Below are positions 1 through 35,102 of a stretch of DNA of 35,102 nucleotides, one piece after another. The notes below the pieces were generated by a model. It searched no databases and was not told the DNA's origin. It saw only the letters and a program-made list of their open reading frames with translations. Source of the stretch: a virus. The translations under genes and the position numbers were made by a program. The stretch's first letter is position 1. Every line of letters begins with the position of its first letter. The stretch spans positions 1 through 35,102 of the IMG/VR virus record IMGVR_UViG_3300042484_002649; one strand, 5' to 3'.

Positions 1-579
1 CCTTTCTATTCCAGAATTCACATCGTATCCTATGGTTGATAGCAGCAGTCCTAGCATCACCATTGAAAAAGATTTCAAAAAAGAATCTCCACCCAACACT
101 ATTACGGATAACAATCCCAACCCCATTAAGGATGCATATTCTACAGGACCAAAATAGAATGCCAGCTGAGATGCAGGCACGGCAAACAATGCTATAGCTA
201 TGGTAGAGAAAGTTCCTGCCACAAATGAGCCAATGGCTGAGATAGAAAGTGCTGTGCCTGATTTACCCATTTGTGACAATGCATACCCGTCATTTACTAT
301 TACAACAGATGATGCTTCTCCTGGCAGTTTCAATAAAATTGCCGTGATAGAACCACCGTATTGAGTTCCATAATATATTCCTGCTAAAAAAATTATCGCT
401 GTTACCGGATTTGGTATCATTAAAACACCTGGCAACAGGATACTCATTGATGTGGCTGGGCCTAGTCCCGGCAACACTCCTACCAATGTGCCTAAGAAAA
501 CACCAGCAAAGCAATACAACAAATTCTGTAAAGAAAATGCTTCACTGCCATACATGAGGGCCTGCTGTATTATTTCCAT
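1..579 (-). CDS. tctA: TctA, large membrane subunit of a tripartite tricarboxylate transporter (partial, runs off left edge)
   Basis: The open frame begins with ATG at 579-577 and stays open to base 1, giving the first 193 residues of a family whose members are about 500 residues long. It starts MEIIQQALMYGSEAF and carries the TctA glycine/proline signature GVLPGLGPATS near residues 39-49, then a stretch matching YYGTQYGGSITAILLKLPGE. Several hydrophobic membrane spans are visible. TctA is the inner-membrane translocation subunit of TTT transporters, which take up tri- and dicarboxylates with TctB and a periplasmic binding protein, TctC. The start overlaps the end of the tctB-like gene by 10 nt, so the two are translationally coupled. 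No tctC lies on the upstream side, where the queC-like gene diverges instead. The family call is very secure; the substrate cannot be read from the sequence. Finding this gene beside phage genes is unusual. Confidence 0.93.
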   Translation of the reverse strand, partial: MEIIQQALMYGSEAFSLQNLLYCFAGVFLGTLVGVLPGLGPATSMSILLPGVLMIPNPVTAIIFLAGIYYGTQYGGSITAILLKLPGEASSVVIVNDGYALSQMGKSGTALSISAIGSFVAGTFSTIAIALFAVPASQLAFYFGPVEYASLMGLGLLSVIVLGGDSFLKSFSMVMLGLLLSTIGYDVNSGIER

Positions 580-770
580 TTTACAGATGAAAAAATTAAA
601 ATCAAACCGTTAACTGCCAGGATAGCGGAGAGACCCGAAGGAAAGAATCCAGGAGGGATCTGCGAAAAATCTTGCAGAGAAGACATGTAAAATAACGATT
701 CGTAGAAAAATAACAGGCCTATAGAAATAAAAAGGATACCCAAAATAAAATTTTTTTTGTCAACAATCAT
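570..770 (-). CDS. tctB: Short TctB-like small membrane subunit
   Basis: This 66-residue hydrophobic protein has two predicted membrane helices, at about residues 8-26 and 45-62, separated by a loop reading QIPPGFFPSGLSAILA. That loop resembles the GPGYFP segment of TctB. TctB proteins are usually 140-170 residues with four helices, so this is roughly half a TctB: either a minimal version or a truncated gene that keeps its frame. It sits directly upstream of tctA with a 10-nt overlap, the usual tctB-tctA order. The helices and motif are visible. The TctB name rests on that motif plus position, and function as a half-length protein is uncertain. Confidence 0.72.
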   Translation of the reverse strand: MIVDKKNFILGILFISIGLLFFYESLFYMSSLQDFSQIPPGFFPSGLSAILAVNGLILIFSSVKWK

Positions 771-785
771 CTAGTTAAATATAGA
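757..785 (+). promoter_or_regulatory. Probable sigma70 promoter of the queC-like gene
   Basis: TTGTCA at 757-762 and TATAGA at 780-785 are separated by 17 nt. The predicted start near 792 leaves a leader of about 14 nt before the ATG at 806. The promoter overlaps the start of the divergent tctB-like gene, so expression of the two may interfere. Confidence 0.5.
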
Positions 786-805
786 ATAAACATGCAGTAT
801 ATTTA

Positions 806-1384
806 ATGAAACTATCATTCGACCAAAAATATTATTATGGAATTTTGCTGTCAGGCGGACTTGATAGTGCTATTCTTTTGTATCTGTTGGTCAAACACAA
901 TAAAGGAATTAAAATACAACCATTCACTATTCCAAAGAAAGATGGCGCATACCTGTATGCTGATCCCATAATTGATTTTTTTAACCGTAAGTTTAATTTT
1001 AACATACCAGGTACTGTTAAGGCAGGTAGTCCAGATGTTCATCATAGCCAACAAAATGCATCTGCTGTGAAAGAAGTATTTCAAAAACATCAAATAGATA
1101 AAATTTTTATAGCTTTAAACCCTGTACCAGATGCTTTAAAAAACTATCCCGGTGTCCCCAACAGAGCCAAAGAAAGTATTGATCCTAGAATAATTTTTCC
1201 TTTCGTGGATTTTACCAAAGAAAAAATTTTATCTATGTTGTTTGATAATAGCTTAGAAGAACTGATTTCATTAACTCATTCTTGTACCGAACAACAAGTA
1301 GGAAGATGCGGAACCTGTTGGCAATGCCAAGAAAGAGCATGGGCATTTCAAGAATTAAAAAAACAAGACTGCGGAATAAATTAA
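806..1384 (+). CDS. queC: QueC-like PP-loop ATPase (7-cyano-7-deazaguanine synthase family)
   Basis: This 192-residue protein has the N-type ATP pyrophosphatase loop SGGLDS at residues 16-21 and a C-terminal zinc site of four cysteines (C160, C168, C171, C174; C-x7-C-x2-C-x2-C), as in QueC. QueC converts 7-carboxy-7-deazaguanine to preQ0 with ATP and ammonia. Preq0 feeds queuosine in tRNA and, in some phages, 7-deazaguanine bases in DNA. The protein is a little shorter than typical QueC (about 220-230 residues), and the middle is divergent, so another PP-loop amidation or thiolation reaction is possible. A QueD homologue is encoded at 15870-16421; QueE and FolE are not in this window. The next gene starts one base after the stop. 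Confidence 0.75.
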   Translation: MKLSFDQKYYYGILLSGGLDSAILLYLLVKHNKGIKIQPFTIPKKDGAYLYADPIIDFFNRKFNFNIPGTVKAGSPDVHHSQQNASAVKEVFQKHQIDKIFIALNPVPDALKNYPGVPNRAKESIDPRIIFPFVDFTKEKILSMLFDNSLEELISLTHSCTEQQVGRCGTCWQCQERAWAFQELKKQDCGIN

Positions 1385-1385
1385 C

Positions 1386-2090
1386 ATGTCTAATATCATA
1401 GTTCCACCCGGTGTTAGCGGAAGATCTCAGAATTATTCTCCCGATAATGTTTCTGCAGAAGACATTAAAAACGAACTCACATTATCAAATCTAGGAAGTT
1501 TTGAACCTTTAAAATTTAAAATTGATTGTCGATCTTTTATGGAAGAAATAAAACACTTTGAAAATGATTGGCAAGATTATCTACCTAGAACCGACAGGCC
1601 TAATAATAGACAGTCTTTGACATTAACTAATCTTCCAGGGTCGGATCATAAAACAAATCCTAGTTTGGCTCAAGCAAGCTACGCTGCCGGAAGAAGACTA
1701 AGCGAATTAGAATTTAATCAACCTACAGCAGTTTATAATGCCTGTCATAGTTTACACGGATTCTTAAATTTATGGAGTCCTCTTGGGAGAACTTTTCTTG
1801 TAAAAAGCAATATAGGTGGACATTTTGTGCCGCATAGAGATCATCCCAGTATGCCTCGTGATGTTTTTAGATTAATAGTATTTTTAAACAATTGTGGCCC
1901 CTATGACTATGATTGGTTAATGGATGATCGAAAGTTGAACATTGAACACGGCAGGGCGTATTATGTTAATACCAGACATACTCACAGAACTATTTCTTGG
2001 GTGAATGACAGCATACATTTAATTCTCAATATTCCCATGACTGCGGAAAATGTAGATAAAATTATCGCTAATTTACAGCACACTCACTGA
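1386..2090 (+). CDS. Aspartyl/asparaginyl beta-hydroxylase-like Fe(II)/2-oxoglutarate oxygenase
   Basis: This 234-residue protein has a C-terminal cupin-type half resembling the Asp/Asn beta-hydroxylase family. The HxD iron-binding pair is H150 and D152 in GGHFVPHRDHP. The distal histidine is H198 or H200 in NTRHTHRTISW, with R201 nearby as a possible 2-oxoglutarate ligand, followed by the strand SIHLILNIPM. Such enzymes hydroxylate protein side chains or small molecules using oxygen and 2-oxoglutarate. The N-terminal 100 residues are not recognised. It follows the queC-like gene by one base, so the two probably share a transcript. Its 3' end overlaps the convergent minus-strand gene by 18 bp. 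The substrate is unknown. Confidence 0.75.
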   Translation: MSNIIVPPGVSGRSQNYSPDNVSAEDIKNELTLSNLGSFEPLKFKIDCRSFMEEIKHFENDWQDYLPRTDRPNNRQSLTLTNLPGSDHKTNPSLAQASYAAGRRLSELEFNQPTAVYNACHSLHGFLNLWSPLGRTFLVKSNIGGHFVPHRDHPSMPRDVFRLIVFLNNCGPYDYDWLMDDRKLNIEHGRAYYVNTRHTHRTISWVNDSIHLILNIPMTAENVDKIIANLQHTH

Positions 2091-2618
2091 TTGTAATTTT
2101 TCCTCTATAGCGTACCAGTCTTCGATAAAAAAACTTCTTAAACTTACAACTGCCATCCATTTTTCTGGATCAGGATTATACCCAGTGTGCCAGTTTGTTC
2201 CGGGGGTAAATTTAACAGCACCTTTAGTAAATGACCATGAATCTATTAATTCGGCATTTTCTGGTTTAATGATAGGTATTCCGTAGGAATTGTTTGGGGG
2301 AGCAACTAAATTTCCGGTTGGCCTGTTTAACTTATCTAAATTTTTGTATATCTCAAGTTCTGCATGTTTGAATTCATCTGTGGTAAAATCTAATGCCCAT
2401 GGAGTAGGTCCATGATCTCCCATGTCTACATGTATAGGCATTCTGTGTCTGGGCTTAATCCAGCCAACAACACAGCGTATGTCTCTACCTCTACACACAT
2501 CTTGTAAGTTAAATTCTTCTATCCACGGACTTGCTGAATGAATGGCCGCGATATAATATGTGGTCGCGGTGTTATCGGGAACGAATTTAGTATAAGGTAG
2601 TTGTATAGAAGTAAACAT
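2073..2618 (-). CDS. HxD...H cupin-type oxygenase-like protein (array member 1, distal end)
   Basis: This 181-residue protein has a likely 2-His-1-carboxylate site, H63 and D65 in MPIHVDMG and H144 in GTNWHTGYNP. R161 is a candidate 2-oxoglutarate contact. It is the most divergent of the five short tandem oxygenase-like genes and carries an extra segment between the two motifs. It is last in the minus-strand operon: its ATG overlaps the stop of the upstream paralogue by 1 nt (TAATG). The fold assignment is inferred from residue spacing and from its neighbours. A role as a non-catalytic paralogue cannot be ruled out. Confidence 0.6.
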   Translation of the reverse strand: MFTSIQLPYTKFVPDNTATTYYIAAIHSASPWIEEFNLQDVCRGRDIRCVVGWIKPRHRMPIHVDMGDHGPTPWALDFTTDEFKHAELEIYKNLDKLNRPTGNLVAPPNNSYGIPIIKPENAELIDSWSFTKGAVKFTPGTNWHTGYNPDPEKWMAVVSLRSFFIEDWYAIEEKLQSVSVL

Positions 2619-3175
2619 TATTTTATATATTTAGATAGCTTTTCACCTAGAGATTCAAAAGTTTCGTCAAACCTCAGAGTACAGGCCACTCGTCTTTGGA
2701 TGTGAGGAAAACTTTTTACTCTATGGATAATTTGAGGATTAAAAATCACCGGTCCGGGAGTGTCCCATTTATCAATGACTGTTCTTGCGTCTGGCCAAAC
2801 TGTGGCATCATCGATTCTTCCCTTAGGATCAAATTTCGGTGTGGCATTTTCTTCGCTGTAAAATTCCACCCAGGTTCCGGGAGTAAAATTCCAATTAATT
2901 CCACATTGTCTTTTTGCGACAACGCCATCGTCAGAAAACCAATTTCCGTCTGTGTGTGGAGGCCTAGGTCTTAATGTCCACCAATTGATCATTAAAAATG
3001 TATTTCTTAATTTCACATTGTTTTCTTGGAAACACTCAATTAATTCTGGATTAAGATACTCAGTAGAATGCAATTTGTCCATGCGATTTTCTGGCCAATC
3101 GTTGTTTAATAGATAATCCACTGGATGACTGAAAGGAAATATATCTAATGCTAACTTGATGTAACAGGTATTCAT
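2618..3175 (-). CDS. HxD...H cupin-type 2-oxoglutarate oxygenase-like protein (array member 2)
   Basis: This 185-residue protein begins MNTCYIKL, almost identical to the start of the gene upstream (MNTCYVEL). The iron-binding pattern is H74 and D76 in RPPHTDGN, H151 in PQIIHRVK, and R161/R162 following. The core strand INWNFTPGTWVEFY is shared with the next paralogue (LNWNFTPGSWVEFY), so the two are recent tandem duplicates. Relative to it, this copy has an insertion around residues 104-125. Its start overlaps the upstream stop as ATGA. Proteins with this layout are common in T4-like marine phages and are usually annotated as 2OG-Fe(II) oxygenases of unknown substrate. Confidence 0.68.
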   Translation of the reverse strand: MNTCYIKLALDIFPFSHPVDYLLNNDWPENRMDKLHSTEYLNPELIECFQENNVKLRNTFLMINWWTLRPRPPHTDGNWFSDDGVVAKRQCGINWNFTPGTWVEFYSEENATPKFDPKGRIDDATVWPDARTVIDKWDTPGPVIFNPQIIHRVKSFPHIQRRVACTLRFDETFESLGEKLSKYIK

Positions 3176-3696
3176 TTTTTTAAATAGTCTTTTAGTTTTT
3201 CTTTAACAGAAAAATAAGGTTCATCAAATCCAATACTGTATGTTAGTCTACGCACAGTTTGATTTATGTTTTTGACTGTATGAGGAATCTGTGTATTGAT
3301 TAGTGCTGGACCGAGAGAATCCCATATTGCTATAGGTTCTGACGAAGTTTTCCAAAATATATTTGTAGTATCCTGTGATCTTATATAATCATTTCCTGGA
3401 ATTTTTTCATAGAACTCGACCCAAGATCCCGGAGTAAAATTCCAGTTTAATGCAGTATTTCTAAAGCCGTCGGTATGAGGAAATGTTACTTTATCACCAA
3501 ACCAATAAATTAATAACCACTTTGGCCTTATTGAAATTTTACAACTGTGTAAAAAATCTACTAGTTCATTATTCAGTTCAGAAATATCCCTAACTTGGGT
3601 CATTTGATTTTCTAAAAATGTATCTAAGTTAACCGAATTAATAGATTCTTTGAGTGGATGGATTTTAATATCTAATTCAACGTAACAGGTATTCAT
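3172..3696 (-). CDS. HxD...H cupin-type 2-oxoglutarate oxygenase-like protein (array member 3)
   Basis: This 174-residue protein is a tandem duplicate of the gene downstream. The predicted iron ligands are H74 and D76 (FPHTDGF) and H139 (TQIPHTVK), with R149/R150 as a possible co-substrate contact. Residues 82-96 match the LNWNFTPGSWVEFY core shared with its neighbour. It has 4-nt ATGA overlaps at both ends, which implies translation from one polycistronic message. The oxygenase call follows from the motif order and spacing. No substrate can be inferred. Confidence 0.68.
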   Translation of the reverse strand: MNTCYVELDIKIHPLKESINSVNLDTFLENQMTQVRDISELNNELVDFLHSCKISIRPKWLLIYWFGDKVTFPHTDGFRNTALNWNFTPGSWVEFYEKIPGNDYIRSQDTTNIFWKTSSEPIAIWDSLGPALINTQIPHTVKNINQTVRRLTYSIGFDEPYFSVKEKLKDYLKK

Positions 3697-4223
3697 TCTA
3701 TATTTAATCTAGATTTTACCTCGTTATAGTTTAATCTGTCTTTGGTAATTTTATCTCCGACAACAATACTAATACACCATCGATCATTTTTACCATTTAC
3801 TACTGTATGAAAATCACCGACATTTACAAGATTTAGATTAATCAGAGTCGCTTGACAAATTTCTTCAGCATTGGTTTTTTCTAATTTGAGATATCTAGTA
3901 TTAGATTTGCTGTAGGCGTATATTATTTTATTATGGTCTGCGGCTTTATACCAATGCATTACGCTGTCATTGCCATTGATAATGTAATTTAATTTGCATT
4001 TATTATCAATTTCGTGTCCGTCGCAGTGTATATCATACGATCGATTTGGTGGTAGATAAAATATCTCTGTCCATAATACCACGGCATCAAGCGTATTTTC
4101 TAGCCATTGGTGCACTTTTTCGGGCAACAAATTGATATTACATTTGGTCTGTTGATCGACAAACTCCGTAAGATCGAGATCGATAGAAAAAGGCAATTCA
4201 ACCGGATGATAAAAATTATTCAT
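3693..4223 (-). CDS. HxD...H cupin-type oxygenase-like protein (array member 4)
   Basis: This 176-residue protein carries H66 and D68 (YDIHCDGH), a core strand KLNYIINGNDSVMHWY at the position of the LNW...EFY strand of its neighbours, and a distal H139 (GDFHTVVNG) with R148 after it. Sequence identity to the flanking paralogues is low outside these anchors, so this is an older duplicate or an independent acquisition of the same fold. It overlaps both neighbours by 4 nt. It could be a catalytic oxygenase or a binding-only relative. Confidence 0.62.
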   Translation of the reverse strand: MNNFYHPVELPFSIDLDLTEFVDQQTKCNINLLPEKVHQWLENTLDAVVLWTEIFYLPPNRSYDIHCDGHEIDNKCKLNYIINGNDSVMHWYKAADHNKIIYAYSKSNTRYLKLEKTNAEEICQATLINLNLVNVGDFHTVVNGKNDRWCISIVVGDKITKDRLNYNEVKSRLNIE

Positions 4224-4747
4224 TGAAATTTATCTCGGACATCTTCAAATTTAAATTCTTTATTGACACTCCAACTAAGAATTATTCTTGGTTTTGAACT
4301 ATTGTTAATAACCATGTGGGGAATTGAATTATTGATCAACGTAGGTTCTAGCAAAGTAAATCTAAAAAGTTCCGTTACTTCCGACTTGATTAAATTATAA
4401 ACGTTTTTAGAATCATATTCTAAAATTGGATCTTTAACATGCTCATAGAAAATTGTTACGCTGTCTTCGGTGTTCTCAATAGGTATATTCAACGCCGCTG
4501 ATCGTTGAGCATCAACGTGCAAAGGAATTTTACGATTTCCTGGTAGAGTATATATATTATAAATGCTGCTTAAAAACGGATACTTAGATTGTATTTTTTG
4601 TAGATAAGGATGATCTGACACTGATCTATGATGGGAAGCATTCAGATTTTTATCGGATGAAAACTGATTTAGAAAAACTATTTCTTTGATTTCTTCTAGA
4701 TTTAAATCTAATTTAGGTTGGTAAATTAGATTTGTTTTTTTGTTCAT
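4220..4747 (-). CDS. HxD...H cupin-type 2-oxoglutarate oxygenase-like protein (array member 5)
   Basis: This 175-residue protein shows the clearest family pattern: GNRKIPLHVDAQRSAALNIPI with H77 and D79, then TIFYEHV, LLEPTLINNSIPHMV with distal H144, and KPRIILSW with R154. This layout (HxD, ALNIPI, xFY, PxLIN, PHxV, R) is typical of small oxygenase-like proteins in T4-like phages. It is the first of the five overlapping short genes. A gap of 70 nt separates it from the oxygenase gene upstream and holds a late-type promoter motif, so these five genes may form a sub-operon. Confidence 0.7.
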   Translation of the reverse strand: MNKKTNLIYQPKLDLNLEEIKEIVFLNQFSSDKNLNASHHRSVSDHPYLQKIQSKYPFLSSIYNIYTLPGNRKIPLHVDAQRSAALNIPIENTEDSVTIFYEHVKDPILEYDSKNVYNLIKSEVTELFRFTLLEPTLINNSIPHMVINNSSKPRIILSWSVNKEFKFEDVRDKFQ

Positions 4748-4786
4748 GGTTTCTATTAGTTTTAAAATTATGTTACAGCTGACGAT

Positions 4787-4794
4787 TATTTATT
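4787..4794 (-). promoter_or_regulatory. Late-type promoter motif AATAAATA upstream of the oxygenase sub-operon
   Basis: AATAAATA on the minus strand matches the T4/cyanophage late -10 motif (NATAAATA). It lies 40 nt upstream of the ATG at 4747, in the only intergenic gap of this block larger than a few bases. There is no visible terminator here, so read-through from the porin is also possible. Confidence 0.45.
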
Positions 4795-4817
4795 GAAACA
4801 ATTTTAAATAGAAACAG

Positions 4818-5537
4818 TTAAGTTTTTTTGGTAAAAATACTTATTCCTAATTTTGAATGCACCCCTACCCTACGAAAGTCACTGGCACAATGCAGTCGAA
4901 TGCTGTCAAATATTATGGCATTTCTAGGAATCCAAGGAATCATACATTTTATGCTCATCCCATCCAACCAATGTTTCTTTAGATGGGTGAAATATGTTTC
5001 ATATAGTTTTTGATCAAACTCAGCTGCTGCAAGATTTTCTATTCTTGAATAATCATATATCTGTTCATTGTAGTAGGTCGGTATATCGTTTTCGTTTTTA
5101 AAAAACTTTGCTGGACCGTGAAAATATAGTTGATCAAAAAAGCATAGATGAGGAAATTCTTTTACATTTTCGCCGTACAATTTCAATGGTAGTGTTATAC
5201 CTTTGTATACGTCATTCGGTAACTCGAATGTATCGTCATTGTGAATAACATGCGGGTACTCTGTTTTATAAAAAAAAGCTGCGGTGATTACATAATTTCC
5301 TATTATTGATTTTAACCTATCAATAATATTAGTCACTACTTGATCTTGATTAAAATTATTAAGATTTAAAGTTACAGGACCTGTATTTTTTTTAATTATT
5401 GAAGAACAATTATTGTCTTGAGATTGTTCAAAAATTTTTATTAGATATGATACTTCGTCTTCAAGAAGAAAATTCGGAACGAAGAAGGGATCAGTTATAT
5501 TAGACCTAATAACAGATATTTCTTCTTCGTTCCTCAT
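4818..5537 (-). CDS. Putative 2OG-Fe(II) oxygenase (prolyl-hydroxylase-like size)
   Basis: This 239-residue protein is larger than, and not obviously paralogous to, the five short genes downstream. A candidate iron site is H99 and D101 (HVIHNDDTF) with distal H216 in SIRLHCASDFRR, followed by the strand KLGISIFT. The opening DPFFVPNFLLEDEVSYLIKIF resembles the N-terminal helix entry of prolyl-4-hydroxylase-type oxygenases. The text INHNDD-x-TLPLKLYG order fits a double-stranded beta-helix. It starts 3 nt after the porin stop, so it is probably co-transcribed with the porin. The substrate is unknown. The call is from motif pattern and context. Confidence 0.62.
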   Translation of the reverse strand: MRNEEEISVIRSNITDPFFVPNFLLEDEVSYLIKIFEQSQDNNCSSIIKKNTGPVTLNLNNFNQDQVVTNIIDRLKSIIGNYVITAAFFYKTEYPHVIHNDDTFELPNDVYKGITLPLKLYGENVKEFPHLCFFDQLYFHGPAKFFKNENDIPTYYNEQIYDYSRIENLAAAEFDQKLYETYFTHLKKHWLDGMSIKCMIPWIPRNAIIFDSIRLHCASDFRRVGVHSKLGISIFTKKT

Positions 5538-5540
5538 TTT

Positions 5541-6560
5541 TTAAAAACGATGGCTGATTCCTAGTCCTAATGAACTGGTATCTAAACCGGCTGTTGCCGG
5601 AGCACTTGTTGCATTGAACATGGTCATAGACGAGTTAGATTGATTATAGACTTTGCTATATGCTCCATAAAGTGTGGTGCGTTTACTTAGGTCTTTGGTA
5701 ACCGCTAATGTAACACCGTTGCCTTTGTTGTTAGTAGTGCTGGAACCATTTGAGCTGTGCGCATATACGACATGAGCAGCATACTGTTGCTGCAACGGTA
5801 CCCTTACTGAGGTTACCCATGTCGAACTAGTCACATCAGCGGTAGTTGAATTATCACCTCTTGCATAGGCAGTACCAACTGATAACACAGAAAAATCATA
5901 GGCCAACCCTGCAGTCGTGGTCTCACGTGCTGCCACACCCACACCTTGATTTTTCTGATAGCCTATTCCTGCCTTTACTTTGCCTGCTTCGTATCTTAGA
6001 GCCACTCCATTTTGATCTGCATTGGCATCTGTGGTTGCTCCTACGTTGTTGGTAGCATGACCCACTATGAGTTGAAATCCTCCATAAACTGGACTGTCAT
6101 ATCTGACCACGTTTTTTTGATCAGTACCCAATTCAACACTGGTACCGTTAGTTGGATGCATACCAAAGTTTCCAGATTGTGATACAAATATATCCATCTC
6201 TCCTACTAGAGCCACATCAGTTCGTCCCATTCTAATTGATCCCAACGAAGACTTGATACCAATATGCGCATCTCTATTGAAAATTTCATTAGCAGCTACA
6301 GTGGTAGACCCCATTGATCCTGTGGAGGGATTCAACGTTCCTTCTATTTGAAAAAAGGTACTTAGCCCTCCTCCGAGGTCTTCTGTGCCTCTAAACCCTA
6401 AACGACTCGTGCTATATTGACTATCAGCCGCTCTAGTAAAACTAGAGGTTCCGTTGTTGTAGGACTGTATGCTTGTGTCAATTACACCGTATACCGTAAC
6501 CTGTGCGTAGGCGGCAGAAACTCCAAAAAGACACAGAAATGGCAAAAATTTTAATTTCAT
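5541..6560 (-). CDS. Gram-negative outer-membrane porin (Burkholderiales type)
   Basis: This 339-residue protein has a signal peptide, MKLKFLPFLCLFGVSAAYA, with cleavage expected before QVTVYGVID. The mature start (VTVYGVIDTSIQSYNNG), the motif SRLGFRGTEDLGGGLSTFFQIE and the C-terminal HRF with final phenylalanine are typical of trimeric general porins of Betaproteobacteria. Length is normal for the family and the frame is intact. It would form a diffusion pore for small solutes in the host outer membrane. It heads a minus-strand block with the oxygenase genes. Porins are very rare in phage genomes, so this is either a true auxiliary gene or a sign of a chimeric assembly. Roles could include nutrient entry or altering the receptor to exclude other phages. 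Confidence 0.92.
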   Translation of the reverse strand: MKLKFLPFLCLFGVSAAYAQVTVYGVIDTSIQSYNNGTSSFTRAADSQYSTSRLGFRGTEDLGGGLSTFFQIEGTLNPSTGSMGSTTVAANEIFNRDAHIGIKSSLGSIRMGRTDVALVGEMDIFVSQSGNFGMHPTNGTSVELGTDQKNVVRYDSPVYGGFQLIVGHATNNVGATTDANADQNGVALRYEAGKVKAGIGYQKNQGVGVAARETTTAGLAYDFSVLSVGTAYARGDNSTTADVTSSTWVTSVRVPLQQQYAAHVVYAHSSNGSSTTNNKGNGVTLAVTKDLSKRTTLYGAYSKVYNQSNSSMTMFNATSAPATAGLDTSSLGLGISHRF

Positions 6561-6592
6561 TTAATTCGATCTCCATAAATTTAAATCGCTAC

Positions 6593-6621
6593 ACTATATA
6601 TCCTTGAGTAATTTTCTTCAA
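6593..6621 (-). promoter_or_regulatory. Sigma70 promoter of the porin operon
   Basis: Read on the minus strand, TTGAAG (6621-6616) and TATAGT (6598-6593) are 17 nt apart. The predicted start near 6586 gives a leader of about 26 nt containing GGAG before the ATG at 6560. It is arranged back-to-back with the promoter of the tRNA-like RNA. Confidence 0.6.
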
Positions 6622-6638
6622 AATTTTCTATAAAAGTA

Positions 6639-6667
6639 TTGCAATAAGAATGATTTTGTTATATAAT
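6639..6667 (+). promoter_or_regulatory. Sigma70 promoter of the tRNA-like RNA and the histone-like gene
   Basis: TTGCAA at 6639-6644 and a perfect TATAAT at 6662-6667 are 17 nt apart. The predicted +1, seven bases after the -10 box, is G6674, which is exactly the first base of the tRNA-like acceptor stem. Confidence 0.7.
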
Positions 6668-6673
6668 AAAGCT

Positions 6674-6784
6674 GTGGTCGTGAGCAAATTGGCAAAGCTC
6701 CCGCTGGACCCATAGTCCAGAATGGGGACGGGGCGCTGACGTAGTTCGTAGCCTTTGTAGGTTCGAAACCTACCGACCACACCA
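6674..6784 (+). tRNA. tRNA-like RNA with CAU-like loop and oversized variable region
   Basis: The ends are those of a tRNA. A perfect 7-bp acceptor stem (GTGGTCG 6674-6680 with CGACCAC 6774-6780) is followed by discriminator A and an encoded CCA at 6782-6784. The T arm is perfect (GTAGG / TTCGAAA / CCTAC, 6757-6773), and the D arm is GAGC / GCTC with GG in the loop (6682-6700). A 5-bp arm CTGGA/TCCAG (6704-6720) presents the loop CCCATAG, whose central CAT would be a methionine-type anticodon, but position 33 is C instead of U. The segment from the D stem to the T stem is 56 nt, well beyond a normal long-variable-arm tRNA. It includes a further hairpin GCTGACG/CGTAGC (about 6735-6752). It is therefore a tRNA with an insertion, or a tRNA mimic. 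Total length 111 nt. Confidence 0.6.
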
Positions 6785-6786
6785 AT

Positions 6787-6803
6787 TACTACAATAAGTA
6801 GTA
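6787..6803 (+). other. Hairpin between the tRNA-like RNA and the histone-like gene
   Basis: TACTAC (6787-6792) and GTAGTA (6798-6803) form a perfect 6-bp stem with the loop AATAA, starting two bases after the CCA end. There is no T-run, so it looks like a processing or spacer element and not a terminator. Confidence 0.45.
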
Positions 6804-6826
6804 GAACATAACTTAAGGAAAACATT

Positions 6827-7021
6827 ATGTCAAACACAGTAGAACAACTCAAAGCAGCATTTGAAAACTTTTTAGCGGAAGATGCAAAATTTGCCGCTGG
6901 TAACAACGCAGCAGGTACTCGTGCTCGTAAAGCACTTCAAGAAGTAGGTAAAGCAGTTAAAGCTCGTCGTAACGAAATCACAGAAGAAAAGAACGCCCGT
7001 AAAGAAGCTAAAGGTGCATAA
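6827..7021 (+). CDS. Histone H1/Hc1-like small DNA-binding protein
   Basis: This 64-residue protein is rich in Ala, Lys, Arg and Glu, with the segment GNNAAGTRARKALQEVGKAVK followed by ARRNEITEEKNARKEAKG. It matches the pattern of the chlamydial Hc1 family (KGNKAAxxRxRKxxxxLxK), which compacts DNA. It would be a cytoplasmic nucleic-acid-binding protein. AAGGA precedes the ATG at a good distance. It appears to share a transcript with the tRNA-like RNA, and its stop overlaps the next start by 1 nt (TAATG). Small Hc1-like genes are known from several phage groups. DNA binding is inferred from the family. Confidence 0.75.
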   Translation: MSNTVEQLKAAFENFLAEDAKFAAGNNAAGTRARKALQEVGKAVKARRNEITEEKNARKEAKGA

Positions 7022-7587
7022 TGCATCTTGATCAAGATGCTTTTTCTAGCGGACAAGTATTGAGCAAATTATGGTTAGCTGAATCTTTAGAAAAAATCAT
7101 AGAACTTAACATGCCAGCACACCCTAGACAGATACTTTGTTTAGGTGGCTGGTATGGTCTAACAAATTTTATATTAAGGATCCGCAATCGTATTGAAATC
7201 AAAACTTTTCGCAGTTTAGATATTGATCCCGAAGTTGAAAAAATCGCAGATAAGATCAATAACTCTTGGGAGTGGCAAAATTGGCAATTTAAAAGTATAA
7301 CTGGCGATGCCAACGACTTTCAATATACCATCGATGATTTCGACACAGTGATAAACACCAGCGTAGAACATATTGAATCTCAAGAATGGTTTGACAACAT
7401 TCCTAAAGGAACATTAGTGGTGTTACAAAGCAACGACATGAAACATGAAGATCATTGTCATAATCATAATTCTCTAGAAAACTTTGTCAAAGATTTCAAG
7501 TTATCTGAGATTTATTTTACTGGTGAAAAACTATTTGAATATCCAGATTGGCAATTTCGAAGATTTATGATTATTGGGGTAAAATAA
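7021..7587 (+). CDS. SAM-dependent methyltransferase-like phage protein
   Basis: This 188-residue protein has a Rossmann-type start, ILCLGGWYGL near residues 38-47, in place of the usual glycine-rich SAM loop. An acidic strand end follows at RSLDIDPEVEKIA, then TGDANDFQY and DTVINTSVEHI, at positions expected for motifs II-IV of class I methyltransferases. The second half contains a histidine-rich stretch, HEDHCHNH. Related proteins occur in many T4-like marine phages. The target is unknown and catalytic activity is not certain. The gene begins inside the stop of the histone-like gene. Confidence 0.62.
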   Translation: MHLDQDAFSSGQVLSKLWLAESLEKIIELNMPAHPRQILCLGGWYGLTNFILRIRNRIEIKTFRSLDIDPEVEKIADKINNSWEWQNWQFKSITGDANDFQYTIDDFDTVINTSVEHIESQEWFDNIPKGTLVVLQSNDMKHEDHCHNHNSLENFVKDFKLSEIYFTGEKLFEYPDWQFRRFMIIGVK

Positions 7588-7590
7588 TAA

Positions 7591-8091
7591 ATGGCCAACA
7601 AAAAAAACATGAATAAAGATTACACCGTAACTGGTAGTCTAGATGGATATGGTGCTGGTGCTCTCGACTATAGTAATATCAGTTCTGGGTACGGTGCTGA
7701 TACTATCACCATTGACTTAGGTGGGGGAGCAGCACAGCCAATCTATACCATAGATACAATGAACGATATCACTCTGGATTCCAGCACGTTCACCTTCGGC
7801 AGCACCACAGTTCCTTATACCTACACAACAACCGGCACAACTGGTTATAACTTCAATACCACATCACCAAGTGTCAATATCACAAGTGGTGGTATCGACA
7901 TGGCTGCTGGCACTGATATCAAAGTAGATGGTAAAAGTCTCAAAGAGTTTATGAACAAGATGGAAGAACGTTTGGCCATACTTGTTCCTGATCCTAAGAA
8001 ACTAGAACAGTTTGCTGCACTGAAAAAAGCCTACGAACATTACAAGCTGATGGAGTCGCTCTGTCAGGAACAACCTAAAGAAGAAGCTTAA
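7591..8091 (+). CDS. Probable virion structural protein with conserved C-terminal KKAYEHY helix
   Basis: This 166-residue protein has two parts. Residues 1-110 are rich in Gly, Ser, Thr and Tyr with beta-repeat character (SLDGYGAGALDY, TTTGTTGYNFNT). Residues 115-160 are an alpha-helical tail containing LAILVPDPKKLEQFAALKK and AYEHYKLMESLC. The tail resembles a segment of small conserved proteins of T4-like cyanophages and pelagiphages. A similar ending (KKAYEQYSMMLYLAG) occurs in the gene at 8915. A structural role is inferred from composition. It follows the methyltransferase-like gene by 3 nt. Confidence 0.55.
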   Translation: MANKKNMNKDYTVTGSLDGYGAGALDYSNISSGYGADTITIDLGGGAAQPIYTIDTMNDITLDSSTFTFGSTTVPYTYTTTGTTGYNFNTTSPSVNITSGGIDMAAGTDIKVDGKSLKEFMNKMEERLAILVPDPKKLEQFAALKKAYEHYKLMESLCQEQPKEEA

Positions 8092-8095
8092 ATAT

Positions 8096-8767
8096 ATGGA
8101 TGTTAAACTTTTATCCTACAGTCAACCCACAGCCGAATTTAGAGATCTGGGCCTCTCAGATGCGCAGGAACTCATTGCGTATTGCGCCCGTGTCAGCAAT
8201 CCCTCAAATCAACTTAACACAGAAACATCAGAGAAGCTTATACGATATTTGGTCAGACACCAACACTGGTCGCCACTTGAAATGGTTTCAGCCTGTATTG
8301 AAATTACCACAACACGAGATATTGCAAGACAAATTTTGCGACACAGAAGCTTCAGCTTCCAAGAGTTCAGTCAGCGATATGCTGATCCTACTAAAGACCT
8401 GTCGTTTGTTACAAGAGAAGCTAGACTTCAAGACCCCAAGAACAGACAGAACAGTGTCGAAGTGGAAGATCAACTGCTACAAAACGAATGGTATAGAGCT
8501 CAACAACGAGTTATCTATGCCGCACAACGAGAATACGAGTGGGCTATCGCTAATGGCATAGCCAAGGAACAGGCTCGAGCTGTGCTACCAGAAGGACTTA
8601 TCGAAAGCCGCTTGTATATGAATGGCACTCTGCGTAGTTGGATTCACTTTATTGAATTGAGATCAGCTAACGGCACACAGAAAGAACATCAATTAATTGC
8701 ACGGTCCTGTGCAGAAGTGATCGCTACTGTGTTTCCTATGGCAGAAGATTTACTAAGCAAGGAGTAA
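8096..8767 (+). CDS. thyX: Flavin-dependent thymidylate synthase ThyX
   Basis: This 223-residue protein is full length for ThyX. The signature RHRx7S is present at residues 82-92 (RHRSFSFQEFS), followed by QRY. The conserved C-terminal segment ARAVLPEGLIESRLYMNGTLRSW is also intact. ThyX makes dTMP from dUMP using methylene-tetrahydrofolate, FAD and NADPH. It is common in large phages, where it raises thymidine supply for DNA synthesis. The start at 8096 lies four bases past the previous stop. A purine-rich AGAAGAAG serves as a weak ribosome site. The small gene at 8770 follows after two bases. Confidence 0.97.
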   Translation: MDVKLLSYSQPTAEFRDLGLSDAQELIAYCARVSNPSNQLNTETSEKLIRYLVRHQHWSPLEMVSACIEITTTRDIARQILRHRSFSFQEFSQRYADPTKDLSFVTREARLQDPKNRQNSVEVEDQLLQNEWYRAQQRVIYAAQREYEWAIANGIAKEQARAVLPEGLIESRLYMNGTLRSWIHFIELRSANGTQKEHQLIARSCAEVIATVFPMAEDLLSKE

Positions 8768-8769
8768 TA

Positions 8770-8925
8770 ATGAAGACAGATCTACTCAAAGCAGCACTGT
8801 TAAAGAAAAAACAGAATCAAAAACAAAACAACGACAAAAACACCACAGATGCCAATCACGGCATACATGGTAGTCAGATCAATGTAAACAAACCCGTCAA
8901 AAAGTCTGCAGGTCGTGGAAGATAA
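8770..8925 (+). CDS. Small basic phage protein, 51 residues
   Basis: ATG at 8770 opens a 51-residue frame beginning MKTDLLKAALLKKKQNQKQ and ending KKSAGRGR, stop at 8923-8925. It has a short amphipathic helix, then a polar Lys/Asn/Gln-rich linker and a basic end. GGAGTAATA just before the ATG provides the ribosome site (GGAG at 8761-8764). It sits snugly between thyX and the GTG-started gene at 8915, which overlaps its end by 11 nt, so the coupling supports it as real. Function unknown; nucleic-acid binding is possible from its charge. Confidence 0.65.
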   Translation: MKTDLLKAALLKKKQNQKQNNDKNTTDANHGIHGSQINVNKPVKKSAGRGR

Positions 8926-9298
8926 TCTCAAAAAATTCTGTGAAAATTACGATGTTCGTGTAGTCAATGACACTGGACGAGCTGCTCGATATCATCCCCC
9001 TAGATTCTTTACAGATCCCGAACGTGCTGATGTCATACGAAACGATGTCGTAGAATATCAAACTGAGAAACTCTATACTCTGCAGATTCCAGAGAGCAGA
9101 TTAAAGACTTTGGTAGAGATGGAAAAACGCTTCTTCAACAACAATCCGCACAGCCAGGGCTACACTGACATGTTCGAAATGCTGATGAACAAAGAACGTG
9201 AGGAATCAAACTTTCGTATGACCCACGAGTCTGTGAAAAAAGCCTACGAGCAGTACAGCATGATGCTGTATTTGGCAGGGTATCATCGAAAAATCTGA
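8915..9298 (+). CDS. Conserved phage protein of unknown function (GTG start)
   Basis: This 127-residue helical protein starts at GTG, overlapping the small gene before it, because no other start gives a plausible N-terminus (MEDNLKKFCENYDVRVVND). The middle reads YTLQIPESRLKTLVEMEKRFFNN. The end, SVKKAYEQYSMMLYLAGYH, parallels the C-terminal helix of the protein at 7591-8091. No catalytic motif is visible. It is last before the promoter at 9317, so it probably ends this transcription unit. Confidence 0.6.
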   Translation: MEDNLKKFCENYDVRVVNDTGRAARYHPPRFFTDPERADVIRNDVVEYQTEKLYTLQIPESRLKTLVEMEKRFFNNNPHSQGYTDMFEMLMNKEREESNFRMTHESVKKAYEQYSMMLYLAGYHRKI

Positions 9299-9316
9299 GT
9301 CATTTTCCAATTGTTA

Positions 9317-9345
9317 TTGACAGATTCTTGAAAAGATCGTATAAT
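9317..9345 (+). promoter_or_regulatory. Perfect consensus sigma70 promoter
   Basis: TTGACA (9317-9322), 17-nt spacer, TATAAT (9340-9345). The predicted start near 9352 gives a 30-nt leader with AAGGA at 9372-9376 before the ATG at 9382. Such a full-consensus promoter suggests strong, early transcription by host RNA polymerase. Confidence 0.85.
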
Positions 9346-9381
9346 TAAAGTGTTCGACTACTAAGTCTTAGAAGGAATAAA

Positions 9382-10230
9382 ATGGCACAGCACACTAACT
9401 ATTGGAGTTGTACTCCATTCGCAGATTGGGTTCGAGGCACCGAGAAGCTCAGTGCAGGCACAGCTGAAGAATGGGATAACTGGACCACCCAAGCCCAGAT
9501 CAAGCACAACTTCCGTTATTGGTTAGCTGAGGAAGCACTAGGACATATCCAAGATTTTGTCACTTGGCCTGTAAGGAAACTATATGATATCAAGTACTAC
9601 ATTAACAACCGTTGGGTTAGTCGCACTCATAGTCTTACCGCTCATCCCAGGGATATTAAGCCTGGCCAGTGGCAGGACGTGGGGAACCGCTTTCTGCCTT
9701 GCCTATTCAATGAGCTGGTTGATTTTGTTGAGATAGAATCAGCTTGGAGTCACATTGCATGGGGAGACAAAGAAGCCCGTGCCAAATACAATCCCCCATT
9801 CTGGGCTAGTGGCTGGTTCCGTTGGCGTGTTTGGCGTTGTCCACAAGCAGGTCTTGATCACTTAGATTGGGCAATGACACTAACTATGGGTGACGACTGG
9901 GGTGTAGAAAAGGATAGTCCTAATTACGGAAAGCCGACTAGCCAAGCACTTCGTGCAAAAGAAATCAAAGAACTTTACACATGGTGGACTGTGACTTATC
10001 GCAATCGTCCTGATCCATACGAAGCATCGGGCTGGAGTGCTCACTGCGATGCTATGCGTGTGAAGTATCCAGGCAGAATGTTTTCTAGCCTATACCCAAA
10101 AGATCCTGCTGATCGCAAAGCCAGCGATAAGGCTCACAAGCTACTGCAAAAGATCGAAGCTGCCTACGAAAAAGAAGACGAAGCTATGATGATTCGTTTG
10201 ATCAAAGCTCGAGATAGTCTATGGACTTGA
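9382..10230 (+). CDS. Conserved tryptophan-rich phage protein, unknown function
   Basis: This 282-residue cytoplasmic-looking protein is unusually rich in tryptophan (for example NYWSCTPFADWVRGT, FRYWLAEEALGHIQDF, GWFRWRVWRCP). It has no signal peptide or membrane span. I recognise it as a type found in T4-like phages without an assigned function. The C-terminal 40 residues are helical and charged (ASDKAHKLLQKIEAAYEKEDE). It is first in the operon under the perfect promoter at 9317, consistent with early expression and a host-takeover or replication-related role, which is inference only. Confidence 0.7.
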   Translation: MAQHTNYWSCTPFADWVRGTEKLSAGTAEEWDNWTTQAQIKHNFRYWLAEEALGHIQDFVTWPVRKLYDIKYYINNRWVSRTHSLTAHPRDIKPGQWQDVGNRFLPCLFNELVDFVEIESAWSHIAWGDKEARAKYNPPFWASGWFRWRVWRCPQAGLDHLDWAMTLTMGDDWGVEKDSPNYGKPTSQALRAKEIKELYTWWTVTYRNRPDPYEASGWSAHCDAMRVKYPGRMFSSLYPKDPADRKASDKAHKLLQKIEAAYEKEDEAMMIRLIKARDSLWT

Positions 10231-10397
10231 AAGACTCTAGATTCCGCCTTTGGGTCAACCAACTTTGGATGGAGAATCGCGAGGAGAGATTGATCTACAG
10301 AGAAGAACCTGCTACAATTAAACAGTACTGGCACACCTACAAGTGGTGGATCAGACGTGAATATCGACACCAAGAGAGAAAAAATGCCCGACGATAA
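10221..10397 (+). CDS. Small conserved phage protein, 58 residues
   Basis: ATG at 10221 overlaps the previous stop by 10 nt in another frame and encodes 58 residues, MDLKDSRFRLWVNQLW ... IKQYWHTYKWWIRREYRHQ, stop at 10395-10397. The W/Y/R-rich pattern (WVNxxWxENxxE...YWxxYKWWxRREYR) matches a short family of T4-like phages. The overlap with both neighbours in a tightly packed operon supports it. It is basic and could bind nucleic acid or a host protein; function unknown. Confidence 0.72.
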   Translation: MDLKDSRFRLWVNQLWMENREERLIYREEPATIKQYWHTYKWWIRREYRHQERKNARR

Positions 10398-10605
10398 AAT
10401 GCAACAGCTCTATGATAACTATCTAGAGTTCACCGATCACATGATAGGTGTACATGGTGCCATGCAGGTGGCAGCGGTTATGATGACGCAGGCGCTGAGC
10501 ATATATCGATCTGCAATGGATCCTGACGACTACGATAGGATGGTTGATATGATTTCAGCCAGTCGCTCGCAGGTAAAAACATTTGATAGGTTGCCCATAC
10601 AATGA
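10384..10605 (+). CDS. Small conserved phage protein, 73 residues
   Basis: The preferred start is ATG at 10384, which gives MPDDKMQQLYDNYLEFTDHMIG and a 14-nt overlap with the preceding gene. A GTG at 10357 in the same frame would add nine residues but lacks a ribosome site. The protein is all-helical (residues 5-60) with SIYRSAMDPDDYDRMVDMISASR. The pattern is familiar from T4-like phage genomes; its function is not known. The next gene starts in an ATGA overlap. Confidence 0.68.
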   Translation: MPDDKMQQLYDNYLEFTDHMIGVHGAMQVAAVMMTQALSIYRSAMDPDDYDRMVDMISASRSQVKTFDRLPIQ

Positions 10606-10982
10606 AAGCACAAATTCCAGCAGAAGGTATTTTAAAAACCAACGATTGGGGAGACTCTAAAGTCTACAAGATTATTTGTAATTGTGGCCACGATGATCAC
10701 AGCCATAATGTCTGGGTTGAATCTGACGAGTACGAAGTTAACATCACTGTTTACACCACAGTCAAGACAAACTTTTGGTCAAAGACACGTTGGCAACATA
10801 TTTGGACATTGTTATCAAAAGGCTACATCGATTGCGAAACCACTGTGTCTATGACTGAACAACAGGCCCTTAATTACGCCCACACACTGCTTGATGCAGT
10901 TGATGATGTGAAAAAATTTAAAAAAGATTTCAAAGAAAAATCTGCTACTACCAAATCATTAGAACAAGGAGATTGTGTATGA
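10602..10982 (+). CDS. Conserved phage protein with N-terminal CxCGHxDHSH motif
   Basis: This 126-residue protein contains IICNCGHDDHSHNVWVE near residues 24-40, a Cys/His cluster that could bind a metal. Beta-strand segments (YEVNITVYTTVKT) and an aromatic stretch (FWSKTRWQHIWTLL) follow, and the C-terminus is lysine-rich and helical. It starts in an ATGA overlap with the previous gene and ends in an ATGA overlap with the next. Function unknown. Confidence 0.65.
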   Translation: MKAQIPAEGILKTNDWGDSKVYKIICNCGHDDHSHNVWVESDEYEVNITVYTTVKTNFWSKTRWQHIWTLLSKGYIDCETTVSMTEQQALNYAHTLLDAVDDVKKFKKDFKEKSATTKSLEQGDCV

Positions 10983-12226
10983 CAGCCAACCCCAAAGGCT
11001 CATGGCCATTCGCTCCCAGCGATGCTCCAGAACCAACTGCTGAAGAACTAGAAAAACAACAGCTGGCAGAGAAACAGCAGCTGATAGAAGTTCTCAAGTT
11101 CACACCATGCACCTATAAAATATCAATGTGGGGCTACGGTGGCGAAAAGGTCATGGGCACAGTGAAAAAGAAAGTATGGAACTACTGCATGAAAAACAGC
11201 GTGGACCTGCAAGAAATAGCTTGGAGTGATGAAGACACTGTTCAGGAAGAAATGGGATTAGATTTAGATCAGTTACCGTTTACACCCGGACAGTGGTATG
11301 AGTGCGATGATATGGCACATGTCAATGGAGTAAGCCGAGGTGCCGGAACAGTACAGATTGAAAATGAAAAAGGTGACACAATTTTTGAAAAAAGTTTTGA
11401 TGACTGTGATGGCGGTGATGGCAGCCCTGCATGGAGCTGTCAGGACGAGGTCTGGGTCGGCAGTCGTAAAAAAGGTGAAGTGGTGTTCATTGGTAGCTCC
11501 AACGAGAAAGGAACATTCTTTGAGGGAGAGTTTGAACTGCGAGCCCCGTTTGATATTGAAAAACTAGAACTCTACTACGATGAAGTTGACGGAGAAGAGA
11601 TTGTGAACTCCGTGATGTATGACGGTGAAGAGATCGACAACAACGGTGGCTCAACCGACGGCAAGAGTTCAGACATGATTATGGTCATGCTTACAGACGA
11701 CGAAGGCGGATTTGTACGATATTCTCCAGAAGAAAAGAACTGGGGACATCCTCCGATTGGTACTAGTCCAAGCGAATGGGAAAAGTCTGAAACGTTTAAG
11801 TTTAAAAAAGTCAAACCTACAATAGAAGGTTGGTATAGCTGTGTTTGGCGAAGCTATGGTACCACATACGGTACGGCATACTGGAACGGCACAGAATTCG
11901 GTGAATGGGAATACGGCAAGTTCAAACCAATCTCTGGTGTAGAAACCTGGAGTGGTTACAATTGGGACACAAGCTCATGGGTCAATCAACCTCCCGAGCC
12001 TGTGGATGCTATCTGCGATAACAAAGAATGCGGATGGGTAGGTATGCGCAGCGATATGCGTGAAGATGACGACTACAACAGTCATTGTCCAGAATGCGAT
12101 GGCACAGAGTTTTCGTGGATTGACTATGATCCTAACACCAAAGAGGGTCGTGCTAATCGTAAAAAGTATTGTAAAGAATGGGATCCAGAAGTATCTATGA
12201 ATAGAATTGTAAAATCACATGGATAA
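10979..12226 (+). CDS. Large acidic phage protein with C-terminal zinc-ribbon-like motif
   Basis: Start chosen at ATG 10979 (415 residues), because AAGGAG at 10966-10971 lies 7 nt upstream; an in-frame TTG at 10973 is too close. After a Pro/Glu/Gln-rich N-terminus the protein is very acidic, with aromatic beta-rich segments (CTYKISMWGYGGE, GTAYWNGTEFGEWEYG). Residues 346-373 hold CDNKEC and CPEC, a likely zinc-binding ribbon. No enzyme family is recognised. The ATGA overlap at the start and 8-nt overlap at the end tie it to the operon beginning at 9382. Candidate roles are binding or inhibiting a host factor, which is speculative. Confidence 0.68.
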   Translation: MTANPKGSWPFAPSDAPEPTAEELEKQQLAEKQQLIEVLKFTPCTYKISMWGYGGEKVMGTVKKKVWNYCMKNSVDLQEIAWSDEDTVQEEMGLDLDQLPFTPGQWYECDDMAHVNGVSRGAGTVQIENEKGDTIFEKSFDDCDGGDGSPAWSCQDEVWVGSRKKGEVVFIGSSNEKGTFFEGEFELRAPFDIEKLELYYDEVDGEEIVNSVMYDGEEIDNNGGSTDGKSSDMIMVMLTDDEGGFVRYSPEEKNWGHPPIGTSPSEWEKSETFKFKKVKPTIEGWYSCVWRSYGTTYGTAYWNGTEFGEWEYGKFKPISGVETWSGYNWDTSSWVNQPPEPVDAICDNKECGWVGMRSDMREDDDYNSHCPECDGTEFSWIDYDPNTKEGRANRKKYCKEWDPEVSMNRIVKSHG

Positions 12227-12776
12227 AGTTAGTAAAAGCCCTGATCGACATACCTTTCAAAAAGAGGGATATGTCAAACGACAGGAAGAAAAAGGAGAAC
12301 CTATCAATGAAAATTATCTTGATTGGTTTGAACAAGTCTTAGAAGAACATAATAATAAGTTTAACGATCCCCAAAGCAGAATCAACAACATGGAGTACGA
12401 TCTCCTAACCACTAATTGGATTTTGGAGAAAGTTCGTGCTCACGATGCATATGCTCAAAACTTGTATGCGGCAATGTGTAATAATGGATTCATTAGGCTA
12501 GAAGTCATTCCTGTACTTAAAGGTGAGGAATGGGGTTGCTCTTGGAGATATGCTGGCGGCATTGTAGCTGATATGCGACAACAAGGTGATTACATCGATT
12601 GGTATTGTTCGGGTATCCGAAATGATTATCAAGACGAAGAAGCTGGAAATTTATATGATCAGCGTAAATATGTACCCGAAGGTTGCATCACCGACGAGAT
12701 CCGGAGTGATCTCCAACGTCTTGGCTGGGCCGTAGCGCCTGGTGGAGATTGGGAAAACTTTGAAAAAGGAGATTAA
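12219..12776 (+). CDS. Conserved phage protein, unknown function
   Basis: This 185-residue protein has a charged N-terminus and a conserved core containing NNMEYDLLTTNWILEKVR, MCNNGFIRLEVIPVLKGE and WRYAGGIVADMRQQGDYIDWY. It ends in a short domain, DLQRLGWAVAPGGDW. The core pattern is one I associate with T4-like marine phages; no catalytic residues are evident. It starts inside the end of the preceding gene (8-nt overlap) and belongs to the same operon. Confidence 0.68.
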   Translation: MDKVSKSPDRHTFQKEGYVKRQEEKGEPINENYLDWFEQVLEEHNNKFNDPQSRINNMEYDLLTTNWILEKVRAHDAYAQNLYAAMCNNGFIRLEVIPVLKGEEWGCSWRYAGGIVADMRQQGDYIDWYCSGIRNDYQDEEAGNLYDQRKYVPEGCITDEIRSDLQRLGWAVAPGGDWENFEKGD

Positions 12777-12785
12777 TAATTTATT

Positions 12786-12983
12786 ATGACCTGGGAACTT
12801 TATGAGGTCTGGTCTGAGGACGATATTGGACATCAGGAATTGGTAGAAACTACCAAGAGTTTGAAAGAAGCCAAAGAATTAGCTCAAAATACTTTGGAAC
12901 TAGAAGGCATAGAAGCCGTGACCATATTCCAAGAATTGGACAACGGCGACACCGTGGAAATTGAACGGTTGACATTATATTAA
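12786..12983 (+). CDS. Small acidic phage protein, 65 residues
   Basis: MTWELYEVWSEDDIGHQELV begins a small acidic protein with an amphipathic helix (TKSLKEAKELAQNTLELEG) between beta strands, a compact beta-alpha-beta shape. AGGAG lies 15 nt before the ATG. It is last in the operon that starts at 9382, and the next promoter overlaps its final codons. Function unknown. Confidence 0.62.
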   Translation: MTWELYEVWSEDDIGHQELVETTKSLKEAKELAQNTLELEGIEAVTIFQELDNGDTVEIERLTLY

Positions 12984-12997
12984 ATTGGTGCTATAAT
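12969..12997 (+). promoter_or_regulatory. Perfect consensus sigma70 promoter
   Basis: TTGACA (12969-12974), 17-nt spacer, TATAAT (12992-12997), overlapping the 3' end of the upstream gene. The predicted start near 13004 leaves a 25-nt leader with AGGAG at 13018-13022 before the TTG start at 13029. Confidence 0.85.
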
Positions 12998-13028
12998 AAC
13001 TATATTAATTACTGCACAGGAGCATAAA

Positions 13029-14210
13029 TTGGCAACAAGCACTCGAGTTTCTAAAAAACATGTGGCCGAGCATCGTGCCAAGGCCGGTCGTGACCTGAGC
13101 CCTAAGTGGGACGGTCAAGAGGTAATGACCGCAGACCAATTCAATCGACACTTCCGTATAAGCATGGACTATTACAGATTGGAACACAGCGGCAAAGACC
13201 TTAAGCCTAAGGTCATAAACTGGATGAGCGTGAATGGCTACTCTAAGGACACTATCAAACAGTTCAAAGATACCAAAGACAATCGATGTTCTATCACAGT
13301 TGGGGCAGTTGCTGCCAATCTACTGCGTGGTATGCCTCCAGTGAGAGCAGATTTTAACGAAGGTCGTAACACAGCAGAATGGCTCAGCAAGGCTATTGCC
13401 AACATTATTGATGAAGGCAAACACGATGAACAGGAAGTAGAACTAAGCACAGCATCTAAACCTGCGATTATCCAACCCAGTATACAGGAACGCACTCAAG
13501 AAGCTGCCTTTAAAATGACTGAAGAGATCGAAGATGCTCTGGAATTATTCGCTGAAGATCCAGAAGCGTTTGATCCTAAAGCATTTAAGCTTCTAAATCT
13601 TCTAAGAGGTCGCCAGGTCAAGGCCGCACACGCTAGGATCATCAAGAATTGGTACCAGCGACAGCATGATGAATATGCGGAACTGCAAGAAGGTAAATGC
13701 GAACAACTCAAAGAAGGTTACAGCCATTTGACCAAAGCACAGATCAAAAAGATTGTGACATTCTACAATGAAATTCTTGCTGCCTGCGATATGCTGGCAC
13801 AGGAAGCTAAGATCAATAAGAAGCCTAGGGCTAAAAAACCCACTGATAAATCTAAGTTAGTCGCCAAAATGAAACATCTCAAACAGGATGATAAATTAAA
13901 ACTGGTCAGCATTAACCCACAGGATATCATAGGTGCTAAAGAATTGTGGGTGTTTAATACTAAAACTCGTAAAATAGGCAAGTATATAGCTGCCGAATTC
14001 AACGAGCTCGGTGTCAAAGGCACGAGTATTATAGGATTTGATCCAATAAAAAGTGTGCAAAAAACACTACGTAAACCAGAAGAACAGCTCAAAGAGTTCA
14101 AGGCTGCAGGCAAGGTACAGTTACGCAAGTTCCTAGACGATATTAAAGCTGTAGATATCAAGCTGAACGGTAGAATTAACGAAGATACTATACTGATTCG
14201 CATTCAATAA
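13029..14210 (+). CDS. Conserved phage protein, 393 residues, unknown function (TTG start)
   Basis: The TTG at 13029 is selected because AGGAG sits 6 nt upstream and the promoter at 12969 is perfectly placed. The N-terminus, STRVSKKHVAEHRAKAGRDLSPKWDG, and the lysine-rich helical body suggest a cytoplasmic nucleic-acid-associated protein. Segments such as FNRHFRISMDYYRLEHSGKD and LRKFLDDIKAVDIKLNGRINEDT occur in similar proteins of T4-like marine phages, none with a proven role. It is a single-gene unit, bounded by its own promoter and the terminator at 14228, which implies high, separately controlled expression. Confidence 0.72.
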   Translation: MATSTRVSKKHVAEHRAKAGRDLSPKWDGQEVMTADQFNRHFRISMDYYRLEHSGKDLKPKVINWMSVNGYSKDTIKQFKDTKDNRCSITVGAVAANLLRGMPPVRADFNEGRNTAEWLSKAIANIIDEGKHDEQEVELSTASKPAIIQPSIQERTQEAAFKMTEEIEDALELFAEDPEAFDPKAFKLLNLLRGRQVKAAHARIIKNWYQRQHDEYAELQEGKCEQLKEGYSHLTKAQIKKIVTFYNEILAACDMLAQEAKINKKPRAKKPTDKSKLVAKMKHLKQDDKLKLVSINPQDIIGAKELWVFNTKTRKIGKYIAAEFNELGVKGTSIIGFDPIKSVQKTLRKPEEQLKEFKAAGKVQLRKFLDDIKAVDIKLNGRINEDTILIRIQ

Positions 14211-14227
14211 TAACGTAGATCTACAGT

Positions 14228-14255
14228 AAAAACAGGCTTCGGCCTGTTTTTTTTT
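14228..14255 (+). terminator. Intrinsic terminator with UUCG tetraloop
   Basis: AAAAACAGGC and GCCTGTTTTT form the stem around the tetraloop TTCG (14238-14241), followed by an uninterrupted T-run to 14255. It ends the 13029-14210 transcript and insulates the fibre-like gene at 14324. Confidence 0.93.
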
Positions 14256-14260
14256 GCATT

Positions 14261-14268
14261 GATAAATA
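14261..14268 (+). promoter_or_regulatory. Late-type promoter motif GATAAATA
   Basis: GATAAATAC directly after the terminator matches the T4-like late -10 element (NATAAATA). The start would fall near 14274, 50 nt upstream of the fibre-like gene at 14324. Confidence 0.55.
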
Positions 14269-14323
14269 CAATAATATATGCAATCTTGTATTATTTCGAT
14301 TGTGAAAAAATGGAAACACATAA

Positions 14324-15157
14324 ATGCCTAATCAACAATCTATAGATAACCTGTTAACTTCGTTTAGAGAAGTTTTAGAATCTGGCAAAGATGTCAATGT
14401 AGCGGAAGTGCCATTTATCATTATAAAAGGTGATATTGATGGCAAGGGCATTCTTTGGTCAGGACAAGGACATAATAAACAATTTTTATTTGCCTCTAAA
14501 CCAGATAGATTTTTTGTATCTGAAAACATTGATTTAGCCAAAGGCAAAAATATATCAGTCAATAATATAAAACTGCTAGATGAAAAAGAACTAGGCGCTA
14601 CTGTTACCAAAAGCAATTTACGTGAAGTTGGTCATCTTAAGGGATTGATTGTAGATGGCAGTATGAGAATTGATCAATACATAGTTTATGATAGTAATAC
14701 CAATAGGTTAGGTATAGGAATTGAAAATCCTAATGCTGCTCTCAGCATTGCTGAGGACGGAGTAGAAATAATCCTAGGTACAACAAATGGAGTAAAGGGA
14801 TTTGTTGGTACATTTGCCAGTCATAATCTAGATATCGTAACTGATAACACTCCAAGGATTTCTATCGAAGCTGGCGGTAATATTACACTAGGCAGCAATG
14901 TTAATAAAGTAACTGTGTTAGGAACATTAGGAATTAATGTTAACAATCCCGATCCGCGAGCTGCATTACATGTGAATGGATCAATTAAATTTAATAACAA
15001 AATACATCTCAGCGATAATAATTTTCCAACTTCTGGTCATTACACTGTTGGAGATATCGTCTGGAACAATCAACCAGCCGCTGGCAGATTCGTAGGTTGG
15101 GTATGCGTGGTTGAAGGAAGTCCTGGTCTTTGGAACGGATTCGGAAGAATTGAATAA
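14324..15157 (+). CDS. Putative tail fibre or spike-type structural protein
   Basis: In this 277-residue protein, residues 100-220 are beta-rich with LGIGIENPNAALSIAEDG and LGINVNNPDPRAALHVNGSIKF, the repeating 'NP..ALHVNG' pattern of phage tail-fibre shafts. The C-terminus GDIVWNNQPAAGRFVGWVCVVEGSPG is a small beta domain seen at the ends of phage fibres and spikes. The N-terminal 100 residues are likely the virion-attachment part. It follows a terminator and a late-type motif, consistent with late expression. It lies 4.8 kb before the main fibre cluster. Confidence 0.65.
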   Translation: MPNQQSIDNLLTSFREVLESGKDVNVAEVPFIIIKGDIDGKGILWSGQGHNKQFLFASKPDRFFVSENIDLAKGKNISVNNIKLLDEKELGATVTKSNLREVGHLKGLIVDGSMRIDQYIVYDSNTNRLGIGIENPNAALSIAEDGVEIILGTTNGVKGFVGTFASHNLDIVTDNTPRISIEAGGNITLGSNVNKVTVLGTLGINVNNPDPRAALHVNGSIKFNNKIHLSDNNFPTSGHYTVGDIVWNNQPAAGRFVGWVCVVEGSPGLWNGFGRIE

Positions 15158-15750
15158 TGTCTCGAGCTGTGGTACTCGGCAACGGCGAAAGCCGTAGAGA
15201 CATAGACCTAAGCTCATTAATCGTAGACACACTGATTGGTTGCAACGCCATTCACAGAGATATCACCGTTGATCACTTGATCTGCTGTGATAGACGAATG
15301 GCTGATGAAGCTGTAGAAAATTCTCAGACCAAAAACACGTCGATCTATGTGAGACCTTCATGGTTTCATTACTTCAGAAAAATACGTAAACACAAAAACA
15401 TAAAGGTCTTGCCTGACCTTCCCTATAAGGGAGAGCACAAAAAGGACGATCCCGACCATTGGGGCAGCGGTGGATTCGCTGTGTTGTTGGCCGCAGCATT
15501 GGAATACTCTGAAATAGAACTTATCGGGTTTGATCTGTATCCTGTCAACTCTGCTGTGAATAATATCTACAAGGGCACAAAAAATTATGCTAGATCCGAT
15601 GCACAACCTATAGATTATTCATATTGGGTCTATCAGATCAACCGCGTGTTCATGTGTCATCCCAATCAAAAATTCATTATTAGAAATCACAGAGATTGGA
15701 ACATGCCTCGAGAATGGCAGAAAAATAACGTAGAATTTATTGCGTTATAA
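15157..15750 (+). CDS. Rossmann-like protein of MptE/DUF115-like type
   Basis: This 197-residue protein opens with a nucleotide-binding-like strand-loop, SRAVVLGNGESRRDIDL. It is followed by IGCNAIHRDITVDHLICCDRRM and, later, GSGGFAVLLAAALEYSEIELIGFDLYP. This order matches the MptE-like/DUF115 fold, related to glycosyltransferase-like and pterin-pyrophosphokinase-like proteins. The same type is common in T4-like marine phages. It overlaps the fibre-like gene by 1 nt (TAATG). Possible roles are glycan transfer to virion or host surface, or pterin chemistry given queD downstream; neither is proven. Confidence 0.58.
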   Translation: MSRAVVLGNGESRRDIDLSSLIVDTLIGCNAIHRDITVDHLICCDRRMADEAVENSQTKNTSIYVRPSWFHYFRKIRKHKNIKVLPDLPYKGEHKKDDPDHWGSGGFAVLLAAALEYSEIELIGFDLYPVNSAVNNIYKGTKNYARSDAQPIDYSYWVYQINRVFMCHPNQKFIIRNHRDWNMPREWQKNNVEFIAL

Positions 15751-15768
15751 ATAACTTGATAGTATAAT
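15746..15768 (+). promoter_or_regulatory. Overlapping late-type and sigma70-type promoter upstream of queD
   Basis: TATAAATA at 15746-15753 is an exact T4 late promoter core. TATAAT at 15763-15768, with TTGCGT 17 nt upstream (15740-15745), is a sigma70 candidate. Both would produce a leader of about 95-110 nt before queD. Confidence 0.6.
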
Positions 15769-15770
15769 AA

Positions 15771-15869
15771 ATTATACACACAGGCACAGCGGACTTTTAC
15801 GTCATTCATCCCGCTTTATAAACTCTGCATGTCGTCAAACTTACTCGCTTTATGCATAGGAGGCAAGAG
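15771..15869 (+). promoter_or_regulatory. Structured 5' leader of queD
   Basis: Two stems can be drawn in this roughly 100-nt gene-free leader: AGCGG (15788-15792) with CCGCT (15811-15815), and TGCAT (15826-15830) with ATGCA (15852-15856). The second ends one base before the AGGAGG ribosome site at 15858-15863, so it could control access to it. It does not match the preQ1 riboswitch consensus I know. Confidence 0.4.
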
Positions 15870-16421
15870 ATGGCGAAATATCTTTCAACAAAAACTTACG
15901 GCAATGATAGAGGTCTGTCATGCTGCTTTAGACAATGGCGTGCCACGCACAGTCATTGCTCATTATTACACGGATACTCAATCGGAATAAGATTGATTTT
16001 TGAATGTGACACTCTTGACGAAAAGAATTGGGGCATGGACTTCGGTGGCCTCAAAGACTTTAAAGCCTGGGCCGATCACATGTTTGATCACACTACCGTG
16101 ATCGCTGAAGATGATCCTTTACTAGATCGTTTCAAAGAGATGAGTGGATGGAGTTCAAATCCAGAACACGATGGTAGGCCAGAACGTGTACAAGTAGAAC
16201 CATATCGCAGATCTGGTGTTTGTGATCTACGTGTTGTTCCGGGAGTAGGCTGTGAAATGTTTGCTAAATTATGCTATGACAAGATGGATTGGTTGTTGAA
16301 GAACGGTAACCATCGTTATCCGCTGAATCCAACAGTGCGTATAAAATCTGTAGAAGTATTTGAACACGCAGGCAATTCTGCCACATACGAAGGCGACATT
16401 CCTATTATACGTGAGTGTTGA
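15870..16421 (+). CDS. queD: QueD/6-pyruvoyl-tetrahydropterin synthase family protein
   Basis: Start chosen at ATG 15870 (183 residues), because AGGAGG at 15858-15863 lies 6 nt before it. An upstream in-frame ATG at 15852 would translate the ribosome site itself. The family cysteine is C30 (SHCSLLHGY), the catalytic Asp-His pair is D73-H74 (MFDHTTV), and a conserved acidic motif is VEVFEH (residues 151-156). QueD converts dihydroneopterin triphosphate to 6-carboxy-tetrahydropterin for preQ0 synthesis. The canonical zinc motif HGH reads HGY here (residues 34-36), a variant also seen in phage-type homologues. A 2-base-free junction leads into the next gene. Its partner QueC-like protein is encoded at 806-1384. 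Confidence 0.85.
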   Translation: MAKYLSTKTYGNDRGLSCCFRQWRATHSHCSLLHGYSIGIRLIFECDTLDEKNWGMDFGGLKDFKAWADHMFDHTTVIAEDDPLLDRFKEMSGWSSNPEHDGRPERVQVEPYRRSGVCDLRVVPGVGCEMFAKLCYDKMDWLLKNGNHRYPLNPTVRIKSVEVFEHAGNSATYEGDIPIIREC

Positions 16422-16613
16422 ATGAACAGTCTTGAACGTATATGGGCCCGGGCGACCGGGCACCTAATGGGGCAAACGGATGACGATCGTCCCGATGTTC
16501 CTATCCTTACTGTTCGTGAAGCAAGAATAGCACTGTTCTTGAAAACTTTTTGGGTCATCATTCACGTTATCACCTGCCTGTTTATTATTGCCAACGTTAT
16601 TAGGCATTGGTAA
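16422..16613 (+). CDS. Small single-span membrane protein
   Basis: This 63-residue protein abuts queD with no gap. It has a soluble N-terminus (MNSLERIWARATGHLMGQ ... DVPILTVREARIALF) and one C-terminal membrane helix, about residues 41-60 (FWVIIHVITCLFIIANVI). The pattern is familiar from T4-like marine phages. Likely located in the host inner membrane; function unknown. A role in lysis or superinfection control is possible from size and topology only. Confidence 0.68.
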   Translation: MNSLERIWARATGHLMGQTDDDRPDVPILTVREARIALFLKTFWVIIHVITCLFIIANVIRHW

Positions 16614-16621
16614 ATAGTTTT

Positions 16622-17452
16622 ATGCGTACATTTGCCATAAACAGAATCGTTGCCAGCAACGAAAACAAAATATTTCTAATCGCTGGCCCTTGCCAGATAG
16701 AAAGCCAAACTCATGCAGAACAAACTGCCGGCACCATAAAAGAAATCTGTGACGAGCTGGACATTGATTTAGTCTATAAAAGCAGCTTTGACAAGGCCAA
16801 TAGATCAAGTCTGGGCACTCGACGTGGTATTGGCATTGACGAAGGATTAAAAATCCTCAACAGCATCAAACATGAATTTGGTATTCCTATATTAACTGAC
16901 ATACACGAAACGTATCAGGCACAGCTAGTAGCAGATGCAGGTATAGATGTTATACAGATTCCTGCATTCTTGTGTCGTCAAACTGATTTGTTATTGGCTG
17001 CAGGTGCTACTGGTTGTGCCATCAATGTCAAAAAAGGTCAGTTTCTTGCGCCACACGATATGAAAAACGTTGCGGCGAAGATTGCCTCAACTGGTAATGA
17101 ACGCATTATGTTATGCGAAAGAGGATACACCCATGGATATAATAATCTTGTTGTGGATATGCGCAGTCTACCCATTATGGCAGGCACCGGGTATCCAGTG
17201 GTCTTTGATGCCACTCATAGTGTCCAACAGCCTGGAGGAATGGGGGAACGATCAGGTGGAGACCGGACTATGGTACCCTACCTAGCGAGAGCTGCTGTAG
17301 CTACCGGATCAGTAGCTGCTGTGTTTGTGGAGTGTCATGAAGATCCAGATAATGCTCCCTCAGATGGACCTAATATGATTCCATTAAATCAGTTAAAGAA
17401 GTTATTAAAAGACTTGGTGGCCATAGATGGAATTGTCAAAAGAAGAACGTAA
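16622..17452 (+). CDS. kdsA: 3-deoxy-8-phosphooctulonate (KDO-8-phosphate) synthase
   Basis: This 276-residue protein (from ATG 16622; a TTG at 16607 would add five residues) matches KdsA along its full length: AGPCQIES, YKSSFDKANRSS, LTDIHE, IPAFLCRQTD, INVKKGQF, FDATHSVQ and SDGPNM. It condenses phosphoenolpyruvate with arabinose-5-phosphate to form KDO-8-phosphate for lipopolysaccharide inner core. C24, H199, E237 and D248 correspond to the metal ligands of the metal-dependent class, unlike the E. coli enzyme, which has Asn at the first position. The 3' end overlaps the glycosyltransferase by 26 nt, which links the two to surface glycan changes. Phage KdsA is uncommon but known. Confidence 0.95.
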   Translation: MRTFAINRIVASNENKIFLIAGPCQIESQTHAEQTAGTIKEICDELDIDLVYKSSFDKANRSSLGTRRGIGIDEGLKILNSIKHEFGIPILTDIHETYQAQLVADAGIDVIQIPAFLCRQTDLLLAAGATGCAINVKKGQFLAPHDMKNVAAKIASTGNERIMLCERGYTHGYNNLVVDMRSLPIMAGTGYPVVFDATHSVQQPGGMGERSGGDRTMVPYLARAAVATGSVAAVFVECHEDPDNAPSDGPNMIPLNQLKKLLKDLVAIDGIVKRRT

Positions 17453-18227
17453 AAGGATCAAGCGCGAAGCCAAAGCCAGAAAGGCCGCACAGCAATATGC
17501 AGCCATAGTGGCTGATCTCGATCCTAATACTAAGATCACTATCCTATGTGTGAGATTCGGCAACAAATACGGACGCGAATACGTAGAAAGACTACGCAAC
17601 ATGATAGCAAGGCATATCACTATTCCTTATGAACTGGTATGTCTTACAGATGACCAACATCCCATAGAGGGTGTTCGCAACATCGTCCAGCCTAATGCCA
17701 ACTATCCTAAAGGTTGGTGGCACAAGGTACACATGTTTGATCCTGATCTACCCTTGAGGGGTCGAGTATTATATTTCGATCTAGATGTGGTTATCCATGC
17801 TAACATAGACAAACTCACGGTATATTGTCCCGGACAATTCGTAGGCATACATGATTTCAATAGAAAATTCTATGCTTCATGGCGATATCTCAACAGTTCT
17901 GTAATGGCCTGGGAACACGGCACACAGACACATATCTGGACTCAGTTCCAAACCAATCCTAGAGATGCACAGCGATTGCAGGGAGATCAGGATTGGATCT
18001 GGAAACTGTGTCAGAATTCAATCAAATTTTGGCCTAGAGAATGGATCCAAAGTTACAAATGGGAAATCCGAAATCGCAGTGAACTCACCATGAACAACGG
18101 CAAACGCACATTCGCCACTGTTCGCAACGATGTTATCCCGGATCCAGAATGCTCAGTGGCGGTGTTTCACGGCGATCCAAATCCCTGTGCGGTACAGGAT
18201 AAGTTTGTAGTTGACAACTGGTGCTGA
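17427..18227 (+). CDS. Glycosyltransferase with DxD motif
   Basis: This 266-residue protein has a highly basic N-terminal helix (ELSKEERKRIKREAKARKAA) ahead of a GT-A-like fold. ITILCVRFGNKYGREYV forms the first strand and VLYFDLDVVIHAN contains the DxD motif (D118, D120) that binds a metal-sugar-nucleotide. Later, YLNSSVMAWEHG and GDQDWIWKL resemble the acceptor-site 'N-S-..W' and 'DQD' motifs of GT8-like enzymes. It overlaps kdsA by 26 nt and likely acts on a host envelope or virion glycan. The acceptor is unknown. Confidence 0.72.
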   Translation: MELSKEERKRIKREAKARKAAQQYAAIVADLDPNTKITILCVRFGNKYGREYVERLRNMIARHITIPYELVCLTDDQHPIEGVRNIVQPNANYPKGWWHKVHMFDPDLPLRGRVLYFDLDVVIHANIDKLTVYCPGQFVGIHDFNRKFYASWRYLNSSVMAWEHGTQTHIWTQFQTNPRDAQRLQGDQDWIWKLCQNSIKFWPREWIQSYKWEIRNRSELTMNNGKRTFATVRNDVIPDPECSVAVFHGDPNPCAVQDKFVVDNWC

Positions 18228-18239
18228 TGATGTTATACT
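18211..18239 (+). promoter_or_regulatory. Strong sigma70 promoter of uvsE
   Basis: TTGACA (18211-18216), 17-nt spacer, TATACT (18234-18239), overlapping the 3' end of the glycosyltransferase gene. The canonical +1, seven bases after the -10 box, is A18246, the first base of the uvsE start codon. Confidence 0.8.
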
Positions 18240-18245
18240 TGTAGT

Positions 18246-19313
18246 ATGAACACTACATACAGACGTATAGGCTTTGCCTGCAAATGGATCAATGATCCTT
18301 CCGAAGTTAACGGAATGAAAATTAACGCTCGCGATCGCGACTTAAATACAGGCTCAACCACAGTTAGATGGTTGCGTGAACATCCTCAAGAAGCAGAACA
18401 GCGGCTTTGGGATTTGATGGAGCGAAACATAGAAGCCTGCTACAAATTAGTCAGCAGGGTAGGAACATTAGATGAAGATCTTAGAATGGTACGACTCAGT
18501 AGTGATATATTGCCTGTATACACTGAGCCTAGTTGGAAGTGGTTTTGGCGGCAGCCCGATGTTCGGAACTATGCCGAAAGAAATTTTAGCCGAGTGGGTG
18601 AACTGGCCCGTGAGAATCGTGTTCGGCTTAGTTTTCATCCTGGTCAGTTCACTGTGCTGGCTAGCGATAATCCAGGTATTGTCGATCGCTCAATAGAAGA
18701 ATTTGAGTATCATGTAGATATGGCTCGTTGGATGGGCTATGGCAAAACATTCCAAGACTACAAGATTAATGTGCATATTGCTGGCCGACAAGGACCGGAC
18801 GGTATTCGACGTGCGTTACAACGAATGACTCCCGAAGCTCGCAACTGTCTTACCATTGAAAACGACGAAATGACCTGGGGAATCGAAGATAGCCTTGAGC
18901 TAGTCAATGACTGCGCACTTGTATTAGACATTCATCATCATTGGATTAAAACTGGAGAATATATTGAACCGACTGACGACCGTGTTAAAAGGGTTATTGA
19001 TAGCTGGCGTGGTGTTCGGCCTGTCATACATTATAGTGTTTCACGGGAAGACTGTCTTGTTGAGCATCCCGGACACATCCGCCCCGATCTTTCGACCCTC
19101 TTAGAACAGGGTTACAAGAAAGCTAAACTCAGAGCGCACAGTGAGTTTTATTGGAATTCTGCGGTCAATGCATGGGCACTGACTTTCAGAAATCAGTTCG
19201 ACATCATGTGCGAATCAAAAGCAAAAAATCTTGCTTCGTTTACGTTATACGAACAGGCTAAAAAGATTACTGTCGAGCCGCTGGTTTGCGACCGCGAGTT
19301 GTTGCTTTCTTAG
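18246..19313 (+). CDS. uvsE: UV damage endonuclease UvsE/UvdE
   Basis: This 355-residue protein matches the TIM-barrel UvdE family: RIGFACKWIN at the N-terminus, ARxxxRxLNTGSTTVRWL, LSFHPGQFTVLASDNP, the metal-binding ENDE, LDIHHHWI, PVIHYSVS and LRAHSEFYWNSAVN. UvsE nicks DNA 5' of UV photoproducts and other lesions and starts repair. It is useful to a virus of sunlit water. There is no ribosome-binding site before the ATG and the promoter predicts transcription starting at the ATG, so the mRNA may be leaderless. The last 47 bp overlap the convergent dockerin-like gene. Confidence 0.93.
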   Translation: MNTTYRRIGFACKWINDPSEVNGMKINARDRDLNTGSTTVRWLREHPQEAEQRLWDLMERNIEACYKLVSRVGTLDEDLRMVRLSSDILPVYTEPSWKWFWRQPDVRNYAERNFSRVGELARENRVRLSFHPGQFTVLASDNPGIVDRSIEEFEYHVDMARWMGYGKTFQDYKINVHIAGRQGPDGIRRALQRMTPEARNCLTIENDEMTWGIEDSLELVNDCALVLDIHHHWIKTGEYIEPTDDRVKRVIDSWRGVRPVIHYSVSREDCLVEHPGHIRPDLSTLLEQGYKKAKLRAHSEFYWNSAVNAWALTFRNQFDIMCESKAKNLASFTLYEQAKKITVEPLVCDRELLLS

Positions 19314-19578
19314 CAGCTGCCTTGGCTTTTGTAGCTACTTTTTTAACTTCTGTTTTAGCCTTGTCAACAACCACCGCAGCGTCTTTAGCATCTACTATCC
19401 CGTCCTTGTTTACATCGGCAGCAGCTTTGACACCTTCTACCACATTTTGAACAGAAGTTTTAGCATCAGCAAGATCTACCTTACCGTCATTGTTTACATC
19501 AAGAGTCTTAGAACTTCTGTTGAAATACACAAGAGCACCGATAACAACTACGACTGCAATCGCTAATAACATTTCCAT
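19267..19578 (-). CDS. Membrane-anchored dockerin-like EF-hand protein with basic histone-like tail
   Basis: This 103-residue protein has a single N-terminal membrane helix (residues 4-19, LLAIAVVVVIGALVYF). It is followed by two calcium-binding loops of dockerin type, DVNNDGKVDLAD (27-38) and DVNKDGIVDAKD (55-66), each with Asp/Asn at positions 1, 3, 5, 9 and 12. The C-terminal tail is rich in Lys and Ala (VKKVATKAKAAAKKATTRGRK). AAGGAG lies 8 nt before the ATG. Dockerins normally pair with cohesins, and none is seen here. The gene overlaps the 3' end of uvsE in the opposite direction. It may be a virion or envelope anchor; the histone-like tail is odd for a membrane protein. Confidence 0.75.
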   Translation of the reverse strand: MEMLLAIAVVVVIGALVYFNRSSKTLDVNNDGKVDLADAKTSVQNVVEGVKAAADVNKDGIVDAKDAAVVVDKAKTEVKKVATKAKAAAKKATTRGRKPAARQ

Positions 19579-19599
19579 AATGAATTCTCCTTGGAGTTG

Positions 19600-19607
19600 T
19601 ATTTAGT
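19600..19607 (-). promoter_or_regulatory. Late-type motif ACTAAATA(C)
   Basis: Read on the minus strand, this is 22 nt upstream of the dockerin-like start. With T4 late spacing, transcription would begin near 19594, leaving a 16-nt leader holding AAGGAG. Confidence 0.5.
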
Positions 19608-19890
19608 ACTTGCCCACAGGCAAAGTCGTACTAGCGGGCATATCCCAGATTTTTTTCTGCTCTACTCCTATTCGTTGAGCAAATCTTTTAGCGTCACACT
19701 CTGTGCAGCAATGAAAATAATTGTTGCTGAGACGCTTCTTATCCATGTGTTTGAGATCACGGGTAAACTCTGAGTCACAGCTGTCGCATCTCAAAATCAC
19801 TGCGATTTTGTTTCTCACATATTCATGCCGATGACCTAGTTTACTGAGTCTAACATAATGATTCTGTTGGATTTCTGTTTTGATAAACAT
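19603..19890 (-). CDS. Zinc-ribbon-like small phage protein
   Basis: This 95-residue protein has two cysteine pairs, C35-x2-C38 (LRCDSCDSEF) and a second cluster C61, C62, C65 (FHCCTECDAKRF), spaced as in a treble-clef or zinc-ribbon fold. The conserved tail FAQRIGVEQKKIWDMP follows. The layout is similar to small HNH-like or zinc-finger proteins in T4-like phages, but no HNH catalytic triad is evident. There is no ribosome site before the ATG at 19890, which is nearly coincident with the predicted late start. Function unknown; nucleic-acid binding is plausible. Confidence 0.65.
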   Translation of the reverse strand: MFIKTEIQQNHYVRLSKLGHRHEYVRNKIAVILRCDSCDSEFTRDLKHMDKKRLSNNYFHCCTECDAKRFAQRIGVEQKKIWDMPASTTLPVGKY

Positions 19891-19894
19891 CGTG

Positions 19895-19902
19895 TATTTA
19901 CA
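19895..19902 (-). promoter_or_regulatory. Late-type motif TGTAAATA(C)
   Basis: On the minus strand, TGTAAATAC ends 3 nt before the ATG at 19890, so T4-style late transcription would start at the start codon itself. Confidence 0.45.
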
Positions 19903-19922
19903 TTAGGCTTATAAAACTTTGG

Positions 19923-19930
19923 GCTAAATA
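19923..19930 (+). promoter_or_regulatory. Late-type motif GCTAAATA(C) of the giant fibre gene
   Basis: This motif lies 31 nt upstream of the ATG at 19962, followed by AGGA as a ribosome site. It is back-to-back with the motif at 19895, forming a divergent late control region. Confidence 0.55.
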
Positions 19931-19961
19931 CACTCAGCAACTGCTAATCCTAGGAAAAACT

Positions 19962-22900
19962 ATGGCAAGAAAGACAATTGATATCGGTGCTATTGGCAAT
20001 GATGGTACCGGTGATAGCATAAGAGATTCATTCAGAAAAGTCAACGACAACTTCCGTGAACTTTATAGTTCTCTAGGGCTAGGTGAAAACCTCACTTTTA
20101 TCGGCCTAGATGACACTCCGGAAACATATGTAGGTCAGAACGATCCTGTTACCGGATCCACTCCATTAGTTACTGTTAACAACACAGAATCCGGATTGTC
20201 GTTTAAGCGATTGATCGCAGGTGCAGGAGTCAGCATAGACTTTACCACCAATCCCAACGAAATCACTATCAACAGCGAATTTTCAGAAATAGTAGCTGAT
20301 CCTACTCCTCAGTTAGGAGGTGACCTATCCATGAGGTCGGGTGGAAATCAATACAGAATTATTGATGCTGGAACAACAATATCTCCGTTAAGCCCCATCT
20401 ACAAACATGAATTGGTTAACAAAAATTATGCAGATTCAAAGATAGCTCGAGCAGGAGTTTCTGCTGTTAACCCAGAAACAGGACTAGTAGACGGTTCTTT
20501 TGGTACTATGAGTGGTCCGCTGATACTATCACGCAGTCCCGAACCCGACGACGACGAACTTTACGGTGGATTGATCGCAGCCACTAAACAATACGTTGAT
20601 TCATCTGCATTTGGTAGTTCAGTGAATCTTTATGTGGCTCTAAGTGGTTCTGATGATAGACCCGGTGTTTCCAAAGCTCTACAGGGACGAGCGTTGGCTT
20701 ATGCTTATCGAACACTAGAAGCTGCACTAAAACGTGCAGAAGAATTGGTTCTAGAAGGTCCGGCAGAAATCGGACCTTATAAAAAGATATTAACATTTAA
20801 TAATGGTCTAGGCACATGTACGTTGGATGGTATCGGCGAAGCTCCCGGATCGGGTTCGGGATTTTCTGGTATACTGAGAATGAGTATAGACACTGCCGAA
20901 CTCAACGGAGTAGGAACTAACTATTTTCCAGGTGATATACTATCAGTAGTTGGTGGTACCGGCACTGGCACAGCCACAATACAGGTGTTAACAACTCTCA
21001 CAACGCCAGGTGCTATATCTACATTTAAAATAATATCTACCGGAATATACACTGCACTACCTGGAACAACCGCGATATCTACCGTCATTTCAACATCTGC
21101 AGCACCTGTGGGCATTGGTGCTATTGGCACTGGAGCATCGTTTGATCTAACCTATAAGGTAGCCTCAGTCTCTATCGCTCCTGGTGGCGGTGGCTCAGGC
21201 TACGGTTTAGTATCTGTGCGCATTACAGGTGGTGGTGGTAGTGGTGCATTTGGTACTGCTGTAGTTACTAGTGGGGTAATCACAAGTATCACTATCACTG
21301 ATAAAGGATCAGGTTTTACTTCCTTGCCAACTCTGCTAGTTAATCTGCCTCGATTTAGGATTCGCACAGATGGATACCGAACTGATTTCACCGGAGACGT
21401 TTTAACTAATACTCCCGAAGCTATACGTGGTCGAGATATTCGTGAAGGTCTGTTTCTTCGAGGAGAAACTTCTGGCGCCTTGGCGCAGATATTATCACAC
21501 ACAGGTGCCTTAGACAGCGATGGCAATGAAATATTCGACGTTGACATAAAATTTGGTAACTTTGTAACTGATGAAGTTATATCCTACGGTGACATCAGTA
21601 AAAGTATTCAGATTTCCATCTTGGTAGAAAGCGGAGAATACTATGAAAACTATCCGTTAAAGGTACCACAAAACTGTTCTATTGTTGGTGATGAATTTCG
21701 TAGAGTGATTTTTAGACCATTACCAGGCGTAAGTTCGAGTCCTTGGGCGTTTCAAAAATTCCGTAGAGATCTGGTCATAGATGGATTAACTACTGCTAAT
21801 AAACTGTTTGCCTATCACTATCTGTCAGACACAGATGCACCAGTGTATCCGCCTATTAATAATCCCGGAAACTACGACTCGGCTGCTACACTATTGGATT
21901 TAAACAGAACATTCCTACAAAATGAAATCACTGCTTGGATCAACAACAATATTGATGTAGCCGGTGTCGGTTCAATCTGGTACAATTTTGAATATCTAGA
22001 ATCTAAATGTCAACGCGATATCGGATTAATTGTAGATGCCATTGTGTTTGACCTCAAGTATGGCGAATATAATCGCACAGTCAGTGCTGCACTGAAATAT
22101 TATCAAGGTGCTAGTGCTCAGTATGCGATTACTGTACAGCTAGAACAATATCAGGAAGTATTGGTTAAACTCAACCAATTGATGCAGAGTATTATAGATA
22201 ATACTGAGATTACCCCAGTTTATAACCCTACGTTCCCACAGATCATAGATCAAGCATTTGTTGCAGAAGTGGGTGCGGACAGTGTTGTTTCTAGCCTTAT
22301 CACTGCTATTGATAATATCATTGATGAAAGTGGACCCGGATTTGGCAGCGTAAATCAACCCAAAAACAACGAAGAGATGGATGTGTTCTTGGCTAATGAT
22401 GCTGTGCGCTGGCAGGCTATTACCGCACAAGGACATGGCGGATTCATGGGAATATTAGATCCTACAGGCCAGATATTGGCCAAGTCACCATACTTCCAAG
22501 AATGTGCTTCATTCTCAAGAAGCAAAGATCGTCAAGTATTTGCAGGTGGTATGTTTGTAGACGGGTTCACCGGCAATCTGCAATTCCGTCACAATACTAC
22601 CAGCGGAGATTTTCTCACACTAGGTGTGTCAGGACTGGCTAGATTCCCTCAACTGCCCTGTTCTTTCTTAGTAGATGATTCGGTATTCCGTGTAAACTAT
22701 GTTAGAGATTTTGTGTACGATCCCGCTGGATCTTCGGCTAATCTTGTATTAGACGATATAAACCCATTTACTCGTGCAGCAGGCACACAGACCTGTACCA
22801 TTAGCTTTGCGTCGCCGGCAGTGATAACCAGAGTAGCCCACAGACTACAACCTGGCGCTACTGTGGTGTTCAGTACCACAGGCACACTACCTGGCGGGAT

Positions 22901-25900
22901 AGTCGCTGGCCAGGAATATTTTATAGCTGAAGATGGACTTACTAATAACACCTTCAATATCAATGCCGCATTTGGTTCAACTGTTAAAGTAAACACAACC
23001 AGTGCTGGTTCGGGTGTTCACAGCTATCAACGAATCTATGAGATCTTGATGCCAGGTAACAGATCAATGCTGTGTAACGACTTTACACAGATTAACGATT
23101 TAGGCTACGGTATCTGCGCCATCAATGGCGGGTTGGTAGAAGCTGTGAGCATGTTTACTTACTATTGCCACATCAGCTACTATAGTGTCAATGGCGCACA
23201 GATCAGATCAATAGGAGGATCAAGTGCGCATGGTAATTATGCCTTGGTAGCAGAAGGATTTGATCCACTAGAAATTCCTACTCCGACCAGTGTGTTTGAA
23301 GAATTCGCACAGAGAGTCAAATGTTATTTTCCGAACTCAGTCTATGAAAATACTCTAAATGGCCTGTTCATCTATATCTACGGTTATGATTATCTACCAT
23401 TAAATGCTTCAGAACTAGAAGTAGATCACGGCGGAATTATCGTCAGATATCCTATTACTACTGTTGCTCAAGAAGACTCATTCCCCGCAGGTGTAGCTCG
23501 TTTGAACCTGACTACAGGATCGAGCGGAGCAGAAAGCGACGGTCTGTTTGCTATTGTGCCTGACAATACCGTGATGACCCTAAGAAACAATGGACAGATC
23601 GTACTTACTGGTGGTCTTGAGAATGTAGCTGTGCGTCCATCAACTGGTCTTAAACTACGAGAAACCAGTAACACGGTATATCGTGTACTGCTGTTTACGT
23701 CCATGGAGGACACCACCGGACCTTATCCGGTTAGTATTACCAATGCATCTCCTGCAGTGATTAAGATTTTAGTGACCGTGAACACTATCACAGATAATCT
23801 CGTAACCACCCAACAGAATCACAAACTAAAATTAGGTGATAAGTTCATACCTACTTCTACCGCTAATGGGTTTGTCAGTGGAACTACGTATTACGTGATC
23901 TCAGTTCCAGAAGCCAATCAGTTTACTGTCAGCACTTCGTCAGGTGGTAGTGTACATGCCCTTGTTAACGGTAGCGGATTAACCATACAGGGTGTAAAGA
24001 CACACAAGCTAATAGAAAATTACACAATTAGTTTTAGATCCACAGCTGGATTCACTGCCACCATCAGCGGTACCACACTCACTATTGTTAGTTTGACATT
24101 CGGTACCATCGCTACTGGTATGACCTTGACTGGTCTTGGCATCACTGCTGGGACCACAATCAGCAGTGGGTCTGGCTCAACCTGGACCATTAACAACAGT
24201 CATACGATAGCATCACCGTTGTCAATGATCTTAACTGGAGCAGTTCCTACCGGCATCACTGCAGAAACTGAATACTATGTGTTGCCCGACGGTCTCACAG
24301 ATACAGAATTCCGTGTCTCCGCTACAAAAAATGGAGTGGCAATCAATACTAGTTCTGTAGGCCTAGGTACATTCACACTCACGCATGAAGGTCTGACCAA
24401 GACCAATCTCAGAGAAAACTATGACTATGTAGAATTGACTCTTAATGTACCAGGTGACACTGCCATCTATAATCTGGTAGCCTCTGACACCACTGTGACC
24501 ACTAATTTAATTACTCTCAGTACCATTAGTTATCAGGTTAAACCAGGCATGCCTATAGTGTTTGCAGGCACTACATTCGGTGGCATTACAGCCAGCACCG
24601 TATACTATGTAAGGTCGAGTCCATTTAGTGCCAACATTCCAATTGCCACAGTAGAGAGATCCGGTGCTACTGCTACCATAGTAACATCAGTAAATCACGG
24701 TCTGGCTTCTGGACAAACTGTAGATATCAACACTACCGGTACTGCACTAGATTCAGACAACGCAGTGGTAATCACGGTGACTAACGCTACTACCTTTACC
24801 TATACATCAGGAGTAAGTGGAACCATTACTCTGGTGGCTGCTGCTGCAGGACGTGTGGTTCCAGATTCAAAGATCACTGTCAGCGCTACACAAGGCGGTG
24901 CCACCTTAACTCTAAGTACAGCTTCGGGTACAATGACCGCGGTGGCTGGAGGAGAACTGGGTGCCACAATCACTATTGCTACGCCCGGTGTGGTCACTGT
25001 CACTGCTCACGGTTTTGCTGTCGATGATGTTATCTGTTTCAAAACCACAGGTGCACTACCTGGAGGTGTAAGTACAAACATCAATTATTTCGTGCAATCT
25101 ACCCCCTCACCTGATACGTTTACACTAGCAGTGACCCCCGGAGCAGCAAGTGGGATTGCTACTACTGGTACCCAGATCGGTACACACACCGTTACCAGAA
25201 TATTCGGTAGAGCGGGAGATACACAATTTCCAGTTGTAGCTGTGCCAGATCAAAATATCAGCAGGCTCACTGGTGGTAAATTGATGTTCAAAGGTGAGGA
25301 GTACGTAGTCTCACAGTATGATGCGTTAGCTGTGACCAATACTACTTTTGCAAGAGTATATTTGAATAGACCATTAGTAGATAGTTTGATAGCATATCGA
25401 GATAGTTATACTGCCAAAGTGGCGGTGCCTATAAGATCAAATGGTGCTCTAGGTAACTTAACTATACGTATTTCTCTGACTCGTGTAACCAGTCATGATC
25501 TCTTAGAAATAGGTACAGGATCATATGCAGACACTAACTATCCCAAAGAAATTTATGGCCAAAGCGTAAACGCTCTTAACGAAGACACTGAGGTCGAGGA
25601 ACGAGATGTTGGTCGTGTATTTTATGTTACCACTGATCAATTTGGTAATTTCTCTGTGGGTCCATACTTCAGAGTTGACCAAGGCACAGGCTCTGTGACC
25701 TTTGCTGCCAGCATCGCGCTGAGCAATCTAGACGGTATTGGTTTCAAACGTGGCGTACCTATTAGTGAATTTTCAACTGATTCGGGATTCACTGACAACG
25801 CTACTGATACTGTGCCTACAGAAAATGCTGCACGTATCTATATCGAAAGAAGATTAGGCATGCAACACGACGGATCAGCTGTGTCTAGTGGGCAGTTAAT

Positions 25901-27401
25901 TCCTTCAATCACAGGTGGTTTCATGGCCCTTAATGGCACGTTGGCCATGAAGGGAACCATGCAGATGGACAACAACAAGATCGTTAGTCTTGGAGATCCT
26001 ACGGATCCACAGGATGCTGTAAATCTACGCAGCTTGACAGCAAGTAATTTGCAAGACTATACTGTAACTAATGCTAAGGCAGGAGATACTCTAGTATTCA
26101 CTGGTTCAGGTGATGCTGCTATAAATGCCAGCGTAATTGGTGATATTGCCTTTGAGCTTACAACAGGAGTGGATTCTGCACTTAATCAGATTAATGCACA
26201 GATTGTGGCAGGTTCGATCATTAATAGTGATATTAATGCTGCTGCTGCTATTGCATATAGTAAATTAAATCTTGCAACTAGCATAGTAAACGCAGACATA
26301 AACTCTGCTGCTGCTATTGCATATAGTAAATTAAATCTTGCAACCAGCATAGTAAACGCAGACATAAACTCTGCTGCTGCTATTGCTGTTAGCAAGTTAG
26401 AAACACTGGCTCCAGATACTTTAGTAGGTAATTCATCAGTGACTGCTTCTACGCCTAGCGCAGTAGCATTCAGCACTGTGGTAGACGAAGGCGGATCCAT
26501 AAAGAAAACACAATATTCTAGTGTGGGATTTCTCAAACGAGTTAGTGGTGTTAGTAGTACCGCAGACGTAAATTATAGTATAATAAACTCTTCAGCAGGA
26601 TCATCTGCATTAGTCGGAGCATCGGAGCTCATAGCCAGAGACTCAAATGGAGACTTTGGTGGTCGAACCATAGACGTACAGAGTATCAAGATTGATACCA
26701 ACTTGTCCATAGACACAGATGTAGTGGGGGGTTCTGGTGGTTATATTCGATACTACGGGTTTAATTCGGTAGGCGGAATATTAATCCAAAGTGATACTGC
26801 AGTTTCCGCCAACAATAAAATTGCATATTGGAATGATTCACATGAATTTAAGAACAAGACTGGCGCAGCAAACGCACCTATAATTTGTTCAACTATTACG
26901 GCGACCACTGCACAGATTACAGAAATAACCACTGGTGGTAACACCACAGCAGGTACAATAACAGGAAGATGGACACTCACCGGCACTTCGCCTAATGAAT
27001 CGAGACTTCAAGCCACATACTCTGCTGACCTAGCAGAAAACTACGAAGGTGATGAACAGTATGAAGTAGGTACTGTACTGGTGTTTGGCGGTGACAAAGA
27101 AGTCACTGTTAGCACCGTAAAAGGTGATACCCGAGTAGCAGGTGTTGTTTCTAATACCGCTGCCTATACCATGTTTGAAGCCTGTCCGGGATTGAAAAAT
27201 CTCGTGGCCCTACAGGGACGTGTGCCCTGCAAGGTAGTAGGAAAGATTAAGAAAGGTGACATATTGATAACTTCAGGAATAGCAGGTGTGGCAGTAGCTG
27301 CCAGCGGAGATATCAAGGTAGGTACAGTGGTCGGTAAAGCCATCAAAGACTACGATTCAGACCATATTGGATTAGTCGAAATAGCAGTAGGGAGAACATA
27401 A
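19962..27401 (+). CDS. Giant tail-fibre/virion adhesion protein (2479 residues)
   Basis: The N-terminus, RKTIDIGAIGNDGTGDSIR then DSFRKVNDNFRELY, is a docking-type module shared with downstream fibres. Residues 300-460 are Gly/Ser/Thr-rich beta structure. Five or more copies of a beta-domain of about 70 residues (HGL..G..V.F...G.LPGGI...YYV..) lie between about nt 22790 and 25195. The shaft ends in a 22-residue tandem repeat (26232-26396). The C-terminal 130 residues (SADLAENYEGDEQYEVGT, GDKEVTVST, VAGVVSNTAAYTM) resemble the C-terminal intramolecular chaperone/autoproteolytic domains of phage fibres. It most likely recognises a host receptor. ATG at 19962 overlaps no other gene; its stop overlaps the next start (TAATG). 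Confidence 0.85.
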   Translation: MARKTIDIGAIGNDGTGDSIRDSFRKVNDNFRELYSSLGLGENLTFIGLDDTPETYVGQNDPVTGSTPLVTVNNTESGLSFKRLIAGAGVSIDFTTNPNEITINSEFSEIVADPTPQLGGDLSMRSGGNQYRIIDAGTTISPLSPIYKHELVNKNYADSKIARAGVSAVNPETGLVDGSFGTMSGPLILSRSPEPDDDELYGGLIAATKQYVDSSAFGSSVNLYVALSGSDDRPGVSKALQGRALAYAYRTLEAALKRAEELVLEGPAEIGPYKKILTFNNGLGTCTLDGIGEAPGSGSGFSGILRMSIDTAELNGVGTNYFPGDILSVVGGTGTGTATIQVLTTLTTPGAISTFKIISTGIYTALPGTTAISTVISTSAAPVGIGAIGTGASFDLTYKVASVSIAPGGGGSGYGLVSVRITGGGGSGAFGTAVVTSGVITSITITDKGSGFTSLPTLLVNLPRFRIRTDGYRTDFTGDVLTNTPEAIRGRDIREGLFLRGETSGALAQILSHTGALDSDGNEIFDVDIKFGNFVTDEVISYGDISKSIQISILVESGEYYENYPLKVPQNCSIVGDEFRRVIFRPLPGVSSSPWAFQKFRRDLVIDGLTTANKLFAYHYLSDTDAPVYPPINNPGNYDSAATLLDLNRTFLQNEITAWINNNIDVAGVGSIWYNFEYLESKCQRDIGLIVDAIVFDLKYGEYNRTVSAALKYYQGASAQYAITVQLEQYQEVLVKLNQLMQSIIDNTEITPVYNPTFPQIIDQAFVAEVGADSVVSSLITAIDNIIDESGPGFGSVNQPKNNEEMDVFLANDAVRWQAITAQGHGGFMGILDPTGQILAKSPYFQECASFSRSKDRQVFAGGMFVDGFTGNLQFRHNTTSGDFLTLGVSGLARFPQLPCSFLVDDSVFRVNYVRDFVYDPAGSSANLVLDDINPFTRAAGTQTCTISFASPAVITRVAHRLQPGATVVFSTTGTLPGGIVAGQEYFIAEDGLTNNTFNINAAFGSTVKVNTTSAGSGVHSYQRIYEILMPGNRSMLCNDFTQINDLGYGICAINGGLVEAVSMFTYYCHISYYSVNGAQIRSIGGSSAHGNYALVAEGFDPLEIPTPTSVFEEFAQRVKCYFPNSVYENTLNGLFIYIYGYDYLPLNASELEVDHGGIIVRYPITTVAQEDSFPAGVARLNLTTGSSGAESDGLFAIVPDNTVMTLRNNGQIVLTGGLENVAVRPSTGLKLRETSNTVYRVLLFTSMEDTTGPYPVSITNASPAVIKILVTVNTITDNLVTTQQNHKLKLGDKFIPTSTANGFVSGTTYYVISVPEANQFTVSTSSGGSVHALVNGSGLTIQGVKTHKLIENYTISFRSTAGFTATISGTTLTIVSLTFGTIATGMTLTGLGITAGTTISSGSGSTWTINNSHTIASPLSMILTGAVPTGITAETEYYVLPDGLTDTEFRVSATKNGVAINTSSVGLGTFTLTHEGLTKTNLRENYDYVELTLNVPGDTAIYNLVASDTTVTTNLITLSTISYQVKPGMPIVFAGTTFGGITASTVYYVRSSPFSANIPIATVERSGATATIVTSVNHGLASGQTVDINTTGTALDSDNAVVITVTNATTFTYTSGVSGTITLVAAAAGRVVPDSKITVSATQGGATLTLSTASGTMTAVAGGELGATITIATPGVVTVTAHGFAVDDVICFKTTGALPGGVSTNINYFVQSTPSPDTFTLAVTPGAASGIATTGTQIGTHTVTRIFGRAGDTQFPVVAVPDQNISRLTGGKLMFKGEEYVVSQYDALAVTNTTFARVYLNRPLVDSLIAYRDSYTAKVAVPIRSNGALGNLTIRISLTRVTSHDLLEIGTGSYADTNYPKEIYGQSVNALNEDTEVEERDVGRVFYVTTDQFGNFSVGPYFRVDQGTGSVTFAASIALSNLDGIGFKRGVPISEFSTDSGFTDNATDTVPTENAARIYIERRLGMQHDGSAVSSGQLIPSITGGFMALNGTLAMKGTMQMDNNKIVSLGDPTDPQDAVNLRSLTASNLQDYTVTNAKAGDTLVFTGSGDAAINASVIGDIAFELTTGVDSALNQINAQIVAGSIINSDINAAAAIAYSKLNLATSIVNADINSAAAIAYSKLNLATSIVNADINSAAAIAVSKLETLAPDTLVGNSSVTASTPSAVAFSTVVDEGGSIKKTQYSSVGFLKRVSGVSSTADVNYSIINSSAGSSALVGASELIARDSNGDFGGRTIDVQSIKIDTNLSIDTDVVGGSGGYIRYYGFNSVGGILIQSDTAVSANNKIAYWNDSHEFKNKTGAANAPIICSTITATTAQITEITTGGNTTAGTITGRWTLTGTSPNESRLQATYSADLAENYEGDEQYEVGTVLVFGGDKEVTVSTVKGDTRVAGVVSNTAAYTMFEACPGLKNLVALQGRVPCKVVGKIKKGDILITSGIAGVAVAASGDIKVGTVVGKAIKDYDSDHIGLVEIAVGRT
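26232..26396 (+). repeat. 66-bp in-frame tandem repeat in the fibre shaft
   Basis: Units 26232-26297 and 26298-26363 are nearly identical in DNA, with a half unit at 26364-26396. Each encodes INSAAAIAYSKLNLATSIVNAD-type 22-residue repeats. Near-identity at DNA level implies recent expansion. Confidence 0.9.
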
Positions 27402-29491
27402 TGGCAGCAACATTTTTAGGGTCTATCACAGGAACTACCCTTACTGTAACTTCGTTGGTATCAGGTACGATCACAGTAGGAAATGCTCTGTATGGTACTG
27501 GAGTATTACAAGGTACTTTTATCGTTTCTGGATCAGGCAGTTTATGGACTGTGAATTTATCACAGACTGTGGTTTCAGATGGCAGCAGTTTAATCACAGC
27601 CACCGCATTTAATAACAACATATCACCAGGAGCACCTCCATTATTATGGAGTGATGTTAATGAAGCATTCACACTGATCAATGAAAATTTTGATGTTATA
27701 ATCGCTACTATAGGTGGCGGAAGCGGCCTTACACCTATAAACTTTGAAACTCTCGATACTGACCTTCGTCCAACCACAGATAATCTACGCAGTCTTGGTA
27801 GTGTTACGAATCGTTGGAAGTCAGTTTATACCAGCGAACATACTTTAGTTGATCCAACAAACGGTGTATTTCTAGGAAATGCACAGATCAAAGGTATCGG
27901 TCTGACAGTTAATCTTCCAGCCAATTCTACTATCGGGGGAGATCCCATAACTGGTATTGGCACCAGCCTGATCATAGATCCAGAAAAGACATTCTTTAAA
28001 ACCATCGAAGTTGATGCAGGCAACAGTGTGGTGGCTACAGAATTTGGTGACACTCTAAACTTGATCAGTGGCAGTGGAGTCAGCATGATGGTAAGCTCGG
28101 GTGCAGACTCAATCACTATCTCAAACACAGGTGTGCTGTCAGTGGCAGCTGGATCTGGAATAAGTGTTGCTACTGTGAGTGGCACATCCACAATAACCAA
28201 TGCTGGTGTGCGTAGTCTACAGAGTACTACTGCACTGCCCTCAGGTAGAACCACAGGCGCTGGCATTAATATCACTGCAGGCACTGGTGACAACATCAGA
28301 GTTACCAACACCGGAGTGATCACGATATCGTCAGGTGTAGGTATCACCGTGAGTACAGATGCTGCCACAGGTGATGTCACTATCACAAACTCTGCACCAG
28401 CGGTCAATGCATTCACCCAGATTGAAGTCAATGGTGATAGTGCTAATAGATTACAGGCTGATGCAGTCAGCGACGTGCTGAATATCACCAGCGGTGAAGG
28501 AATAACGCTTACCAAAGATCCTGCTACAGATACTCTAACTATCACAGTCAATCCAGTGTTTGATCTACGAGGTTCGGTGTTTGCTGATGACTCAACTGTG
28601 ATGGTAGATGCTGTGGCTGGTGTGTTACGAGGTAACTTTATTGGTTCGGTATTTGCAGATAATAGTTCGCAGATCATAGATGGCAACACTGCCACAGTCT
28701 ACGGTAACATTGAAGCCACAACATTAAGAACGTCAGAACCGAGAATAGTGTTAGGATACCTAGCTGGATCTACTGGAGGTAGTGGTGCAGTTATAACAAT
28801 AGGATCACTAGCAGGTGCAACAAACCAAGGCACAGGAGCTATGGCTATTGGCCCGTATGCGGGTCATACCAATCAAGGTATATCAGGAATGGCCATAGGT
28901 CCGTACGCAGGTTATACTGGTCAGGGATTAACTACTCTAGCTGTAGGTGCATACGCAGGACAAACTAACCAAGGCAACGTGGCTTTGGCCATTGGAGCAT
29001 TTGCTGGTAATGATGGTCAGGGGACTAATGCAGTGGCAATAGGACCTTATGCGGGCGGAACCAATCAAGGAGCCGGTTCTATCGCTATTGGGTTGTATGC
29101 TGGATCTCTTAATCAATCTGCTAACAGTATAGTTTTAAATGCCAGTGGAGTTGCATTAAACGGATCTGCAGCAGGACTTTATATTGATCCTATTAGATCA
29201 ACAACAAGTTCTGCTAGACCAGTAGTGTATGATTCTGGTACCAAAGAATTGTTCTATACATCTACATTAGAATTTATTAACAGCACTATTTCAACCAGTG
29301 ATTCATCAGGTCTTATTGTAGATGTACAAACAACATTCAACACAGACGTTACTTTTGAAAACGATATCATTGTAGCTGAAAGGTTAACTGTAAAAGGCAG
29401 TAGAGTTATCAACTTAACTGAATTACAAGCTATAACGGCGGCAAGCACAGACTTTGCTGACTTCCAGACTAGAATAGCAGCATTGGCATAA
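27401..29491 (+). CDS. Tail-fibre protein with YadA-like beta-roll repeats
   Basis: In this 696-residue protein, residues 1-70 contain a GTTLTVTSL...SGSLWTVN module also found inside the giant fibre. A DVNEAFTLINENFDVI segment near residue 85 is a diverged docking motif. SLGSVTNRWKSVYTSEHTLV is the fibre-shaft motif repeated in the next gene. Residues 468-579 form seven 16-residue repeats (AIGPYAGxTNQG) that resemble the left-handed beta-roll head of YadA-type adhesins. The C-terminus is a short helical stretch, ELQAITAASTDFADFQTRIAA. It is likely a trimeric adhesin-like fibre. It follows the giant fibre with a 1-nt overlap. Confidence 0.82.
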   Translation: MAATFLGSITGTTLTVTSLVSGTITVGNALYGTGVLQGTFIVSGSGSLWTVNLSQTVVSDGSSLITATAFNNNISPGAPPLLWSDVNEAFTLINENFDVIIATIGGGSGLTPINFETLDTDLRPTTDNLRSLGSVTNRWKSVYTSEHTLVDPTNGVFLGNAQIKGIGLTVNLPANSTIGGDPITGIGTSLIIDPEKTFFKTIEVDAGNSVVATEFGDTLNLISGSGVSMMVSSGADSITISNTGVLSVAAGSGISVATVSGTSTITNAGVRSLQSTTALPSGRTTGAGINITAGTGDNIRVTNTGVITISSGVGITVSTDAATGDVTITNSAPAVNAFTQIEVNGDSANRLQADAVSDVLNITSGEGITLTKDPATDTLTITVNPVFDLRGSVFADDSTVMVDAVAGVLRGNFIGSVFADNSSQIIDGNTATVYGNIEATTLRTSEPRIVLGYLAGSTGGSGAVITIGSLAGATNQGTGAMAIGPYAGHTNQGISGMAIGPYAGYTGQGLTTLAVGAYAGQTNQGNVALAIGAFAGNDGQGTNAVAIGPYAGGTNQGAGSIAIGLYAGSLNQSANSIVLNASGVALNGSAAGLYIDPIRSTTSSARPVVYDSGTKELFYTSTLEFINSTISTSDSSGLIVDVQTTFNTDVTFENDIIVAERLTVKGSRVINLTELQAITAASTDFADFQTRIAALA
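28802..29137 (+). repeat. Seven 48-bp repeats encoding a 16-residue beta-roll unit
   Basis: Units start at 28802, 28850, 28898, 28946, 28994, 29042 and 29090, exactly 48 bp apart, each encoding G-x-Y/F-AG-x-TNQG-x4-AI. DNA divergence between units shows selection on protein and not recent expansion. Confidence 0.92.
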
Positions 29492-29502
29492 CGGAGCGAC
29501 AA

Positions 29503-30873
29503 ATGGCAAAACAATCAATAAACGTAGGCACCACAGCTAATGATAAGAAAGGCGATAGCCTACGAGCTGCCTTTGTAAAAGTCAATGCTAACTTCACAGA
29601 ACTATACAAGGCTGTAGGGCTTGCTGACACAGGACAAGATACTGCATTAACATTTGTAGGCAGTACTATCGGCACTGATGATAGTTCAAGTATTGTGATT
29701 GATCGTGCAACTACTGTCTCCAGCAACCTGTCAGTGGGTGGAGACATTCTGCCACAGACTGCTCTTGGTGGCGATCTAGGCTCAAGCACACTGCCTTGGC
29801 GCAGCCTGTATGTCAGCAACAACACAATTTATATTGGTGGCACAGCGGTAGGAATAGATGCTAATGGTAATTTAACAGTCAGCGGCAGTCAAGTAAACAC
29901 TCCGAGCAGTACATTAGTCAACGGTGCCAACACATTGAGCCTCGGATCAGATGGTGTGTTAACACTGCCTGGTGGTCGTACCCGTATTGGCACATTGCTG
30001 GGATCAGATGCTATTATAGCCAACGAGGACACAGCATTTGGTGTTGTAGCACAAGGAACAAATGGCACAGTTCAACTGGTGTGGGTAGAAGATCTAGAAA
30101 ATTTTTATACCAGCAACATAGCGGCTGTATATGTAAATTCTGGAGGTCCAGGTAGTGTTAGAATAGCAACAGGTGCCAATAGCGGCCCTGGACCCAATCA
30201 CTGGGAGTTTAACGATGCTGGTGCATTAACATTTCCACAAGGCACCACAATTGCCACCGCTGACGGCTCAAATGCATTTGTCATAGACGGTGCTGTTGAC
30301 AAAGATGTTCAAATATATACCTACAGTGGTGAGACTGCTCGCGGATGGACCTTTGGCACAGATGGTGATCTAGAGATTCCCGGCGATATCAAGAGCAACG
30401 GCAATATCAACATTGACATCAACTTGGCAGACTCAACACTGCGTAGATGGCAGTTTGGTGAAGATGGCAATCTTGAAACTCCGGGTGGTATACAGGTCGC
30501 AGGTATTCTCAAGATAGACGACGGAGTACACGAAAAGTTACAAACTAAGGCAGATGCCACAGGTACAGTAACACACGATTGTTCATTAGGTCACATATTC
30601 TATCACACAAGCCCAGATGCCAATTGGACAGCAAACTTTCTTAATCTAAATTTATCTAGTGGCTATGCCACCTCAGTTACCTTAGTTATAGAACAAGGTG
30701 CTACAGGTTACTACCCTAGTGCGTTTCGGATAGACTACATGGTTCATGCTATTAAATGGCAGGGCAATACCACACCAACACCGAGCACCAACAGAACTGA
30801 TGTGGTTACTTTTAGCATTATCTGCACAGCTACTGATACCTACACAGTGCTGGGACAACTAACAGGATTCTAA
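29503..30873 (+). CDS. Tail-fibre-like structural protein
   Basis: This 456-residue protein starts with the docking module KQSINVGTTANDKKGDSLR and AFVKVNANFTELYKAVGL. Then come LGSSTLPWRSLYVSNNTIYIGG and repeated SxGxLxFPxG-type shaft strands (LTFPQGTTIA, WTFGTDGDLEIPGDI, WQFGEDGNLETPGGI). The C-terminal 100 residues, from HDCSLGHIFYHTSPDANWT to VLGQLTGF, form a globular beta domain characteristic of tail fibres of T4-like cyanophages. It starts 11 nt after the previous gene with GGAGCG as ribosome site. Host recognition is inferred. Confidence 0.82.
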   Translation: MAKQSINVGTTANDKKGDSLRAAFVKVNANFTELYKAVGLADTGQDTALTFVGSTIGTDDSSSIVIDRATTVSSNLSVGGDILPQTALGGDLGSSTLPWRSLYVSNNTIYIGGTAVGIDANGNLTVSGSQVNTPSSTLVNGANTLSLGSDGVLTLPGGRTRIGTLLGSDAIIANEDTAFGVVAQGTNGTVQLVWVEDLENFYTSNIAAVYVNSGGPGSVRIATGANSGPGPNHWEFNDAGALTFPQGTTIATADGSNAFVIDGAVDKDVQIYTYSGETARGWTFGTDGDLEIPGDIKSNGNINIDINLADSTLRRWQFGEDGNLETPGGIQVAGILKIDDGVHEKLQTKADATGTVTHDCSLGHIFYHTSPDANWTANFLNLNLSSGYATSVTLVIEQGATGYYPSAFRIDYMVHAIKWQGNTTPTPSTNRTDVVTFSIICTATDTYTVLGQLTGF

Positions 30874-30874
30874 C

Positions 30875-31267
30875 ATGCTGGGTTCATTCACAGGCACATT
30901 CAAGTTTGGTCGACGCCGTCGTCTCTCACTGCTACCAGCAGGCTATGTTACTCTAGCTGGGTTGACATGGGCTCCTATGACCACAGGTGGAACTTATGCA
31001 GCAGCTCAAACCCACGCCGCAAACTTCACAGGTCTAGGCTTTTCAGCAGGCACATGGCGAACGGCCACAGTTGCGGAAATTCAAAGTCTTGCATCAGTAC
31101 TCAGTTATGCTGACGCTCAAAGTGTTTATGGGTGGGTATTTTCAAGTCATGCTTACAATATTTGGACTTCAGAGTCTGGGCGTGTTGTTAATTTTTTTAC
31201 AGGGGCCAATGTTGGAACTTCAAATACTAATAATTTCAATTTTCTAGTTTGCAAAACTCCTGCATGA
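30875..31267 (+). CDS. C-type-lectin-like (DUF1566-like) small adhesin candidate
   Basis: This 130-residue protein has a basic N-terminus (MLGSFTGTFKFGRRRRLS) followed by a domain with LTWAPMTTGGTYAAAQTHAA, WRTATVAEIQSLASVL and YNIWTSESGRVVNFFTG. These match the order of conserved positions in DUF1566/Lcl-type C-type-lectin folds (W..AT..E.. and Y.WTS). It starts one base after the fibre stop, so it probably forms the tip or an accessory of that fibre. The lectin fold is an inference from motif order. Confidence 0.58.
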   Translation: MLGSFTGTFKFGRRRRLSLLPAGYVTLAGLTWAPMTTGGTYAAAQTHAANFTGLGFSAGTWRTATVAEIQSLASVLSYADAQSVYGWVFSSHAYNIWTSESGRVVNFFTGANVGTSNTNNFNFLVCKTPA

Positions 31268-31284
31268 TTTGGATGCTAATAAAC

Positions 31285-31292
31285 GGTAAATA
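31285..31292 (+). promoter_or_regulatory. Late-type motif GGTAAATA
   Basis: This motif lies in the 43-nt gap before the ATG at 31311. The start is predicted near 31298 with a 13-nt purine-rich leader. Confidence 0.42.
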
Positions 31293-31310
31293 TACTAAAG
31301 AGAGCGTGTT

Positions 31311-31886
31311 ATGACAATTCAAACAATTAATATCGGCAATGTGGTAAATGATGGCCTAGGCGATGATCTACGCACGGCTTTTCAAAAGGTAAATGCTAAC
31401 TTCAGTGATTTAAATTCGCAATTGACCATCACTGCTGTGAACATCAATGACACTGGCGTAGGTGTGTTTAAAGAAAAGGCAGGCACAGAACTGCGATTTA
31501 AAAAACTGGTCAGCGGTACAAAAATGCTGCTTACTGACACAGACACCAGCATAGTGGTTAACAGCACAGCTCCAGATGCATTTATCAGAATAGACACTGA
31601 CGCCGGGGTGATGTTAGCCAGCACACATCAACAGATCACTATAGCAGGTACGGCAGCTCCGGGGTCTACCACCAGCGTCAAAGACATTGAGGTCACGGCG
31701 TTTAATTCTACTCTGTCAATAAAGACCATTATACCTGTCACAGACATATTAACCTCATATGATTTTGGCGCTATCACCGGTACTCTTAATAACTCCATGC
31801 AGGCGCTGTTCGCAGCATCTAATATGGACTTTGGCACAATTACTCTGCCAGGCAGATTTGATCTAGACTGCGGCAGCATTGTTTAA
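31311..31886 (+). CDS. Structural protein with fibre-docking module
   Basis: This 191-residue protein begins TIQTINIGNVVNDGLGDDLR then AFQKVNANFSDLN, the third clear copy of the N-terminal docking module in this cluster. The rest is a beta-rich domain (FKKLVSGTKMLLTDTDTSIVV) with a C-terminus ending FDLDCGSIV. It is short for a fibre, so it may be a connector or an adaptor on which longer fibres assemble. The next gene starts 12 nt later. Confidence 0.72.
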   Translation: MTIQTINIGNVVNDGLGDDLRTAFQKVNANFSDLNSQLTITAVNINDTGVGVFKEKAGTELRFKKLVSGTKMLLTDTDTSIVVNSTAPDAFIRIDTDAGVMLASTHQQITIAGTAAPGSTTSVKDIEVTAFNSTLSIKTIIPVTDILTSYDFGAITGTLNNSMQALFAASNMDFGTITLPGRFDLDCGSIV

Positions 31887-31898
31887 GGTGAAATCTAG

Positions 31899-34373
31899 AT
31901 GATAACCTGGATCACTCCCGCTGGCAGTCTAGGCATACTCACCGAACGTATCATAGTCGATCTGCCATTGTCTGCCACTAGCGATCTTGGCGCAGTCACC
32001 ATGACACTGTTGGCAGGTGCCCTGCCTAGAGGTCTCAGACTCAACAATAATGCTATTAAAGGTTCGCCTACTGAGGTCAAGGTCTACACCACCAGTAAAT
32101 TTGTGATCCGAGCTTCTGATGGTGTAGACATAGAAGACCGCACCTTCAGCATGACAGTGGACGGATCGGATGCTCCTATATGGTTAACACAAGAAGGATT
32201 CCTTAACATAGGTCCTGCTGAAGCCTACTTTGTCTTAGACAATGCTCAGGTTAACTTTCAATTAGAAGTCGCTGACACAGATTTAATCGCCGGTGATCAG
32301 TTGGAATTTTATCTAGTACCTAACGGCGGACTACTACCTCCAGGTTTATCTCTGAGCCGAACGGGAGTAATTTCTGGTTTCACTGATCCTATATTTGCTC
32401 TAGAATATCTTAGAGATGCATCTGGAGGCTACGATACGGCACCTTTGGATGTAGCTCCATTAGATTTCGTTGAAGCTAGATCCAACGGGTTTGATACATT
32501 TGTCTATGATTCACAATATTTTGACTACAACGAGCCCAGCCGATCACCTAGAAGACTCAGCAGAATCTACACATTTATTGTAGCTGTCACTGACGGTGTA
32601 CATACAGAAACTAGATTGTTTAAGATCTATGTGGTAACTGAAGAATTTTTACAGGCAGATAACTCCATTGTACAGGTCGATACCAATCTGTTTACATCAG
32701 ATGCTAATAGCAATCGAACTCCTATATGGATTACTGAAAGTGATCTTGGGCGATTCCGAGCCAACAATTACGTAACTATTTTTCTAGATGTGTATGATCC
32801 TCCTACTTTGACTGGAACTATAACATATTTTCTATTACCCACTAACGCAGACGGATCACTAAGTCAACTTCCCCCAGGCATGGCTCTAGACAGTGTCACT
32901 GGAGAAATAGCGGGACGTGTGCCCTATCAGGCCAGAGTATCAAGAACTTATAACTTTACTATGCGGGCTGCTAATTTTACCAGCATCTTGGCCTATTCTA
33001 ATTATACACTTAAAGGCACATGGAACAACAGCACCGCTTATCTAGTCAATGATGCTGTGATATATCTAGGACTGATCTATATCTGTACTGTGGCACATCG
33101 CAATCGACTGCCCACAGATGTAGAATTCTGGATCGCGGGGGTTTCAACCGCTGACAAACAGTTCACCGTGGAAATAGTAGGCGAAATTGACAGCGCAGTA
33201 GCATGGATCACCGACAGTGATCTCGGAACTATCAAACCTAACCAACCCAGTCAAAAATATGTTCAAGCAGAAACACTGCTGTATGGTGGTAGGGTAGGTT
33301 ATGAATTTGTATCAGGTACACTGCCGCCAGGACTGACATTTGTGCCTACGGGTGATATCCAAGGCAAGGTCAAACAGTTCGCAGATGAGGCTGGTCCAGG
33401 CCTGACTAGATTCTATGAACGTGTAGACAGTCTAGCACCTGCAGAGGACAGTTCCACCTTGAGTAAAGATTTCACCGGTGCATTCGACGGCGGTGTAACA
33501 GGATTTGACAAAAAGTTTACATTCACTATACGAGCTCGAGACAGTGTGAACTTCGCTACTCTTAACAGAACTTTTAGTATAACAGTTGTAGCAGAAAACA
33601 CTAAAACATTCGCTAATCTATATGTTAAAGCCTTCCAGACCAAGAGCAAAAGACTAGCCTGGTATAATTTTATCACAGACGTAACTATTTTCCAACCCAG
33701 TGATTTGTATAGGTACGGTGATTCAAATTTTGGTGTGCAGACCGCATTACAGATCTTGGTATATGCAGGTATAGAAAGTGTAGAAGCTGTTCGCTATGTA
33801 CAGAGCATGAGCAGAAATCACTATCGCAAGAGATTACAGTTCGGAGATCTAGGTGTGGCAAAAGCCAAAGATCAACAAACTCAAGAAACTATATATGAAG
33901 TTATCTATGTCAACATTGTTGATCCTTTAGAAAAAGATGGTCGTAGTATCAGCGGCACGGTAAATTTACCTAACAACATTAATAGTCCTGTTCTTATCAG
34001 CTATGACAGCATAAAAATTGACAGTGATATACCATTAGTCAGTGACCGAGATCATCAAAGAATATTTCCAAATAGTTTAAAAAATATGCGTAGGCGAATG
34101 GCCGACACTGGTGCTAATGATCGTGAATTTTTACCTCTCTGGATGCGTAGCATACAGGATGCTGGATCATACGAACCAGGTTATGTAAAAGCTCTGCCCC
34201 TGTGCTACTGTAATCCCGGCACAGCAATCAATGTTTTGGCCAGAATTCGGGCTAGTGGGTTTGATTTTAAAACCGTTGATTTCGTAGCAGATAGATACGT
34301 CATAGATATTGTAGACGGAGAAATAGATGATAAATACCTTGCATTTCCGCAACGTGGAGAAAAATTACCTTGA
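31899..34373 (+). CDS. Baseplate/virion structural protein with He_PIG (Ig-like) domains
   Basis: This 824-residue protein has repeated Ig-like domains of the He_PIG pattern: LPRGLRLNNNAIKGSPTEV, LPPGLSLSRTGVISGF, LPPGMALDSVTGEIAGRVP and LPPGLTFVPTGDIQGKV. Each is preceded by IWxTxxxLG-type strands. The C-terminal 250 residues are different: FQTKSKRLAWYNFI, then REFLPLWMRSIQDAGSYEPG and YVKALPLCYCNPGTA. They match a conserved end I associate with baseplate-type proteins of T4-like cyanophages. It probably forms part of the baseplate periphery where fibres attach. The stop overlaps the TTG start of the next gene. Confidence 0.78.
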   Translation: MITWITPAGSLGILTERIIVDLPLSATSDLGAVTMTLLAGALPRGLRLNNNAIKGSPTEVKVYTTSKFVIRASDGVDIEDRTFSMTVDGSDAPIWLTQEGFLNIGPAEAYFVLDNAQVNFQLEVADTDLIAGDQLEFYLVPNGGLLPPGLSLSRTGVISGFTDPIFALEYLRDASGGYDTAPLDVAPLDFVEARSNGFDTFVYDSQYFDYNEPSRSPRRLSRIYTFIVAVTDGVHTETRLFKIYVVTEEFLQADNSIVQVDTNLFTSDANSNRTPIWITESDLGRFRANNYVTIFLDVYDPPTLTGTITYFLLPTNADGSLSQLPPGMALDSVTGEIAGRVPYQARVSRTYNFTMRAANFTSILAYSNYTLKGTWNNSTAYLVNDAVIYLGLIYICTVAHRNRLPTDVEFWIAGVSTADKQFTVEIVGEIDSAVAWITDSDLGTIKPNQPSQKYVQAETLLYGGRVGYEFVSGTLPPGLTFVPTGDIQGKVKQFADEAGPGLTRFYERVDSLAPAEDSSTLSKDFTGAFDGGVTGFDKKFTFTIRARDSVNFATLNRTFSITVVAENTKTFANLYVKAFQTKSKRLAWYNFITDVTIFQPSDLYRYGDSNFGVQTALQILVYAGIESVEAVRYVQSMSRNHYRKRLQFGDLGVAKAKDQQTQETIYEVIYVNIVDPLEKDGRSISGTVNLPNNINSPVLISYDSIKIDSDIPLVSDRDHQRIFPNSLKNMRRRMADTGANDREFLPLWMRSIQDAGSYEPGYVKALPLCYCNPGTAINVLARIRASGFDFKTVDFVADRYVIDIVDGEIDDKYLAFPQRGEKLP

Positions 34374-34951
34374 CAAGCCTTATCAATTTCGCAGCAATAA
34401 ATGAAAACTTTCCTGTAGCTGGACAGGACAATGATACACAGGTATTCAGAGATAACTTTGATACCATAAAAACCAACTTTTCAGCAGCCAAAACTGAAAT
34501 TGAAGATCTACAGGATAATGTGGCCCGCACCGACGTTGACAGTGATTTTAACTATAATGTGGCCACTGCTATCACTCTACAAGACGCATACTTCCGTAAA
34601 AAAGATTATGGTGCTACAATAATAGTAGGAACCCAGGAGGTCAGTTTTAAACAGGCCATGTATCACATCATAAAGTTTGGTACTAACTGTGCTATTGAAT
34701 TAACAGAGTTTCCTACCGCTGCGGTAGATGTAACCGGGCTTGGACAGGTAGGTAAAGCTACTCTTGAACTCTACGGCGATGGTACCGCAAGGACCATCAC
34801 ATTCACTCTAACAGGTAGTACTGTGTTGAAAAAGTCCCCAGGATTTCCTGGCAGTCTCACTGTTACGTCTGCTACCAATCCTGTGATCATCGAAGTTTGG
34901 CAACACAGCGAAGCCATTATATTTCTTAACTATCTAGGCGCATACAGCTAA
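34370..34951 (+). CDS. Phage structural protein, fibre-associated (TTG start)
   Basis: This 193-residue protein starts at TTG overlapping the previous stop (TTGA), with GGAG 10 nt upstream. The N-terminus, TSLINFAAINENFPVAGQDND then FRDNFDTIKTNFSAAKTEIEDLQDNV, is a diverged docking helix with the NF..IK.NF pattern. The remainder is a beta domain ending IEVWQHSEAIIFLNYLGAYS. It is likely a small virion protein near the baseplate. Its stop overlaps the next gene's ATG by one base. Confidence 0.7.
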   Translation: MTSLINFAAINENFPVAGQDNDTQVFRDNFDTIKTNFSAAKTEIEDLQDNVARTDVDSDFNYNVATAITLQDAYFRKKDYGATIIVGTQEVSFKQAMYHIIKFGTNCAIELTEFPTAAVDVTGLGQVGKATLELYGDGTARTITFTLTGSTVLKKSPGFPGSLTVTSATNPVIIEVWQHSEAIIFLNYLGAYS

Positions 34952-35102
34952 TGTTTCATCCTTTAGAAAGTGATTTGAGCCTGCTAAAAGATCAGGATGT
35001 TGAACTCAAACTGATCGAATTGAACAAAAAATACCCCACAGCGGCCCGTTTGGGCAGTAGAGATCTCTTGACACAGCTATCAACTTTCATTACAATATAT
35101 AG
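34951..35102 (+). CDS. Conserved phage protein, partial (cut by right edge)
   Basis: The frame is open from ATG 34951 through the last base. The 50 complete codons begin MFHPLESDLSLLKDQDVELKL and continue IELNKKYPTAARLGSRDLLTQL. The pattern 'HPL..DLS.LKD.ELE.K..EL..KY..AAR' matches a small helical protein family of T4-like marine phages. Only the N-terminal part is visible; function unknown. Confidence 0.75.
   Translation, partial: MFHPLESDLSLLKDQDVELKLIELNKKYPTAARLGSRDLLTQLSTFITIY

Follow-up and report, generated by a model that had tools for sequence, protein, structure and literature searches.

Few unexplained accessory genes of aquatic T4-like phages are as common as those for Fe(II)/2-oxoglutarate (2OG) oxygenases. 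Such oxygenase genes occur in 14 of 16 T4-like cyanophages at up to five per genome, and include asparaginyl beta-hydroxylases as well as TauD in two genomes (Sullivan et al., 2010; PMC3037559). The virus analysed here (IMG/VR record IMGVR_UViG_3300042484_002649; 'the window' is the whole stretch of 35,102 nt) likewise has several such candidate genes. However, the cyanophage genes are counted per genome, whereas here seven, termed ox1 to ox7, are packed into a single block of 4.2 kb that has ox1 and ox7 as its core, lies beside a QueC-like gene and is not in a cyanophage setting. The premise of the first-pass annotation, that T4-like phages usually carry a single oxygenase, is contradicted both by the cyanophage counts and by the relatives described below, which hold 2–9 candidate oxygenases within at most about 17 kb. 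The density of the window array, which it had considered unusual, is high even among these relatives.

Among isolated phages, matches were obtained with ox1-type genes alone, in Pelagibacter phage Mosig EXVC030M (MT647606.1, 54.3–66.9 kb), where the ox1 homologue (32.5% identity) is annotated 'Asp_Arg_Hydrox'. A tblastn search of 50,697 isolated-phage records with ox2, ox4, ox6 and ox7 returned nothing meaningful. The Mosig region shares two more family members with the window and has fatty acid (FA) desaturase, TauD, nitroreductase and radical SAM neighbours, but no ox7 was detected in it and its candidate oxygenases are interspersed rather than arrayed. A further point of comparison is AspH, a protein hydroxylase that falls in PF05118 (PMC10947486) and has an HxG...H iron site with two His only (PMC10947486, PMC13168262). 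Three of the window proteins (ox3, ox4 and ox6) resemble AspH in having an Arg at +10 after the distal His (compare AspH H725/R735), but unlike AspH the window proteins keep HxD...H and are short single domains.

The features of the locus are as follows.

806–1384, plus strand: QueC-like PP-loop ATPase, 192 aa, with a C...CxxCxxC C-terminus (Pfam QueC 4.3e-10; 39.9 bits against a cut-off of 22), adjoining ox1 on the upstream side
1386–2090, plus strand: ox1, 234 aa, PF05118-like, H150/D152/H200, core member
2073–2618, minus strand: ox2, 181 aa, orphan HxD...H protein, H63/D65/H144
2618–3175, minus strand: ox3, 185 aa, PF05118-like, H74/D76/H151, Arg161 at +10
3161–3176, minus strand: direct repeat copy 1, AATGAATACCTGTTAC, at the start of ox3
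3172–3696, minus strand: ox4, 174 aa, PF05118-like, H74/D76/H139, Arg149 at +10
3682–3697, minus strand: direct repeat copy 2, AATGAATACCTGTTAC, at the start of ox4
3693–4223, minus strand: ox5, 176 aa, PF05118-like, H66/D68/H139, Arg148 at +9
4220–4747, minus strand: ox6, 175 aa, PF05118-like, H77/D79/H144, Arg154 at +10, the commonest accessory member
4818–5537, minus strand: ox7, 239 aa, PhyH-like double-stranded beta-helix oxygenase (by its structural model), H99/D101/H216/K229, core member
7021–7587, plus strand: putative methyltransferase, 188 aa (sub-threshold Methyltransf_25 match), a recurrent cassette neighbour found in 32 of 79 relatives

The seven open reading frames at 1386–5537 (one plus, six minus), their HxD pairs and their distal histidines are as first annotated, as is the chaining of five genes, ox2 to ox6, by overlaps of 1, 4, 4 and 4 nt. 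In addition, the convergent genes ox1 and ox2 share 18 nt at their 3' ends, and a 70-nt gap sets ox7 apart. The triad is kept in all seven genes and none contains a frameshift. T4-type late promoters (TATAAATA) number one in the window against 2.8 expected by chance, with none near the array.

By itself the HxD...H motif is weak evidence of oxygenase identity: at a spacing of 40–160 residues it arises in 13–51% of shuffles, depending on the protein, and 4 of 20 other genes in the window also carry it. In the array it goes beyond chance, since these residues are retained in distant homologues. In an alignment of 15 ox1-type sequences H150 and H200 are invariant and D152 is at least 90% conserved, and among 17 sequences of the ox6/ox3/ox4 family the same is true of H77 and H144 (invariant) and D79 (at least 90%). 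PF05118 is matched by 8 of the 15 ox1-type and 6 of the 17 ox6-type members, and profile comparison links the ox6 family to ox1 (E 3e-8) and to ox5 (E 3e-5). By these matches, ox1, ox3, ox4, ox5 and ox6 form part of a single superfamily of aspartyl/asparaginyl-hydroxylase-like (PF05118) proteins, for which a double-stranded beta-helix is predicted by homology. No protein in the window scores above the curated PF05118 Asp_Arg_Hydrox cut-off (ox6 reaches 12.3 bits against 22.6), and we therefore describe the five as PF05118-like rather than as members, although their relatives pass and the profiles connect them. As a candidate for the basic residue that would contact the 2OG C5 carboxylate, an Arg follows the distal His at +9 or +10 in ox3 to ox6, and R154 of ox6 is invariant in the 17 sequences; ox1 has no equivalent Arg after its distal His and ox2 has only K153 at +9. 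For ox2 there is one distant relative, a 39% homologue at 3067–3609 of contig L041 that occupies the same slot beside ox1 and keeps H63/D65/H144, together with a weak hhalign profile match (12%, E 0.0024) that is in register. It is an orphan, probably of the same oxygenase kind.

The remaining protein, ox7, is by its model a separate, PhyH-like 2OG-type oxygenase, different in type from the PF05118-like five. H99, D101 and H216 are invariant in 60 family sequences, as is K229, which lies 13 residues after the distal His. Structure prediction, which had been suggested as a check for every product, was applied to ox7 alone, and AlphaFold2 with the 60-sequence alignment gave a confident model (pLDDT 94.3) that superseded one built from only 6 sequences (pLDDT 52.9). 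A Foldseek search of this model against the PDB gave 443 matches at E <= 0.001, the leading ones being 2OG oxygenases, and the best were PhyH-type enzymes of natural-product pathways such as SnoN, SnoK, FtmOx1 and AsqJ. These share the fold and metal-ligand order of the model, but at 8–13% identity and with modest TM-scores of 0.44–0.53, and none of the 60 family members matches Pfam PhyH. Sequence searches of the PDB with the ox6 and ox7 profiles gave no significant match. Homologues with conserved triads support the earlier view that the array consists of proteins of the Fe(II)/2OG-oxygenase type, the majority of them related paralogues, but the seven are not one family, ox7 being PhyH-like and ox2 an orphan.

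IMG/VR contains 85 relatives of ox7. Of 79 loci, 76 have ox1 close to ox7 (63 of 66 once near-copies are removed). Between the two are 0–5 other detected oxygenases, with 7 in one case; an ox6-type gene is present in 41 of the 79 relatives and an ox5-type gene in 14. Usually ox1 is adjoined by a QueC-like or a nitroreductase-like gene, with queC directly upstream in 19 of 61 contigs; the alternation of the two is strong by count but falls short of significance on the tree, where there are few independent pairs (p 0.125). Other recurrent neighbours encode FA desaturase, radical SAM, TauD, AMP-binding, PP-loop and FMN-reductase proteins. No bacterial chromosome searched contained ox7. Its sole genome match was a 335-kb contig in a Neomarinimicrobiota MAG, which is probably phage because a terminase gene accompanies the same cassette on it, and a bacterial origin for ox7 was rejected on this basis. 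PADLOC defence models matched none of the oxygenases and recognised only the QueC-like protein, by the QueC model, so a defence-system reading of the array was also set aside. Judged by homology and gene order, the window array is an apparent expanded form of a phage cassette with a two-enzyme core, ox1 and ox7, present in dozens of uncultured aquatic phages. What is new here is this conserved cassette with variable accessory oxygenases, a pattern that the first-pass annotation had missed. A two-gene core found in more than 60 non-redundant contigs and absent from the searched bacterial chromosomes turns the vague category of unexplained accessory oxygenases into a defined system. The array-bearing virus is a virus of freshwater bacteria.

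A sister contig, L004, is 97–98% identical to the window and lacks ox4, exactly between the 16-bp repeats, with its sequence joining across the two copies. Comparison of the two contigs gives a dN/dS of about 0.12, and pN/pS is 0.07–0.18 in each of the six oxygenase genes that they have in common, on which grounds decayed gene copies are rejected: the shared oxygenases are under purifying selection. Two of the genes had been described as clear recent duplicates. For ox3 and ox4 a recent duplication is rejected: they are 37% identical, and in a tree ox3 joins its counterparts from three other phage contigs before it joins ox4. The array region is hypervariable and AT-rich (34–36% GC versus about 43–45%), and a mosaic border lies near 7849.

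With a probability of roughly 0.5, we propose that the seven genes encode Fe(II)/2OG oxygenases (five PF05118-like, one PhyH-like and one orphan) and that the cassette serves oxidative tailoring in a phage-encoded biosynthetic pathway. Around a constant core of ox1 and ox7, PF05118-like accessories would come and go in the slot that separates the two. Most likely, each enzyme would coordinate Fe(II) with its His-x-Asp...His residues and hold 2OG by a basic residue, decarboxylate 2OG with O2 and then hydroxylate or otherwise oxidise one position on a shared or successive intermediate. We infer here that the enzymes are catalytic, that they share a pathway and act in a set order, and that their substrate is a small molecule or a lipid; the pathway would also use PP-loop/QueC-like or nitroreductase-like, radical SAM, desaturase, AMP-binding and methyltransferase enzymes. 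We know of no pathway with this gene set. Neighbouring genes vary widely, and therefore the product may differ from phage to phage, or the enzymes may not all work in one pathway. We put forward tentatively a more specific version: a phage-restricted system, built on an obligate ox1-ox7 pair and diversified by exchange of its accessory oxygenases and of a partner that is QueC-like or nitroreductase-like, would produce an oxidised lipid, metabolite or peptide while the phage infects aquatic bacteria.

The suggestion that the array performs sequential or diversified modification of a target is compatible with this evidence; the premise of single oxygenases and the claim of recent duplication are unsupported. 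Such a target might be a protein or peptide (of the host during takeover, of virion tail fibres, or phage-encoded), each paralogue having its own residue or partner. A protein hydroxylase, AspH, belongs to PF05118 (PMC10947486), the diversification of the paralogues would suit many protein targets, the combination of radical SAM-SPASM, PP-loop and oxygenase genes resembles peptide-tailoring clusters (compare PMC13060819), and in Mosig one such gene has a tail-fibre gene close by. However, the array proteins are all single short domains with no peptide-recognition or TPR domain, and small molecules or lipids would account at least as well for the neighbours of AMP-binding, desaturase and nitroreductase type; we regard protein hydroxylation as possible but somewhat unlikely. 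Hypermodification of DNA is known in phages, and the QueC-like neighbour could supply a 7-deazapurine-type step in modifying phage DNA or RNA bases against host nucleases. This is improbable, since the ox7 fold matches PhyH-type rather than AlkB/TET enzymes, a nitroreductase-like gene often replaces the QueC-like gene, and the scanned part of the window proteins yielded no further 7-deazapurine gene.

Slightly less probable still is that the enzymes are mainly a 2OG sink or succinate source that adjusts carbon/nitrogen status as infection proceeds, the role proposed for the many 2OG oxygenases of T4-like cyanophages by Sullivan et al. (2010; PMC3037559): one highly expressed enzyme would suffice for this, and such a role has no need of diverged paralogues, a constant pairing of ox1 with ox7, or partners of the radical SAM and PP-loop kinds. 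Finally, the hypervariable, AT-rich setting, the nearby mosaic border and the presence or absence of ox4 at a short repeat would suit an array that is a by-product of recombination, most copies being inactive relics. The intact triads and reading frames of all seven genes, and the pN/pS values of the six with a sister orthologue, make this very unlikely, and the relic reading is largely refuted by the selection test.

The cassette lends itself to expression as a single unit, and the accessory slot offers natural variants with and without single enzymes, the sister contig being one that differs by exactly one oxygenase.

Judging by sub-threshold matches to gp9/10-like and tail-fibre proteins, the window, 35,102 bases of a virus record, probably derives from a T4-like phage. 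It carries seven consecutive oxygenase-like ORFs:

1386-2090, plus strand: ox1, HxD...H ORF
2073-2618, minus strand: ox2, HxD...H ORF
2618-3175, minus strand: ox3, HxD...H ORF
3172-3696, minus strand: ox4, HxD...H ORF
3693-4223, minus strand: ox5, HxD...H ORF
4220-4747, minus strand: ox6, HxD...H ORF
4818-5537, minus strand: ox7, HxD...H ORF

The positions and motif residues in the first-pass annotation agreed with our re-reading. Taken alone, the HxD...H motif is weak evidence, since it occurred in 13-51% of shuffles of each of the seven proteins and in 4 of 20 other window genes. The seven-gene array is real, beyond chance, and the enzymology originally proposed for it was mostly borne out by homologue families, conserved triads and the fold of ox7.

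None of the seven proteins passed the Pfam or PHROG cut-offs directly. Iterated profiles over the fetched loci united ox1, ox3, ox4, ox5 and ox6 in one superfamily, and profile-profile comparison of the ox6 family gave 95% (E 3e-8) against ox1 and 73% (E 3e-5) against ox5. PF05118, the family of aspartyl/asparaginyl beta-hydroxylase (AspH), was matched by 8 of 15 ox1-type and 6 of 17 ox6-type proteins. Across 17 divergent ox6-type proteins H77, H144 and R154 never vary, and D79 almost never does. R154 lies ten residues beyond the distal histidine, the same spacing as in human AspH, where R735, ten residues past H725, holds 2OG (PMC10947486); in contrast to AspH, which has HxG...H, the ox6-type proteins keep the Asp ligand (HxD...H). 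The weakest case for a putative oxygenase is ox2. Its one relative (39%) retains H63, D65 and H144 and occupies the same slot adjoining ox1, and a two-sequence ox2 profile aligned in register with that of the ox6 family, though at no more than 12% (E 0.0024).

A different type of oxygenase is represented by ox7, in which H99, D101, H216 and K229 are invariant in 60/60 homologues. Its AlphaFold2 model reached a pLDDT of 94.3 with 60 homologues (52.9 with six), and the best PDB matches were Fe(II)/2OG oxygenases, SnoN, SnoK, ColD, FtmOx1 and AsqJ among others, at 8-13% identity and TM 0.44-0.53.

Scanning IMG/VR with ox7 identified 85 relatives, 80 of which provided 79 loci with a callable ox7. 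Almost all of these contain ox1 (76/79), accompanied by ox6-type (41/79), QueC-like (32/79), methyltransferase-like (32/79), ox5-type (14/79), ox3/4-type (7/79) and ox2-type (2/79) genes. After removal of near-copies, in a set that also takes in the window and a few contigs found through ox1, 66 contigs carried ox7 and 63 carried ox1. The number of other oxygenases detected between the two is mostly 0-5 and in one case 7, and the order ox7-ox6-ox5-ox3/4 is seen again in contigs L033, L037 and L056. Within the stretch examined, and including more distantly placed types and TauD, ten contigs (the window among them) hold seven oxygenase candidates, two hold eight and one nine; the window is thus near the top among its relatives, not unique. 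More broadly, these loci define an oxygenase cassette restricted to phages, in which a fixed core is combined with a variable slot and whose chemistry is inferred. T4-like cyanophages were reported in 2010 to carry several 2OG oxygenases, for which a part in 2OG/nitrogen signalling was proposed (PMC3037559); our literature search, limited in extent, turned up no account of the ox1-ox7 cassette.

A single scan covering 84,980 prokaryote genomes, relying on short conserved peptides and so able to miss distant relatives, returned just one ox7 relative; it lies on a contig of 335 kb binned as a Neomarinimicrobiota MAG (L110, PBPT01000016.1). Because this contig carries the same cassette and a terminase gene, it is probably a misbinned jumbo phage. 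No ox7 was found among 50,697 cultured phage records; ox1-type genes are present in Pelagibacter phage Mosig EXVC030M.

The recent duplication suggested at first pass did not hold: ox3 and ox4 are only 37% identical, and the ox3-type genes of L033, L037 and L056 are closer to ox3 than ox4 is, in a tree that leaves the group unresolved and ox4 on a long branch. A sister contig, L004 (IMGVR_UViG_3300013131_000052), matches window 1-7849 at 97-98% identity, ox4 being the one gene that it lacks there. The break falls within a 16-nt direct repeat, AATGAATACCTGTTAC (window 3161-3176 and 3682-3697), which fits either a model in which L004 lost ox4 via the repeat or one in which the window gained it that way. 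For the oxygenases common to both, ox4 having no orthologue there, pN/pS is 0.07-0.18 per gene and 0.118 overall. To the right of ~7849 (inside 7591-8091) identity to L004 falls to 73% or less. This mosaic border indicates that the whole oxygenase/porin block has recently moved between phage backbones. The GC content of the oxygenase block is 34-36%, compared with about 43-45%.

Directly upstream of ox1, on the same strand, 27 of 61 contigs have a nitroreductase-like gene, 19 a QueC-like gene and 15 neither. The ox7 tree requires a minimum of seven switches between the nitroreductase-like and the QueC-like gene; their alternation in one slot is suggestive only, the independent-pairs test being underpowered. 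Among the families that recur near the ox1/ox7 pair, the commonest comprise another PF05118-like gene, nitroreductase-like, fatty acid (FA) desaturase, radical SAM-SPASM, TauD, metallophosphatase, Asn-synthase-like PP-loop, AMP-binding and FMN reductase. Beside the array lies a complete Gram-negative porin gene (5541-6560; Porin_4, 6.6e-41), possibly serving receptor substitution or uptake and hinting at a betaproteobacterial host. A TctA-like permease gene, full length at L004:11648-13144 and cut by the window edge at 1-770, is accompanied by a short TctB-like fragment, both called by eye rather than by family search. Just past the window's left edge, L004:13671-14889 encodes an FA desaturase and, next after it, a fatty acid hydroxylase.
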